Part shown: positions 1 through 64,000 of the stretch, in pieces
Position numbering within the stretch: the first letter of the stretch is position 1
Layout of the letters: every line of letters starts with the position of its first letter
From: Paracoccaceae bacterium
GTDB taxonomy: Bacteria > Pseudomonadota > Alphaproteobacteria > Rhodobacterales > Rhodobacteraceae
Direction: 5' to 3'
Assembly: GCA_003567315.1 (NCBI GenBank)
Contig: PWZT01000026.1
Span: forward strand, 1 to 64,000
Length of the DNA: 64,000 nucleotides
Notes under the pieces: model-generated
What the model was told of the DNA's origin: nothing
Databases searched by the model: none
The model's input: only the letters and a program-made list of their open reading frames with translations
Program-made: the position numbers and the translations under genes

Positions 1-510
1 GTCCTGGGCATTGTGAAAGCCTACACCACCCGCGTCGGCGAAGGCCCGTTCCCCACCGAACTGCACGACACCGATGGCGAGCGGCTGGGCACGCGCGGGC
101 ATGAGTTTGGCACCACCACAGGCCGCAAGCGGCGCTGCGGCTGGTTCGATGCCTGCCTCTTGCGCCAGACCTGCGCGACTTCGGGCATCACCGGCATTGC
201 GCTCACCAAGCTCGATGTGCTCGACGGGTTCGAGACGCTGAAGATCTGCGTGGGCTATGATCTCGACGGCACGCGGCTCGATTACCTGCCCACTGCCGCC
301 GAGGCACAGGCGCGCTGCACGCCTATCTATGAGGAACTGCCCGGCTGGAGCGAGTCGACCGAAGGCGCGCGAAGCTGGGCCGATCTGCCTGCCAATGCGA
401 TCAAATATGTTCGCCGCGTGGAGGAGTTGATCGACTGCCCGGTCGCGCTACTTTCCCCCTCACCCGAACGCGATGACACGATACTTGTAACGGACCCGTT
501 TGCAGATTGA
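1..510 (+). CDS. purA: Adenylosuccinate synthetase, C-terminal part (cut by window edge)
   Basis: Joins IMP and aspartate using GTP to make adenylosuccinate in the cytoplasmic AMP branch of purine synthesis. The reading frame is open from base 1, so only the last 169 residues are visible. They begin with the family signature [15 protein letters not shown], followed by [17 protein letters not shown], the [13 protein letters not shown] segment and a normal C-terminus. The P-loop-like N-terminal half lies outside the window. The TGA stop overlaps the next gene's ATG by one base, suggesting cotranslation with the small membrane protein. Identity is essentially certain; the only unusual thing is the truncation by the window. 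Confidence 0.96.
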
Positions 511-734
511 TGACACTCTCCTGGAAAGCACGCAGACGCTGGGCGCTCTTTGCGCTGGTGGTGGCCTTGCCGCTCTATATCATCGTGGCCTTGAATGTCG
601 TGATGCTGTTCGAGCGCCCGCCCTTCCTGCTCGAACTCTTGATCTATGTCGTGCTGGGGCTGATATGGGCCTTCCCGCTCAAACGGCTCTTCAAGGGGAT
701 CAGCCAGCCCGACCCGGACGCGCCCAAGGAGTGA
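510..734 (+). CDS. DUF2842 small membrane protein
   Basis: A 74-residue protein with a basic N-terminus (WKARRRW) and two predicted membrane spans at about residues 12-33 and 41-57, followed by a short hydrophilic tail. This matches the DUF2842 family of alphaproteobacteria, whose function is unknown. I chose the ATG at 510 because it overlaps the purA stop (TGATG); a TTG three bases earlier is the alternative. It probably depends on purA translation. No catalytic motif is visible and no role is proposed. Confidence 0.8.
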   Translation: MTLSWKARRRWALFALVVALPLYIIVALNVVMLFERPPFLLELLIYVVLGLIWAFPLKRLFKGISQPDPDAPKE

Positions 735-737
735 CGC

Positions 738-1841
738 TCAGAGCGGCGGCGACTGGAAGAGTTGCACTTTCAGCCCGCCATGCGGCAAGAGCGGTCCCGG
801 CGTCAGCGGCAGCCCAGTGGCGTGGGCGAGCTTGCGCTCCGAGGGGACAAGCCCGACGCGCCAGCCGCTGAAGCGTTCCTTCAGGACAGAGCCAAGGCTG
901 GCATAGAGCCCGTAAAGCAGCTTCGCATTCCCGATCCGCCCGCCATAGGGTGGGTTCGCGATGATGAGACCCGGCGGCAGATCCGGGCGCGTCAGCGCGC
1001 TGATTGGCTGGCAGGCGAACGCCGTGCAGCCTTCGACGCCCGCGCGCGCAGCATTCTCGGTCGCGCTGCGGATGGCCCCCTGATCGCGGTCAAAGCCCAG
1101 AAACTGGCGCGGCGCTGTCTTCGGCTTCGTCGTGTGCAAACTGGCGAAGGCGTCAGCGTCAAACCCTGCAAGCTGCTCGAAGGCAAAGGATCGCCCGCGC
1201 CCCGCCGCAAGCCGCATCGCGATCTCGGCGGCTTCGATGATGAATGTCCCCGACCCGCACATCGGGTCGATCACCGGCTGGCTGCCATCGAACCCCATCT
1301 GTCGCAGAAACAGCGCCGCCATGGTCTCACGCAGCGGCGCCTTGCCAGTGGCGCGCTTATGCCCGCGCTTGTGCAACCCCTCGCCAGAGGTGTCGAGCGA
1401 GAGCGTGACCAGATCATCCTCGATCCGCACCATCAGGCGCAACGCCGCCGCGGGATCAACCGGCGCGCCCAGCGTCTCGGTGATGGCGCGCGCCACCCGC
1501 TGCGCGGCCGCGCCCTTGTGATAGATGCGCGAGCGCAGGCAGACCGCCTCGACCTTCACGGGCACATCCGCGCGCAGAAACTCGCCCCACGGGAATTTGC
1601 GCGCGCGCTTGTCGAGCTGCGCGAGATGTAACGCGCGGAAACTCCCGATCCGCACCAGCACCCGGCTTGCGCCACGCAGCCACAGATTGGCCCGCCAGAC
1701 ATCGCGCCATGTGCCCTGCACCTCCACACCGCCCGCGACAATCGCGGGGTCGGCAAACCCCAGAGCGCCCGCTTCGTCAGCGAGCACCGTCTCAAGGCCC
1801 GGAAGGCATGCCAGAAATAAAGGGAAGAACTGATCGCGCAT
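738..1841 (-). CDS. THUMP-domain class I RNA methyltransferase
   Basis: A 367-residue SAM-dependent RNA methyltransferase of the RlmL-N/Trm14-like group, often misnamed putative N6-adenine-specific DNA methylase. The N-terminal part (PLFLACLPGLETVLADE) begins the ferredoxin-like/THUMP region. The C-terminal Rossmann domain has the SAM-binding block DPMCGSGTFIIEAAEIA and the catalytic NPPYGGRIG motif expected for methylation of an exocyclic guanine or adenine amine. Its exact target, probably a 23S rRNA guanine, cannot be read from sequence. It is transcribed towards the DUF2842 gene, and the two stops are only three bases apart. Confidence 0.88.
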   Translation of the reverse strand: MRDQFFPLFLACLPGLETVLADEAGALGFADPAIVAGGVEVQGTWRDVWRANLWLRGASRVLVRIGSFRALHLAQLDKRARKFPWGEFLRADVPVKVEAVCLRSRIYHKGAAAQRVARAITETLGAPVDPAAALRLMVRIEDDLVTLSLDTSGEGLHKRGHKRATGKAPLRETMAALFLRQMGFDGSQPVIDPMCGSGTFIIEAAEIAMRLAAGRGRSFAFEQLAGFDADAFASLHTTKPKTAPRQFLGFDRDQGAIRSATENAARAGVEGCTAFACQPISALTRPDLPPGLIIANPPYGGRIGNAKLLYGLYASLGSVLKERFSGWRVGLVPSERKLAHATGLPLTPGPLLPHGGLKVQLFQSPPL

Positions 1842-1881
1842 TCAAGCGCGGATAGATGGAAAACCCACGCAGGACCAGTGC

Positions 1882-1961
1882 AAAAGCGCGCCCGGCGTGG
1901 CAAGCGCGGCACGCAGGTGCCGCGCGGGGGTGGGTGGGCGGGCCACGTCGGGCGCGCTTTT
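1882..1961. repeat. Long hairpin with internal hairpin and G-quadruplex motif (element R2, copy 1)
   Basis: A 20-bp outer stem pairs 1882-1901 with 1942-1961 with a single G.U. It starts with AAAA and ends with TTTT, so it can act as a terminator on either strand. Inside it lie a perfect 9-bp hairpin (904-912 pairing with 917-925, offsets from 1000) and a run G5-T-G3-T-G3-C-G3 at 1926-1942, a textbook one-base-loop G-quadruplex motif. It lies downstream of the pterin dehydratase gene. A related element is at 24622-24699. Confidence 0.7.
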
Positions 1962-1965
1962 CCCC

Positions 1966-2253
1966 TTACCCGGCGAGTTTGTCCATGCGTTTGGCGAGCT
2001 TCACGTCCAGATCCGACAGCCCGCCGATATCATGTGTCGAAAGCGTCACCTTCACGGTCTTGTAGACATTGAACCATTCAGGGTGGTGGTCGAGCTTCTC
2101 GGCCACAATCGCCACGCGGCTCATGAAGCCGAACGCCTCGATGAAATTGGCGAAGACGAACTCCTTCTCGATCGCATCGCGCCCCTCGACCATGCTCCAG
2201 CCCGCTGCCAGAAGCGGGTCCAGCACGCCACGATCCTCGATTTTCTCAGCCAT
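1966..2253 (-). CDS. phhB: Pterin-4a-carbinolamine dehydratase
   Basis: A 95-residue 4a-hydroxytetrahydrobiopterin dehydratase, which recycles the pterin cofactor of aromatic amino acid hydroxylases. The active-site block [18 protein letters not shown] is intact, followed by the [16 protein letters not shown] tail typical of the family. The frame is open well upstream, but the ATG at 2253 gives the normal family length and overlaps the end of the preceding gene by eight bases, so I start there. It is last in a three-gene operon with the acyltransferase-like gene and the peroxiredoxin. No phenylalanine hydroxylase gene is visible nearby. Confidence 0.93.
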
Positions 2254-3427
2254 TCTGCCCTCCGTCGGTCTTGCGAAACGGTGCGTATTCAGACAGCGCG
2301 CGCATCTCGTAATCGATCGCACGCCCCTCATCATCCAGATAGCGCGCAACAGCCCGGTGAAACCCGGCCTCGGGAAAAAAATGCAGCGAATGCACTTTCG
2401 CAGGCATGTATCCGCGCGCAAGCTTGTGCGTGCCCTGCGCCCCGGCCTCGACCTGCGCGAGCCCGTGCGCAATCGCGAAATCCATCGCCTGATAATAGCA
2501 AAGCTCGAAATGCAGGCAGGGGTGATCTTCGATACAGCCCCAATAGCGCCCGTAAAGCGTGTCCTGCGCGATGAAGTTCAGAGCGCCTGCCACAGGCACC
2601 CCGTCCCGCTCTGCCAGCACCAGCAGCACATCCTCGCGCATGCTCTCCTGCACCAGATCGAAGAATTGCCGCGTCAGATAGGGCGTGCCCCATTTGCGCG
2701 CGCCCGTGTCCTGATAGAACTGCCAGAACGCGTCCCAATGCCCCGGTTGCAGCGCCTCGCCAGTGAGTTGCCGGATCGTGCCGCCAAAGCCCTGCGCCGT
2801 GGCGCGTTCCTTGCGGATGGTCTTGCGCTTGCGCGACGACAAGGCCGCGAGAAACGCATCGAAACTGTCATATCCTCGGTTTTGCCAGTGAAACTGCTCG
2901 GTCACGCGGTGCAGATAACCAGCCTCCGCCCCGCGCGCAGCCTCCTCTGCCGTGCAGAAGGTCACATGCGCCGATGACAGCGCATTGTCGCGCGCGATCT
3001 GCGCCATGGCCTGCAGGATCGCGCCCGCGCCCATCTCATCAAACCCTCGGCGGCACAGAAACCGCCGCCCCGTTGCAGGCGTGAAAGGCACCGCGATCTG
3101 GAGTTTCGGATAATACCGCCCGCCGGCCCGCGCATAGCCCTGCGCGAAGGCATGATCGAAAATATACTCGCCCTGCGAATGCGATTTCACATAGAGCGGC
3201 GCGCAGGCCACAAGCTGCCCACCCTGATGCACGAGAAGATGGCGCGGCTCCCATCCAGTGCCGGGCCCGACCGAGCCGGATTGCTCCAGCGCGCGCAGAA
3301 ACCGATGCGTGGTGAACGGGTCAAGTGCCGGTTGCGCGCCCTCTGGGTTGGCGCAGGCGTCCCATGCATCCGGGTCGACCTGCGCCAGATCCTCACTCAA
3401 CGTGACCGAGAGCGCGCTTCCATCCAT
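2246..3427 (-). CDS. GNAT-like / peptidogalycan biosynthesis (COG3146) protein
   Basis: A 393-residue protein matching the DUF482/COG3146 family, a FemAB/GNAT-fold group annotated as N-acetyltransferase or peptidogalycan biosynthesis protein. Visible landmarks are the N-terminal DPDAWDAC and [14 protein letters not shown] segments, [13 protein letters not shown] in the middle, LYGRYWGC, and the C-terminal [21 protein letters not shown] region. The ATG at 3427 overlaps the peroxiredoxin stop (ATGA); a GTG one codon upstream is possible. Substrate is unknown. It sits between a peroxiredoxin and a pterin dehydratase gene, neither of which tells its job. Confidence 0.85.
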
Positions 3428-3915
3428 CACATCGCCGCGAGCAGCGCTTCGCCGACCGACCGCTCGCAGGCGCCCGGTTTTTCCTCGGTCTGCAACACCG
3501 TGACCTTGCCATCCTCGACCACCATGGCATAGCGCTGCGAGCGGTCATGAAATCCGACCACAGGCGCGCTGAACTCCATGCCGAGCGCTTTCGTGAAGCT
3601 GCCATCCGCGTCGGCCAGCAAATGCAGCCCGGCCTCTTCTGCCCCGCTCTGCTCGGCCCAGGCTTTCATCACGAAGGGGTCATTGACGGACACGCAGATG
3701 ATGTCCTCCACCCCCTTTTCGGCCAGCGCGTCCTTGCTGCGCATGAAGCTGGGCAGATGCGCGGCGCTGCAGGTGCGCGAAAAAGCGCCCGGCAGACCGA
3801 AAATCACGACCTTGCGACCCTTGGTCAGCGCGGCAAGGTTTACTTCTTCGGGGCCAGACTCCCCCATTTTCAGAAAAGTGGCCTCTGGCAGCGTGGCCCC
3901 GGCGGTGATCGTCAT
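3427..3915 (-). CDS. Peroxiredoxin, Prx5 (AhpE/type II) family
   Basis: A 162-residue thiol peroxidase reducing hydrogen peroxide and alkyl hydroperoxides. The peroxidatic motif is LPGAFSRTCS with Cys49; most relatives have GAFTPTCS, so Ser-Arg replaces Thr-Pro, but the P-x3-(S/T)-x2-C pattern is kept. A second cysteine near residue 150 (PGACERS) could act as the resolving residue. The frame then reads VGFHDRSQRYAMVVEDGKV, the usual Prx5 C-terminal part. It is first in the operon with the COG3146 and pterin dehydratase genes. Confidence 0.92.
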   Translation of the reverse strand: MTITAGATLPEATFLKMGESGPEEVNLAALTKGRKVVIFGLPGAFSRTCSAAHLPSFMRSKDALAEKGVEDIICVSVNDPFVMKAWAEQSGAEEAGLHLLADADGSFTKALGMEFSAPVVGFHDRSQRYAMVVEDGKVTVLQTEEKPGACERSVGEALLAAM

Positions 3916-3999
3916 ATGTGTATCCTCGTTCTGTTATGGATATCCGTGCGCGAGACATAGTATAGCCAGCAGCAGCGACCAGTGGAAAAGGGCAACAGA

Positions 4000-5202
4000 A
4001 TGAAGCGGATCGTGGTAGTTGGGGCTGGACAGGCCGGCGCGTTGCTGGTCGCGAAACTGCGCGGGCTGGGCTTTGACGGCCAGATCACGCTGGTCGGCGC
4101 GGAACCCGTGCCCCCCTATCAGCGCCCGCCGCTGTCGAAAGCCTATCTGTTGGGCGAGATGGCGCTGGAGCGGCTGTTCCTGCGCCCCGAGAGCTTTTAC
4201 ACGGAACACGACATAGACCTGCGTCTTGGCGCGAAGGTGACATCAATCGACCCGGACGCGCGCAGGCTGCGCCTTGGCGCCGAGGTGGTGGAGTATGACG
4301 CGCTCGCGCTCACCACAGGCTCGCTCGCGCGCCAACTGCCTGTTGCGATGGGGGGCGCGCTCCGGGGCGTCCATGTCGTGCGCAGCCTCGCCGATGTCGA
4401 TGCGATGGCCCCCGAATTCCGGCCTGGACGTCGCGTGATCATCGTGGGCGGGGGCTATATCGGGCTGGAGGCGGCGGCGGTGGCGGCGAAAAAAGGGCTG
4501 GAGGTCACAGTTCTGGAAATGGCCCCGCGCATCCTGCAACGCGTGGCCGCGCCCGAGACATCCGCGGCCATCCGCGCGCTGCACGAGGCGCATGGCGTGC
4601 GAATCCTGGACTCGACCGGGCTGGAACGGATCGAGGGCGAGGCGGCTGTCACGGGCGTCCGCCTGTCAGAGGGCACCTGGCTCGCAGCCGATTTCGTGAT
4701 CGCAGGTATCGGTATCCTGCCCGCCACAGAGCTGGCCGAAACCGCAGGGCTCGCGCTCGACAATGGCATCCGCACCGATACGCAGGGCCGCACATCCGAT
4801 CCGCATATCTGGGCCGCTGGCGATTGCGCCTCCTTCCCGTGGCGCGGCACGCGCATAAGGCTGGAATCGGTGCAGAACGCCATCGATCAGGCCGAGCTTG
4901 TCGCCGCCAACATGCTGGGCGCGGGCAAGGATTATGACCCGGTGCCGTGGTTCTGGTCGGATCAATATGACATGAAGCTCCAGATCGCGGGGCTCAATAC
5001 CGGCTATGACCGCGTTGTGGTCCGCGCGGGCGCGGCGCGCAGCCATTGGTATTACGCAGGCGAGAAGTTTCTGGCAGTCGATGCGCTCAATGACCCGCGC
5101 GCCTACATGGTCGGCAAGCGCCTGCTGGAACAGGGCCGCAGCCCGGACCCGGCGGCCATCGCCGACCCTGCCAGTGATCTCAAGGCGTTGCTGCGCGCAT
5201 GA
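4000..5202 (+). CDS. FAD-dependent NAD(P)H:ferredoxin reductase-like oxidoreductase
   Basis: A 400-residue flavoprotein like rhodocoxin/putidaredoxin reductases, which pass electrons from NAD(P)H to a small iron-sulfur protein. The N-terminal FAD fold is VVVGAGQAGALLVAKLRGLG, then PYQRPPLSKAYL. A second dinucleotide fold (VIIVGGGYIGLEAAAVA) starts near residue 145, AAGDCASFP binds FAD again, and a reductase C-terminal domain follows (WFWSDQYDMKLQIAG). I start at ATG 4000, preceded by AAAAGGG, rather than the in-frame GTG at 3982. The next gene overlaps its stop (ATGA). No ferredoxin or P450 gene is adjacent, so its partner is unknown. Confidence 0.88.
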   Translation: MKRIVVVGAGQAGALLVAKLRGLGFDGQITLVGAEPVPPYQRPPLSKAYLLGEMALERLFLRPESFYTEHDIDLRLGAKVTSIDPDARRLRLGAEVVEYDALALTTGSLARQLPVAMGGALRGVHVVRSLADVDAMAPEFRPGRRVIIVGGGYIGLEAAAVAAKKGLEVTVLEMAPRILQRVAAPETSAAIRALHEAHGVRILDSTGLERIEGEAAVTGVRLSEGTWLAADFVIAGIGILPATELAETAGLALDNGIRTDTQGRTSDPHIWAAGDCASFPWRGTRIRLESVQNAIDQAELVAANMLGAGKDYDPVPWFWSDQYDMKLQIAGLNTGYDRVVVRAGAARSHWYYAGEKFLAVDALNDPRAYMVGKRLLEQGRSPDPAAIADPASDLKALLRA

Positions 5203-5774
5203 GGATCGTGGGCGGGCGCGCGCGGGGGCTGAAACTGGCCGATCTCGGTGCGGGCGACGCGCAGGCCCATCTGCGCCCGACTTCGGACCGTGTGCGCGAG
5301 GCGATCTTCAACCTGCTCATCAATGGCGCGGACCCGGTCGCGCTGGAAGGCGCGCGCGTGCTCGATCTCTTCGCAGGCACTGGCGCGCTGGGGCTCGAGG
5401 CGCTCTCGCGCGGGGCGGCGCAGTGCACTTTCGTCGATGACGGGGCCACTGCGCGCGCGCTCCTACGCCAGAATATCGAGAAGATGCGCGCCATGGGCGT
5501 GACCAAGGTATTCCGGCGCGATGCAACAAGGCTCGGCGAGAATCGCGGCCCGGCTTTCAACCTTGTCTTTCTCGATCCGCCCTATGGGATGGGTCTTGGC
5601 GAGAAAGCCCTCGCCTCGGCCCATGCAGGCGGCTGGCTCGCGCCGGGCGCGCGCATTGTCTGGGAGGACGCACAGCCCCAACCGGCGCCACCGGGCTTCA
5701 CCCTGATCGACCAGCGCCGCTATGGTGACACCCATGTCACATTCCTCGCTTGTGAAAGCCCGCATGCGCCCTGA
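5199..5774 (+). CDS. rsmD: 16S rRNA (guanine(966)-N2)-methyltransferase
   Basis: A 191-residue SAM-dependent methyltransferase modifying G966 of 16S rRNA. It opens with the family signature MRIVGGRARGLKL and RPTSDRVREAIFNLL. The SAM motif is DLFAGTGALGLEALSRGA near residue 50, and the catalytic motif LVFLDPPYGMGLG is at about residue 122. Its start overlaps the reductase stop by four bases, and its last codons overlap the HAD hydrolase start, so the three genes form one translationally coupled operon. Confidence 0.93.
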   Translation: MRIVGGRARGLKLADLGAGDAQAHLRPTSDRVREAIFNLLINGADPVALEGARVLDLFAGTGALGLEALSRGAAQCTFVDDGATARALLRQNIEKMRAMGVTKVFRRDATRLGENRGPAFNLVFLDPPYGMGLGEKALASAHAGGWLAPGARIVWEDAQPQPAPPGFTLIDQRRYGDTHVTFLACESPHAP

Positions 5775-6411
5775 TCTTGTCATCTTCGATTGCGACGGCG
5801 TCGTTGTGGATAGCGAAGGCATCACCAACCAGTATATCCGCGATGAACTGGCCGAACATGGCCTCGACCTGCCGCTCGGGCAGATCATGTCGCTTTTCGT
5901 GGGCGGCACGATTGCCGGGCTTGCAGACCGCGCCCGCGAGATGGGTGCTGCGCTGCCCGAGACTTGGGTCGAGGAGTTTTATCCTAGTGTCTGCGACAGG
6001 CTCGCCCAAGGCACGCCAATGATCGAAGGCATTATCGACGTGCTGGAGGCGCTCGATACAGCGCAAGTTTCGTATTGCATCGGCTCGAACGGGCGGCATG
6101 CGAAAATGGCGGCCACGCTCGGCCAGCATCCGGAACTTGTGGCGCGGTTCACGCGAAATGTCTTCGCCGCGCAGGATGTTGCAGCGCCCAAGCCCGCGCC
6201 CGATCTGTTCCTGCATGCAGCCTGCGTGATGGGCCACAGCCCGGCCAGCGCGGTGGTGATCGAAGACAGCCCGACCGGCGCAAAAGCCGCCCGCGCCGCC
6301 GGGATGCGCTGTTTCGGCTATGCGCCCGAAGATGATGGCGCGCGCCTGAAGGCGCAGGGCGCAGAGGTCTTTCACGACATGCGCGATCTTCCCCGCCTGC
6401 TGGCGCTCTGA
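5764..6411 (+). CDS. HAD-superfamily hydrolase (phosphoglycolate phosphatase-like)
   Basis: A 215-residue haloacid dehalogenase family phosphatase. Motif I is FDCDGVVVDSEG right at the N-terminus, with Asp nucleophile and acid/base. Motif II is CIGSNGR, the motif III lysine is in KPAPDLFLHAA, and motif IV is VVIEDSPTGAKAA. A cap domain between motifs I and II makes it subfamily IA, near beta-phosphoglucomutase and GPP-like phosphatases. The ATG at 5764 overlaps the rsmD end by 11 bases and gives the normal start; a GTG at 5722 would add a poor 14-residue extension. The substrate is not predictable. Confidence 0.87.
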   Translation: MRPDLVIFDCDGVVVDSEGITNQYIRDELAEHGLDLPLGQIMSLFVGGTIAGLADRAREMGAALPETWVEEFYPSVCDRLAQGTPMIEGIIDVLEALDTAQVSYCIGSNGRHAKMAATLGQHPELVARFTRNVFAAQDVAAPKPAPDLFLHAACVMGHSPASAVVIEDSPTGAKAARAAGMRCFGYAPEDDGARLKAQGAEVFHDMRDLPRLLAL

Positions 6412-6466
6412 GTCAGACCCGCTCCTGATCAGCCTGCCCCGGCCGATACGAGTCAGCGCGCCTTGC

Positions 6467-6520
6467 CTTCATCTTGCCCAAAATACTCTCGCCGAAGGCA
6501 GCGCGCCCTCAGGCGCGCTT
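6467..6520 (-). repeat. Dispersed intergenic element R1, full copy 1
   Basis: Read on the minus strand it is an 8-bp GC hairpin (AGCGCGCC type, four-base loop), a mini-hairpin GCCTTCGGC, then GAGAGTATTTTGGG and CAAGATGAAG. The hairpin plus TATTTT looks like a terminator, and here it lies downstream of the minus-strand TPP enzyme gene. Near-identical copies occur at 20535-20586, 30250-30305 and 33041-33094, with short relatives at 42287-42310 and 47488-47509. Confidence 0.8.
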
Positions 6521-6601
6521 AACCCCCGGAGGCGACACGCACCACATGGCGCGCAGCCGCACCGACGACAGGTGCATGCCTCAACTCGATCGAGCGGCGC
6601 A

Positions 6602-8260
6602 CTACTCCCGCGCCAGAGCCTGCGCTTGCGCCACCGTCAGCCCGGGCGACAGCGCATCCGGATCCAGCACCAATTCGATCACCGCAGGCACCCCTGCAGC
6701 ACTTGCGCGCTCAAAAGCGGGCATGAACTCCTCGGTCCGCTCTACCCGCTCGCCATGCCCGCCATAGGCCCGCGCGAGATCGGCGTAATCGGGGTTGAAC
6801 ATCTGCGTGCCGCTCACCCGCCCCGGATAGGTTTTTTCCTGATGCATCCGGATCGTGCCATATTGGCCATTATTGCACACAACGACCACGATATTCGCCC
6901 CGTATTGCCGCGCCGTGGACATCTCGTTAAGCGTCATCTGGAAACACCCATCGCCCGCAAAGCAGATCACGGGTCGGTCGGGGTGCTCCAGCTTCGCGGC
7001 AATCGCGGCGGGAAAGCCATAGCCCATCGAGCCCGAGGTCGGCGCGAGATGCCCGGGAAAGGCGCGCGCGCGCAGATAGCGATGCAGGAAGGCCGCGTAA
7101 TTGCCTGCGCCATTGGTGACGATCGCGTTTTCCGGCAGATGCTCGGAAAGCTGGTGGATGACCTGTTCGAGTTTCACATCCCCCGGTGTCTCGCGCGGCG
7201 TCACCCAATCGAGGTAATCCGCCCGCGCCGCTTGCGTCCATGCGCTCCAATCGGCATGCGCGGGCGCCTCGCGCCGCGCCAGCCGCGCGATCACATCGAC
7301 CGCAGGCGCGGCAAGCCCCAGATCGGGGCGGAACACCCGGCCCAACTCATCGGGGTCAGGATGGATATGCAGGATGGTCTTGCCGGGAGCCGCCGGGTTG
7401 ACCAGCTCATAGCTGCCCGTCGCGATATCGCCCAGCCGCGCGCCCAGCACCAGCAGGCAGTCGGCCTCGCGCATCCGCTGCGCAAGTTTCGGGTTCATCC
7501 CGACGGCCAGATCGCCCGCGTAATTCGGGTGCAGATTGTCGATCCGGTCCATCCGCCGGAAGGTCACGCAGACCGGCAGGCCGAAAGTCTTGGCGAATTG
7601 CGCCAGCCCCTCGGCTGCTGCCGTGGACCAGACCGAGCCCCCCGCGATCACCAGCGGGCGCTTGGCCGCGCAGAGCTTTTCCAGCACCGCGTCGATCTGC
7701 TCACCACAGACAGAGGGCGGGGCTGCACCGACCGGCGGCAGATCGGGCACATCCGCGCGTGCCGAGAGCATGTTTTCTGGCAGCGCCAGCACGACCGGGC
7801 CGGGGCGGCCTGACTGTGCCTGATGGAAGGCGCGGCTGATATATTCCGGCAGGCGCTCGGTATGGTCGATCTCGGCGGCCCATTTCGCGAGCGGCTTGAA
7901 AAACTCGCGGTAATTGACCTCCTGAAACGCCTCGCGGTCGCGATGGCGATTGTCGATCTGGCCCACGAACATGATCAGCGGCGTCGAATCCTGCCGCGCC
8001 ACATGAATACCCGCCGAGGCATTGCTCGCCCCCGGCCCGCGCGTGACGAACACGATCCCGGGCTGGCCCGTCAGCTTGGCATGGGCATCGGCCATCATGC
8101 AGGCCCCGCCCTCGTGACGGCACACGATATTCTCGATCCCCGACTCGTAAAGCCCGTCCAGCGCGGCCAGAAAACTCTCGCCCGGAACCGAAAAGACGCG
8201 GCGCACGCCCTGCGCCTTGAGTTGGTCCACCAGTATCTGCCCGCCATGCCGTTCTGCCAT
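6602..8260 (-). CDS. Thiamine pyrophosphate-dependent enzyme, acetolactate synthase-like
   Basis: A 552-residue TPP enzyme of the acetolactate synthase/benzoylformate decarboxylase superfamily. Glu50 in VCRHEGGACMM is the TPP-activating residue. RGPGASNASAG follows, then the middle domain (FAKTFGLPVCVTFRRMDRI), and the C-terminal TPP/Mg site GDGCFQMTLNEMSTARQYG ending in CNNGQYG. The family's exact reaction varies, so this should be called ilvB-like rather than acetolactate synthase: no regulatory small subunit (ilvH) gene is adjacent. It is a single gene, divergent from the FMN reductase, and followed by an R1 element that may terminate it. Confidence 0.87.
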   Translation of the reverse strand: MAERHGGQILVDQLKAQGVRRVFSVPGESFLAALDGLYESGIENIVCRHEGGACMMADAHAKLTGQPGIVFVTRGPGASNASAGIHVARQDSTPLIMFVGQIDNRHRDREAFQEVNYREFFKPLAKWAAEIDHTERLPEYISRAFHQAQSGRPGPVVLALPENMLSARADVPDLPPVGAAPPSVCGEQIDAVLEKLCAAKRPLVIAGGSVWSTAAAEGLAQFAKTFGLPVCVTFRRMDRIDNLHPNYAGDLAVGMNPKLAQRMREADCLLVLGARLGDIATGSYELVNPAAPGKTILHIHPDPDELGRVFRPDLGLAAPAVDVIARLARREAPAHADWSAWTQAARADYLDWVTPRETPGDVKLEQVIHQLSEHLPENAIVTNGAGNYAAFLHRYLRARAFPGHLAPTSGSMGYGFPAAIAAKLEHPDRPVICFAGDGCFQMTLNEMSTARQYGANIVVVVCNNGQYGTIRMHQEKTYPGRVSGTQMFNPDYADLARAYGGHGERVERTEEFMPAFERASAAGVPAVIELVLDPDALSPGLTVAQAQALARE

Positions 8261-8383
8261 GTCATCCTCTTCTTCACATGTTCACTTCCAGTTTGCGAGA
8301 TAACGCAGGCAGGTACAACTGCCAGCATTGCTTTCTGCGAACACTGTCATAGCTAGAGGGGCGAACCGGAATAAGGAGTAATC

Positions 8384-8944
8384 ATGTCTGATTTGAAACT
8401 CGTTGGCATCTGTGGCTCGCTGCGCAAGGACTCGTGGAACCGCAAACTTCTCCATGCGGCGCGCGACGCATTCGGCCCTGCGCAATTCACCGAAGGCAAT
8501 TTGCGCCTGCCGCTGTTCGATGAAGATCTGGAGGCCAAGGGCGTCCCCGAAGAGGTCAAGACGTTGAAATCGCAGATCGAATCGGCCGATGCCGTGATCA
8601 TCGCCTGCCCCGAATACAACAAGGCCCCGCCCGGCGTGCTGAAAAACGCGCTCGACTGGCTCAGCCGCGGTGGCGCGCCCTGGGCGGACAAGCCTGTCGC
8701 CATCGTCTCCGCATCCGCGGGCCGCGCGGGGGGCGAGCGCTCGCAATTCGCCCTGCGCCTGATGATGGTGGCCTTCCGCCCCCATCTGCTGCAAGGCCCG
8801 GAAGTGCTGGTCGCCAGCCCGTCCAAGGCGTTCGACGACAAGGGCAATCTGACTGACGAGATGGCGGCGAAACTGCTGGGTGAATTGATGGACGGTCTGC
8901 GGCAGGCCGCCGAGGCGCGCACCAGACAGGCCGAGCACGCGTGA
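8384..8944 (+). CDS. NADPH-dependent FMN reductase family protein
   Basis: A 186-residue flavodoxin-fold oxidoreductase of the NADPH_dep_FMN_red family (ChrR/YieF-like), which uses NAD(P)H to reduce FMN, quinones or metal ions. The phosphate-binding loop is GICGSLRKDSWNRKLL at residues 7-22, and the FMN ring-binding loop is CPEYNKAPPGVLKNALDWLSR around residue 75. The ATG at 8384 is preceded by AAGGAGTAATC, a strong ribosome binding site. It is divergent from the TPP enzyme gene across 123 bases that must hold both promoters. Confidence 0.9.
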   Translation: MSDLKLVGICGSLRKDSWNRKLLHAARDAFGPAQFTEGNLRLPLFDEDLEAKGVPEEVKTLKSQIESADAVIIACPEYNKAPPGVLKNALDWLSRGGAPWADKPVAIVSASAGRAGGERSQFALRLMMVAFRPHLLQGPEVLVASPSKAFDDKGNLTDEMAAKLLGELMDGLRQAAEARTRQAEHA

Positions 8945-9050
8945 CGCGCATCGGGAGCGGTCTTTTCACGCTGCCCGGCGACGAAAAACTTGATATGCGG
9001 CGCGATATTGGTCACTTTCTGCAATAACAAGCCATCAAGGAGGGAACACG

Positions 9051-9833
9051 ATGGGCATTGTAGAAGAAGCCGGCGCCGCACCGATTGATGTCGCGCGCGA
9101 TCTGACCGAGAACGACTTGCGCGCGGCGCTGCAGGCGGGCTGGTCCGATTTCAAGGCCAACCCCGCCTTCGGGCTGTTCTTTGCCGCATTCTATGTCATC
9201 GGCGGCATGGCACTCTATTTCGGCCTGTTCGCGCGTGGGGAGGCCGCGTGGTTCATCCCCATCGCCGCAGGCTTCCCGCTCTTTGCGCCCTTCGCGGCCG
9301 TGGGGCTTTATGAGGTCAGCCGCCGCCGCGAGGCAGGCGAGAAGATGGATTGGGGCGCGATCCTAACAGCCCTACGCGGGCGCGGCGATGAGCAGTTGCT
9401 CGTCATGGGCGTCGTGGTGCTGATCATCTTCGGCTTCTGGATCATCCTTGCACGCGGGATTTTCGCGATCTTCATGGCGCAATCGGGCATCGGCGGCGAG
9501 TCCCTTGCCCTGCTTGGCACTGGCTCCGGCATCATGATGCTGCTCATCGGCAGCATCATCGGCGCGCTGGTGGCGCTTGCGCTCTTCTCGATCACGGTGG
9601 TCAGCCTGCCCATGCTGCTCGATCGCGATGTGGATTTCATGACCGCGATCATCGTGAGCATGGAGGCGGTGCGCTCGAACCCGCAGACTATGCTGAAATG
9701 GGCCGCGATCATCGCAGTGGGTCTGTTCGCAGCCATGGTGCCGCTCTTTCTGGGGCTTTTTGTCGTGCTGCCCGTGCTGGGCCATGCGACATGGCATATC
9801 TATCGCCGCCTCGTAGCCCCCCCTGCGGCCTGA
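9051..9833 (+). CDS. DUF2189 integral membrane protein
   Basis: A 260-residue protein with a short hydrophilic N-terminus and about six predicted membrane helices, with a charged loop YEVSRRREAGEKMDWGAI between the second and third. That pattern and the GWSDFKANPAFGLFFAAFY start match DUF2189, a family common in alphaproteobacteria and sometimes placed near cytochrome oxidase genes. Function is unknown. The start is well supported by AAGGAGGGAACACG just before ATG 9051. It appears monocistronic. Confidence 0.82.
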   Translation: MGIVEEAGAAPIDVARDLTENDLRAALQAGWSDFKANPAFGLFFAAFYVIGGMALYFGLFARGEAAWFIPIAAGFPLFAPFAAVGLYEVSRRREAGEKMDWGAILTALRGRGDEQLLVMGVVVLIIFGFWIILARGIFAIFMAQSGIGGESLALLGTGSGIMMLLIGSIIGALVALALFSITVVSLPMLLDRDVDFMTAIIVSMEAVRSNPQTMLKWAAIIAVGLFAAMVPLFLGLFVVLPVLGHATWHIYRRLVAPPAA

Positions 9834-9933
9834 TCGGCACGCGCGCAGCTTGCCTGCGCGCGCCCATTCGGGGCTTGGAAGCCCCGCGCCGCAGACCTAT
9901 ACCTTGGGCAACAAACGTCCCGAGGAGAAGCCC

Positions 9934-10665
9934 ATGCCCAACCCAACCGCCGCCATGCTGGTGATCGGCGATGAAATCCTCTCTGGCCGGACGCGCGACG
10001 CGAACATGCACTATCTCGCGGGTGAACTGACCCAGCGCGGCATCGACCTCATGGAAGTGCGGATCGTGACCGACCAGCATGACCGCATCGTGGCCGCGCT
10101 CAATGATCTGCGCGCGGGGCATGACCATGTCTTCACCTCGGGCGGGATCGGCCCCACGCATGACGACATCACTGCCGATGCGGTTGCCGCCGCTTTCGGG
10201 GTCGCGCTCGGCATCCGCGACGATGCCCGCGCCATCCTGGCCGAGCATTATCAGCGCACCGGGCTCGAGCTCAACGCCGCGCGGCTGCGCATGGCGCGCA
10301 TCCCCGAGGGTGCGTGCCTGATCGAGAACCCGGTCTCTGCCGCCCCCGGCTTCTCGCTGGGCAATGTGCATGTCATGGCAGGCGTCCCGGCGGTGTTTCA
10401 GGCGATGGTCGCGGCGCTGTTGCCGGGGCTGGCAGGGGGCGCGGCGCTTTATGCGCAGAACCTGACCATCCCGCGCGGCGAGGGCGAGATCGCCACCGAT
10501 CTGCAAGCGCTGGCCAATGACTACCCGCAGCTCTCCATCGGCTGCTACCCTTATCAGCGCGACGGCGCGTTTGGTGCAAATGTCGTCATTCGCGGGGCCG
10601 AGAAAGCCGATGTCGATGCCGCCCTCGTGCGCCTGTCGGAGCTTTTCCCGGAGGCGATGGCGTGA
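9934..10665 (+). CDS. Molybdopterin-binding (MoCF) domain protein, CinA N-terminal-like
   Basis: A 243-residue protein carrying one MoaB/Mog-type molybdopterin-binding fold, as in the N-terminal half of CinA but without the C-terminal deamidase domain. Motifs are VIGDEILSGRTRDANMHYLA at residues 9-28 and SGGIGPTHDDITADAVAAAFG near 68. I start at ATG 9934, with AGGAGAAG upstream, rather than at the longer open frame from 9850. It overlaps the GNAT gene by four bases (GTGA). A role in nucleotide or cofactor repair is suggested by CinA relatives but is not shown here. Confidence 0.88.
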   Translation: MPNPTAAMLVIGDEILSGRTRDANMHYLAGELTQRGIDLMEVRIVTDQHDRIVAALNDLRAGHDHVFTSGGIGPTHDDITADAVAAAFGVALGIRDDARAILAEHYQRTGLELNAARLRMARIPEGACLIENPVSAAPGFSLGNVHVMAGVPAVFQAMVAALLPGLAGGAALYAQNLTIPRGEGEIATDLQALANDYPQLSIGCYPYQRDGAFGANVVIRGAEKADVDAALVRLSELFPEAMA

Positions 10666-11384
10666 GCCTGCCCGACGCGCTGCGCCTTCAGGCCGCGCTT
10701 GAGGCAACATGGCCCCCCGCCGCCACCGAGATCCGCAATGGCTGGCTGCTGCGCGAGGGCGCGGGCGGCGGCAAGCGCGTCTCTGCCGCAAGCCCGCTGA
10801 CCCCGGAGGCCGACCCGGCCATCGCCGAAGCCGCGATGCATGCGCGCGGCCAGAACGCGCTCTTCCGCCTCGGTGCAGGCGATGCCGCGATTGACGCGCA
10901 ACTCACGGGCCTCGGCTACCGCCTGCTCGATCCTACGCTGATCTACGCGGCCGATGCGGGTGTGCTCGCGCGCAAGCCGGGGCCGGTGAGCCTGTTTGCG
11001 CTCTGGCCGCCGCTCGCGATCATGCGCGACATCTGGGCCGCAGGCGGCATTGATGCGCCGCGCCTTGCGGTCATGGCGCGCGCAGACGGCCCCAAGACCG
11101 CGCTCATCGCCCGCATCGACGACCGTGCCGCAGGGGCGGCCTTCTGCGCGCTCGATGGCGATATCGCCATGTTGCATGCCATTGAGGTGCTGCCCGAGCA
11201 CCGGCGCAAGCGCGTGGGCGAGTTGATCCTGCGCGGCGCGGCCGACTGGGCGCAGGCGGCCGGCGCGCGCTGGCTTGCCCTCGCTGTGACCGAGGCCAAT
11301 ACCGGCGCGCGCGCGCTTTATGAACAGGCCGGCATGGAGATCGTCACACGCTACCATTACCGCGAAGAGGTGAAGAATGACTGA
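10662..11384 (+). CDS. GNAT family N-acetyltransferase
   Basis: A 240-residue protein with a GNAT fold in its C-terminal third. The acetyl-CoA loop is in IEVLPEHRRKRVGELILRGA and is followed by LALAVTEANTGARALYEQAGM, the usual beta5-alpha4 end. The N-terminal 130 residues form a second, weaker domain, so it may be a tandem-GNAT protein. The start codon is GTG, overlapping the previous stop. The acceptor substrate is unknown. It shares an operon with the MoCF-domain and AhpD-like genes. Confidence 0.85.
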   Translation: MSLPDALRLQAALEATWPPAATEIRNGWLLREGAGGGKRVSAASPLTPEADPAIAEAAMHARGQNALFRLGAGDAAIDAQLTGLGYRLLDPTLIYAADAGVLARKPGPVSLFALWPPLAIMRDIWAAGGIDAPRLAVMARADGPKTALIARIDDRAAGAAFCALDGDIAMLHAIEVLPEHRRKRVGELILRGAADWAQAAGARWLALAVTEANTGARALYEQAGMEIVTRYHYREEVKND

Positions 11385-11943
11385 CCAGGTAACCGCACTC
11401 GACCTTCCCCGTGGGGAAGATTTGCCCGAGCGCACCGCGAAATACCTCGCGCTCTGCGAGGAAAAGATCGGCTTCGTGCCCAATGTGCTGCGCGCCTATC
11501 TCTTCGATCTCGCCAAGTTCGATGCCTTTGTCGCGATGTATAACGATCTGATGCTGGGCGAGAGCGGGCTTTCCAAGCTCGAACGCGAGATGATCGCGGT
11601 GGTGGTCTCGTCCATCAACCGCTGCTGGTATTGTCAGGTCGCCCATGGCGCGGCGGTGCGCGAATTGTCGGGCGATCCCATCCTGGGCGAGGCGATGGTG
11701 ATGAATTACCGCACTGCCCCGCTCGACCCGCGCCGCCGCGCGATGCTCGATTTCGCAGCCCTTGTGGCAGAGGCCAGCGCCACAGTCAGCGAGGCCGACC
11801 GCGCGGCGCTGCGCGCGCATGGCTTCTCCGATCGCGATATCTTCGACATCATCGCCGTGGTGGGCTTCTTCTCGATGTCGAACCGCGTGGCCTCCGCCAC
11901 CGGGATGCAGCCGAACCCGGAATATCACGCGATGGCGCGGTAG
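11377..11943 (+). CDS. Peroxidase-related (AhpD/carboxymuconolactone decarboxylase-like) protein
   Basis: A 188-residue all-helical protein of the AhpD-like superfamily. The active-site signature is RCWYCQVAHG: Cys83, Cys86 and His90, with an acidic residue about 13 positions before (LEREMIAVVVSS). These are the residues used in the alkylhydroperoxidase proton relay. The family is annotated as uncharacterised peroxidase-related enzyme. It overlaps the GNAT gene by eight bases and ends a three-gene operon. No AhpC partner is adjacent. Confidence 0.88.
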   Translation: MTDQVTALDLPRGEDLPERTAKYLALCEEKIGFVPNVLRAYLFDLAKFDAFVAMYNDLMLGESGLSKLEREMIAVVVSSINRCWYCQVAHGAAVRELSGDPILGEAMVMNYRTAPLDPRRRAMLDFAALVAEASATVSEADRAALRAHGFSDRDIFDIIAVVGFFSMSNRVASATGMQPNPEYHAMAR

Positions 11944-12016
11944 GGGGTTGCGCCTGATACAAATACCCATCGCCACGTCGACCCAATCCAGACAGCGCGC
12001 GTTTCCCGCGCGGAAT

Positions 12017-12158
12017 CAAGGCCGCAGGCCGCCGCGCAGCGCCCGACCGCCCCCCGGGCGGGCGCTCCTGACCGTCGCACGCCATTGGACCGCCGGAGGA
12101 CGCCGCAGCATAAGGCGCCTGCCACAACCGTCGCAGCGCCCCCCCGCGGTCGGGCGCT
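12017..12158. repeat. Intergenic hairpin repeats (element R3) between AhpD-like gene and lpdA
   Basis: The 354-base gap between 11943 and 12298 has no convincing gene. It holds two AGCGCCC/GGGCGCT hairpins, at 12038-12066 and 12135-12158, which are inverted copies of each other around the core GCAGCGCCCGACCG. The stretch 12017-12050 (CAAGGCCGCAGGCCGC and following) is repeated with a few changes at 30035-30066. Both gene ends point into this gap, so it may serve as a transcript end or be a repeat relic. Confidence 0.5.
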
Positions 12159-12243
12159 ACGCGGCTCATCCACCTCAGACAGACCATCAGTCTGGTCGCG
12201 CGTCTTGAGGCAAAGTGCAGTTTTGTATGAGATACGGCACACC

Positions 12244-12276
12244 AAAAAAGGGGCGCGCGCCGCCGCGCACGCCCCC
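12244..12276 (-). terminator. Intrinsic terminator of lpdA
   Basis: On the minus strand, just after the lpdA stop, a GC-rich stem (GGGGCGTGCG pairing with CGCGCGCCCC, allowing G.U) is followed directly by six T residues, a classic rho-independent terminator. Confidence 0.8.
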
Positions 12277-12297
12277 GATCATCGCATAGCCCCGCGC

Positions 12298-13692
12298 TCA
12301 GAAATGGATCGCGCGCCCATAAGCGTCGAGCACGGATTCATGCATCATCTCGCTCAGTGTCGGATGCGGGAAGACCGTGTTCATCAGGTATTCCTCCGTG
12401 GTTTCCAGGCTGCGGCCCACGACATAGCCCTGGATCAACTCGGTCACTTCCGCGCCCACCATATGCGCGCCCAGCAGCTCGCCGGTCTTGGCGTCGAAGA
12501 TCGTCTTGATCATCCCCTCGGGCTCACCCAGCGCAATCGCCTTGCCATTGCCGATGAAGGGGAAGCGGCCGACCTTCACGCTATGGCCCGCCTCTTTCGC
12601 CTTCGCCTCGGTCAGCCCGACACTGGCCACTTGCGGGTGGCAATAGGTGCAGCCTGCTATCGCGCTCGGCTCCACGGCATGCGGATGCCCGCCCGCGATC
12701 AGCTCGGCCACCATGACGCCCTCATGGCTGGCCTTATGCGCGAGCCACGGCCCATTGGTCGCATCGCCGATCACAAAAAGCCCCTCGACCCCAGTGCGGC
12801 AATATTCATCGGTCACGGCAAAGGACCGGTCGAGCTTCACGCCAAGCTCTTCGAGCCCCAGCCCTTCGGTATTGGCCACGATCCCGACCGCCGAGATCAC
12901 CGTGTCGAATTCCTGCGTCTCGGTCTTGCCGCCGCGCTCGATATGCGCTGTCACCTTGCCCTTGGCGCGGTCGAGCTTCTTGACCGTGGCCTTGGACATG
13001 ATCTTCATGCCCTGCTTCTCGAACTGCTTCTGCGCGAAGGCGGAGATCTCGGCATCCTCCACTGGCAGGATGCGGTCCATCACCTCCACAACGGTCGTAT
13101 CCGCGCCCAAAGTGTTGAAGAAGCTCGCAAACTCGATCCCGATCGCGCCCGAGCCGATCACCAGCAGCTTCTTGGGCATCCGCTTGGGCTCGAGCGCGTG
13201 TTTGTAGGTCCAGACCAGATCGCCATCGGCTTCCAGCCCCGGCAATTCGCGCGCCCGCGCGCCCACCGCCACGATGATGCTCGGCGCGGTCAGCTCTTCG
13301 GTGCCCTTGTCGGTCTTGACCGACACCTTTCCCTTCGCAGGCAGGGTGGCCGCGCCCATGATGACGGTGATCTTGTTCTTCTTCATCAGATGGCCGATGC
13401 CGCCGGTCAACTGCCCCGCCACCTTGCGCGAGCGCTTGACCACGGCATCCAGATCATAGCTGATGTTTTCCGCCTTCAGCCCGAAATCCTTGGCGCGGTG
13501 CATCAGGTGAAACACTTCCGCCGAGCGCAGCATCGCCTTGGTCGGGATGCAGCCCCAGTTCAGGCAGATGCCGCCCAGATGCTCGCGTTCCACGATCGCA
13601 ACCGATTTGCCAAGCTGGGCTGCCCGGATGGCAGCGACATAGCCCCCCGGTCCGGCCCCGATTACGATAACGTCAAACGATCTGGCAGCCAT
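12298..13692 (-). CDS. lpdA: Dihydrolipoyl dehydrogenase (E3)
   Basis: A 464-residue FAD disulfide oxidoreductase that reoxidises lipoyl groups of pyruvate or 2-oxoglutarate dehydrogenase with NAD. The FAD fold is IVIGAGPGGYVAAIRAAQLG, the redox-active pair is Cys43/Cys48 in GGICLNWGCIPTKAM, the NAD fold is VIGSGAIGIEFASFF, and the C-terminal active-site block is FPHPTLSEMMHE. ATG 13692 has GGGAGGAATTCGC upstream. It stands alone, without E1 or E2 genes, so which complex it serves is open. A palindrome and a terminator flank it. Confidence 0.95.
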   Translation of the reverse strand: MAARSFDVIVIGAGPGGYVAAIRAAQLGKSVAIVEREHLGGICLNWGCIPTKAMLRSAEVFHLMHRAKDFGLKAENISYDLDAVVKRSRKVAGQLTGGIGHLMKKNKITVIMGAATLPAKGKVSVKTDKGTEELTAPSIIVAVGARARELPGLEADGDLVWTYKHALEPKRMPKKLLVIGSGAIGIEFASFFNTLGADTTVVEVMDRILPVEDAEISAFAQKQFEKQGMKIMSKATVKKLDRAKGKVTAHIERGGKTETQEFDTVISAVGIVANTEGLGLEELGVKLDRSFAVTDEYCRTGVEGLFVIGDATNGPWLAHKASHEGVMVAELIAGGHPHAVEPSAIAGCTYCHPQVASVGLTEAKAKEAGHSVKVGRFPFIGNGKAIALGEPEGMIKTIFDAKTGELLGAHMVGAEVTELIQGYVVGRSLETTEEYLMNTVFPHPTLSEMMHESVLDAYGRAIHF

Positions 13693-13720
13693 GCGAATTC
13701 CTCCCGTCGCGCCCTGTGCT

Positions 13721-13749
13721 CAAACTAGTTTGGCATTAAACTATTTTGC
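13721..13749 (-). promoter_or_regulatory. Palindrome and direct repeat upstream of lpdA
   Basis: A perfect 12-base palindrome CAAACTAGTTTG at 13721-13732 is followed within a few bases by AAACTATTTT, giving two AAACTA-N-TTT half copies in an otherwise GC-rich region about 30-55 bases before the lpdA start. This is a candidate operator or promoter core; no known regulator's consensus is claimed. Confidence 0.4.
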
Positions 13750-13778
13750 GCAATCTCGCAACGCAAAGCGGGAAGGCC

Positions 13779-13801
13779 CGCCATGCAACGGGTGCATGGC
13801 G
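13779..13801 (-). terminator. Hairpin downstream of the DUF924 gene
   Basis: A perfect 9-bp stem (CGCCATGCA with TGCATGGCG) and a five-base loop lie seven bases after the DUF924 stop. There is no T-run after it, so it may stabilise the mRNA end rather than terminate. Confidence 0.45.
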
Positions 13802-13808
13802 GCGTGTG

Positions 13809-14387
13809 TCAGGCCGCTTCCTTGACCGCGTCAACGGCGACGCTGTAGCCGCCCCGCTCCAGAAAGTCGCGCTCGGGCGGGGTGGTCTCGCGCCCCAGCG
13901 CGTCATTGCGATAGGGGAAGCGACCGAATTCGCGGATCACCGCGCGATGGGCGCGGGCATGGAGCAGATTATGGGCGCCGGTCTCGGGCATGCGCAGCAG
14001 GAACATGCGCACGGCGCGGTCCTGATCCATCTGGCTTTCCGAATGCATCAGCGGCATGTAGAAGAATTGCCGCTCCGGCTCGGGCGTGTGGCGGTCGAAG
14101 CCGAGATGACAGGCCCGCGCAGCCACGCGGCGGGCGATGTCGTCAGTGGCGAAGGCGCGCGCATCGTCGCGGAACATGTTGCGCGGGAACTGATCGGCCA
14201 CGATCAGGAAGGCAAGCGCGCCGCGTGCGCAGGAGGACCAGCGCTCCAGCCGCCCGTCGCGCGCCTTTTCCCACAGCGCCCCGAAACGCTCGCGGATTTC
14301 CGCATCGAGCTTCGGATCGACCGCGTACCAGCCCTTGGGTCCGACTTCATCCACCCAGAACGCGATCACTTCATCAACCGTAGACAT
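13809..14387 (-). CDS. DUF924 family protein
   Basis: A 192-residue helical protein of the DUF924 family, which structurally resembles TPR proteins; no reaction is known. Typical segments are VIAFWVDEVGPKGWY near the N-terminus, FLIVADQFPRNMFRDDARAFA in the middle, and FFYMPLMHSESQMDQDRAV. Several in-frame ATGs (14405, 14399, 14387) are possible; 14387 is preferred because GGTGA lies five bases before it and it gives the usual MSTVDEVIAFW start. It is followed by a hairpin and then lpdA on the same strand. Confidence 0.82.
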   Translation of the reverse strand: MSTVDEVIAFWVDEVGPKGWYAVDPKLDAEIRERFGALWEKARDGRLERWSSCARGALAFLIVADQFPRNMFRDDARAFATDDIARRVAARACHLGFDRHTPEPERQFFYMPLMHSESQMDQDRAVRMFLLRMPETGAHNLLHARAHRAVIREFGRFPYRNDALGRETTPPERDFLERGGYSVAVDAVKEAA

Positions 14388-14486
14388 GTTCTTCACCATG
14401 TTCATTTCACCAGTGAATAAAGCGTGCCAGTGATTCGCGCCTCAGACAAGAAATTCGAGGCACGGCCTGGGTGCGCTGGCAAAACT

Positions 14487-14501
14487 GTGCCGAAAAGGCA
14501 C
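14487..14501 (-). terminator. Weak terminator-like hairpin at the MFS gene end
   Basis: On the minus strand a 5-bp stem GTGCC/GGCAC with loop TTTTC overlaps the MFS stop codon and is followed by AGTTTT. The stem is short, so the call is tentative. Confidence 0.35.
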
Positions 14502-15754
14502 TATTTTCGGTCGGCTTCCGTCTGTTGTTCATACAATTCACTGTAAATCGCATCCACTGTTGCCGCAGAGACCGATGGCGTGACAGCCGCGTAGGGCCCG
14601 GTCTCGGCAACCGAGGGGGCGGTGCGCTGCGTCATCCGCCAGATGGCGTAGAGCGCGAGCATCAGCGTCAGGAAGATGATATACAGGAAAAAGCCCGACG
14701 GCCCGACCGCGCCCAGCAGCCAGCCGATTACCAGCGGCCCGATGATCGCGCCGACGCCATTGACGAACAAGAGCCCGCCCGAGGCCGCCGCCATCTGGTC
14801 ATGCTCCAGATAATCATTCGTATAGGCCACCAGCAGCGAATAGAGCGGGTTGGAGATCCCGCCGATGATCAGCGCAACGCCCAGAAGCCCTGCAAAAGGC
14901 AGATCGAACAGCACTGCCACCGCGCCCCCGGCCGTGCCGATCAGCGCCACGACGACCAGCAGCTTGCGCCGGTCCACCTTGTCGGACAGCCAGCCGATTG
15001 GATACTGAAACAGCAACCCGCCGGAATAGATCGCGCCTGTGAAGATCGAGATCTCGAGCACGCTGAGCCCCGCTTGGGTGCCCCAGACCGCCGTCATCCC
15101 GAACATCGCCGCGAACACGCCCCCCATCAGGAAAGTGCCCACCACACCCAGCGGCGAGACATGGTAAAGCTCGCGGATCGACATGGAGCGCGTGGTCCCG
15201 AACGTGGGGGCAGGGCTGACCGACAGGAGGATCGGTGCGAAGGCCAGCGAGACCAGCACGGAGGGGATGATGAACAGCAGGAAGCCCGCCGGATCGGCGA
15301 AGTTGATCAGCGCCTGTGCTGCGATGATGCCGAGCATCTGCACGATCATGTAGAGCGAGAGCGCCTGCCCGCGATTCTCGTTGCTCGCCGTGTTGTTGAG
15401 CCAGCTTTCCGCCGTGACATATACCCCCGCGAAGCACACGCCGATCAGCACGCGCAGCAATGTCCAGACAATCCAGTCCGGGATCGCGGCATAGAGCACC
15501 AGCACCGCCGAGATGAGCGAACCCAGCGCCGCAAAGACACGCACATGGCCCACGCGGCGGATCATCTCGGGCGCCATGCGCGAGCCGAACAGGAAGCCCG
15601 CGAAATAGGCCGACATCACGATCGACATCTGCACGGTCGAGAATCCCTCGATCGCGCCGCGAATCCCCAGCAGCGTGCCCTGCACGCCATTGCCCACCAT
15701 CAGGAGCATCATGCCCAGCAGTAGCGCCCAGGAGGCAGTGAAAACCTTCAGCAT
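14501..15754 (-). CDS. Major facilitator superfamily transporter
   Basis: A 417-residue inner-membrane carrier with about twelve hydrophobic helices. The loop between helices 2 and 3 has GSRMAPEMIRRVGHVRVFAALG, the MFS motif A region, and the mirrored copy in the second half is PIGWLSDKVDRRKLLVV. The tail (about residues 392-417) is hydrophilic. Closest general type is the YcaD/UMF-like group often annotated as MFS without substrate. It is probably transcribed alone; the next gene upstream, queA, is 82 bases away on the same strand. Confidence 0.88.
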   Translation of the reverse strand: MLKVFTASWALLLGMMLLMVGNGVQGTLLGIRGAIEGFSTVQMSIVMSAYFAGFLFGSRMAPEMIRRVGHVRVFAALGSLISAVLVLYAAIPDWIVWTLLRVLIGVCFAGVYVTAESWLNNTASNENRGQALSLYMIVQMLGIIAAQALINFADPAGFLLFIIPSVLVSLAFAPILLSVSPAPTFGTTRSMSIRELYHVSPLGVVGTFLMGGVFAAMFGMTAVWGTQAGLSVLEISIFTGAIYSGGLLFQYPIGWLSDKVDRRKLLVVVALIGTAGGAVAVLFDLPFAGLLGVALIIGGISNPLYSLLVAYTNDYLEHDQMAAASGGLLFVNGVGAIIGPLVIGWLLGAVGPSGFFLYIIFLTLMLALYAIWRMTQRTAPSVAETGPYAAVTPSVSAATVDAIYSELYEQQTEADRK

Positions 15755-15836
15755 GACGGCTCCAGTCAGTGTTAAACGAAGAGTGTATAGTGATCAGGCG
15801 TTAAGATGCTGTGACAGAAGCGACCCCTCGCGAGCG

Positions 15837-16889
15837 CTATTCCGGCAACAGCAGCGAAGCATCGCCATAGGAGAAGAAGCGGTAGCGCTGCGCGATGGCA
15901 TGGGCGTAGATCTCCATGATCCGCGCGCGCCCCATCAGGGCTGAAACCAGCATCAGCAGCGTGGATTTGGGCAGGTGGAAATTCGTCATCAACCCGTCGG
16001 CGATCCGAAAGCGAAAGCCTGGGGGGATGAAGATATCGGTCTTGCCGGTCCAGGCTGCAATCGCACCAGGCCCGGTCGCCGCCGTCTCGATCAGCCGCAG
16101 TGCGGTCGTGCCCACCGGGATGATCCGCCCCCCGCGCGCCCGCGCGGCCATGATCGTTGCGGCTGCCTCGGGCGTGATCTGCCCCCATTCGGCATGCATC
16201 CTGTGGTCGCGCACATCATCGACCTTGACGGGCAGAAATGTGCCCGCGCCGACATGCAGCGTCACCTCGGCAAAGCCCACGCCCATTGCGCGCAGTTGTT
16301 CCAGAAGCGCGTCATCGAAATGCAGCGAGGCGGTGGGGGCGGCAACCGCCCCTGCCTCGCGGGCGAAAACCGTCTGATAATCCTCGCGATCCTGCGCATC
16401 CGCCGCGCGGCGCCCGGCGATATAGGGGGGCAGGGGCATCTCGCCCGCGACATCGAGGGCTGCGTCAAATTCCGGCCCGCTGAGGTTGAAGCGCAGCACC
16501 ACATCCTCGACCCCGCGCGCGGCGACCTCGGCGCGCAAACCGCCCGCGAACACAATCTCTTCCCCCGCCGCGAGCTTGCGCAAGGGCTTGGCGAGCGCGC
16601 GCCAGCTTCCATCGGGTTGCGGCTCGGTCAGGGTGATCTCCACCTTCGCATGCACGAGCCCCTGCGCGGTGGCGCGCGCCCGCTGCCCTGTCAGCCGCGC
16701 CGGGATCACTTTGGTGGTGTTGATGACCAGCAGATCGCCGGGGCGCAGAATCTCGGGCAGATCGGCCACATGCCGATCCGCGATCGTATCCCGTGAGGCC
16801 ACCAGCAAGCGCGCCGCAGGGCGCGGGCGGACAGGGCGGGTGGCGATCAGCGCCTCGGGCAGATCGAAATCGAAATCCGACAGTTTCAT
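15837..16889 (-). CDS. queA: tRNA preQ1(34) S-adenosylmethionine ribosyltransferase-isomerase
   Basis: A 350-residue enzyme that transfers the ribosyl part of SAM to preQ1 in tRNA, making epoxyqueuosine. It starts [16 protein letters not shown], shows the family blocks [16 protein letters not shown] and [21 protein letters not shown], then [19 protein letters not shown], and ends with [15 protein letters not shown] and [13 protein letters not shown] use ATG 16889; a start seven codons upstream is less likely. Other queuosine genes, such as tgt, are not in the window. Confidence 0.95.
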
Positions 16890-16988
16890 GGGGGCCCGGT
16901 CCTCAGGCACGAATCACAGGCCGCCCCTTTATCTTGGCCGCCAAGTCGCTACAACTACGCCAAACGCATTCGTGAGTGGGAGATTGCA

Positions 16989-17450
16989 ATGGCTGAGACT
17001 GGCGAGATGGCCCCCGATTTCACCCTGCCCGCCAATGGCGGCGGCGAGGTCACGCTTTCGGCGCTGAAACCCTCGACAGTGGTGCTCTATTTCTACCCGC
17101 GCGACGACACGCCGGGCTGCACCACAGAGGCGCTGGAATTCACGGCACTGGCCGATGAATTCGCGGCCGCCGATACCAAAATCATCGGCATTTCCAAGGA
17201 CACGGTCGCCAAGCATGACAAATTCGTGGCCAAGCATGATCTGGGCGTGATCCTCGCCTCGGATGCCGAAAGCGATGTCTGTGAACGCTATGGCGTCTGG
17301 GTCGAGAAGAACATGTATGGCAAGAAATCCATGGGGATCGAGCGCGCCACTTTCCTGATCGATGGCGATGGCAAGATCACGCAGGTCTGGCGCAAGGTGA
17401 AGGCGAAGGGCCACGCGCAGGAAGTGCTGGCGGCTGTGCGCGGCGTATGA
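16989..17450 (+). CDS. bcp: Thioredoxin-dependent thiol peroxidase (Bcp/PrxQ)
   Basis: A 153-residue peroxiredoxin of the BCP/PrxQ class that removes hydroperoxides with thioredoxin. The active site is YFYPRDDTPGCTTEALEFT; Cys46 or so is peroxidatic. The second cysteine found five residues later in E. coli Bcp is missing (CTTEAL), so it belongs to the one-Cys type or uses another resolving residue. It ends with ERATFLIDGDGKI, also typical. The next gene's ATG overlaps its stop by four bases, linking it to the ferritin-like protein. Confidence 0.94.
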   Translation: MAETGEMAPDFTLPANGGGEVTLSALKPSTVVLYFYPRDDTPGCTTEALEFTALADEFAAADTKIIGISKDTVAKHDKFVAKHDLGVILASDAESDVCERYGVWVEKNMYGKKSMGIERATFLIDGDGKITQVWRKVKAKGHAQEVLAAVRGV

Positions 17451-18256
17451 CCAGCCTGCGCGACATGGCCGTGGAGGTGCTGACCACGGCGGATGGGCGC
17501 GCAAAGACCGCGCGCTCGCACGAACATGCGCGCGCATGGTTCGCCGCGCGCAAATCCGGCACGCCGCTGCCCTTGGGGCAGGCGACCCCGCCTCTGCGCC
17601 CGGCGCGGCCCGAGAGGCCCGAATTGCTGGACCCGCGCGACGTGCCGCGCCGCCGCCCCGGCAGCCCGGAGGGCCGCATCGCGCTCTTGCATGCCATCGC
17701 GCATATCGAGTTGAACGCGGTCGATCTGCATTGGGACATGGTCGCGCGCTTTCCCGAGGTCGAGATGCCGCTGGGCTTCTTCGACGACTGGGTGAAGGCG
17801 GCGGATGAGGAATCCAAGCATTTCAACCTCGTCTGCGATTGTCTGGAAGCGCTGGGCAGCCATTACGGCGCGCTAGCCGCCCATGCGGGCATGTGGCGCG
17901 CGGCGGAGGATACAGCGGGCGATATTCTGGGCCGCCTAGCGGTCGTGCCGATGGTGCTGGAGGCACGCGGGCTCGATGTGACGCCGGGCATGATCGAGAT
18001 TTTCGAGCGCGCGAATGCGGCGCAGGCGGTCGAGGCGCTCAAGGTGATCTATGCCGAGGAGGTGGGGCATGTCGCCTATGGCTCGAAATGGTTCAATTTT
18101 CTCTGCGGTCGGCAGGGGCGCGACCCGCAGCCGGTGTTTCTGGAACTGGTGCGGCGCTATTTTCACGGCCCGCTCAAGCCGCCCTTCAACGAGGAAAAGC
18201 GCGCACAAGCCGGTCTGCCGCCTGATTTCTACTGGCCGCTGACCGAACCGGCGTGA
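17447..18256 (+). CDS. DUF455 ferritin-like domain protein
   Basis: A 269-residue protein with a four-helix ferritin-like core of the DUF455 family, related to MiaE-type di-iron proteins. Possible metal ligands are in ALLHAIAHIELNAVDLHWDM, DEESKHFNLVCDCLE and IYAEEVGHVAYGSKW, which supply Glu and His pairs in helix positions. Its function is unknown, but coupling with the thiol peroxidase Bcp (ATGA overlap) hints at oxidative stress or metal handling. The C-terminus (PPDFYWPL) is family-typical. Confidence 0.86.
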   Translation: MTSLRDMAVEVLTTADGRAKTARSHEHARAWFAARKSGTPLPLGQATPPLRPARPERPELLDPRDVPRRRPGSPEGRIALLHAIAHIELNAVDLHWDMVARFPEVEMPLGFFDDWVKAADEESKHFNLVCDCLEALGSHYGALAAHAGMWRAAEDTAGDILGRLAVVPMVLEARGLDVTPGMIEIFERANAAQAVEALKVIYAEEVGHVAYGSKWFNFLCGRQGRDPQPVFLELVRRYFHGPLKPPFNEEKRAQAGLPPDFYWPLTEPA

Positions 18257-18378
18257 GCTGTGACCGCGCCACCGGAACAGCGAATTTGCTGAGCCACGCG
18301 GGCTTTCAGGCCGAAAACCGCCGCTGGATCGGCAAGAATCTGCTTATTTTCCAACGCGTCGGCCTTGGGGCGCTTTAA
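18253..18378 (+). CDS. Possible coupled 41-residue ORF or gene remnant
   Basis: A GTG overlapping the DUF455 stop (GTGA) opens a frame of 41 codons ending in TAA at 18376. The translation has an ordinary composition and codon use like its neighbours: it contains the segment LLSHAGFQAENRRWIGKNLL, which looks like the final strand-helix part of a larger SAM-methyltransferase-type protein. It is either a genuine small coupled peptide, the remnant of a deleted gene, or chance. No own ribosome binding site is needed if coupled. Confidence 0.3.
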   Translation: MSCDRATGTANLLSHAGFQAENRRWIGKNLLIFQRVGLGAL

Positions 18379-18389
18379 CCGCAGATTAA
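18375..18389 (+). promoter_or_regulatory. CtrA-type binding site (TTAA-N7-TTAA)
   Basis: The sequence TTAACCGCAGATTAA is an exact match to the CtrA full-site consensus TTAA-N7-TTAA, in a region where TTAA is rare. It lies 143 bases before the M23 peptidase start. CtrA in Rhodobacterales controls motility, envelope and gene transfer agent functions. The link to the downstream peptidase-bactofilin operon is inferred. Confidence 0.55.
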
Positions 18390-18531
18390 CATATTGCCCG
18401 CGCGCGCCCGGGAACGTAACACATTTCTGCCAGAGTTTCGCGTGTTGGCAGCGTCATTGCGTGTATGACACTCACGAGCGGCAAGCGCCGCACCTCGTGC
18501 AAGAAAACAAGACCAAAGCAGGACAGATGCC

Positions 18532-19875
18532 TTGAAACGACTCCTTGTACGCTTGAACCAGCGTCTCGAACGCAGATTGCCGGAACAGCGCCTCTTCCTG
18601 AGATCGGACAACACCACCCGCTATGTGCGCCTGCGTCCCGCCACGCAAGCCGTCGCCATCGCCGGGGTCTCGGGCTTCTTCGCCTGGGGTGTCATCGCCA
18701 CCTCGATCCTGCTCATGGATGCCATCGGCTCGGGCAATCTGCGCGACCAGGCGCAGCGCGAACAGGCCAATTACGAACAGCGGCTGAACCAGCTCGCGCT
18801 TGAGCGCGATTCGCGCGCGACCGAGGCCGAGGCCGCGCAGATGCGCTTCGCCGAGGCGATGGAGCGCATCTCGGAAATGCAGACGCAGCTTCTCAATTCC
18901 GAGGAACGCAGGCTGGAGCTGGAAACCGGCATCGACGCGCTGCACGCCAATATCCGCCGCGTCACCCGCGAGCGCGATCAGGCGCGCGCGAGGCTGGATG
19001 AGGCCACACGCACGCTCGCCGCGGAAACCGGCTCCGCGCGTACCGCCGCCGACCGCAACCGCGACAATGAGGAAATGCTCGACTATCTGCTCGCCGCGAT
19101 GGAGCGCACCGCAGAGCAGACCCATGATCTGACCCTGAGTGCCGAGCAGGCGGCCAATCAGGCGCGGCATCTGGCGATGGAGAACGAGCTTCTCAAGGAT
19201 CGCAACCACATGATCTTCAGCCAGATCGAGGATGCGCTCGATCAGGTCATGGACCCGCTGGAGCGCGTCTTCCGCAATGCCGGTGTCTCGCCCGACCAGA
19301 TCCGCCGGCTTGTGCGGCAGGGCTCGAACTCGCAGACTGCCTCGCTGCGCCCGCTTGCGGTCTCGACCTCGGGCGTGATCGGGCAGGCGCAGGATATCTC
19401 GCGCGCCAATGAGATCCTCGGCAAGATGGCGGATGTGCATGCCTATCGTCAGGGGCTCGACCGTCTGCCCGTCGCGCGGCCCGTGACTGCGGCCAATGTG
19501 CGCCAGACCTCGGGCTTCGGCATGCGCCGCCATCCGCTGACCGGGCGCCAACGGATGCATAACGGGCTGGACTGGGCCGGGCCGCGCAACACGCCGATTC
19601 TCGCGACCGCCGATGGTGTGGTCAAACAGGCCGGACGGCAGGGCGGATATGGCAATCTCGTTATCATCGAGCATGATTTCGGAATCGAGACCTATTACGC
19701 GCATTTGAACTCGGTCAATGTCCGTGCAGGACAAAGGGTCTCGCGTGGGGAGCGAATAGGTGGTATGGGCACGACTGGCGCATCGACCGGCGTGCATCTG
19801 CACTATGAAGTGCGCGTGAATGGTCGTCCTGTAAATCCGATCACCTATATAAGGGCTGGACAGAATGTTTTCTAA
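18532..19875 (+). CDS. M23-family peptidoglycan endopeptidase with coiled coil
   Basis: A 447-residue envelope protein. Residues about 38-60 form one membrane anchor (AVAIAGVSGFFAWGVIATSI), residues about 65-210 are a long Glu/Arg/Ala-rich coiled coil, and residues about 320-440 are a LytM/M23 metallopeptidase domain. Zinc ligands are present: HNGLDW (His, Asp) and the HxH of GVHLHYEV, with GFGMRRHPLTG before them. So it should cleave peptide crosslinks in the periplasm. The start is TTG with AGGACAG upstream. It overlaps the bactofilin gene by 11 bases, the known M23-bactofilin pairing that shapes cells in other bacteria. Confidence 0.9.
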   Translation: MKRLLVRLNQRLERRLPEQRLFLRSDNTTRYVRLRPATQAVAIAGVSGFFAWGVIATSILLMDAIGSGNLRDQAQREQANYEQRLNQLALERDSRATEAEAAQMRFAEAMERISEMQTQLLNSEERRLELETGIDALHANIRRVTRERDQARARLDEATRTLAAETGSARTAADRNRDNEEMLDYLLAAMERTAEQTHDLTLSAEQAANQARHLAMENELLKDRNHMIFSQIEDALDQVMDPLERVFRNAGVSPDQIRRLVRQGSNSQTASLRPLAVSTSGVIGQAQDISRANEILGKMADVHAYRQGLDRLPVARPVTAANVRQTSGFGMRRHPLTGRQRMHNGLDWAGPRNTPILATADGVVKQAGRQGGYGNLVIIEHDFGIETYYAHLNSVNVRAGQRVSRGERIGGMGTTGASTGVHLHYEVRVNGRPVNPITYIRAGQNVF

Positions 19876-20473
19876 GAGTCGCATCAACGAACCCGGGCCG
19901 AAGGCCGACGCAGAGCAGGCCCCGGCAAAACCTGCCGAATCGGCCCCCTCTTTCCTGCGTCAAAGCGGTGGAGATGCGGCGAGCAGCCATGTGACCAAGG
20001 CCAAGCCCGCCGCCTCCGTCCTGGCGTCGGACCTCACGATCACCGGCAATCTCAAGACCTCGGGCGATGTCGTCATCGAGGGCACGGTTGACGTCGACAT
20101 CCGCGCGCATCTGCTGACCGTGGGCGAAACTGCCACCATCCGCGGCGAGATCGTGGCCGATGACATCGTCATAAATGGCCGCGTCATCGGGCGCGTGCGC
20201 GGGCTGAAAGTTCGCCTCACCTCCTCCGCGCAGGTCGAGGGTGACATCATCCACAAGACCATTGCCATCGAATCGGGCGCGCATTTCGAAGGCTCGGTGC
20301 AGCGTCAGGACGATCCGCTGCAGACCAATCGCGGCAAGCAGGCCGAGACAAGCGCGGCCCCCAAGCCTGCAGAAAAGCCTGCCGAGAAACCGGCCCCCAG
20401 CTACCAGTCGCGCCCCGAGACCTCCGAGGCGATCAAGAAAGCTGCCGAGGCCAAGAAGACCGCGCAGAGCTGA
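19865..20473 (+). CDS. Bactofilin (polymer-forming cytoskeletal protein)
   Basis: A 202-residue bactofilin. The central beta-helix region, about residues 50-140, shows the repeated pattern LTITGNLKTSGDVVIEGTVD and ATIRGEIVADDIVINGRVIG, followed by SSAQVEGDIIHKTIAIESGA. The flanking N- and C-terminal arms are disordered, rich in Ala, Pro, Lys and Glu. Bactofilins form nucleotide-free filaments at the membrane and recruit peptidoglycan enzymes. The start overlaps the M23 peptidase stop region, implying matched amounts of both proteins. A clear terminator follows. Confidence 0.92.
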   Translation: MFSKSRINEPGPKADAEQAPAKPAESAPSFLRQSGGDAASSHVTKAKPAASVLASDLTITGNLKTSGDVVIEGTVDVDIRAHLLTVGETATIRGEIVADDIVINGRVIGRVRGLKVRLTSSAQVEGDIIHKTIAIESGAHFEGSVQRQDDPLQTNRGKQAETSAAPKPAEKPAEKPAPSYQSRPETSEAIKKAAEAKKTAQS

Positions 20474-20500
20474 GACCGCCACAGGCCCGTTGATCGCAGA

Positions 20501-20526
20501 AGCCGCGCCGCAAGGGGCGGCTTTTT
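20501..20526 (+). terminator. Intrinsic terminator of the M23-bactofilin operon
   Basis: AGCCGC pairs with GCGGCT (stem extended by GCC/GGG with a bulge) around a GCAA loop and is followed by TTTTT, 28 bases after the bactofilin stop. Confidence 0.8.
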
Positions 20527-20534
20527 GCTTGGGG

Positions 20535-20586
20535 AGCGCGCCTGACGGCGCGCTGCCTTCGGCGAGAGTATTTTGGGCAAGATGAA
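20535..20586 (+). repeat. Dispersed intergenic element R1, full copy 2
   Basis: Plus-strand orientation: AGCGCGCC-TGAC-GGCGCGCT hairpin, GCCTTCGGC mini-hairpin, GAGAGTATTTTGGG, CAAGATGAA. It sits just after the bactofilin terminator and differs from copy 1 by only a few bases. Confidence 0.8.
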
Positions 20587-20706
20587 ATCCGGGCGCAAAG
20601 TCGTATCGGCGGGCGCAGGCTGGTCCGGGGGCGGCGCCGAGCTTCTCTTGCAGTCGCAATCATTACGGCGCCTTTCGGGAGTTTCCTGCGGCGCGGGATA
20701 CCACGC

Positions 20707-20737
20707 AAAACGCCCCGACCACTGGCCGGGGCGTTTC
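20707..20737 (-). terminator. Intrinsic terminator of the isocitrate dehydrogenase gene
   Basis: A 9-10 bp stem (AAACGCCCCG with CGGGGCGTTT) around a short loop lies 20 bases beyond the stop. On the minus strand it ends in GCGTTTTGC; it could also work on the plus strand. Confidence 0.75.
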
Positions 20738-20756
20738 CTGTCGTCGCGCGGCTGTC

Positions 20757-22964
20757 TCAGCCGATGATTTCGTTCAGCGTGGCCGAGGGCCGCATCACGG
20801 CAGCTGTCTTCGCCGGATCACCGTGGTAATACCCGCCCAGATCGACCGGCTTGCCACGCTCGGCATGCATCTCCGCCAGAATCTGCGCTTCCTTCTCGGC
20901 CAGCGCCTTGGCGACAGGCTTGAAATGCGCGGCCAACTCGGCATCCTCGTTTTGCGCGGCCAAGGCATCTGCCCAGTAGCGCGCGAACCAGTAATGGCTG
21001 TCGCGGTTGTCGGGCTCGCCGGGCTTGCGCTTGGGTGAGTTGTCATTGTCGAGATAAAGCTGCGTCGCGGCCTCCACAGCCTCGCCCATCAGCCGCGCCT
21101 TGGGCGCGCCGCGCGCATCGGCGAGAAACTTGAAGCTCTCCCCCAGCGCGCAGAACTCGCCAAGGCTGTCCCAGCGCAGATGGTTGGTTTCCATCAGCGC
21201 CTGCACATGCTTGGGGGCCGAGCCGCCCGCGCCGGTCTCGAACAGCCCGCCGCCATTCATCAGCTTGACGATGGAGAGCATCTTCGCGCTGGTCGCAAGC
21301 TCGAGGATCGGGAAGAGGTCGGTGAGATAGTCGCGCAGCACATTGCCGGTAATGGCGATCGTGTTCTCGCCCTTGGTGATCGTCTCGAGGCTCGCGCGGG
21401 TGGCCTCGCGCGGGGCCATGATCTCGAAGCGGTCGGCCACGCCCTTGGCCTCGAGGATCGGCTTCACCATCTTGATCAACTCGGCATCATGCGCGCGGTT
21501 TTGATCGAGCCAGAAGATCGCGCGATAGCCTGTTGCCTTCTGCCGCTCGATGGCGAGATCGACCCAATCCTCCACCGGCGCCTTGCGCACCGAAGAGGAG
21601 CGCCAGATATCGCCCGCCTCGACCTTGTGCTCATGCAGCACTGTGCCATCCTCGAGGATCATGCGCACAGTGCCGTCATGCGGGATCTCGAATGTGGTCG
21701 GATGGCTGCCATATTCCTCGGCCTTCTGCGCCATCAGCCCAAGGTTCTGCACAGTGCCCGCCGTTGCCGGATCAAGCGCGCCATTGGCCTTGAAGAACTC
21801 GATCGTCTCGTCATAGACCGGCGCATAGGAATTGTCGGGGATCAGGCAATTCGTGTCGTGCTCCTTGCCATCCGGGCCCCAGCCCTTGCCGCCGCCCCGG
21901 ATCAGCGCGGGCATCGAGGCGTCGATGATGACATCCGAAGGCACATGCAGGTTGGTGATGTCGCGGTCGCTATCGACCATATACATCGGCGGGCGCTCGG
22001 CGCGGACGCGCGTGATCTCGGCCATGATCTCGGGCTTGTCCTTCACCCGGGCCAGGAGATCGCCCATGCCGTAGCTGGGATCGACCCCCAGCGCCTTCAT
22101 CTCGTCGCCATATTTCTCGAAGACTGGCTTGAGCCAGGCGCGCACCGCATGGCCGAAGATGATCGGGTCCGACACCTTCATCATCGTGGCCTTCATATGC
22201 AGCGAAAACAGCGTGCCTTTTTCCTTGGTGCGCGCGATTTCGGCCTCCAGAAAATCGCTCAGCGCCTTGGCCGACATGAAGGTGGCATCGACCACAGTGC
22301 CCGCCGGGTAGGAGAGCCCGTCCTTGAGCACGGTTTCGGACCCATCCGCGCCCACCAGCACGATTTTCGCGCCCGTGGCCTTGTCAAGCTGCGCCGATGT
22401 CTCATTGGCGAAGAAATCCGCGCCGGGCATGGAGGAGACCTCGGTCTTGCTCTCGGGCGTCCATTTGCCCATGCGATGCGGGTTCGACTGCGCGAAACGC
22501 TTCACGGCGGCCGCGGCCCGGCGGTCGGAATTGCCCTCGCGCAGAACCGGGTTCACCGCCGAGCCCTTGATCGCGTCATAGCGCGCGCGGGCATCCTTCT
22601 CGGCATCGGTTTGCGGGTTTTCGGGGTAGTCGGGCAGGGCATAGCCTTGCCCCTGAAGCTCGCGAATCGCGGCCACAAGCTGCGGGCCGGAGGCCGAGAT
22701 ATTGGGCAGCTTGATGACATTCGCCTCGGGCGTCTTCACCAGCTCGCCAAGTTCCGCGAGATCGTCATTGATGCGCTGATCTTCGGTCAGATGATCGGGG
22801 AAGGCCGCAATGATGCGCCCGGCGAGCGAAATGTCGCGCGTGCCCACGCTGATCCCCGCCGCGGAGGCGAAACTGCGGATGATCGGCAGGAACGAGGCCG
22901 AGGCCAGTTCCGGTGCTTCGTCAACCTTGGTGTAGATGATGTCTGGAACAGTCTTGTCGGTCAT
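20757..22964 (-). CDS. icd: NADP-dependent isocitrate dehydrogenase, monomeric type
   Basis: A 735-residue TCA-cycle enzyme converting isocitrate to 2-oxoglutarate with NADP. Length and sequence match the monomeric (about 80 kDa) class rather than the 45 kDa dimeric class. Landmarks are [15 protein letters not shown] at the start, [40 protein letters not shown], and [18 protein letters not shown]. The open frame runs 72 codons further upstream, but that part is AT-rich noncoding DNA; ATG 22964 begins the family's usual MTDK start. A terminator follows at 20707. The AT-rich gap 23030-23100 likely holds its promoter. Confidence 0.95.
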
Positions 22965-23095
22965 GTGCTGAGCCCCTCTGATGTCGCGGGCACAATAGGC
23001 AAATTTCGCGCCGAGGTAAACAGTGCACAATGGTATACAATCAAAATTTATATGCGATTTTTTCGTCTGCTGAAAAATGATTTCAAAATAATACG

Positions 23096-23126
23096 AAAAA
23101 GGGCGGGAGACCCCGCCCTCTTTTTT
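23096..23126 (-). terminator. Intrinsic terminator of leuB (bidirectional form)
   Basis: GGGCGG and CCGCCC form a strong hairpin flanked by AAAAA on the left and TTTTTT on the right, 20 bases after the leuB stop. On the minus strand the T-run follows the stem, as required. Confidence 0.82.
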
Positions 23127-23145
23127 CACCTGATGAAACCGTTTT

Positions 23146-24249
23146 TCAGATACTCGCGTCGAGTGCGGCCACGATGGCATCGCCCATGCCCGAGGTCGAA
23201 ACCGGCTGCCCGCCTTCCGGCCCCATCAGATCGGCCGTGCGCAGCCCCTCGGCCAGCACCCGCTCGACCGCTGCCTCCAGCCGCGTGGCCTCCGTGCCCT
23301 GATCGAAACTGTAGCGCAGCGCCATCGCGAAGCTGAGGATACAGGCGATGGGGTTGGCCTTGCCTTGCCCGGCGATATCGGGTGCCGAGCCATGCACCGG
23401 CTCGTAAAGCGCCTTGGGGCGGCCATTGGCCATCGGAGCGCCGAGGCTCGCAGAGGGCAGCATGCCCAGCGAGCCGGTCAGCATCGCGGCCAGATCCGAG
23501 AGCAGATCGCCAAACAGGTTATCGGTCACGATCACGTCGAATTGCTTGGGCCAGCGGGTCAACTGCATCGCACCGGCATCGGCATACATATGTGACAGCT
23601 CGACCTCGGGGTAATCGCGGCCCACCTCCGTCACCACTTCACGCCAGAGAATCCCCGATTCCATGACATTGGCCTTTTCCATCGAACACAGCTTCTTGCC
23701 CCGCTTCATGGCCAGCTCAAAGGCCGATTTCGCCACCCGCGCGATCTCGGATTCGGTATAGCGCTGGGTGTTGATGCCGACGCGCTCATTGCCTTCCTCG
23801 AAAATCCCGCGCGGCTCGCCGAAATAAACGCCCGAGGTCAGTTCGCGCACGATCATGATATCGAGCCCGGCCACCACGTCCTTCTTCAGCGAGGAAAAAT
23901 CCGCAAGCGCATCAAAGCATTGCGCGGGGCGCAGGTTGGAGAAGAGATCCATCTCCTTGCGCAGCCTGAGCAGCCCGCGCTCGGGCTTCACCGAGAAATC
24001 GAGCGCATCGTATTTCGGCCCGCCCACAGCGCCCAGAAGCACGGCATCCACCTCCTGCGCGCGCGCCATCGTGTCGTCATGCAACGGCGTGCCGTGCTTG
24101 TCATACGCCGCGCCGCCGACGAGGGCTTCGGCGACATCGAAGTGCAGATCACGCTTCGCGCCGAACCAGTCGATGATCTTGCGCACTTCGATCATGACCT
24201 CGGGGCCGATACCGTCGCCGGGCAGGATGAGCAGGGATGGGGTCGTCAT
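23146..24249 (-). CDS. leuB: 3-isopropylmalate dehydrogenase
   Basis: A 367-residue NAD-dependent dehydrogenase of leucine synthesis. It begins [19 protein letters not shown], has the substrate loop [14 protein letters not shown], the catalytic region [15 protein letters not shown] and [20 protein letters not shown], and ends with the NAD-binding [18 protein letters not shown]. leuCD are not in the window, so the pathway genes are dispersed or lie nearby outside it. ATG 24249 is the only good start. A terminator separates it from the isocitrate dehydrogenase gene. Confidence 0.95.
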
Positions 24250-24374
24250 GGGGGATCCTCTCGCTTGTTGCCCACTCGCTAGAGCCTCCTCACAGGGTCG
24301 TCAAGTCAAGCCCGCTTTGGCGCAGCGGTGGTCTTGTGCTATCTTTGATCTACCGAGAAAGAGGAGGTCTCGAA

Positions 24375-24557
24375 ATGTCACGTCACCTGATCGACACACC
24401 GCGCGCCACGCGCGGCCAGCGTCTGAGCCGGTTTCTGCGCATCGCCCGCGAAGAGGCACCGCATCTGAGCACCCGCAAGCTGATCGCCCGCATGCGCGCG
24501 CAGGCCGGGCAGCGCGTGCCGGCCTATGCACGGATCGCGCGCGGCAAGCAGGTATAG
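24375..24557 (+). CDS. Small basic protein of unknown function (60 aa)
   Basis: A 60-residue open frame starting at ATG 24375 with a perfect Shine-Dalgarno GAGGAGG eight bases upstream. It is rich in Arg (about 13) with few acidic residues, giving a strongly basic helix-prone peptide (RGQRLSRFLRIAREE, TRKLIARMRAQAGQR). No family recognised. The ribosome binding site, codon use like neighbouring genes and a hairpin terminator behind it make it a likely real gene, perhaps nucleic-acid binding. It is divergent from leuB; the 125-base gap must hold both promoters. Confidence 0.65.
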   Translation: MSRHLIDTPRATRGQRLSRFLRIAREEAPHLSTRKLIARMRAQAGQRVPAYARIARGKQV

Positions 24558-24621
24558 GGCGCGGCTGCGCCGAGCTTCCCCAAATGCACAGCGCGTCGCA
24601 GGCGTATGGCACGCCGCTCCC

Positions 24622-24699
24622 GCGCGGGGGCTTGCCCCCGCGCAGCGCCCTCGGGGCGTGCAGGGGCGGGTGGGTGGGCACGGTCCGAGGGCGCTTTTT
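24622..24699 (+). repeat. Hairpins with G-quadruplex motif and T-run (element R2, copy 2)
   Basis: A perfect 10-bp hairpin with a TT loop (24622-24643) is followed by an 11-bp stem AGCGCCCTCGG / CCGAGGGCGCT (24644-24654 with 24685-24695) ending in TTTTT. Its loop contains G4-C-G3-T-G3-T-G3 (24663-24678), a one-base-loop quadruplex motif framed by GTGC/GCAC. The T-run places it as a terminator for the small basic gene. Confidence 0.65.
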
Positions 24700-24729
24700 C
24701 GTTCTGTCCCGACGACCCTCGCAGGCGGG

Positions 24730-25533
24730 TCAGCCGGACACCGTATCGGTCGCGGAGCGCTCCAGCGGCGCGGGGAATTCGGTGCCGTAGCCCAGCGCCT
24801 CGAAATCCGCGGCATAAAGCTTGCGCACCAGCGCGACGCTGTCGGCTGTGTAGAACTGGCGCAGCTTGTCGCTCGAGCCCGTGCGCTTGGTCTTGTCCGA
24901 GGGAAAAAGCTCGCGCAAGGCCCCCTCGGGCAGGGCAATGCCGCGCGCCTCCAGAAGCGCGCGCAGCTCATCGCGAAAGCTCTCGAAGCGGATCACGCTG
25001 TCATAGCCCGAGAGCGGCAGCATCATCAGCTTGGTCTGCAAATCCCAATGCGCGTCGCGCTTGAGCCCGCCCTGATCGAGCCAGCGCAGGAACTGCTCGA
25101 AGCCCTCCGGCGTCAGTGGAAAGGCGCCATGGCGCCGCTGGTAGCGGGGGCTGCGGAACTTGTCGAGAAAGGCCGAGAGCACGCGGCCATAGGGGTTGCG
25201 GATGATCACGAAGAGATGCAGCGCATCGAGCCGGTCCAACTCATCGGCGCTCAGATCGAACCAGGTTTTCGCGTTCCATTTCGCATCGTTTCGCTCCTCG
25301 ACCTGCCCGGCTTCCAACTGGCGCAAGAGGATGATGGTCGAGGTATTGGCGTTTTTCTTGATGCGGTTATAGGCCAGCCCCAGTTCCGGAAAGACTGCGA
25401 CCCTTGTTGCCGCGCGCAGCCGCACCGGGCCATAGACCGCGCGCAGCCTGCGCAGCGTTGCGGGCATACGCATCGCGATGCGCATGGCGCGCGATAATCG
25501 CTGCGATGCCTTGGCGAGTTTCGACATGCTCAT
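24730..25533 (-). CDS. Sulfotransferase family 2 protein
   Basis: A 267-residue protein of the Sulfotransfer_2 (carbohydrate sulfotransferase) type, which moves sulfate from PAPS to a sugar. The 5'-phosphosulfate loop is RIKKNANTST (about residues 57-66, with Lys and Thr), and the 3'-phosphate motif is IIRNPYGRVLSAF at about 110-122. A membrane anchor is not obvious; the N-terminus is very basic. ATG 25533 overlaps the stop of the preceding gene (ATGA). It is the last gene of the Kdo operon, so the acceptor is probably a surface polysaccharide. Confidence 0.8.
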   Translation of the reverse strand: MSMSKLAKASQRLSRAMRIAMRMPATLRRLRAVYGPVRLRAATRVAVFPELGLAYNRIKKNANTSTIILLRQLEAGQVEERNDAKWNAKTWFDLSADELDRLDALHLFVIIRNPYGRVLSAFLDKFRSPRYQRRHGAFPLTPEGFEQFLRWLDQGGLKRDAHWDLQTKLMMLPLSGYDSVIRFESFRDELRALLEARGIALPEGALRELFPSDKTKRTGSSDKLRQFYTADSVALVRKLYAADFEALGYGTEFPAPLERSATDTVSG

Positions 25534-26306
25534 GCCCTCCCTGACGGCATGCGGCGCTCGAGCGCGCGGGCGATATATCTGCGCAGGAATGGGGGCAGTG
25601 CCATCAGGGCAGGGCGTTCCATGCGCGCCACGGTCTGCGGTGAAAGCCCGATATTCTGCGCGGTGACCGGGGTGAGTGCATCGGGGCGAAAGCCTGCACG
25701 TTCCAGAAACCGCGTGCCGGGGCCGAGGCGTGTGCCGAGATCGTCTTCCATCTTGTAGGTTGCTGCACCGCCAAGGGCCGTGGCTATGCTCTCGGCGAAT
25801 GTCTCGATCTCGAAACCGCTCGCTTCAATGCGCGCGATGAAGTCATCGCGGGTCATCCGCACGCCCCGACTGCGTAGCAGATGGGCATGCAGCGAGATGA
25901 GCCAGCGGGTCTGGTCGCGTGTGTAGAGGCAGAATTGTCCGTCATGGCCAGCGACCCCTTCGCGCAGGAAAGGCGCGATCTGCACGGCACTGCCCGCGAT
26001 GCCGCCAAGACGATGCGGGGCGGGCACAGGGCCGGTGAGCATTTCGCTGGAGACAATCACTTTCTGCGCGCCTTCTGCCTCAGCCTCTTGCAGCACTGCG
26101 GCGAGGCTTCGGGCGATCTGCTGCCCGGTCGCGGGGCTGCGTTTGCGTGCGAAGGCGAGGCAGGCGCGCTGGACGGGCATGAGGCGGTCGGAATTGTGGT
26201 TGAGAAGCGTGGTCTGCGGGCCAAGCGCTGTGCGATTGGCCTCAAGCACGGCCTGTAGCGTGGTCGTGCCGGTCTTGTGCAGGCCGATATGTAGAAAGAC
26301 CTCCAT
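25530..26306 (-). CDS. Sulfotransferase-like protein (PAPS-binding P-loop)
   Basis: A 258-residue protein starting with FLHIGLHKTGTTTLQ (residues 4-18), the typical 5'-phosphosulfate-binding loop of the sulfotransferase superfamily seen in many alphaproteobacterial polysaccharide loci. A likely 3'-phosphate region is in CLYTRDQTRWLISLHAHLLRS. The rest is diverged from well-known families, so activity is inferred from the P-loop and context. It is 12 bases downstream of kdsA and overlaps the next sulfotransferase by four bases. Confidence 0.7.
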   Translation of the reverse strand: MEVFLHIGLHKTGTTTLQAVLEANRTALGPQTTLLNHNSDRLMPVQRACLAFARKRSPATGQQIARSLAAVLQEAEAEGAQKVIVSSEMLTGPVPAPHRLGGIAGSAVQIAPFLREGVAGHDGQFCLYTRDQTRWLISLHAHLLRSRGVRMTRDDFIARIEASGFEIETFAESIATALGGAATYKMEDDLGTRLGPGTRFLERAGFRPDALTPVTAQNIGLSPQTVARMERPALMALPPFLRRYIARALERRMPSGRA

Positions 26307-26318
26307 GCGCCGCTCTGG

Positions 26319-27137
26319 TTATGCGGATTTCGCGAGGCGGTCGAAGGCTTGCAGGCGCTCCAGCAGGGCGGGCATCTGCGCAAGCGGCACCATGTTCGGC
26401 CCGTCGGAAGGGGCGTTGTCGGGGTCGTCATGCGTCTCGATGAAGAGCCCGGCACAGCCCACGGCCAGCGCCGCGCGCGCCAGCGGTGCCACGAATTCGC
26501 GCTGCCCGCCCGAGCTTGTGCCTTGCCCGCCGGGTTGCTGCACCGAATGGGTGGCGTCAAAGATCACCGGGTAGCCCGTCGCGGCCATTGTCGGCAAGGC
26601 GCGGAAATCCGAGACCAGCGTGTTGTAGCCAAAGGATGTGCCGCGCTCGCAGAGCATGACCCGTGTATTCCCGGTCGAGGCGACTTTGGCCGCGACATTT
26701 TCCATGTCCCAAGGTGCCAGAAACTGGCCCTTCTTGATATTGATGACCCGCCCGGTGGCCCCGGCAGCGAGCAGAAGATCGGTCTGGCGGCTGAGAAAGG
26801 CGGGGATTTGCAGCACATCGCACGCCTCGGCGGCCGGAGCGCAATGGCCGGGCTCATGCACGTCCGTGAGCACCGGGCAGCCGAACTCGGAGCGGATCTG
26901 CGTGAGTATCTCCAGCCCGCGCTCCATCCCCAGCCCGCGCTGGCCGGAAAGGCTGGAGCGGTTGGCCTTGTCATAGCTGGCCTTGAAGATGAAGGGGATC
27001 GCAAGCCGCGCGCAAGCATCCGCAAGCGCCCCTGCGATCAGGCGCGCATGATCGAGCGATTCCATCTGGCAGGGGCCGGAGATCAGCGCGAAGGGCGTGT
27101 CATTGCCGATCTCGATCTCGCCAATACGCACGCTCAT
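26319..27137 (-). CDS. kdsA: 3-deoxy-8-phosphooctulonate synthase (Kdo-8-P synthase)
   Basis: A 272-residue enzyme condensing arabinose 5-phosphate with PEP to make Kdo 8-phosphate. It shows ALISGPCQMESLDHARLIA, IFKASYDKANRSSLSGQRG, LTDVHEPGHCAPAAE, DVLQIPAFLSRQTDLL and NIKKGQFLAPWDMEN in the right order, and the CERGTSFGYNTLVSD block. ATG 27137 overlaps the kdsB stop by four bases. It is third in a Kdo operon; products feed lipopolysaccharide or capsule. Confidence 0.95.
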   Translation of the reverse strand: MSVRIGEIEIGNDTPFALISGPCQMESLDHARLIAGALADACARLAIPFIFKASYDKANRSSLSGQRGLGMERGLEILTQIRSEFGCPVLTDVHEPGHCAPAAEACDVLQIPAFLSRQTDLLLAAGATGRVINIKKGQFLAPWDMENVAAKVASTGNTRVMLCERGTSFGYNTLVSDFRALPTMAATGYPVIFDATHSVQQPGGQGTSSGGQREFVAPLARAALAVGCAGLFIETHDDPDNAPSDGPNMVPLAQMPALLERLQAFDRLAKSA

Positions 27138-27931
27138 TCCCGGCCCTCTCGTTTGAGGACGGCCTCGATCCGGGGCACGTCCTCGGGGTTGTTCAGTTCC
27201 CAGAATTCGCGGCCCTGCGCCTCGACCTCGACGCAGGTGACCGGCAGGCCGTTATAGAGGAAGCGCAACTGCTCCAGCCCTTCGAGATTTTCCAGCTCGC
27301 AAGCCCCGGCGGCCATGTAGCGCGAAAGCGCCTCGGGCGTGTAGGCATAGACGCCGACATGGTGGAAGGCGGGCACCTGTTCGAGCGGGCCGTAGATGCG
27401 CCCGGTATAGGGCAGCACTTCCTTGGAGAAATAGAGCGCCGTGCCATCGGCGGCCATCACGGCGGTGGTGCCGCCCACGCGCCCGGCCTTGCGGTCCTCG
27501 ACAAAGCGCGCATGAGTCTCGGGCGTCAGGCGCAGCACCGGGGTCGCGACCTCGGCCCCGCGCTCGATGCCCGCGATCAGCGCGGTGACGAACCATGCGG
27601 GCGTGAGCGGCGCATCGCCTTGCAGATTCACCACCACGCGCGGGGTGATCTCCAGCCGTGCGAGCGCATCGGCGCAGCGTTCGGTGCCATTGGCGCAGTC
27701 GATATCGGTCATCACCACCTGCGCGCCGAACGCGGCTGCGGCATCAGCTATACGCGCGTCATCGGTGGCGACATAGACCGCATCCACCCCCTCGACCGCG
27801 CAGGCCGCGCGCCAGCTTCGCTCGATCAGGCTTTTCGTCCGGCCCGTCGCGCCCTCGAGCCCGACAAGCGGCTTGCCCGGATAGCGGCTGGAGGCATAGC
27901 GCGCCGGGATGAGGATGATCTTCTCGGCCAT
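27134..27931 (-). CDS. kdsB: 3-deoxy-manno-octulosonate cytidylyltransferase
   Basis: A 265-residue CMP-Kdo synthetase activating Kdo with CTP. It begins IILIPARYASSRYPGKPL, the nucleotide-binding loop of the family, then VVNLQGDAPLTPAWFV with the metal-binding Asp. It ends GREFWELNNPEDVPRIEAVL, the normal C-terminus. The start codon directly abuts the kdsD stop without overlap, and its own stop overlaps kdsA. Its clustering with kdsD and kdsA recalls kpsF-kpsU of capsule loci. Confidence 0.94.
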   Translation of the reverse strand: MAEKIILIPARYASSRYPGKPLVGLEGATGRTKSLIERSWRAACAVEGVDAVYVATDDARIADAAAAFGAQVVMTDIDCANGTERCADALARLEITPRVVVNLQGDAPLTPAWFVTALIAGIERGAEVATPVLRLTPETHARFVEDRKAGRVGGTTAVMAADGTALYFSKEVLPYTGRIYGPLEQVPAFHHVGVYAYTPEALSRYMAAGACELENLEGLEQLRFLYNGLPVTCVEVEAQGREFWELNNPEDVPRIEAVLKREGRE

Positions 27932-28894
27932 TCACACCACTCCTGCGCGCAGGCAGTCATGCAGCCGGATCAGCCCCTGCACGCGCCGCGCCTCATCGAT
28001 CACGCAGAGCGCGTTGACCTTGTTGCCATTCATCACCATCACCGCTTCCGAGACCAGCGCATCCGGGGTGATCGTCTTGGGGTTGCGCGTGGCCACATCG
28101 CCCGCGCGGCGGGTCATCAGCCCGTCCATGTTGCGCCGCAGATCGCCATCGGTGATGACCCCGCGCAGCACGCCGCCCTCGGTCACGATCGCCACGCCAT
28201 AGCCCGTGCCGGTCATGCGCATCAGCACATCGGGCATCGGCGCATCCTCGCCCACCAGCGGCAGCGCGTCGCCGCGATACATCAACTCGCCCACGCGCAT
28301 GAATTGCGCGCCGAGCTTGCCGCCGGGGTGGAACATGTGAAACCCCGCCGGATCGAAGCCCTTCTGGCGCATCACCGCCACCGCCAGCGCATCACCAAGG
28401 GCAAGGCTGAGCGTGGTGGAGGTGGTGGGCGCCATGCCGATGGCGCAGGCTTCGGGGGCATCGGGCAGGATGAGCGCGATGTCGGATTTCTGCGCGAGCG
28501 TGCTTTCGGGGTTGCCGGTGATCGAGATCAGGCGGATCCCGAAGCGCCGCGTATAGGAGACCAGATCGCTCAACTCGTTCGTTTCGCCCGATTTCGACAG
28601 CAGCAGGCAGGTATCCGCGCCCACGATCATGCCCATATCGCCATGGCTCGCCTCGGCTGCATGGACGAAATAGGCGGGTGTGCCAGTGGAGGCGAAAGTG
28701 GCCGCGATCTTGCGCCCGACATGGCCCGATTTCCCGATCCCGGCCACAACAAGCCGCCCCTTGGTCGCGAGGATCATCTCCACCGCCTGCGCGAAAGGGG
28801 CACCGAGCCCTGCGGCCATGCGGTAGAGCGCATTGGCCTCGGCCTCCAGCACGCCCTTGCCGGCGGCGATCGCGTCCTCGTTGAGATCGGTCAT
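27932..28894 (-). CDS. kdsD: Arabinose-5-phosphate isomerase (KpsF/GutQ family)
   Basis: A 320-residue isomerase converting ribulose 5-phosphate to arabinose 5-phosphate, the first step to Kdo. An N-terminal SIS domain (residues about 35-175) has VVAGIGKSGHVGRKIAATFA and LLLSKSGETNEL. Two CBS domains follow from about residue 200 (RGVITDGDLRRNMDGL; VMNGNKVNALCVIDEARR). I start at ATG 28894 with AAGG upstream, which gives the usual family length; the open frame runs 27 codons further. It is first in the Kdo operon, 90 bases downstream of the BASS-family gene. Confidence 0.93.
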   Translation of the reverse strand: MTDLNEDAIAAGKGVLEAEANALYRMAAGLGAPFAQAVEMILATKGRLVVAGIGKSGHVGRKIAATFASTGTPAYFVHAAEASHGDMGMIVGADTCLLLSKSGETNELSDLVSYTRRFGIRLISITGNPESTLAQKSDIALILPDAPEACAIGMAPTTSTTLSLALGDALAVAVMRQKGFDPAGFHMFHPGGKLGAQFMRVGELMYRGDALPLVGEDAPMPDVLMRMTGTGYGVAIVTEGGVLRGVITDGDLRRNMDGLMTRRAGDVATRNPKTITPDALVSEAVMVMNGNKVNALCVIDEARRVQGLIRLHDCLRAGVV

Positions 28895-28984
28895 TTTGCC
28901 TTGCACGGTCACGCGCGTCACTCGCTCCTCTCCAGCGCAAGTCAGATGCGGGCAGCTATCGCAGGCGCGGGCCAAAAGTCAACA

Positions 28985-29944
28985 TCAGGCCAGTTGCAGC
29001 CGCAGCCGCGCATAGAGCCAGCCCATCACCGCAGGGGTCAGATACATGGGGATCTGATAGAGCCCGATGAAGAGGAAGAGATCGCTCGCCAGTGCCGGCG
29101 GCAGCACGCCCAGAAACAGCGCGATATTGCGGTTGCCAGCGCATTGGCTGAAGGCCGCGACCTGCCCGCCCGGCAGGCGGTCTCTCAGCACCAGCAGCGT
29201 CGCGATCTGCAAGCCGAAGCCAAGCACGAGGACCAGCGCGAAAACCGGCCAGATTGCGAGGCCCTCCAACAGCGCGGGCCCGACCGCGCCCATCAGCGCG
29301 ATCACGATGACCGCGAGCAGCAGCGTCGCGCAGCCATCGATCACGGCAAGGCTGTCGCGCGTTTCGCGCACGATCCCGCTCTGGCGCAGCCCCAGACCAA
29401 GGGCGCAGGCGAGCGCGATCAGCGCGAGGAGTCGCAGCACGATGGCCCCGACCTCCGCAGGCGGGCCGAGGCCGGGCATGAGCAGAAAGACCGGAAGCGC
29501 GGTCGCGGGCAGCAGCAACGTGCCCAGCACAAGCTGGCGTAGCGCGACCGGGGCGCTTGCGCCTGACATGATGGCGAGGTTCGGGCTGCCGGTGATCGGC
29601 GCTGCCGCAAGCACGAGGATGACGCCGAGGGCGAGGGCCGTCTCGACCTCGGCCGCGCGCAGCACGAGCGCTGCGAGGACAGGCAGCGCGAGTTGCAGCG
29701 CGAGCACGCCCAAGACGCCCCCGCGCCAACCTGCGAGCCCGGCGCGCACCCCCTCGGGCCCGAGCCGCAGGAAGGCGAGGAACAGCAGCGTGGCCACAAC
29801 CGGCGCGATGATGACCTGCAACGCCTGCGCCAGATCGGGCAGCACGAGCCCTGTGCCGATGCCGAGCGCGAGGCCGACCAGCAGCACGGCCCGCCCCTGT
29901 CGGGCGAGTGTTGCGAGCAGGGAGATGATCAAGGGTTTCGGCAC
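28985..29944 (-). CDS. BASS-family (bile acid:sodium symporter-like) transporter
   Basis: A 319-residue membrane protein with about nine or ten helices, matching the bile acid:sodium symporter superfamily. It includes the conserved GSPNLAIMSGA segment near helix 4 and SQCAGNRNIALFLGVLPP near helix 9, positions that in BASS proteins form the crossed-helix substrate site. The start is a GTG at 29944 with AAGGG six bases upstream. The substrate is unknown; relatives move organic anions, pantothenate or arsenite. It may share a promoter with the Kdo operon. Confidence 0.75.
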   Translation of the reverse strand: MPKPLIISLLATLARQGRAVLLVGLALGIGTGLVLPDLAQALQVIIAPVVATLLFLAFLRLGPEGVRAGLAGWRGGVLGVLALQLALPVLAALVLRAAEVETALALGVILVLAAAPITGSPNLAIMSGASAPVALRQLVLGTLLLPATALPVFLLMPGLGPPAEVGAIVLRLLALIALACALGLGLRQSGIVRETRDSLAVIDGCATLLLAVIVIALMGAVGPALLEGLAIWPVFALVLVLGFGLQIATLLVLRDRLPGGQVAAFSQCAGNRNIALFLGVLPPALASDLFLFIGLYQIPMYLTPAVMGWLYARLRLQLA

Positions 29945-30034
29945 ATCTGGCCCTTGCGTAGGTATGCGGCACCTGCCGAAGATACCCGTCACGACGTTGG
30001 AAGCCATACCGGCCACGTGTTTTTTCGGCGCAGA

Positions 30035-30066
30035 CAAGGCCGCAGGCCGCTGCAGCGTTCGACCGT
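30035..30066. repeat. Element R3 copy (related to 12017-12050)
   Basis: CAAGGCCGCAGGCCGC is identical to 12017-12032, and GCAGCG-NN-CGACCG continues the match with two substitutions. It lies in the 818-base gene-free region 29945-30762, which otherwise holds an R1 element and a riboswitch. Confidence 0.45.
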
Positions 30067-30249
30067 TTCCAGGGGCGGGGCCTTTCACCGACAAGCAGCG
30101 TCGCGCTGCCGGATCATGCCGCTGCATGAACGTCTTGAGAGGGCGGGAGAGCACCCAGCCGCGACAGGGCGCGGCTCTCCTCTTGCCTCACGCCGCCCCG
30201 GACCTGTTCCCGATCAGCCAGGGCCAGCCGATACCACCCTGCGCGCCCC

Positions 30250-30305
30250 GACTTCATCTTGCCCCAAAATACTCTCGCCGAAGGCAGCGCGCCGTCAGGC
30301 GCGCT
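30250..30305 (-). repeat. Dispersed intergenic element R1, full copy 3
   Basis: Minus-strand orientation of the same hairpin/TATTTT/GATGAAG element. Unlike copies 1, 2 and 4 it does not follow a gene read in that direction, so it cannot be explained only as a terminator. Confidence 0.8.
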
Positions 30306-30434
30306 TCCCCCTTTGCGGTGGCCCATGCCCTCCAGGCAATGCGCACCCATACGGGCGCAGGGTCTGCCCGATGTCAGGCTGCGATCCGCTGGCCAGTGCG
30401 GGCACGCTTGCCGAATCTGTGCAGCACGCGTATC

Positions 30435-30617
30435 GAGGGAGGGCTCTGGTCCGAACGCCTTCGGCATGAGGGAACGCGGTGCGCGGCTTGATCGCCGCAA
30501 TTCCGCGACTGCCCCCGCAACTGTAGGCGGCGAGCGATGTCGGCATATGCCACTGTGACGCGATGTCATGGGAAGGCCCGGCAAAGCTGTGACCCGCGAG
30601 TCAGGAGACCTGCCAGA
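30435..30617 (+). ncRNA. Cobalamin riboswitch
   Basis: The leader has the conserved parts in order: GAGGGAACGCGGTG, then AATTCCGCGACTGCCCCCGC followed by AACTGTA, GCCACTGTGACG, ATGGGAAGGC, and the B12 box CGCGAGTCAGGAGACCTGCC at the end. This is the AdoCbl-class aptamer arrangement. It lies about 145 bases before exbB, so it should lower exbB-exbD-exbD-tonB expression when cobalamin is plentiful. An ACGGTT-TG-AACCGT hairpin at about 30653-30669 might be part of the switching platform. Confidence 0.92.
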
Positions 30618-30762
30618 GTGTTCACCCTATCCCGGCGCGGGTGGCGCTGCGGGTAACGGTTTGAACCGTAGCGGTGACATCCTTCGCCGTCTGCGGTGCG
30701 CGATTGCACCTGCCAGACATTTCGACAACAGGGCCAGACGGCCCGAGCAGGGGTGTTGCGGG

Positions 30763-31392
30763 ATGATCGACATGGCAGCGCTCATGGCGTTTCTGGAGCG
30801 TGGCGGGCCTGCGCTGTGGGTGATCGCGGGGCTCTCGGTGTTCACATTGGCGCTGATCCTGTGGAAATTCTGGGATCTCGCCCGGCTGGGCGCATGGTCG
30901 CGCGCACCCTCCGAGCAGGCTGTCGCGGAGTGGCAATCGGGGGCCGCGCGCGAGGCATTGGCGCGGCTCGCAGTGCGAAAGGGTCTGCGCGCGCGGGTCA
31001 GCCGCCGGGCGATGCAGACGCGGCTTGCGCCCGAATATGCCGAGGCGGCTGCGCGCGAGGAGACCAGCCGCGTGGGCAAGCGCGCACTGATGGAGGCGCG
31101 GCGGGGTCTGCGCGCGCTCGAACTTATCGCGACGATCGCCCCGCTGATCGGGCTGTTGGGCACGGTTCTGGGCATGATCGAGGCGTTTCAGGCGCTGCAG
31201 GCGGCGGGCAACCGCGCGGACCCTGCGGCGCTGGCGGGCGGCATCTGGCAGGCGCTGCTGACCACGGCTGCGGGCATGGCCGTGGCGATCCCGGCTGCGA
31301 TGGCGCTGAGCTGGTTCGAGAGCATCTGCGACCGCGTGCAGGTCGATCTCGAAGATCTCGCCACGCGGATATTTACCAGCGGGGCCGCGTGA
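30763..31392 (+). CDS. exbB: ExbB/TolQ-family proton channel subunit
   Basis: A 209-residue inner-membrane protein of the MotA/TolQ/ExbB family. Helix 1 is at about residues 15-35 (GPALWVIAGLSVFTLALIL). The channel-forming helices 2 and 3 are in the C-terminal half: LIATIAPLIGLLGTVLGMIEAF and GIWQALLTTAAGMAVAIPAAMA. It uses proton flow to drive TonB. I start at ATG 30763 because the longer open frame upstream runs through the riboswitch. TGATG overlap with the first exbD indicates coupling. Cobalamin-controlled by the leader. Confidence 0.92.
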   Translation: MIDMAALMAFLERGGPALWVIAGLSVFTLALILWKFWDLARLGAWSRAPSEQAVAEWQSGAAREALARLAVRKGLRARVSRRAMQTRLAPEYAEAAAREETSRVGKRALMEARRGLRALELIATIAPLIGLLGTVLGMIEAFQALQAAGNRADPAALAGGIWQALLTTAAGMAVAIPAAMALSWFESICDRVQVDLEDLATRIFTSGAA

Positions 31393-31775
31393 TGTTTCGC
31401 TTTTCCGCCCCGCGCCCCGCGCGTCGCCCCAGCCTGACACCGATGATCGATGTGGTGTTTCTGCTTCTGGTGTTCTTCATGCTGGCGGCGCGGTTCGGGC
31501 AGGATATGGGGCTCGCACTCGCGCCCGGTCAGGGCGGGGGCGCGGGCTATGAGGGGCCGCCGCGGCTGGTGGAGTTCGCGGGCGATGCGCTCTGGCTCAA
31601 CGGGGTCGAGACCGCGCCCGAGGATCTGCCCGAGGCCGTGGCGGCGCTTATGCTCACGCCCGAGGCGCTGGTCGTGCTGCGCCCGCGCGAGGGCGCGAAC
31701 GTGCAGGATCTGACGCGGGTCACAGAGCTGTTGCAGGGGGCAGGGCTGTCGCGCCTTGTGGTGCTGGCCCCATGA
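31392..31775 (+). CDS. exbD: ExbD-family protein, first copy (with the essential Asp)
   Basis: A 127-residue protein with a short cytoplasmic start, a single membrane helix (about residues 15-36) and a periplasmic domain. The helix reads LTPMIDVVFLLLVFFMLAA; Asp20 matches Asp25 of E. coli ExbD, the residue that carries protons. The periplasmic part (LVEFAGDALWLNG) fits the ExbD/TolR fold. It overlaps exbB and the second exbD by one and four bases. Together with ExbB it should form the motor of the TonB complex. Confidence 0.9.
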   Translation: MFRFSAPRPARRPSLTPMIDVVFLLLVFFMLAARFGQDMGLALAPGQGGGAGYEGPPRLVEFAGDALWLNGVETAPEDLPEAVAALMLTPEALVVLRPREGANVQDLTRVTELLQGAGLSRLVVLAP

Positions 31776-32164
31776 GCGCGCTCGATTTCACCCCGCCCCC
31801 CCGCAAGCCTGCGCGCGAGAGCGTGGTGCCGATGATCAATGTGGTGTTCCTGCTTCTGATCTTCTTTCTGATGAGCGCGCAGATCGCCCCGCCGGACCCG
31901 GTCGAGGTCGCCCCGCCTGTGGTACGCGAGGCCGAGGCGCTGCCCGAGGGCGCGCGGATGCTGTGGCTGGGCCGCGATGGGGTGCTGCATTTCGACGGGC
32001 TGACGGGCGCGGAGGCGCTGGAGGCGCTGGGCGAGGCTCCGGGGCCAGTGAGTTTGCGCACGGATGCGGGGCTGGAGGCGGCTGAATTCGCCCGTGTATT
32101 GCAGGCGCTGGGCGAGGTCGGGGTGGAGGCAGTGACGCTGGTGGCCGTGATGGGGGAGCCATGA
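31772..32164 (+). CDS. ExbD-family protein, second copy (Asp replaced by Asn)
   Basis: A 130-residue paralogue of the preceding ExbD with the same layout. The membrane helix reads VVPMINVVFLLLIFFLMSA: Asn23 (codon AAT, 31838-31840) stands where the proton-carrying Asp is found in active ExbD/TolR/MotB proteins. No other acidic residue is in the helix. The periplasmic domain is kept (RMLWLGRDGVLHFDGL). It may form a mixed dimer with the first ExbD, or have lost motor function and act as a structural partner. It overlaps tonB by four bases. Confidence 0.85.
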   Translation: MSALDFTPPPRKPARESVVPMINVVFLLLIFFLMSAQIAPPDPVEVAPPVVREAEALPEGARMLWLGRDGVLHFDGLTGAEALEALGEAPGPVSLRTDAGLEAAEFARVLQALGEVGVEAVTLVAVMGEP

Positions 32165-32955
32165 GGCCCGGGCTGGAGTTTCTGGGCTTCGCCTCGCTCG
32201 CGGCGGTGGCGCATCTGGCGGTCTTCGCGGCCACGCTGCCTGACGGCATGGAAGCGGGCGGCGCTGGCGGAGCGCAGGAGGTGACAGTCGCCGCGCCGCT
32301 GGGCGGGGCGGATGCCGCGCTTGCCGAGATGGTCGCGCGCTGGGAGGCCCCGCCTGCCATATCCGAGCCAGAAGCCCCCGCCACGACAGCCGCGCCCGCC
32401 GCGACCGCGCCCGCGCTGCCTTTGCCCGAGCCGGAGGAGGCCCCTGCACTGCAGGCCGCGCAGCTTCCCGAGATGCGCGCGCCCGAGGCAAGTGCCGAGG
32501 CGTCGCGCCCGCCGCCGCCGGTCTTCGATATGCCCGAGACGCGCGAGACCCCGCGCCCGCGCGCGCGGCCCGAACCGCGGCAGGCCGCACCGGCCGCCCC
32601 GCCTGCGCAGCGCGCGGCCGGGCAGGGGCAAGCGCGGCAGAGCGGGCAGGGGCAGGCGCGCGAGACCAGCGGTGCGGCGCCGAGTGCCAGCGCGCTGGCG
32701 CAATGGGGGGGCGGCATTCGCGCGGCGATCCAGCGCCAGCAGCGCAGCCCCGGGGCGCGTGCACGCGGCACAGTGCATCTGCGTTTGCAGGTCAATGCGG
32801 ATGGGCGGCTGGCCGGGGTGAGCGTGACGCAAGGCTCGGGCAATGCGCAGCTTGATCGCGCGGCGGTGCAGGCCGTGCAGCGCGCACGCCTGCCGCGCGC
32901 GCCGTCGGGCGTGTCAGGGACGCATCAGTTCAATCTGCCGCTCAGCTATCGTTAG
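32161..32955 (+). CDS. tonB: TonB family energy transducer
   Basis: A 264-residue protein with an N-terminal membrane anchor (about residues 7-25), a long Pro/Ala/Glu-rich spacer (residues about 55-170) that crosses the periplasm, and a C-terminal TonB domain of about 85 residues: GTVHLRLQVNADGRLAGVSV and LDRAAVQAVQRARLP, ending LPLSYR. It delivers ExbB-ExbD energy to outer-membrane receptors. It is last in the riboswitch-controlled operon, so the likely cargo is cobalamin, although no BtuB-type receptor gene is in the window. Confidence 0.9.
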   Translation: MRPGLEFLGFASLAAVAHLAVFAATLPDGMEAGGAGGAQEVTVAAPLGGADAALAEMVARWEAPPAISEPEAPATTAAPAATAPALPLPEPEEAPALQAAQLPEMRAPEASAEASRPPPPVFDMPETRETPRPRARPEPRQAAPAAPPAQRAAGQGQARQSGQGQARETSGAAPSASALAQWGGGIRAAIQRQQRSPGARARGTVHLRLQVNADGRLAGVSVTQGSGNAQLDRAAVQAVQRARLPRAPSGVSGTHQFNLPLSYR

Positions 32956-33040
32956 CGCGGGTCTCGATCAGGTTGCGGCGTCAAGGCCTCGTCGCTGGGG
33001 CAGCGCGCCGCCTTGAGTGCATGCGTCCTCGCGTGGAGAG

Positions 33041-33094
33041 AAGCGCGCCTGACGGCGCGCGGCCTTCGGCGCGCGTATTTTGGGCAAGATGAAG
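33041..33094 (+). repeat. Dispersed intergenic element R1, full copy 4
   Basis: Plus-strand copy 86 bases after tonB, in the convergent gap to cycA. The hairpin AGCGCGCC-TGAC-GGCGCGC is intact; the mini-hairpin is followed by GCGCGTATTTTGGG instead of GAGAGTATTTTGGG. Confidence 0.8.
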
Positions 33095-33154
33095 TCAGGG
33101 CGCGCAGGGTGGTTTCGGCTGGCGCAGGCTGATCGGGAGCAGGTCGAGGGCATG

Positions 33155-33187
33155 AAAAAACGGCAGGGCCGCGCTGGCCTTGCCGTT
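33155..33187 (-). terminator. Intrinsic terminator of cycA
   Basis: An 11-bp stem (ACGGCAGGGCC with GGCCTTGCCGT, one G.U) lies 27 bases after the cycA stop, and on the minus strand is followed by TTTTTT. Confidence 0.8.
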
Positions 33188-33212
33188 GTATTTTTCGCCG
33201 AGATGGATTGAA

Positions 33213-33680
33213 TCAGCTGCCTTCGGCGGCCTCGTCTTCGTCTTCCTCAACATCGCTGAATTGCGCGAGGAAGGCGATGATGTTGTTCGCGGTATCCTCG
33301 TCGCGGACGCGGAAGGACATCTGGCTGCGCGCGCGGTTGTTGTCGAGCGTCTCGCGCAGATAGCCCTGCGGGTCGAGCAGATAGGGCACCATGTTCTCCT
33401 GATCCCAGACCAGCCCTTCTTCCCCGGCTTCGACAAGCGAGTTGCCATAGCGGAAATCTGCCGTACCGGCCTGACGGCCGATCACCTGATACAGATTAGG
33501 CCCTGTGCGCACATTCGCGCGCCCTGCGAGCACGTCGCCATCCTCATTCACCACATTATGGCAATTCTGGCACTGGCTCTGGAACGCGCTTGCGCCAGCA
33601 TCAATGTCGCCTGCAAGGGCAGGCATCGCGGTCACGGAGAGTGTGAGGGCCGCCGCCGCCGCACCAATCTTGTGTTTCAT
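33213..33680 (-). CDS. cycA: Cytochrome c2-type electron carrier
   Basis: A 155-residue class I c-type cytochrome. A Sec signal peptide (about residues 1-23, cut after ALA) sends it to the periplasm. The haem site is CQNCH, RTGPNLYQVIGR follows, and the sixth ligand Met lies in RARSQMSFRV. It resembles Rhodobacter cytochrome c2, which carries electrons from cytochrome bc1 to the reaction centre. The C-terminus is unusual, an acidic tail (DVEEDEDEAAEGS) beyond the last helix. I start at ATG 33680 with GGGAGGAAACAGGAC upstream. It is downstream of hemA in the photosynthesis cluster. Confidence 0.85.
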   Translation of the reverse strand: MKHKIGAAAAALTLSVTAMPALAGDIDAGASAFQSQCQNCHNVVNEDGDVLAGRANVRTGPNLYQVIGRQAGTADFRYGNSLVEAGEEGLVWDQENMVPYLLDPQGYLRETLDNNRARSQMSFRVRDEDTANNIIAFLAQFSDVEEDEDEAAEGS

Positions 33681-33755
33681 GTCCTGTTTCCTCCCGGTTT
33701 GTTTTGTCAGGCCAAGCGAAGAAGTGTTCTGTTTCGGTGTCAAGTCAAGACAAGA

Positions 33756-34967
33756 TCATGCGACTGCATGTGCAATCGCGCATTGCTTCCAGAGCGCGGT
33801 GAGGGCGGAGACCAGATGGTCGATATCGGCATCCGAATGCAGCGGGCCGGGGGTGATGCGCAGCCGCTCGGTGCCCTTGGGCACGGTCGGGTAGTTGATG
33901 GGCTGCACATAGATGCCCCAGTCATTCATCAGGATGTCCGAGATCATCCGGCATTTGACCGGATCGCCGATCATCACCGGGATGATATGGCTCTCATTGG
34001 GTATATGCGGGATGCCCTGCGCATCGAGCTTGGCGCGCAGCCGTGCCACGCGGTCGCGCTGGGCCATGCGCTCGGTCTGCGAGGTTTTCAGATGCCGGAT
34101 GGACGTGGTCGCCGCCGCCGCGATGGCCGGGGGCAGGGCGGTGGTGAAGATGAAGCCGGAGGCGAAGGAGCGGATGAAATCGCATAGCGCATGGCTGCCG
34201 GTGATGTAGCCGCCCATCACGCCATACGCCTTGCCCAGCGTGCCCTCGATCAGCGAGATCCGGTCCGCGAGCCCGCGCTCTTCCGAGATGCCGCCGCCGC
34301 GCGGGCCATACATGCCGACCGCGTGGACCTCGTCGAGATAGGTGAGCGCGCCATGCGCCTCGGCCACCTCGACGATCTCGCGCATTGGGCAGATATCGCC
34401 ATCCATGGAATAGACCGATTCGAACGCCACGATCTTGGGGCGGTCGCCCACGGCCTTGAGCTTGCGGTCGAGATCGCGCCAGTCATTGTGCTTCCACAGC
34501 ACCTTGTCGGCGCGGCTGTGGCGGATGCCCTCGATCATGCTCGCGTGGTTCTTTTCGTCCGAGAGGATCACGGCGTTGGGGATTTTCGCGCCCAACGTCG
34601 ACAGCGCGGCCCAGTTCGACACATAGCCGGAGGTGAACAGAAGTGCTGCATCCTTGCCATGCAGATCGGCGAGTTCCTCTTCGAGGATGCGGTGGAGATG
34701 GTTGTTGCCCGAGATGTTGCGCGTCCCGCCCGCGCCAGTGCCGCAGGCGGTCACTGCGCGCACCATGCTATCCACGACAGTCTCGTGATGCCCCATGCCG
34801 AGATAGTCATTCGAGCACCAGACAGTGACCTCCTGCACGCCGGGGCCGTTGAAATGCTTGACCTTGGGGAAGCTGCCGCATTGACGTTCGACCTCGGCGA
34901 AGATGCGGTAGTTGCCTTCGCTTTTCAGCGTGTCGAGCGCGGTTTGGAAATGGGTTTCAAAGTCCAT
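33756..34967 (-). CDS. hemA: 5-aminolevulinate synthase
   Basis: A 403-residue PLP enzyme joining glycine and succinyl-CoA, the first step of tetrapyrrole synthesis in alphaproteobacteria. It shows [55 protein letters not shown], and the PLP lysine in [20 protein letters not shown] 34967 with GAGGGGATCCCG upstream is preferred over a start six codons earlier. It sits inside the photosynthesis operon after puhE, supplying precursor for bacteriochlorophyll. Confidence 0.96.
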
Positions 34968-34981
34968 CGGGATCCCCTCGG

Positions 34982-35782
34982 TCATGTTTTTGATTTCGTG
35001 TTTGTGGGCGCCGGGATCATCCAGCGCCAGAGTTTGTCATCGCGCACGCGCCAGACCATGAACCAGTGCTCCAGCAGCGCGAGGGCCGTGAGCATGGACA
35101 GGAGCGTGAAGCCGATGATTGCGCCCTGATCGGCGGCCTGATGTGCGCGCCAGAGCCGTTCGAGAAAGCAGCCCACGGCAAGCGCCAGCAGCGTGACCGA
35201 GAGCGGGAAGAAGCCACTGACCGGGCCTTGCCGGAAGTAGCTGGAGAGATGCGACAGCGGGCGCGGCAGAAAATCGGTATTGATGCGCGGCACGCCGAGA
35301 AAGAGGTTGAGCTTGGCCGAGATGCGGGCGGCGAACAGCACAAGGAAGGTCCAGAGCGCGAAGGCGTTGTCGGCGCCGAGCGAGGCGAGCGCCAGCACGA
35401 TCAGCATGGCCGCGAGCAGCACCTCGTGGAAGGCCACAGTGCGGAAAGCGGCCCAGAACCGTGCGACCGGGGCGAGCCCGGCAGGGCAGGGTCGGGTATT
35501 GGGGCCGGTGATGACACCGGAGAGGAAGGCGAGTTCCACCCAGGCCCAGAGCGCGAGTGCTGCGAGGAAGGCGAACCACACGCCCTGCGCGCTGGCATCG
35601 CCCAGCGTGGCATGCACCCCGAGCGCGCCTGCCGCCAGTAGCGGCAGCGACAGGATCACGGACCACGCATGTTGATCACGCCCGCCGCGATCTGCGGCAT
35701 GGACGCGCCAGAGCAGGATGCCCGTGGCAAACCACCACAGAAACAGCGCAGCAAGAGCGGCTATCCAGGGGGTTTCAAACAT
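34982..35782 (-). CDS. puhE: Photosynthetic complex assembly protein PuhE
   Basis: A 266-residue membrane protein with about seven hydrophobic helices, matching PuhE (DUF3623), which is found only in photosynthesis gene clusters and helps reaction centre and light-harvesting assembly. Characteristic blocks are [19 protein letters not shown] at the start, [16 protein letters not shown], and [20 protein letters not shown] with [16 protein letters not shown]. It lies between acsF and hemA, 14 bases before the hemA start. Its exact molecular action is unknown. Confidence 0.9.
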
Positions 35783-35836
35783 GCATCGGGCTCCTGTCTG
35801 GCGTGCCGGGCGGGCCGCGTGGCCCGCCCGCGCGGC

Positions 35837-36937
35837 TTAGTAGGCGGGCTCCAGCCGCACCGAGGCGGGGGGCGTGTTCTTCTTGACCGGCAGCAGATAG
35901 AGGCGGGCAAAGCCTGCGCCTGCGCGGGCCATGCCGCCCCAGCGCTTCAGCGTGCCGCCCACACCGCCCTGTTTGGTGCCGGCTTCGACATCCTTGTAGG
36001 CGGCCTCGATCCTGCGCAGCGTGGGCAGCCAGGCCGGGTGGTCGATGTCCAGCTCCAGAGGGAAGACCTGCCGCGCGATTTCGGAGGTCTTGCGGAAGAC
36101 TTCCTGATCATACCAGTCGATATCCACGCCAAGCGCCTTGTGGAACTCAGGCCGCGCATGGTCGCGCACATACATCGTGGCATAGACAGCCGTCAGGAAG
36201 AAGCGGATCCAGAGCTTGTTGACGAAGCTCTCCGTCAGCTTGGGGTCAGTGCGCATCAGCAGCGCGAAGGCTTCGCCATGGCTGAACTCGTCATTGCACC
36301 ATTCCTTGAACCACTTGAAGATCGGGTGGAAGCGCTTGTCGGGGTTCGCCTCGAGATGGCGGTAGATGGTGATATAGCGCGCATAGCCGATCTTCTCGCT
36401 GAGATACGTCGCGTAGTAGATGAATTTGGGCCGGAAATAGGTGTATTTCTTGGCCTTGGTCAGGAAGCCCAGATTCACCGCCACGCCCGCTTCGCGCAGC
36501 GCGTCATTGATGAAACCGGCATGGCGCGCCTCGTCGCGGGCCATATAGTTGAACAACTCGCAGATGTCGGGGTTGTTGCCGCGCCGCTTCATCTCCTTGT
36601 AGAGCACGCAGCCCGAGAATTCGGCGGTGCAGGAGGAAACCAGAAAGTCGATCAATTCGCGCTTCAGGGCGGGGTCCATGCCCTCCCAGTCGATATGATC
36701 CCACTCTTCGTTCTTCTTGAAATGGCCCTTGTTGGGGTCCGACTTCATCTGTGCGATCAGCTTGTCCCATTCCTCGCGCACCGGGGTCACGTCGATGCGG
36801 TCAAGCTCGTCGAAATCGGTGGTGTAGAAACGCGGGTTCAGCAGCGTGGATTCCTGCGCCATGGCATCGGTGTCGAAGCGATCGCCGATTTCTGCGCGCA
36901 ATTCGTCATGGGCGGTTGCGGGGCTTTGCATGTTCAT
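35837..36937 (-). CDS. acsF: Mg-protoporphyrin IX monomethyl ester cyclase, aerobic (AcsF)
   Basis: A 366-residue di-iron oxygenase forming ring E of bacteriochlorophyll with O2. Iron ligands are visible in LVSSCTAEFSGCVLYKEM, ARDEARHAGFINDAL and DEFSHGEAFALLMRTDP. NMQSPATAHDELR marks the N-terminus; ATG 36937 is preceded by AAGGAGG and overlaps the upstream small gene by four bases. Together with BchE elsewhere in the window it gives the cell cyclases for both oxic and anoxic conditions. Confidence 0.96.
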   Translation of the reverse strand: MNMQSPATAHDELRAEIGDRFDTDAMAQESTLLNPRFYTTDFDELDRIDVTPVREEWDKLIAQMKSDPNKGHFKKNEEWDHIDWEGMDPALKRELIDFLVSSCTAEFSGCVLYKEMKRRGNNPDICELFNYMARDEARHAGFINDALREAGVAVNLGFLTKAKKYTYFRPKFIYYATYLSEKIGYARYITIYRHLEANPDKRFHPIFKWFKEWCNDEFSHGEAFALLMRTDPKLTESFVNKLWIRFFLTAVYATMYVRDHARPEFHKALGVDIDWYDQEVFRKTSEIARQVFPLELDIDHPAWLPTLRRIEAAYKDVEAGTKQGGVGGTLKRWGGMARAGAGFARLYLLPVKKNTPPASVRLEPAY

Positions 36938-37248
36938 GCCGCGGCCTCCTTGTTGAGTGACATCTCCTCGGAGAAGGAAAATTCGCACAGCTCGATGAAT
37001 TCGAAATCACCGGTGAGCTTGGTCCAGACGCGCTCCAGCGCATTGGCGCGGGTGATGGTGGCGACGCGATCCTCCGAGATCACCTCGCCCCATGCCGCGA
37101 GCACGGGCGGGCCTTGCACCTGCACCTCGTCGCCCGGATGGATGACCGAGCCGTCATTGAAACGCACATGCGCGTGCAGAGCCTCGAAACGGTGCGACAC
37201 CTCAACTGTGCAGGGCACCTGTTCGACCTTTCTTGAGAAGAGTGACAT
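36934..37248 (-). CDS. Conserved photosynthesis-cluster protein of unknown function
   Basis: A 104-residue soluble protein without signal peptide or membrane span. The middle (VRFNDGSVIHPGDEVQVQGPP) looks like a small beta-rich fold, and the C-terminal half is helical and acidic (LTGDFEFIELCEFSFSEEM). A similar small gene is found between puhC and acsF in other purple bacteria, but no activity is known to me. The stop overlaps the acsF start (ATGA), so an AcsF-related role, such as subunit or assembly factor, is plausible. Confidence 0.8.
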   Translation of the reverse strand: MSLFSRKVEQVPCTVEVSHRFEALHAHVRFNDGSVIHPGDEVQVQGPPVLAAWGEVISEDRVATITRANALERVWTKLTGDFEFIELCEFSFSEEMSLNKEAAA

Positions 37249-37284
37249 TTTTTGATTCCCTTGGTTTTTTTGGTGGTCTTGGTC

Positions 37285-37767
37285 TTATTGTATGTTCAGC
37301 AGCCGTTCGAATGCGGCCTGGTTGTCGCGGCCGAACTGGGTCAGCTCGACGCGGTAGTCGGTCAGCGGGTCGATCGCGGCCAGCCTTCCGTTTTCGAATT
37401 GCACGATCTGCAGGGGCAGGGTCGGGTCTATCCCGTGGCGGCGACGCATGGTCATGAGGCCATTCTCGATGACGGTGATGAAGCCGCCATGATCCAGATC
37501 AGCCAGCAGATTGCCTTCGGCGTCCAGAACGGTCACAGCCTGCGCATCATGGCCCACAAGGCTGATCGTCCATTCCTGCACGACTGCGGCTGCGGGCGGG
37601 ATCGCCACGCGCTCGCGGTCGGTGAAGGCAGCGTAAGAGACCAGCGCGAGGGCTGCGACGGGCAGCGCGAACATCATCCGAACGAGCCCGATCGGGATCA
37701 TGTCATTATTGTCCTTGCGCTTGAAGCCAGGCTTGAATGGGCGTTGGGGATTTGGGTCGATGGTCAT
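37285..37767 (-). CDS. puhC: Photosynthetic complex assembly protein PuhC
   Basis: A 160-residue protein with a basic cytoplasmic start (RPFKPGFKRKDNND), one membrane helix (about residues 25-46) and a periplasmic domain (TDRERVAIPPAAAV and onwards). This matches PuhC, needed for efficient reaction centre/LH1 assembly in Rhodobacter. It ends VELTQFGRDNQAAFERLLNI. I start at ATG 37767; the open frame continues far upstream through puhB in another phase and is not coding. It is 8 bases after the puhB stop. Confidence 0.9.
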   Translation of the reverse strand: MTIDPNPQRPFKPGFKRKDNNDMIPIGLVRMMFALPVAALALVSYAAFTDRERVAIPPAAAVVQEWTISLVGHDAQAVTVLDAEGNLLADLDHGGFITVIENGLMTMRRRHGIDPTLPLQIVQFENGRLAAIDPLTDYRVELTQFGRDNQAAFERLLNIQ

Positions 37768-37775
37768 GGCGTGGC

Positions 37776-38417
37776 TCACTCGGCTGCGACCAGATCGCCT
37801 GCGGGCGCGCTGGTCTTGCGTTCGACAACAGGTTGCGCGATGCGCGCTTCGGCGGCATCGGCGAGGATGGCGGCGACGTTCTGCGCATCCGGGATGGCGC
37901 GCAGCGCGGGCTTGGTCACGCGGACATGGCCCGGGCGGCAATGCGGCCAGAGGATGAGATAGGAGAACTTTGTCTCGCCCAGCGTCTCCAGCGCGAGGGT
38001 GCCGGTGCCGCCCTTGCCGAGGTTCAGATCGGCATTGGCGATCTGGCGGAAGGGCAGGTTGAGCGTGACCGTCAGCGCCGCCCCGATGCGCATGGCGACG
38101 CGTGCGGTGGTGATGGTGTAGACCGTGCTGCGCGCGGCTACCCAGGCCAGCGAGAGCACCACGCCCATCGCGGCGGCCCAGAGCAGCGCATAGGGCAGGC
38201 CGAAGGCTACAGCCCCCGCCAGCCCCGCATCGATCGAGCCGACCGAGGCGCGCCAGACGATGATCACCACGAAATAGCCCGTTATCCAGTTGATCTTGTA
38301 GGCGTCGCGCGCCAGCGCCCAAGTGTCGGGCCGGCCCTGCCACAGGATGCGTTCGTGTTCAGGGGGCCTCTCTGGCAACCCCTTTACAGGTTCAAAAGCG
38401 AAATCATCATGTGACAT
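37776..38417 (-). CDS. puhB: Photosynthetic complex assembly protein PuhB
   Basis: A 213-residue protein with a PH-like domain and about three membrane helices. The N-terminus (GLPERPPEHERILWQGRPDTW) is the PuhB signature; the helices lie at about residues 47-66, 73-100 and in the middle part, and FRQIANADLNLGKGGTGTLAL follows. PuhB dimers promote reaction centre assembly in Rhodobacter. It lies between puhA and puhC in the usual order. Confidence 0.92.
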   Translation of the reverse strand: MSHDDFAFEPVKGLPERPPEHERILWQGRPDTWALARDAYKINWITGYFVVIIVWRASVGSIDAGLAGAVAFGLPYALLWAAAMGVVLSLAWVAARSTVYTITTARVAMRIGAALTVTLNLPFRQIANADLNLGKGGTGTLALETLGETKFSYLILWPHCRPGHVRVTKPALRAIPDAQNVAAILADAAEARIAQPVVERKTSAPAGDLVAAE

Positions 38418-38457
38418 GGGCCGGTTCCTTATGGTTATTTATGGTCGTCAGGTGGGC

Positions 38458-39252
38458 TCAGACCGGGTCGGTCAGAGCCTTGGAGAGCGCTTTCACTTGC
38501 GAGGCGCGCTTGTCTGCCGTGTAGAGATAGCCGCCGGCGACATAGCCCGAGACTTTCTCTTCCTCGAGCTTGGTCACCTGGGCATCCGAGGCGAGCGTGG
38601 GAATGCCCTTGAAGCTCTCGGAATCGAGGGCGTTGACAACAACGCGGTCGGCCTTGATGCGCACCATCGGCATCGGCACGAGGCGCTTCGAGCCATCGTC
38701 GAGCGTGACTTCGAGGTAGCGCACCAGTTGCTCGGGAACATCCACCCACATATCGCTGACCTTGCCGGGGGAGGCGTTGTCATGGCACATGATCGGCATT
38801 CCGCGCGGGTCGCGGCCTGCAGCAAGAGCGAAATCGCCGGCTTTGGCCATGGGCTGAATCTTCGGATGGCCATGACCGTCGAGCTCGGGCTCATCGCGGC
38901 GCGCTGCCCATGAAGCCGGGCCAACCCCGTCTTTCAGCGGATCGCCGGTCGGCGCGAAGGGAAAGCCGCCTGTGGCCGATGTCGGTGCCAGCGCCAGATC
39001 GCGCTGCTCGCGCTCCTCATTGGGGGCTTTGAACTCGCCGCGCCCATGCGGCAGGTTGAAGGTCTTGGGCTCCGGCACCGGCAGCAGCGAATTCGCATGG
39101 CTGCCATCGTCGTTTTCCAGCGGGTAGCCTTCGCGCATGTTCTCGCGCTGGATATAGATGATGAGCCCAGCGAAGAAGAACCAGAACAGGTAAAGCGAGA
39201 TCAGGGCGAGATCGAAATTGCCGAAAAACAGCCAGCCATATGGTGTATCCAT
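38458..39252 (-). CDS. puhA: Photosynthetic reaction centre H subunit
   Basis: A 264-residue reaction centre subunit. One membrane helix near the N-terminus ([19 protein letters not shown], residues 15-33) is followed by [12 protein letters not shown] and a large cytoplasmic domain with the PRC-barrel region ([29 protein letters not shown]). It helps proton delivery to QB and complex assembly. ATG 39252 has AAGGAGGAAACACC upstream. L and M subunit genes (pufLM) are not in the window. It is 19 bases downstream of lhaA. Confidence 0.96.
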
Positions 39253-39271
39253 GGTGTTTCCTCCTTGAGGG

Positions 39272-40708
39272 TCAGGTTGGGAAATCGGCAAGGCCGATCC
39301 GTTGGTTGCGGTGCTGTGTGGATTGAATGATGCGCGTCTTGACCAGCGGGCCAAGGATGATGAGCGTCACGAAGAGAAGCGCGATCTCGATGTGATAGAC
39401 GACCGAATAGCCGATATCCGGCGTCATCAGGCCCGCGCCCAGATGGCCTGCATTGGCAAGCCCCTGAACAGTGTCGCGAATGCCGCCGCCCAGTGCGACC
39501 GCGAGCCCGGCCGCTGTCGCCTGCGCGGCACCCCAGGCGCCAAGTGCGAGCCCGCCGCCGACCTTGCCGCTGCGGGGCATCTCCATCGCGGCTGTCAGGG
39601 TCGCGACCGCGAAGATCCCGAGCCCGAGGCCGATCCCGAAGGCGCCCGCAAAGAAGGTGAAGACCGATTGCAGCGGCCCGGCGAAGATCACGGCCGCGAA
39701 GGCGAATATGCCGACCACGATGCCCAGGCCCGCCATGCGGTACTGATCCATGCCCTGCCCGAGCCAGCGCGCCGCAAGCCAGAAGCCGAACAGCGCCCCC
39801 ACGGCCCAGACCGCCGTCAGCGTGGTGGTGGCGCCCACTGACAGGCCGAGGATCTCGCCGCCATAGGGTTCCAGCAGGACATCCTGCATGTTGAAGGCGA
39901 GCCCGCCCACGAACACCACTGCCAGCAGCCGCCCGGCCTGTCCGCCCTTGATGTAGTCATTCCAGGCCTCGCGGAAGGCGGGTTTGGGGGCCTCGCGCTC
40001 GGCGCGGGTCTGGGGCTTGATCTTTTCCTGCTTCCACAGCGCGATGACATTGAGCGCAAGCGTGACAACCGCGCAGCCCTGCACCACCTGAATGAGGCGC
40101 AGATCGCTGAAATCGCGCAACAGCCAGCCCACGATCAGCGCCGAGACCGCCATGCCCGCGAGGAAGGTGACATAAAGCAGCGCGACCACGCGCGGGCGGG
40201 TTTCATCATCGGCGCGGTCGGCTGCGAGCGCGACGCCTGCGGTCTGCGTCATGTGCAGGCCGAAACCGGTCATCAGGAAGGCGAGTGCCGCGATGACCTC
40301 GCCCGCGAAGGGCACGTCATGGACCACATCGCCGGTCAGCACCAGAAGCGCGAACGGCATGATCGCGAGCCCGCCGAACTGCCAGAGCGAGCCGAACCAC
40401 AGATAGGGAATGCGCTTCCAGCCGATAGAGGAGCGGTGATTGTCCGACCGAAAGCCCAAAAGCGCACGGAAGGGCGCGATCAGCACGGGCAGCGCGATCA
40501 TCACCGCGACCAGCGAGGCCGCGAGCGACAGCTCCACGATCATGACGCGGTTGAGCGTGCCCAGAAGCAGCACGGTCGCCATCCCGACCGAGACCTGAAA
40601 CAGGCTCAGGCGCAGGATCTGGCTCAGCGGCAGGCCCTCGGAGGCCGCATCGGCGAAGGGCAGCCAATTCATGCCGATCTTGCTGAATATGGCCTTGGGG
40701 ATGATCAT
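39272..40708 (-). CDS. lhaA: Light-harvesting complex assembly protein LhaA (PucC/BCD family)
   Basis: A 478-residue MFS-like membrane protein with about twelve helices. The start ([25 protein letters not shown]) and [19 protein letters not shown] are typical of the PucC/LhaA/BchG-associated group involved in placing bacteriochlorophyll into LH1. It lies between bchM and puhA as in Rhodobacter. ATG 40708 overlaps the bchM stop by four bases; the frame begins six codons earlier but that start is less likely. Confidence 0.92.
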
Positions 40709-41378
40709 GCGCGCACCTTCAGGCATTCGGAGATGTAGAACCCGCGCGCAACGCGGCCCACACGCGACAATCCCGGCGTGGTGATGCGGCGATGATCATG
40801 CGGGATCATGGTGGGCGAGCGATCCGCGCGCGGAAAGACGCGGCCCGCATGCCACATCGCCATCAGAAGCGGCGTGCGCGGGGCGAGGGTGAAGACGATC
40901 TGGCCCGCGCGCGCCGAGAGAGTATCGAGCGCGGCTTCGAGATCGGGACGGGTGTAATAGATCAGGCTGTCCATTGCGATCACATGATCGAACTGCCCCA
41001 GCGCGGGGCTGAGCATGTCGCCCGCGCGGAAACTGACCGATCCGGGCAGGCCCTGCGGCAGCCGCGCCTGCGCGATCTCGACGAGTTTGGGCGATATGTC
41101 GATGGCGGTCACATCCGCCCCGCGCGCGGCCAGTTCCGCCGCGGCCGCACCCGTGCCGCAGCCTGCATCGAGCACGCGTGCGCCCCGCAGATCGGCAGGC
41201 AATTCGCCCAGCATCATCGCGCGCATGGTGTCGCGGCCCTCGCGCACAGTCTGGCGGATGCGCGAGACCGGCGCATCCGAGGTCAGCCGTTCCCAGACGC
41301 GCGTGGCCGTGCCGTCGAAATAATCGGCGACACGGGCGCGGGTGGCGTCATAGCTGGGGGTGGGCGAGAGGTCGCGCA

Positions 41379-41379
<1 letters not shown>
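40705..41379 (-). CDS. bchM: Mg-protoporphyrin IX O-methyltransferase
   Basis: A 224-residue SAM methyltransferase that methylates the ring C propionate of Mg-protoporphyrin IX before ring closure. It shows VADYFDGTATRVWERLTSD, the SAM motif RVLDAGCGTGAAAAELAARG and FDHVIAMDSLIYYTRPD, ending with RVGRVARGFYISECL, all typical of BchM. Its ATG shares one base with the bchL stop (TGATG) and its stop overlaps lhaA. Confidence 0.95.
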
Positions 41380-45907
<4,528 letters not shown>

Positions 45908-45918
<11 letters not shown>

Positions 45919-47470
45919 AATGCGCCTTTGCCTCATAGAGCGTATCGACCGAGATTTCGTGCAGGCCCTTTTCGGAGGCGAACTTCTCGGTGTTGCGCCG
46001 GGCCTTGCCGCGCACGAAGAAGGGGATCTTCTTCAACTCGCGTTCGGCGCAGGTGAGCCAGATGACATTGTCGGCGGAAGGGGGGGCGGATGGCGGGGGC
46101 ATCGAGCCCCCTTCATCCGCGGCCGCTTGCGCGGCGGGTGCATCGAGCTCGCGGATCTGCGCCTTGTGGCCGTGATGCGAGGGGCCGGCCTCGTCATGGA
46201 ACTCGAAATCCTCGCGGAACATGGCGAGCAGATGCTCCTCAAGCCCCATGACCAGCGGATGCACCCATGTGTCAAAGAGCACATTCGCGCCCTCGAACCC
46301 CATCTGCGGCGAGTAGCGGGCGGGGAAGTCCTGCACATGCACCGGCGCGGAGATCACCGCGCAGGGGATGCCGAGGCGCTTGCCGATATGGCGCTCCATC
46401 TGGGTGCCGAGAATCATCTCGGGCGCGACCTCTTCAATGGCGCGCTCGACCTCGAGATAATCGTCGGTGATCAGCGCCGTGAGGCCGAACTCCCTGGCCA
46501 TTGCGCGCAAGGGGCGGGCCTGTTCGCGGTTGTAGCAGCCCATGCCTGCGACCTCGAAGCCCATTTCGTCGCGCGCGACCTTGGCAGCGGCCATGACATG
46601 CGTGCCGTCCCCGAAGAGGAAGACGCGCTTGCCGGTGAGGTATGTGGAATCGACCGACGCCGCCCACCAGGGCAGACGCAGGCGCGACTCATCGACCGGA
46701 AGGGTGGAGCCAGAGAGCGCGCGGACTTCCTCGATGAAGGCGCGGGTGGCGATGGCGCCGATGGGGATGGTCTTGGTGAAGGGCTGGTCGTGCTCGCGCT
46801 CGAGCCAGCGCGCGGCGGATTCGGCGGTTTCCGGATAGAGTAGCACGTTGAAATGCGCCTGACCCATGCGCGCGATGTCAGCGGGGCTTGCGCCCATGGG
46901 CGCGGCCACATTCACTTCGATGCCCATCTCTGACAGAAGCCCCGTGATCTCGGCCAGATCATCGCGATGGCGGAAGCCAAGCGCAGTGGGGCCGAGGATG
47001 TTGCAGGTCACGCGCTCTGTGCGCGCCATGGGCCTGGCCAGAGCGCGGCAGAGTTGCAGGAACGCCTCGTCGCAGCCGAAGTTTTCCTTGCGCTGGTAGC
47101 TGGGCAGCTCCAGCGGGATGACCGGGACCGGCAAGCCCATCGTCTCGGCGAGGCCCCCGGGGTCGTCCTGAATCAGCTCGGCGGTGCAGGAGGCCGCGAC
47201 CAGCAGCGCCTGCGGCTGGAAGCGCGCATGCGCATCGCGCGCCGATTGCATGAAGAGCCCGGCAGTGTCCGCGCCCAGATCGCGGGCCTGAAAAGTGGTG
47301 TAGCTGACCGGCGGGCGGTGATCGCGGCGCTCGATCATGGTGAACAGCAGATCGGCATAAGTGTCGCCCTGCGGCGCGTGGAGCACCATATGCAAATCGC
47401 GCATGCCGGTTGCGACGCGCATCGCGCCGACATGCGGCGGGCCTTCATATGTCCAGACGGCGAGCTTCAT
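45908..47470 (-). CDS. bchB: Dark protochlorophyllide reductase subunit B
   Basis: A 520-residue NifK-like subunit of the BchNB core. The start [19 protein letters not shown] is diagnostic. Metal-cluster and substrate residues are in the N-terminal half ([34 protein letters not shown]), and [18 protein letters not shown] follows. The last 60 residues ([19 protein letters not shown]) form the DPOR-specific C-terminal domain. It starts 46 bases after the bchN stop, with a short R1-like fragment between them. Confidence 0.97.
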
Positions 47471-47487
47471 GGCAGGCGTCCTGTTTT

Positions 47488-47509
47488 GAGTATTTCTGGC
47501 AAGATGAAG
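47488..47509 (+). repeat. Short R1-like fragment between bchN and bchB
   Basis: GAGTATTTCTGGCAAGATGAAG matches the R1 tail in the orientation opposite to the bch operon. No hairpin part is left. It fills most of the 46-base gap and ends 7 bases before the bchN stop. Confidence 0.6.
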
Positions 47510-47516
47510 GGCTGGG

Positions 47517-49276
<1,760 letters not shown>

Positions 49277-49330
49277 TAGGCCCCCCTGACTTCGATTCCT
49301 TCTGGGAGCTTAGCCTTGGAATACAGGGAG

Positions 49331-49348
49331 TGTCAATTAAAACTTACA
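49331..49348. promoter_or_regulatory. PpsR/CrtJ-type operator 1 in the bchF-ppaA intergenic region
   Basis: An exact TGT-N12-ACA match (TGTCAATTAAAACTTACA), 55 bases before the bchF start. It lies in a 313-base gene-free AT-rich region between divergent bchF and ppaA; AT-rich spacers are typical of real sites. Position fits repression of bchF under oxygen. Confidence 0.75.
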
Positions 49349-49474
49349 CATCTAATCTGACAGTGTGAAGTTCTGGATTTACGGCATTTCTTGCGCGTAT
49401 TTCAGGGAAACATAATTGAAATCAGATACATAGAGAAAGGCGTACCGGCCTTGGGTGGTCTGGGCTGCTGTCAG

Positions 49475-49492
49475 TGTAAGTTTCATTTGACA
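49475..49492. promoter_or_regulatory. PpsR/CrtJ-type operator 2 in the bchF-ppaA intergenic region
   Basis: A second exact TGT-N12-ACA match (TGTAAGTTTCATTTGACA), about 100 bases before ppaA and 126 bases from operator 1. The distance between the two would allow looping or separate control of ppaA and bchF. Confidence 0.7.
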
Positions 49493-49589
49493 ATTTATGC
49501 GGTTCTTGCGACCCTGACGTGTAACGACTCTGGTCAAGCATCGCGCGATATGGGCGGTAAGCTGACCGGCGATGACGCGGGGGGCTAGG

Positions 49590-50387
49590 ATGGATGGGAA
49601 TATGCAGTCGGTGGTAGAGATGCGCTGCAACAGCAGCCTGTCCCTGCGCGGCTTCGCGATGCGGGTTGTCTCGGAACTGGCGCGCTCTTCGGAGAGTTGC
49701 CACGGGAGCTTCAGCCCCGAGCTTGGCGCGGAAGTCGTGGCTTACGCGCGCACGGGCGATCAGAGCGGGCTCAGCGCGCTTTACGCGCAGCTCAAGCGGC
49801 GCCGCGTGACGGCCGAAGACGTGATGGATATCTACCTCCCGCATGCAGTCAGTGTGATCGGTCAGGAATGGCATGATGAAGTGATCGATATCCTTCACGC
49901 CTCCATGGCCTGTGCCAGAATGCAGAATTTGTTGCGGGAAATGGGTCGGGCCTGGGTCTCGGATCGCAGCGGTCGCGTTGATGACGGGCGCGTGCTGCTG
50001 ACATTGCCCGAAGGCGAGCAGCATTCGCTCGGCGCGATGCTTGCCGCGAACCAGCTTCGGCGGCGGGGTGTGTCCGTCAAGGTCGCGCTCTTGCCCAAGC
50101 CTGCCGAACTGGCAGAGTTGATGCAGCGCAGCAGGTTTCACGCTGTCTTCATCTCGGCCTCCAATGAGTCGTCGCTTCTGCCATGCGCAAGAATGGTCCG
50201 GGATTTGCGCCGTAGCGCAGAATATCATGCTCCGATCATTGTCGGCGGGGGGTTGGTTTCTTCCGCGATAGAAGGTAATGATCCTGCCCGAATCGCGGAA
50301 GTTACCGGCGCTGACATGGTTACGAGTGATATCGAGCGCGCCCTTCATGCATGTGGGATACAGCAGGTAAACGTCGCCGCTGAATAG
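49590..50387 (+). CDS. ppaA: B12-binding antirepressor PpaA/AerR
   Basis: A 265-residue regulator of photosynthesis genes. Helical N-terminal half includes DIYLPHAVSVIGQEWHDEVID. The C-terminal half is a cobalamin-binding Rossmann fold: TLPEGEQHSLGAMLAANQLR holds His145 in an E-x-H-x-x-G setting where methyltransferase relatives have D-x-H-x-x-G. In Rhodobacter the cobalamin-loaded protein counteracts CrtJ/PpsR. Start codons at 49590 and 49602 are both plausible; long and short AerR forms are known elsewhere. It precedes ppsR by 61 bases. Confidence 0.9.
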   Translation: MDGNMQSVVEMRCNSSLSLRGFAMRVVSELARSSESCHGSFSPELGAEVVAYARTGDQSGLSALYAQLKRRRVTAEDVMDIYLPHAVSVIGQEWHDEVIDILHASMACARMQNLLREMGRAWVSDRSGRVDDGRVLLTLPEGEQHSLGAMLAANQLRRRGVSVKVALLPKPAELAELMQRSRFHAVFISASNESSLLPCARMVRDLRRSAEYHAPIIVGGGLVSSAIEGNDPARIAEVTGADMVTSDIERALHACGIQQVNVAAE

Positions 50388-50448
50388 GGGCACCCGTCGC
50401 TCTGCAACCGGAATTAACGCTGCACGACAGGCAGCAGGAGGGAAGCGA

Positions 50449-51873
50449 GTGACCTTGCCGGATCATCGAGACCTGTCTCTGCACAAAGAGATCGCAAGGT
50501 TGGTTGATGACCCCTTCACGGCCTCTGTTCTCACAGGGCTTTCCGATCTTTGTGTCTTGCTGGAACCGGATGGGCGGGTCGTCGCGGCCTCTGCCAAGGC
50601 GGATTCGGCGCTGGTATCGGTCGTTTCAAGCTGGGCAGGGCGCTCGCTGCGTGACCTGCTCGACGATGTCTCCGCCGAAAAACTGGAGCGCAGGGTCGCG
50701 CAGGCGCAGGCTGAGGGGGCCGATCAGGCGCCGCGCTGGGCCGAACTGGTGCATGATCTGGGCGGTGGCGATGTCCTGCCCGTACGCTACGCGCTCTATC
50801 TGCTGCCCGACCGCGAGCATCTGCTGATGCTGGGGCAGGATCAGCGCCCGACAATCGAGATGCAACAACTCCTGCTCAATGCCCAGATCGCGCTGGAGCG
50901 TGACCATGAGGCGCAGCGCGAGATCGACACGCGTTATCGGTTGCTGATGGATTTCACCACGGATGCGATTGTGCTGGTGGCGACCGCTTCGGGCCAGATC
51001 GTCGATATCAACCATGATGCGGCCGCAACGCTGGGGCGGGCGCGCGCTGATATGATCGGCAAGCCGCTGGTCGACTATCTGGTGGGGCTCTCGCGCGAGT
51101 CCATGGTCTCTGCGCTGGAGCAGCCAAGCACCGCAGGTGCCGCGGCAGTGCTCGATGTCGAGGCGAAATCGACCCAGCGGAAATTGCAGGTTTCCGGCAA
51201 GCTGTTTCGCGCCTCGGGCGAGCAACTGGCGATCCTGCGACTGAAAGATCCCGAAGGCGGCTCGATTGGCGATCAGCGGCTGTCGGACAATCTGCGCCAG
51301 CTCTTCAACCATGGCGCCGATGCGATTGTCTTTGCGGATCGTGACGGCAATATTCTGGCGGCAAGTGAGACTTTCCTGAACCTGACCGACGCGCCTTCCA
51401 GCGCGGCCGTGCGCGGGCGGTCACTGTCGGAGTTTCTGGCGCGCGGCGTGGTGGATCTGCGCGTGCTTCTGGAAAACGCACGCCGGGCCGGGCAGTTGCG
51501 GATGTATGCGACCAAGCTCAACACCGATTTCGGCGCGCAGGTGGGGGTCGAGATCTCGGCCACATGGCTTGATGACCAGTTCGACCCGGTGCTTGGGCTG
51601 GTGATGCGCAATGCAGCGACAACCGGAGCGTGGCGCGCGGAGACAACGGGGCAGGACAGCAACATGCAGGGCGTGATCGAGCTTGTCGGCTCCTCGACGC
51701 TGAAGGATATCGTGTCCGAGACCACGGATGTGATCGAGAAGATCTGCATCGAGACCGCGCTGGAGTTGACCCGCAACAATCGCGTTGCAGCGGCCGAGAT
51801 GCTTGGGCTCTCGCGCCAGTCGCTCTATGTCAAGCTGCGTAAATACGATTTGTTGAGCAAAGACGAAAGCTAA
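50449..51873 (+). CDS. ppsR: Photosynthesis repressor PpsR/CrtJ
   Basis: A 474-residue repressor with an N-terminal PAS-like domain (about residues 20-125), a helix linker, two further PAS domains (about 145-255 and 270-390) and a C-terminal Fis-type helix-turn-helix ([20 protein letters not shown]). It represses bch, crt and puc genes by binding TGT-N12-ACA. Only two cysteines are present, Cys35 and Cys433; Cys433 in [11 protein letters not shown] matches the DNA-binding-domain cysteine, but the mid-protein cysteine of Rhodobacter PpsR is missing. The start codon is GTG. Confidence 0.94.
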
Positions 51874-51893
51874 GCGCCGCAACTGCGTCGGGC

Positions 51894-51907
51894 TTGATCT
51901 GTGTCAA
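51894..51907 (+). promoter_or_regulatory. FnrL/FNR-type site upstream of bchE
   Basis: TTGATCTGTGTCAA matches the FNR consensus TTGAT-N4-ATCAA at nine of ten defined bases. It begins 66 bases before the bchE start. FnrL activates bchE under low oxygen in Rhodobacter, so the position makes sense. Confidence 0.6.
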
Positions 51908-51944
51908 TCAAAATTGTCAGTGCGTGTGTCAATCTTCATTTACA
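51902..51944 (+). promoter_or_regulatory. Tandem PpsR/CrtJ-type operators upstream of bchE
   Basis: An exact TGT-N12-ACA site at 51927-51944 and a one-mismatch TGT-N12-TCA site at 51902-51919, seven bases apart. CrtJ binds cooperatively to sites about eight bases apart. The upstream site overlaps the FNR-type site by six bases, so binding of the two proteins should be competitive. Confidence 0.7.
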
Positions 51945-51959
51945 CAATGGAGGGAACCC

Positions 51960-53660
51960 ATGCGAATCGTCTTTGTTCACCCGAATTATCACTCTGGCGG
52001 TGCCGAGATTGCCGGGAGCTGGCCGCCAGCATGGGTTGCCTATCTGACCGGCTCGCTCAAGGCCGCCGGGTTCGACGATATCCATTTCATCGACGCGATG
52101 ACCAACCATGTCGATGATGATGCCCTGCGCGCGAAGCTGGCCGAGTTGAAACCTGATGTCGTGGGCACAACCGCCATCACACCGTCGATCTATGTGGCCG
52201 AAAACGTCCTGAAAATCGCGCGTGAGGTCGCGCCAGACTGCGTGACGACGCTGGGCGGCGTGCATGCGACCTTCATGTTCCGGCAAGTGCTGTCGGAAGC
52301 GCCCTGGATCGACGTGATTGTGCGCGGCGAGGGCGAGGAGATCGTCGTCAATCTGATGCGAGCCATTGCCGAAGGCCGCTGGCCCGAGGACAAGCGCAAG
52401 ATCCACGGGCTCGCCTTCTTCGATGAGGGTGAGATCGTCGCGACGCAAGCGGCCTCGACTGTCAAGAATCTCGACGGGATCACGCCTGACTGGTCGATCC
52501 TGGAATGGGACAAATACATCTATGTGCCGCTGAACCGCAAGGTCGCCATCCCAAACATGGCGCGGGGCTGTCCCTTCACCTGCAGCTTCTGCAGCCAGTG
52601 GAAATTCTGGCGCGACTACCGTGTGCGCGACCCGAAAAAGGTCGTTGATGAGATTGAAGATCTGGTGGAAAATCATGGCGTTGGCTTCTTCATCCTCGCC
52701 GATGAGGAGCCCACCATCAACCGCAAGAAATTCATCGAATTCTGCGAGGAACTGATCGCGCGCGGCCTGCCCGAGCGGATTCAATGGGGCATCAACACGC
52801 GCGTCACGGATATCATGCGCGACAAGGAGCTTCTGTCCTTCTACCGCAAGGCCGGGCTTGTGCATGTCTCGCTCGGCACCGAAGCGGCGGCGCAGCTCAA
52901 GCTCGATCAGTTCAACAAGGAAACCACCGTCGCCCAGAACAAGGAGGCCATTCGCCTCCTGCGCGAGGCCGATATCTTCACCGAGGCGCAGTTTATCGTG
53001 GGGCTCGACAATGAAACCCCCGAGACGCTGGAAGAGACCTATCGCATGGCCTGGGACTGGCAGCCGGACCTTGCGAACTGGGCGATGTATACGCCCTGGC
53101 CCTTCACGCCGCTGTTCCAGGAATTGCGCGATCAGGTCGAGGTGTTCGATTACTCGAAATACAACTTCGTCACCCCGATCATGAAGCCCAAGGCGATGTC
53201 GCGCGGACGGTTGCTGGAGGGCGTGCTGAACAATTACCGGCGCTTCTACATGCAGAAGGCACTGTTCCACTATCCGTGGCGCGGGACAGGGTATCGGCGG
53301 AAATATCTGCTGGGGTGCCTCAAGGCGTTCCTGAAAGCTGGCGTGCAGCGGCAGTTCTATGACCTGGGCAAGACTGATTATTTCAGCATGAAATCACGCG
53401 ATGATCTGGATTTCGGGTTTGACATGACCCGCACCATTGCCGATGCGCAGCTTGCCGACTGGGAAGACCACGCCGACAAGAAACGCAAGGCGCAGGAGCG
53501 CCGCGAGGCGCTGCGCGCGCAAGGCAAGGCCCGCGCAGCGGAGCGCAGCGCCGTGAAAGCCTGTGGTGGGGGCGGGCAGTTGGAGGATACCGAAGAGGGT
53601 CTGCGCCCCTTCAGGATGCCCAATGGCGCGGTCGTGACTGCGCGTGAGCCTGCGGAGTGA
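51960..53660 (+). CDS. bchE: Mg-protoporphyrin IX monomethyl ester cyclase, anaerobic (BchE)
   Basis: A 566-residue radical SAM enzyme that forms ring E with water-derived oxygen when O2 is absent. A B12-binding-like domain occupies about residues 1-170 ([20 protein letters not shown]), then the radical SAM cysteines are in [17 protein letters not shown] (CxxxCxxC, near residue 202). The last 45 residues are charged and low complexity ([19 protein letters not shown]). Cobalamin is needed for this step in Rhodobacter. ATG 51960 has GGAGGGAACCC upstream. Confidence 0.95.
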
Positions 53661-53665
53661 CAACC

Positions 53666-54244
53666 ATGTCGTCCACCGCGCGCATCGGGCCGAATGCGAT
53701 CTTGCAGCATTTGCCAGTGCTCGACGCGGCGATTGGCGAGAAGCTGCGTGATGCGCTGCTATACCGTGCGGGTGTAATTGCTCCGCCCGAGGACGCGGGC
53801 ATGTGGCCCGAGGAAGAGGTCGCGCGGCTGCACCATGCCGTGCGCCTGTTCCTGCCCGACCGTGCTGGGTATATTCAGCGCGCGGCCGGGCTCGCGACAG
53901 GGGACTACATCCTTGCCCACCGGATCCCGAGTGCCGCGCAATGGATCATCCGGGCGCTGCCCAAGACTTTGGGCGCGCGGCTGCTGGCCATGGCGATTGC
54001 GAAACATGCCTGGACATTCGCGGGCTCGGGGCAGTTTCGCGTTGTCTCGCATGCTCCGCTTACCTTTGAGATCACGGGCAATCCGCTGGCGGAGGCACCA
54101 GCCGAGCACCCCATTTGCGACTGGCATGCGGCCGTGTTCGAGCGGTTGTTTTCGCGACTTGTCTGGCCCGATGTAACAGTGCAGGAGCAGACTTGCCGCG
54201 CGCTGGGGGACCGTGCCTGTCGGTTCATCTTCCTGCCCGGGTAA
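53666..54244 (+). CDS. bchJ: Bacteriochlorophyll 4-vinyl reductase family protein BchJ
   Basis: A 192-residue protein with a V4R-type domain in its C-terminal half (FRVVSHAPLTFEITGNPLA; VQEQTCRALGDRACRFIF). Originally described as 4-vinyl reductase, BchJ is now thought more likely to act as a tetrapyrrole carrier or helper of the pathway. The ATG at 53666 has GGAG upstream; a GTG overlapping the bchE stop is an alternative. It is the last photosynthesis gene in the window; the convergent nadC stop is only 13 bases away. Confidence 0.88.
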   Translation: MSSTARIGPNAILQHLPVLDAAIGEKLRDALLYRAGVIAPPEDAGMWPEEEVARLHHAVRLFLPDRAGYIQRAAGLATGDYILAHRIPSAAQWIIRALPKTLGARLLAMAIAKHAWTFAGSGQFRVVSHAPLTFEITGNPLAEAPAEHPICDWHAAVFERLFSRLVWPDVTVQEQTCRALGDRACRFIFLPG

Positions 54245-54257
54245 GGCGTGCAAAGCC

Positions 54258-55106
54258 TCAGAAATCGAGCCCCAGATCGAGCACGCGCGCCGAATGCGTA
54301 AGCGCGCCGACCGAGATGAAATCCACGCCGGTGGCCGCGACTTCGGCGATGCGCTCCAGCCGCATATTGCCCGAGGCTTCCGTCACCAGCCGCCCCGCGA
54401 CAGTTTCGACCGCCATGCGCATGTCTTGCGTGGACATATTGTCAAGCAGCACGACATCCGCGCCGCCTGTGGAAAGCACAGCGTCAAGCTGGGCGAGCGT
54501 GTCCACCTCGATCTCGATGCGGCGCATATGGCTGGCCGCGTGGCGCGCCTGCGTGAGCACCTGCGCGATCCCGCCTGCGGCAGCGATGTGATTGTCCTTG
54601 ATCAGGATCGCATCTGACAGCCCGAAGCGATGCGCCGCCCCGCCGCCATGACGCACCGCTTCTTTCTCGACCAGCCGCAGCCCTGGCGTGGTCTTGCGCG
54701 TGCAGGTGATGCGCGCCCTGGTGCCTTGCGTCTCGGCCACGAAAGCCGCTGTCAGGCTCGCAATGCCCGAGAGCCTGCCCGCGAAATTCAGCGCCACGCG
54801 TTCCGCCATCAGGATCGAGGCGGCTGCGCCTTCGATCTCCATGACAGTCTCGCCCGGTGTGACTGTGGTGCCATCGGGGCGCAGCACGCGCAGGGTCAGG
54901 CTAGGGTCCACCAGCCGGAAGGCGCATTCGGCAAGTTGCAGGCCCGAGACAACACCGGCCTCGCGCGCATTGAGCCGCGCGCTGTAGCGCAGCCCGGCGG
55001 GGATCACGGCCTGTGTGGTAGCATCGCCCGAGGGGCCGAGATCCTCGATCAGCGCGGCGCGCACAAGTGGCTCGATCAGCAAATGTGGCAGGGGGGCGTG
55101 GGTCAT
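54258..55106 (-). CDS. nadC: Nicotinate-nucleotide pyrophosphorylase (carboxylating)
   Basis: A 282-residue quinolinate phosphoribosyltransferase, third step of de novo NAD synthesis. Typical parts are EDLGPSGDATTQAVIPAG, MAERVALNFAGRLSGIASLT, TRKTTPGLRLVEKEAVRHGG and DAILIKDNHIAAAGG, ending SVGALTHSARVLDLGLDF. The start overlaps the nadB stop (ATGA). It converges with bchJ with no terminator visible in between, so antisense read-through at this border is possible. Confidence 0.95.
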   Translation of the reverse strand: MTHAPLPHLLIEPLVRAALIEDLGPSGDATTQAVIPAGLRYSARLNAREAGVVSGLQLAECAFRLVDPSLTLRVLRPDGTTVTPGETVMEIEGAAASILMAERVALNFAGRLSGIASLTAAFVAETQGTRARITCTRKTTPGLRLVEKEAVRHGGGAAHRFGLSDAILIKDNHIAAAGGIAQVLTQARHAASHMRRIEIEVDTLAQLDAVLSTGGADVVLLDNMSTQDMRMAVETVAGRLVTEASGNMRLERIAEVAATGVDFISVGALTHSARVLDLGLDF

Positions 55107-56650
55107 GCGTGCTCCGGGGTGTCTGCGCGCGCGGCGGCCAAGGTGGTACGCGAGCGCTGCGCCTGCGCGGGATCGGTGTCGGGGAAATCATCGCGCCAAT
55201 GCGCGCCGCGGCTTTCGCGGCGCTTGAGCGCTGATGATGCAATGAGCAGCGCTGTCGCGCACATATTCGCGAAATCGGGGCAGTGTGGGTGCGCTGTTTC
55301 CAGCGCACGAATGGCAGTGATCGCCTGCGTGAGCCCTGATGCGGTCCTGCGCACGCCGACATGCCGCGTCATCAAATCGCGCAACTGCGCGACCGCTTTG
55401 GGGTCGAGCGGCACACCGGCTGGAGTGGCTTCGAGCACGAGTTCGGGCGCATCGCGTAGTGGGAGGCTGCCCGCGATATCCTCAGCCGCGCGGCGCGCAA
55501 AAACAAGCGCTTCCAGCACGCCGTTGGAGGCGAGGCGGTTCGCGCCATGCAGTCCTGTTGAAGCAGCCTCGCCGCAGACCCAGAGCCCTCGCAGCGAGGC
55601 GCGGCCCTGCGTATCGGTCGCGACCCCGCCCATATGATAATGCGCGGCGGCAGCGATGGGGATGGGCGCGCGGGCCGGGTCGATCCCTGCCTTGCGACAC
55701 GCCTCTGCAACAGCTGGGAAGCGCGTGTGGATCTCCGCGCCGATAGCGCGAGCGTCGAGCATCGGGCGCTTGCCCGCCTCGCTCTGGGCAAAGACCGCGC
55801 GGGCGACGATATCGCGCGGCGCCAGATCGGCCAGCGGATGCGCGCCTGCCATGAAATACGCGCCATCAGCGTTGAGCAGCCGTGCGCCTTCACCGCGCAG
55901 CGCCTCCGTCGCCAGTGGCGCAGGGTCGAGGCCCAGATCCATCGCGGTCGGGTGGAACTGCACGAATTCCATATCGGCCATTTCGGCGCCAGCGCGCGCG
56001 GCCATGCCCATCACCTGCCCGCGAATGCGCGGCGGGTTGGTGGTGAGCGCATACAGCCCGCCTGACCCGCCACCTGCCAGCAACACAGCCGGCGCGCGTA
56101 GGCTGACAGGCTGCGAGGGACCATCCGCCCCAAGCTGCGCAAGGCGCAGCCCGCTCACGCGGCCTTCCTCTACCAGCAGGTCTTGCGCCACTACGCGCTC
56201 CATCACCTGCACGGATGGGGCAGCGCGCACCAGCGCGATCAGCGTCTGCATGATCTTGCGCCCGGCCTGGTCACCCTTCACCCGCACCACGCGGGCAATT
56301 GAATGCGCGGCCTCATGGTTGAGAACGAATCCGCCTTGCGCGTTACGGTCAAATGGCGTGCCGCGTTCGGTCAGATCGAGAATATGCGCGCGGGCCGCGC
56401 CCGTGACCAGCGCGGCGATCTCGGGATCGACCGTGCCTGCGCCGGCCTGCACCGTGTCGCGCGCATGCGCCGCGGGGCTGTCGCCTTCGGCCATCGCTGC
56501 GGCGACACCGCCCTGCGCCCATGCCGATGATGCACCTTCGCCAAGCGTTTCGGGCGAGATGACCAGCACCGGAAGCGGGGCGAGCAGCAGCGCCGCATAA
56601 AGCCCGCCGAGCCCTGCGCCCACAATCACCACGCGCCCTGTGTCGAGCAC
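55103..56650 (-). CDS. nadB: L-aspartate oxidase
   Basis: A 515-residue FAD enzyme oxidising aspartate to iminoaspartate. The FAD fold is VVIVGAGLGGLYAALLLAP, followed by SSAWAQGGVAAAMAEGDSP and HTRFPAVAEACRKAG; AAHYHMGGVATDTQGRAS and ASTGLHGANRLASNGVLEAL are the substrate and FAD blocks of the succinate dehydrogenase/aspartate oxidase family. It lies between nadA (4-base gap) and nadC (4-base overlap) in one operon. Confidence 0.95.
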   Translation of the reverse strand: MLDTGRVVIVGAGLGGLYAALLLAPLPVLVISPETLGEGASSAWAQGGVAAAMAEGDSPAAHARDTVQAGAGTVDPEIAALVTGAARAHILDLTERGTPFDRNAQGGFVLNHEAAHSIARVVRVKGDQAGRKIMQTLIALVRAAPSVQVMERVVAQDLLVEEGRVSGLRLAQLGADGPSQPVSLRAPAVLLAGGGSGGLYALTTNPPRIRGQVMGMAARAGAEMADMEFVQFHPTAMDLGLDPAPLATEALRGEGARLLNADGAYFMAGAHPLADLAPRDIVARAVFAQSEAGKRPMLDARAIGAEIHTRFPAVAEACRKAGIDPARAPIPIAAAAHYHMGGVATDTQGRASLRGLWVCGEAASTGLHGANRLASNGVLEALVFARRAAEDIAGSLPLRDAPELVLEATPAGVPLDPKAVAQLRDLMTRHVGVRRTASGLTQAITAIRALETAHPHCPDFANMCATALLIASSALKRRESRGAHWRDDFPDTDPAQAQRSRTTLAAARADTPEHA

Positions 56651-56654
56651 AGTC

Positions 56655-57704
56655 TCAGGCTTTCGGGGCTGACAGATCGATCATGCGCTGCACGGCCAGC
56701 CGCGCGCGGTCGGCCACGTCCGGCGCGACCTCGATCTGCGTGGTCATCGTGTGCAGCGACCAGAGCACCTTTTCGAGCGTGATCTTCTTCATATAGGGGC
56801 ACATGTTGCACGGCCCGATGAACTCCACATCCGGGTGCGCGTCGGAAATGTTGGAGGCCATTGAGCATTCCGTCACCAGCATGGCGCGTTCGGGCCGCTC
56901 GGCGCTGACATAATCGAGTATGCCCTTGGTCGAGCCGGAAAAATCAGCCTCGGCCACCACATCCGGCGGGCATTCGGGATGCGCGATGATGCGTGTGCCG
57001 GGGTTCCAGTCGCGGAACTCGCGGATATCCTGCGCAGTGTATTGCTCATGCACGATGCAGGAGCCTTCCCACCAGACAATGCGCTTCTCGGGCACCTGCG
57101 CCGCGACATTCTGCGCGAGATACTGGTCGGGCGTCATGATGATCGTATCGGCCTCGAGCGCGCGGATGATCTGCACGGCATTGGAAGAGGTGCAGCAGAT
57201 GTCGGAGGCGGCCTTCACCTCGGCCGTGGTGTTGACATAGCTCACCACCGGCGCGCCGGGGTAGCGCGCGCGCATCTGGGCGACACCTTCGGCAGTGATG
57301 CTGTCAGCAAGCGAACAGCCTGCCTCCATGTCCGGCATCAGCACGGTCTTGGCGGGGTTGAGGATTTTCGAGGTCTCGGCCATGAAATGCACGCCGCATT
57401 GCACGATCACATCGGCCTCGGTTTTCGTGGCCTCGATGGCGAGCTGCAGGCTGTCGCCTACCACATCGGCGACACCATGAAAGATCTCGGGCGTCATGTA
57501 ATTATGCGCGAGGATCGTGGCATTGCGCTCTTTCTTCAGCGCATTGATGGCAGCGACATAGGGCGCGTGCATGGCCCAGTCAGCAGGCGAGACCACGCGC
57601 GCCATGCGAGCATATTCCGCGGTCATGCTGGCGGCCAGCGTGGGGTTCGGCGCAAGATCGTAGATCTTGTGCAGATCGTGACGGATGGCGGGCATGTCCA
57701 GCAT
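56655..57704 (-). CDS. nadA: Quinolinate synthase A
   Basis: A 349-residue Fe4S4 enzyme joining iminoaspartate with dihydroxyacetone phosphate to make quinolinate. Cluster cysteines are found in VIVQCGVHFMAETSKILNP, in ASDICCTSSNA and in FIGPCNMCPYMKKITLEKV. ATG 57704 with GGAGCC upstream gives the family length; the frame stays open for 618 codons upstream, but that region overlaps the divergent methyltransferase gene and is not coding on this strand. It is first in nadABC. Confidence 0.95.
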   Translation of the reverse strand: MLDMPAIRHDLHKIYDLAPNPTLAASMTAEYARMARVVSPADWAMHAPYVAAINALKKERNATILAHNYMTPEIFHGVADVVGDSLQLAIEATKTEADVIVQCGVHFMAETSKILNPAKTVLMPDMEAGCSLADSITAEGVAQMRARYPGAPVVSYVNTTAEVKAASDICCTSSNAVQIIRALEADTIIMTPDQYLAQNVAAQVPEKRIVWWEGSCIVHEQYTAQDIREFRDWNPGTRIIAHPECPPDVVAEADFSGSTKGILDYVSAERPERAMLVTECSMASNISDAHPDVEFIGPCNMCPYMKKITLEKVLWSLHTMTTQIEVAPDVADRARLAVQRMIDLSAPKA

Positions 57705-57965
57705 TGCAAGGCTCCGATCATGGTTCAGCGCCCAGAGGCAGGCACCAGTGCATATGAGGAGATATGCCCCGAATACAACCCAAAACCGGGCAGCCGCCTC
57801 CTCACACGCTGCGTGCGTGGCAGTTAACCTCTCTGTCTCATGCTGTCCAGCAAGCCGCGCGGATATGTCGCTTTGTTCCCGATTTCGCCGCAAACTGGCC
57901 AGTGCTGCGCGCCGCCAGGGATTAGGAGAGCAAAAACCCGCGCGGGCAATCGGGAGTGCGTGATC

Positions 57966-59534
57966 ATGTCGGAAACAGCCATAGAGACAGGGCAGCGCGC
58001 AGGTGGACGCCGCGGGCGCGGGGCAGGCGGCGGGGCGGCACGGCGCGCGGCGCGCACGGCCGTCAGCATCGAGACTGCGCGCTATATCGAGCGCAATATC
58101 CCCAATCTTGAAGTCCTGAACGAAGAGGCGCTTACGATCATCGAGACCAATGCCGAGACTGTGCTGGCCGAGATCGGTGTGAATTTCGTCGATAACCCCG
58201 AGGCGCTGACCCGCTGGCGTGACGCCGGGGCCGAGGTGGAGGGCGAGCGCGTGCGCATCCCGCGCGGGCTGGCGCGCCAGCTTTGCGCCACGGCGCCTGC
58301 GCGTTTCACGCAGCATGCCCGCAACCCGGAGCGCAATGTCGAGATCGGCGGGAGGAGCCTCGTGCTCGCCCCTGTCTATGGCCCACCTTTCGTGCGCGAT
58401 GCGGCGGGCGGGCGGCGCTACGCCACGATGGAGGATTTCCGCAATTTCGTGAAGCTCGGCTACATGTCGAAATGGCTGCATCATTCCGGCGGCACAGTCT
58501 GCGAGCCCACCGATATTGCCGTGAACAAGCGCCATCTGGATATGTTGCAGGCGCATATGCTTTATTCGGACAAACCCTTCATGGGCTCGGTGACCGAACC
58601 GGTGCGCGCTGCAGACTCGGTCGAGATGGCGAAGCTTCTGTTTGGCGCCGAGTTCGTGGACCAGAACACAGTGATGACTTCGCTCATCAATATCAACTCG
58701 CCGCTGACATTCGATTCCGTGATGATGGGCGCGCTGGAGGTCTATGCGAAGGCCAATCAGGCCTGCATCATCTCGCCCTTCATTGTGGGCGGGGCCATGG
58801 CACCCACGACTGTTGCGGGCACGCTGACGCAGGTTCTGGCCGAAGTCATGGCAGGCGTTGCTTATAGTCAGCTTATTCGCCCCGGCGCGCCGGTTATCTT
58901 CGGGGCATTCGTCACCTCGATCGACATGAACTCCGGCGCGCCGACTTTCGGCACGCCCGAGGCCGCGCTGATCACCTATGGCGCAGGGCAACTCGCGCGA
59001 CGGCTGGGGCTGCCCTATCGTTCGGGCGGCGCGTTCAACGGCTCGAAACTGCCCGATGCGCAGGCGGCCTATGAGACTGCGAACAGCCTGAACATGGCGC
59101 TCCTGGCAGGCGTGAACTTCATGCTGCATTCCTGCGGCTGGCTGGAAGGCGGGCTGGTCGCCAGTTTCGAGAAATTCGTCATGGATGCCGACCAGCTCGG
59201 TGCGCTGCATCAAATCGCCAAGGGTGTGGATATGTCCGAAAACGGGCAGGCCATGGATGCGATCCGCGAGGTTGGTCCGGGCGGGCATTATCTGGGCTGC
59301 GCGCATACACAGGCGAATTTCAAGGACGCGTTCTGGCGCTCGGAGCTTCTGGATTACAAACCCTTCGAGACGTGGGAGGATGAAGGAGGGCGGGATACGC
59401 AAGCACTGGCAACCGCGCGTGTTGCGAAGCTCCTTGCCGATTACCAGCAGCCCGCGCTCGATCCCGCAATCGCAGAGTCGCTGCAGGCGTATATCGACGA
59501 GCGCAAAGAGTCCGAACCCGACGCATTCGGTTAA
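57966..59534 (+). CDS. MttB/trimethylamine methyltransferase family protein (no pyrrolysine)
   Basis: A 522-residue corrinoid-dependent-type methyltransferase of the MttB superfamily. After a low-complexity Gly/Arg N-terminus (GGRRGRGAGGGAARRAA), the TIM-barrel blocks LEVLNEEALTIIETNAETVL, GVNFVDNPEALTRWRDAGA, PFIVGGAMAPTTVAGTLTQV and LAGVNFMLHSCGWLEGG fit the family. There is no in-frame amber codon, so it is a non-Pyl type such as glycine betaine or another quaternary amine demethylase. Partner corrinoid protein and MtgA genes are not adjacent. A perfect bidirectional terminator separates it from the TRAP genes. Confidence 0.88.
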   Translation: MSETAIETGQRAGGRRGRGAGGGAARRAARTAVSIETARYIERNIPNLEVLNEEALTIIETNAETVLAEIGVNFVDNPEALTRWRDAGAEVEGERVRIPRGLARQLCATAPARFTQHARNPERNVEIGGRSLVLAPVYGPPFVRDAAGGRRYATMEDFRNFVKLGYMSKWLHHSGGTVCEPTDIAVNKRHLDMLQAHMLYSDKPFMGSVTEPVRAADSVEMAKLLFGAEFVDQNTVMTSLININSPLTFDSVMMGALEVYAKANQACIISPFIVGGAMAPTTVAGTLTQVLAEVMAGVAYSQLIRPGAPVIFGAFVTSIDMNSGAPTFGTPEAALITYGAGQLARRLGLPYRSGGAFNGSKLPDAQAAYETANSLNMALLAGVNFMLHSCGWLEGGLVASFEKFVMDADQLGALHQIAKGVDMSENGQAMDAIREVGPGGHYLGCAHTQANFKDAFWRSELLDYKPFETWEDEGGRDTQALATARVAKLLADYQQPALDPAIAESLQAYIDERKESEPDAFG

Positions 59535-59558
59535 GTCATCTCGCTGGCGCTTGCGCAT

Positions 59559-59597
59559 GAAAGAGGGCCGCGACAGTCAATGTCGCGGCCCTCTTTC
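59559..59597. terminator. Bidirectional terminator between methyltransferase and TRAP permease genes
   Basis: A perfect 17-bp stem (GAAAGAGGGCCGCGACA with TGTCGCGGCCCTCTTTC) around a GTCAA loop, lying between convergent stops at 59534 and 59612, with T/A-rich ends on both sides. Confidence 0.85.
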
Positions 59598-59611
59598 GGT
59601 TGGCTCACGGC

Positions 59612-62023
59612 TCAGGTTGCCTCATTACGCATGCCCAACCCGCGCTGATATAGGAAGACGGCTCCCGCCACGCCCAGCCCGATCAGATCCGACGTCCAGC
59701 CGCCCGCGATCATCGCGAGCGCTGCGATGCCCACCGCCACTCGCAAGGGCCAGGGGATCGACCCGAAGAGCCAGCCCTGAACGGCAGATGCGAGCAGATA
59801 GATGCCAAGCGCGGCCGTGATGAAGACATGCAGGATCTCCAGCGGTGCGCCCTGCATCAGGAGCGACGAGCTGTAGAAGAACATGAAGGGCACGACGAAA
59901 GCCGCAAGCCCGATCTTGAAGGCTTCCACCGAGGTCCGCATCGGGTCGGATTGCGCAATCGCGGCACCCGCATAGGCGGCCAGCGCCACAGGCGGGGTGA
60001 TGGCGGACATCACCGCGTAGTAGAAGATGAAGAAATGCGCGGTGAGCGGCTCGATCCCCATGCGGATCAGCCCCGGCGCAATGACCGAGGCCGCAACTGC
60101 ATAGGCGGCTGTTGTGGGCATCCCCATGCCGAGGATGATGGCCACGCACATCGCGAAGAAGAGCGCGAGAAGCTGGCTCTGCCCGGCAATTGCCATCAGC
60201 ACACCCGAAAGCCGCACACCGATCCCGGTGATCGCGATGATGCCCACGATCACCCCGGCCGCCGCACAGACCGCGACCAGTTGCAGCGACATCTTGGCGG
60301 CGATTTCGAGCGCGTACGGCACCATGCGGAAATGCTCGACCGCCTTGGCGATGCCATTCGCCAGTGGCGATTTCAAGCGCAGGGTCATCATGATGCCGCC
60401 GATCGACATCAGGCTGATGATGACCGACACGACAAGCTGCATGGTTGTCCCGTCGCCCCAGCCATCGACGAGGATCTGCGCGCCCACCACCAGCGGCATG
60501 GCGGCCAGAACGCACAGGATCAGCCCCATCAGATGGTTCTGGATGCCGTCCTCGCGCCCGTCGACCACAACCCGGATATAGCTGACGGCAAAGGCCGCGA
60601 TCATGGCATAGGTGCCCGCGCGAATGACCGAATAGCCGATATAGAGCGCGCCGATCAGCATGATGATGGGGATGAACAGATAGGCCTGTTTCGCCATCTC
60701 GCGGAATTTCGGCAGGGCGTGGCGCGGCAGGCCCTTCATACCTTTCTTGAGCGCCTCCTTGTCCACCATGAAATAGACCGAGGTGAAATAGAGCGCAGCC
60801 GGGATGATGGCCGCGATGACGATCTCGCGGTACTGGATACCCGTGATCTCGGCCATGATGAAGGCACCCGCGCCCATGATGGGCGGCAGGATCTGCCCGC
60901 CCGACGAGGCCGCAGCCTCGACGCTCGCGGCGGTCTGGGGCCGGTAGCCCACCTTCTTCATCAGCGGGATGGTCAGCGAGCCGGTGGAGACCACATTGCC
61001 CGCCGAGGTGCCGTTGATCATCCCCATCAGGCCCGAGCCGAAGATCGCGACCTTGGCCGGCCCCCCGCGCGCGCCGCCAGCCGCCGCGAAGGCGAAATTG
61101 ATGAAATACTCGCCCACGCGGCTGGCTTGCAGAAAGGCCGCGAAGGTGATGAAGAGAATGATATAGGTCGAGGAGACGGCCGTGGTCGGCCCGAGCACAC
61201 CCACATCGGTATAGATGCGCGCGAAGAAGCGCTCGGGGCTGTAGCCGCGATGGTTCAGGAAGCCCGGCAACCACGGCCCGAGAAAGCCATAGGCGACGAA
61301 CACCACCACGATCACGACCAGCGCGATCCCGGCAAGGCGTCGGGTCAGCTCCAGGATCAGGATGATGCCCGCGATGGCGGCATACATGTCGTTGACATGC
61401 GGAAAGACGCCCGCGCGATTGCGCAGAAAGCCTGCATGCGAAATGATGTAGATGCCCACCGCAAGCGCCGCGAAGGCCAGCACGATGTCGGCCAGCGCAA
61501 TGCGCCCCCTGTCGCGGCCCGGATAGAGCCAGCTTGCCAGCAGCGCCAGCGATGTGCCAGCGACAAGCGGCCAGCCGAAGGTGAGTTTCATCTGATCAGG
61601 TGGCGCGCCCGGCCCGATCAGATTATCGGTGAGGACCGCAAGTGTGACCTGCACAAGCGCCACGCCCACACCCAGCGCAGCAAGCGCGACCAGCGCGAGT
61701 TCCGGCAGCGAGCGCGATTTGCTGTCATCGGTGCTTTGCGGAAAGACAGTGGCCGAGTATAGCAGGAAGCCGAGAATCAGCCCGCCGGTCACATGGCTCA
61801 GACGATAGACCCATGTCTCCAACGGGTAGAGATTCATCGCGATGATGTGGAACGAGGTATAGGCGATACAGGCCAGCGCGATCACGACACCCAGCACGCC
61901 CGGCGGCACGCGCTGGTTGGACATGACGATCTCGCGATCCACGCCTTCGGCTATGGTCTCCGGGGGGACATCGCCCTTGAGCAGCTTGTCCGGATCCACC
62001 GTGTCTGGTTTCGGGTTCGTCAT
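59612..62023 (-). CDS. TRAP-TAXI transporter fused permease
   Basis: An 803-residue inner-membrane protein with fused small (DctQ-like) and large (DctM-like) TRAP subunits, typical of the TAXI subtype. About 18-20 hydrophobic helices are visible. DctM landmarks are GLMGMINGTSAGNVVSTGSL, ASSGGQILPPIMGAGAFIMA and GMGMPTTAAYAVAASVIAPG, with FFIFYYAVMSAITPPVALAA close behind. It imports an organic anion with sodium or protons. It lies 98 bases downstream of the TAXI binding protein gene, with a hairpin between them. Confidence 0.93.
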   Translation of the reverse strand: MTNPKPDTVDPDKLLKGDVPPETIAEGVDREIVMSNQRVPPGVLGVVIALACIAYTSFHIIAMNLYPLETWVYRLSHVTGGLILGFLLYSATVFPQSTDDSKSRSLPELALVALAALGVGVALVQVTLAVLTDNLIGPGAPPDQMKLTFGWPLVAGTSLALLASWLYPGRDRGRIALADIVLAFAALAVGIYIISHAGFLRNRAGVFPHVNDMYAAIAGIILILELTRRLAGIALVVIVVVFVAYGFLGPWLPGFLNHRGYSPERFFARIYTDVGVLGPTTAVSSTYIILFITFAAFLQASRVGEYFINFAFAAAGGARGGPAKVAIFGSGLMGMINGTSAGNVVSTGSLTIPLMKKVGYRPQTAASVEAAASSGGQILPPIMGAGAFIMAEITGIQYREIVIAAIIPAALYFTSVYFMVDKEALKKGMKGLPRHALPKFREMAKQAYLFIPIIMLIGALYIGYSVIRAGTYAMIAAFAVSYIRVVVDGREDGIQNHLMGLILCVLAAMPLVVGAQILVDGWGDGTTMQLVVSVIISLMSIGGIMMTLRLKSPLANGIAKAVEHFRMVPYALEIAAKMSLQLVAVCAAAGVIVGIIAITGIGVRLSGVLMAIAGQSQLLALFFAMCVAIILGMGMPTTAAYAVAASVIAPGLIRMGIEPLTAHFFIFYYAVMSAITPPVALAAYAGAAIAQSDPMRTSVEAFKIGLAAFVVPFMFFYSSSLLMQGAPLEILHVFITAALGIYLLASAVQGWLFGSIPWPLRVAVGIAALAMIAGGWTSDLIGLGVAGAVFLYQRGLGMRNEAT

Positions 62024-62071
62024 GTCAGTGGCTCCCCAGTTCTGGCGTCATCGCGTATCGCGGATATGCGT

Positions 62072-62095
62072 AGGAGGCCGCACAAGGCGGCCTCC
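62072..62095 (-). other. Hairpin between TAXI binding protein and permease genes
   Basis: AGGAGGCCGC pairs with GCGGCCTCCT (one bulged base) around a short loop, 26 bases after the binding protein stop. No T-run follows on the minus strand. Such hairpins often protect the upstream message and allow more binding protein than permease. Confidence 0.55.
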
Positions 62096-62121
62096 TGATC
62101 GGGTCAGTGACCCTTCATGTG

Positions 62122-63096
62122 TCAGCCCTGAAGGTCCGGGTCGATCTCGAACCCGTTTTCCTCGAACCAGCGCACCGAGCCCGGATGGAAGGGCAGGAAG
62201 CTGTTATTGGTGAAGTTCTCGGGCAGCGTCGCCGCAGCGGCCGCGTGGATCTGCATCATGCGCTCGTTGTTTTCCATCACCAGCTTGGTGATTTCATAGG
62301 CGAGCGACTCGGGCATGTCGGCATGCACGACTGCGAAGTTCCACATGGCGACCGAGTTCTGATCCTCTTCCTGCCCGGAATAGGTGCCAGCCGGAATGGT
62401 GAAATCCGACACTTCGGGGAAGGCTTCGAGAACGGCCGCGTGCTCGTCATCGCTGAAGGAGAAGGTGCAGGCATCCGCTTCCGCCGAGATTTGCGAGAAG
62501 GCAGCAATCGGCAGACCTGCCGCGAAGACGAACGCATCGATCAGCCCGTCCTGCAACTGGCCGGCCGCATCAGCCGCACCTGCGAAGGAGGTGTTGGCCT
62601 CGATGTCCAGCGCTTCGAGAATGCGCGGCCAATAGGTGCCGGGCGTCCCGCCTGCCGGACCAACGCTCACGCGCTTGCCCGCGAGATCGCCGATAGAGTT
62701 GATGTTCTGGTTGCACAGCGCGATCCCCTGAAACGGTGTTTCATACATCGGGAACAGTGCGCGCACATCGGTATGCGGCAGGCCGGGGGCCAGTTCGCTT
62801 TCGCCATCCCAGGCTTCGAACATCGGGCCCATGGTCACCAGCCCGATATCATGCTCCTGCATCTGCAGCAGGGTGACGTTCTGCACCGGGCCGCCGGTGA
62901 CTTCGCCCGAGGCATTGATGCCAAGCTCTTCCGAGATGAAAGAGGCAAGCCCGTTGCCATAGACGAAATACACACCGCCCTGGCTCGCGGTGCCGACGGT
63001 AAGATCGGATGGCCAGTCCGAGCGGTCATCGGCCTGCGCCACAGACACAGACATGATGGCAGCCGCGGCCAGAGCCGGGAAATTGGTAAGACGCAT
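62122..63096 (-). CDS. TAXI-family TRAP transporter solute-binding protein
   Basis: A 324-residue periplasmic binding protein. A signal peptide covers about residues 1-22 (LAAAAIMSVSVAQA, cut after AQA). The mature protein shows VGTASQGGVYFVYGNGLASFI, the TAXI signature, and GKRVSVGPAGGTPGTYWPRIL, the second ligand-contact region. It is acidic overall, as in periplasmic proteins of salt-adapted bacteria. Ligand is unknown: family members bind glutamate, 2-oxoglutarate and other acids. It is first in the transport operon. Confidence 0.93.
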   Translation of the reverse strand: MRLTNFPALAAAAIMSVSVAQADDRSDWPSDLTVGTASQGGVYFVYGNGLASFISEELGINASGEVTGGPVQNVTLLQMQEHDIGLVTMGPMFEAWDGESELAPGLPHTDVRALFPMYETPFQGIALCNQNINSIGDLAGKRVSVGPAGGTPGTYWPRILEALDIEANTSFAGAADAAGQLQDGLIDAFVFAAGLPIAAFSQISAEADACTFSFSDDEHAAVLEAFPEVSDFTIPAGTYSGQEEDQNSVAMWNFAVVHADMPESLAYEITKLVMENNERMMQIHAAAAATLPENFTNNSFLPFHPGSVRWFEENGFEIDPDLQG

Positions 63097-63312
63097 TAGG
63101 ACCTCCCTTGGTTGCGTTCTTGTTCACTACACAAAAGCAGGGTGGCAACTTCCACCCGCTTACGCGGCCCCAATAGGGACGGATTCCGACCCGTTATGTC
63201 AAGTCACAACAAGCATAAATCAACGCGATTCCATTTCCGAAACGGGGCAGGCCACCGAGAAGTCGAGCTTATTTTCTGGCCGAGAGAGCGCGTGCGGTGC
63301 GCGGTTGCGCGA

Positions 63313-64000
63313 TCAGGCGTTGAACAAGAAATGCAGCACATCCCCATCCTTGACCTCGTAGCTCTTGCCCTCGACGCGAAACTTGCCCGCCTCCTTCGCG
63401 CCCGCTTCGCCGTTGCAGGCGATATAGTCATCATAGGCCACAGTCTCGGCGCGGATGAAACCGCGCTCGAAATCGCCATGGATCACCCCGGCTGCCTGCG
63501 GCGCGAGCGTGCCGACAGGGATGGTCCAGGCGCGGGCCTCCTTGGGGCCGACAGTGAAATAGGTCTGCAGGCCGAGAAGGGTGTAGCCCGCGCGGATCAA
63601 GCGGTCGAGCCCGGGCTCCTCCAGCCCCATCTCTGACAGGAACATCTCGGCCTCATCAGGCGAAAGCTGGCTGATCTCTTCCTCGATCTGCGCAGAAATC
63701 ACCACATGCGCGGCCCCCTGCGCTGCCGCCATCTCGGCCACGCGCGCAGAAAGCGCATTGCCATCGCTGGCCGAGCTTTCCTCGACATTGCAGACATAAA
63801 GCACGGGCTTGGCGGTCAGAAGCTGCAGCATGCGCCAGGATTTGCGCTCTTCCTCCGCGATCTCGACTGTGCGCGCAGGCTTGCCCGCCTCGAGCGCCTC
63901 GAGCGCGCGGCGCAAGAGCCGGTCCTGCTCGACCGCTTCCTTGTCGCCGCCCCGGATCTTGCGCGAGAGATTGGCCAACCGTTTCTCGATCGATTCCATA
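63313..64000 (-). CDS. ychF: Redox-regulated ATPase YchF, C-terminal part (cut by window edge)
   Basis: The frame runs to the window end on the minus strand, so only the last 229 residues of this Obg-like ATPase are present. Visible are part of the coiled-coil domain (IEKRLANLSRKIRGGDKEAV), AKPVLYVCNVEE of the nucleotide-binding domain's last strand, and the TGS domain LQTYFTVGPKEARAWTIP with GVIHGDFERGFIRAETV. The C-terminus RVEGKSYEVKDGDVLHFLFN is complete. The apparent ATG at 63999 is an internal Met. The 216 bases between this gene and the TAXI gene hold no obvious feature besides the presumed TAXI promoter. Confidence 0.95.
   Translation of the reverse strand, partial: MESIEKRLANLSRKIRGGDKEAVEQDRLLRRALEALEAGKPARTVEIAEEERKSWRMLQLLTAKPVLYVCNVEESSASDGNALSARVAEMAAAQGAAHVVISAQIEEEISQLSPDEAEMFLSEMGLEEPGLDRLIRAGYTLLGLQTYFTVGPKEARAWTIPVGTLAPQAAGVIHGDFERGFIRAETVAYDDYIACNGEAGAKEAGKFRVEGKSYEVKDGDVLHFLFNA

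Follow-up and report, generated by a model that had tools for sequence, protein, structure and literature searches.

The window, a 64,000-nucleotide stretch of contig PWZT01000026.1 from a Paracoccaceae bacterium, contains exbB, exbD1, exbD2 and tonB, arranged head to tail (30763-32955) behind a cobalamin riboswitch:

30430..30631, + strand: cobalamin riboswitch aptamer (RF00174) in the operon leader; cmscan 124.6 bits, gathering score 31.5
30763..31392, + strand: exbB, MotA/TolQ/ExbB proton-channel subunit, 209 aa; Pfam PF01618 (MotA_ExbB), 99.5 bits
31392..31775, + strand: exbD1, Asp-type ExbD (Asp20), 127 aa; open reading frame list and sequence, Pfam PF02472, 52.4 bits
31772..32164, + strand: exbD2, Asn-type ExbD (Asn23, AAT), 130 aa; open reading frame list and sequence, Pfam PF02472, 56.9 bits
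32161..32955, + strand: tonB, 264 aa; Pfam PF03544 (TonB_C), 48.9 bits, and NCBIfam TIGR01352, 59.7 bits, above cut-off

The start codon of exbB was picked by eye. The first-pass annotation gave the coordinates and residue numbers of the tandem exbD genes correctly, as judged from the open reading frame list and the sequence, and its placement of the pair between exbB and tonB is borne out by the MotA_ExbB match upstream and the TonB_C match downstream. ATGA overlaps join the exbD1 stop to the exbD2 start and exbD2 to tonB. Both ExbDs pass the Pfam ExbD cut-off of 25.4 bits, and the two are just 30% identical. ExbD1 (LTPMIDVVFLLLVFF) has Asp20 within LTPMID20VVFLLLVFF, and ExbD2 (VVPMINVVFLLLIFF) has Asn23, encoded by AAT, within VVPMIN23VVFLLLIFF. 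The annotation had held that this Asn replaces the essential Asp of ExbD, and Asn23 indeed aligns by phmmer with Asp25 of ExbD in PDB 6tyi; the single-sequence match is weak (E 0.071), and a profile built from 16 Asn-type copies matches the same chain at E 3.8e-13.

The ExbB of the window carries the ring threonines Thr134 and Thr168, which are invariant among the ExbBs of the Asp/Asn operons described below (164/164 and 165/165 ungapped rows, respectively, of 169). Its best NCBIfam model is tolQ (73 bits, cut-off 221), the exbB models score 42 bits against cut-offs of 135 and 206, and a PDB search ranked TolQ ahead of ExbB; curated ExbB models are no closer to the window-type protein than TolQ models are. 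ExbD1 reaches 20 bits against a cut-off of 153 for the exbD equivalog, and ExbD2 has no match among the NCBIfam exbB and exbD equivalog models. Because these equivalog cut-offs are missed, we regard the genes as a divergent subfamily, and we call the motor a Ton motor on the basis of the TonB gene and its context.

Distribution and pairing of the Asp/Asn operons

A first ExbD2 search covered 60 relatives and matched 33 genomes, and the tandem pairs that were read had Asp in the first copy and Asn in the second. Residue-neutral searches with a mixed alignment were then run on 299 genomes of the phylum and 385 of the class and, together with PF02472 run on 39 picked genomes, led to 60 regions being fetched. 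Pairs were defined in a profile scan of all loci as matches on the same strand with starts 250-700 nt apart. Among the matches listed, the distinct pairs not selected for Asn were 99 Asp/Asn, 10 Asp/Asp and 1 Asp/Ser, and no Asn/Asp or Asn/Asn pair occurred among the 111 non-selected pair entries listed; one odd entry, "N-", was an artefact, a fragment of the second copy at locus L159. These counts of pairs, genomes and families are a sample drawn from the matches listed, not a census. Asp/Asn pairs are present in at least 91 genomes of 31 families of Pseudomonadota, a recurrence that rules out a sequencing error, a local mutation or chance as the source of the Asn. Four of the Asp/Asn genomes (G308, G320, G339 and G396), in 3 families, lie outside the class, and the arrangement, first noticed at a single locus, extends past Rhodobacterales. 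The Asp/Asp pairs among the matches listed come from 11 genomes in 8 families and the Asp/Ser pair from one genome. Eight of the 10 Asp/Asp pairs belong to other ExbD subfamilies (L144, L145, L146/L147 and L148; L149, L211, L213 and L218). The exceptions within the same subfamily are two Asp/Asp pairs, L141/L155 and L150, and the Asp/Ser pair, L210.

In a separate scan, an Asn-type profile run on named genomes gave at least 594 pattern matches, of which 543 were confirmed and 80 kept (L034-L113); their titles are mostly those of Rhodobacteraceae or Roseobacter-group genera, with some broader or other labels. This Asn-selected scan contributed 70 further distinct Asp/Asn pairs, for 169 in total, and these 70 were left out of all residue counts. 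Two Asp/Asn operons occur in a single genome in three cases: G044 (L019 and L162), G618 (L184 and L214) and G149 (L189 and L208). The ExbD2 on a contig of a genus-mate (G003:C204) is 68% identical to that of the window, and a plasmid search with ExbD2 returned 11 records, all from Leisingera and all below 60% identity. A candidate natural fusion of ExbD1 and ExbD2 in one open reading frame (L187) was set aside, since the adjacent frame has an ExbD1-like end, which makes a frameshift, probably an assembly error, the likelier explanation.

ExbD1 and ExbD2 are paired in every uncut locus collected. No true orphan Asn-type ExbD was found among these loci, and each of the four unpaired Asn ExbDs begins no more than 405 nt from the end of a contig. 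Among the 169 distinct Asp/Asn pairs, 165 have 750 nt or more of flank, and in 164 of these an exbB gene lies at most 600 nt upstream; tonB lies at most 1300 nt downstream in 136 of the 150 pairs with enough flank, being undetected in the remaining 14. When the in-frame start codon closest to the exbD1 stop is taken as the start of exbD2, 47 of 98 pairs show an overlap of exactly 4 nt between the two genes, and in 97 the genes are no more than 30 nt apart. This near-abutting arrangement fits a 1:1 output of the two proteins.

Conservation and division of features between the two copies

Whether orthologous second copies keep Asn was central to the annotation's reading, and nearly all of them do. 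In the non-selected pairs of the subfamily, with near-duplicates removed, the first copies have Asp in 100 of 100 cases and the second copies have Asn in 97, Asp in 2 and Ser in 1. Numbering positions from this Asp or Asn as 0, Asn ranks third in conservation among the second-copy columns, level with Phe+9 (0.97). Of 98 pairs, 49 encode the Asn by AAC and the other 49 by AAT, and parsimony requires at least 24 silent changes at this codon, to be set against three second copies with another residue. Asp could be regained from Asn by a single transition, yet it is found in only two second copies. We read the excess of silent over replacement changes as purifying selection that keeps Asn in ExbD2. 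Since two Asp and one Ser second copies occur within the subfamily, Asn is not an absolute requirement.

These data bear on the idea that constraint was simply relaxed, the second Asp having become dispensable after duplication and having drifted away. A non-functional second site would explain the loss of Asp, and three second copies do depart from Asn. Drift is hard to reconcile, however, with the 24 or more silent changes accompanied by so few replacements, with a column as conserved as that of Phe+9, and with the position of the three deviating copies (L155 and L150 with Asp, L210 with Ser), which are nested among Asn copies and so suggest later changes rather than the ancestral state. We consider it very improbable.

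The main tree was built from 252 ExbD domains, including nine Asp/Asn pairs from the Asn-selected scan, with the Asp/Asn column masked. One split gathers all 107 Asn copies, the three exceptional second copies and two first copies with Asp, L157 and L215, that stray into it (SH 0.886). The first copies are less tidy, with 100 of 106 in a split of their own, and a Fitch count over the whole tree gives 6 changes of the residue. An IQ-TREE analysis of 179 sequences (70 Asn) recovered this Asn split at UFBoot 76, with L215 as the only first copy straying into it. We judge the support for the Asn split to be moderate, and the trees lend moderate support to a single origin of the Asn-type copies.

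The two copies also differ in which canonical ExbD features they keep. All 33 control ExbD and TolR sequences, taken from other subfamilies, have both Thr at -4 and Asp at 0, and 16 of the 18 with enough N-terminus carry an acidic residue at -9 to -6. The first copies have Thr-4 in 93 of 100 and Asp in all 100, with the N-terminal acid in 5 of 92. The second copies have the acid in 84 of 95, but only 1 of 100 has Thr-4 and only 2 of 100 have Asp. Both copies maintain the hydrophobic positions Ile-1, Phe+3, Phe+8 and Phe+9, and in the second-copy helix the counts of 100 are 99 for Ile-1, 99 for Leu+4, 97 for Phe+9, 96 for Phe+8 and 95 for Phe+3. The canonical features thus appear to be divided between the copies, as if one working dimer needed both halves. 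This is a correlation, and together with the invariant ring threonines of ExbB it is what would be expected if both ExbDs share one axle.

The principal rival model is that ExbD1 homodimerizes to give a normal 5:2 motor with an Asp/Asp axle and that ExbD2 has a regulatory or structural part outside the pore or in a resting pool, for example in gating the channel or in holding TonB or peptidoglycan. All of the sequence data would also fit an ExbD1 homodimer with ExbD2 located elsewhere. ExbD1 retains the Thr-Pro-x-Ile-Asp motif and the hydrophobic face of a working ExbD helix, and 30% identity between the ExbDs of the window permits separate roles. The transmembrane helix of ExbD2 is nearly as conserved as that of ExbD1, which would be odd for a protein outside the pore; the genes abut and are paired at every uncut locus collected; and the N-terminal acid of canonical ExbDs is rare in the first copies (5/92, against 16/18 in the controls). 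We regard this model as unlikely, with roughly the standing of a serious minority view.

The proposed motor and its proton count

The annotation had suggested either an asymmetric heterodimeric motor with one proton path or a regulatory or structural ExbD. Conservation, codon selection, pairing and the feature split lead us to favor an asymmetric heterodimer and to give less weight to a regulatory ExbD2 or one that is only loosely kept; that the two proteins do heterodimerize and share a single path is what we infer from this pattern. We think it probable that the axle of this Ton motor is an obligate ExbD1-ExbD2 heterodimer in an ExbB pentamer with a single proton site.

Structural work on ordinary Ton and Tol motors finds the two Asp residues in unlike surroundings, one at a ring Thr and the other turned towards the cytoplasmic cavity (PMC12905483). 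Rotary models hypothesize a step of 36 degrees per proton (PMC12215075), and a review arrives at 10 ions for each turn (5 x 2), has torque scale in proportion to this figure and expects a 10-fold symmetry for all 5:2 motors (PMC9389320). We envision a scenario in which one ExbD1 (Asp20) and one ExbD2 (Asn23) sit within an ExbB pentamer, at 5:1:1, and drive TonB. On an Asp/Asn axle, cycling would be confined to one site: Asp20 alone would pick up and release protons, and at the other, symmetry-related site the side chain of Asn23 would look like an Asp that is always protonated, much as MotB D22N is treated as a mimic of the protonated state (PMC9389320). Rotation gated by one site alone would advance by 72 degrees with each proton and use 5 protons for a full turn, rather than 36 degrees and 10 protons, and torque would be about half that of an ordinary motor. 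The lopsided pair may, in other words, run the motor on half the usual protons. In one published variant of the rotary model, rotation occurs only when both sites are neutral (PMC9389320); if that holds, Asn would meet one of the two conditions permanently and Asp would gate each step. A strict swap of the proton between sites ([H -] to [- H]) would be impossible with an Asp/Asn axle. In an alternative cycle, the axle would rock instead of turning as a two-site turnstile. The fuller proposal, that this is a half-sited rotary motor, ExbB5-ExbD1-ExbD2, that uses 5 and not 10 protons per turn, has persisted in Pseudomonadota since an ancient duplication and is the sole Ton motor found in the genome of the window, is offered tentatively, and we doubt it slightly more than we believe it.

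In E. coli, ExbD(D25N) is called an inactive mutant (PMC11658791), so that an Asn subunit could be dead weight. This favors the model of an ExbD1 homodimer with ExbD2 elsewhere, and also the idea that ExbD2 is a brake or governor, in which pools of D/D, D/N and N/N axles coexist and those containing Asn are slow or closed, tuning activity and proton leak. Resemblance of an Asn axle to the protonated state (PMC9389320) would suit a brake, and abutting genes could fix the ratio of the ExbDs. Such a design would waste half of the product in every lineage, and any non-acidic residue would serve, yet Asn is found in 97 of 100 second copies despite the single-transition route to Asp. A brake seems to us improbable, if less so than drift, and both fit the codon data less well.

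Models of 5:2 motors, among them the flagellar stator and the Ton and Tol motors, treat the two proton sites as equivalent and assume 10 protons per turn at 36 degrees each. A natural Asp/Asn axle would be a ready-made single-site version of such a motor, in which the two helices can be told apart, and a half-sited motor, if true, would break the two-site alternation that current models assume. If the Asp/Asn axle turns, strict two-site swapping is unnecessary; if it rocks, force without full rotation suffices for TonB. Relatives are found among cultured marine Roseobacter lineages, and for one of these a heme-transporter mutant and growth tests have been published (PMC5225302), which puts the question within direct reach of experiment.

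Related systems and the role of the motor in this organism

Tandem exbD genes as such are already known, from Sphingobium SYK-6 and from the heme operon of Roseobacter TM1040. The ExbB5-ExbD2-TonB motor of E. coli and S. marcescens, in which the numerals count subunits, shares with the operon described here the ExbB, ExbD and TonB families, the invariant ring Thr and the Asp of ExbD1. It differs in that two dissimilar ExbD genes are present here, the second with Asn at the proton site, and in that the window-type ExbD2 lacks Thr before Pro and keeps an acid near its cytoplasmic end. Sphingobium SYK-6 and loci L144-L148 resemble the window in having one exbB and two adjacent exbD genes. At L144-L148, however, both copies have Asp, in motifs of the TPLVDVM or TPLIDVM type, unlike the PMID then PMIN of the window pair; the L146-L148 type may resemble Xanthomonas. 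For SYK-6, a published study reports a conserved Asp-25 in ExbD1, ExbD2 and TolR alike, and states that disruption succeeded for neither of the exbD genes (PMC8599685).

AglRQS of Myxococcus likewise has one A and two B genes in an operon, as in exbB-exbD1-exbD2 here, and whether its B subunits form a heterodimer or homodimers is left open by the review cited above (PMC9389320). The Asp is predicted in AglQ as well as in AglS (PMC9389320), whereas the second B subunit here has Asn; moreover, AglRQS is linked to gliding and the glt genes, whereas here TonB and, in two loci viewed, ABC transport genes adjoin. TolQ-like motors with vWA transpore-helix proteins also pair unlike B genes beside one A gene; their B proteins are described as occurring without tolR or exbD and as conserving a pair of aspartates, one per monomer (PMC12204202). 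They share with the window the dissimilar paired B-subunit genes and differ in being vWA proteins with an aspartate in both monomers. The hmu heme locus of Roseobacter TM1040 has exbB, exbD1, exbD1a ("duplicate of the exbD1 gene") and tonB next to genes for heme transport (PMC5225302) and, going by that description, is probably of the same operon type as the window's; the passage that names exbD1a does so without mention of an Asp/Asn difference. In the open PMC literature, outside which most subscription papers lie, we found no description of Asn-type ExbD copies or of a conserved Asp/Asn pair.

The genome from which the window comes (2.84 Mb in 102 contigs) is 90% complete and has three PF02472 matches: ExbD1, ExbD2 and one on another contig (C45). 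The last lies between TolQ-like and TolA-like genes, after a YbgC-like thioesterase gene, the neighbors having been named by eye from sequence and gene order, and on account of this order we take it to be TolR. No Asp/Asp ExbD that could do the work instead was found in the 90%-complete genome, and the Asp/Asn motor appears to be its sole Ton motor, about 10% of the genome being possibly missing. Only one TonB-dependent receptor (PF00593) was found in the same assembly. Its best NCBIfam match is a vitamin B12 receptor model, at 243.7 bits and below the cut-off of 599.7, and its gene is preceded by a cobalamin riboswitch of its own. On its 3' side lie genes for a periplasmic binding protein that matches BtuF weakly, for a permease whose best match, to BtuC, stays below cut-off, and for an ATPase named by eye. 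The Asp/Asn motor thus most likely drives cobalamin uptake through this BtuB-like receptor, the only one found. A cobalamin riboswitch in the operon leader places the motor itself under cobalamin control. The riboswitch was considered as a general feature of these operons and rejected as such: none turned up in the 17 relatives' operon loci scanned, though many of these end near exbB. In two relatives that were inspected the operon keeps other company, lying near a heme ABC ATPase gene at L044 (NF010068, 311 bits, cut-off 261) and near siderophore-type ABC genes, with matches below cut-offs, at L089.

Cobalamin riboswitches at the Ton operon and at a BtuB-like receptor

The exbB-exbD-exbD-tonB operon of the window is B12-controlled, with a cobalamin riboswitch in front of it and exbB directly downstream:

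30430-30631, + strand, cobalamin riboswitch

The sole TonB-dependent receptor that we found in the same genome is BtuB-like, and its gene carries a cobalamin riboswitch of its own and is followed downstream by binding-protein, permease and ATPase genes:

L231 (contig C29 of G000, the window's genome), 1138-5674, BtuB-like TonB-dependent receptor locus

Variation among second ExbD copies

Seven residues before the Asn of the second copy (position -7, Glu16 in the window), close to the cytoplasmic side, 79 of 98 second copies have Glu or Asp, and this acidic residue might have a role in proton exit or assembly. Three second copies of the subfamily lack the Asn, are nested within Asn copies in the tree and provide natural test cases:

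L155, 2555, Asp
L150, 2512, Asp
L210, 2449, Ser

An apparent single-frame fusion of ExbD1 and ExbD2 (L187, 1030-1911) is probably an assembly frameshift.

A diverged second type of Asp/Asn operon (L020, L022-L026, L028-L032) occurs in the window's genus and reads LIDVIFLLLLFFM, then ALINIVFLMLIFF, or similar to this. An Asp/Asn exbD operon of Roseobacter type was also present in a record titled Nocardioides marinus (L062), which is probably a contaminated or mislabelled assembly.

Neighboring genes

Photosynthesis genes adjoin the Ton operon, and the window's organism is therefore likely an anoxygenic phototroph:

33756-36988, - strand, hemA (5-aminolevulinate synthase), puhE and acsF

The window also holds a row of Kdo pathway genes:

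26319-28975, - strand, kdsA, kdsB and a KpsF/KdsD-type isomerase gene
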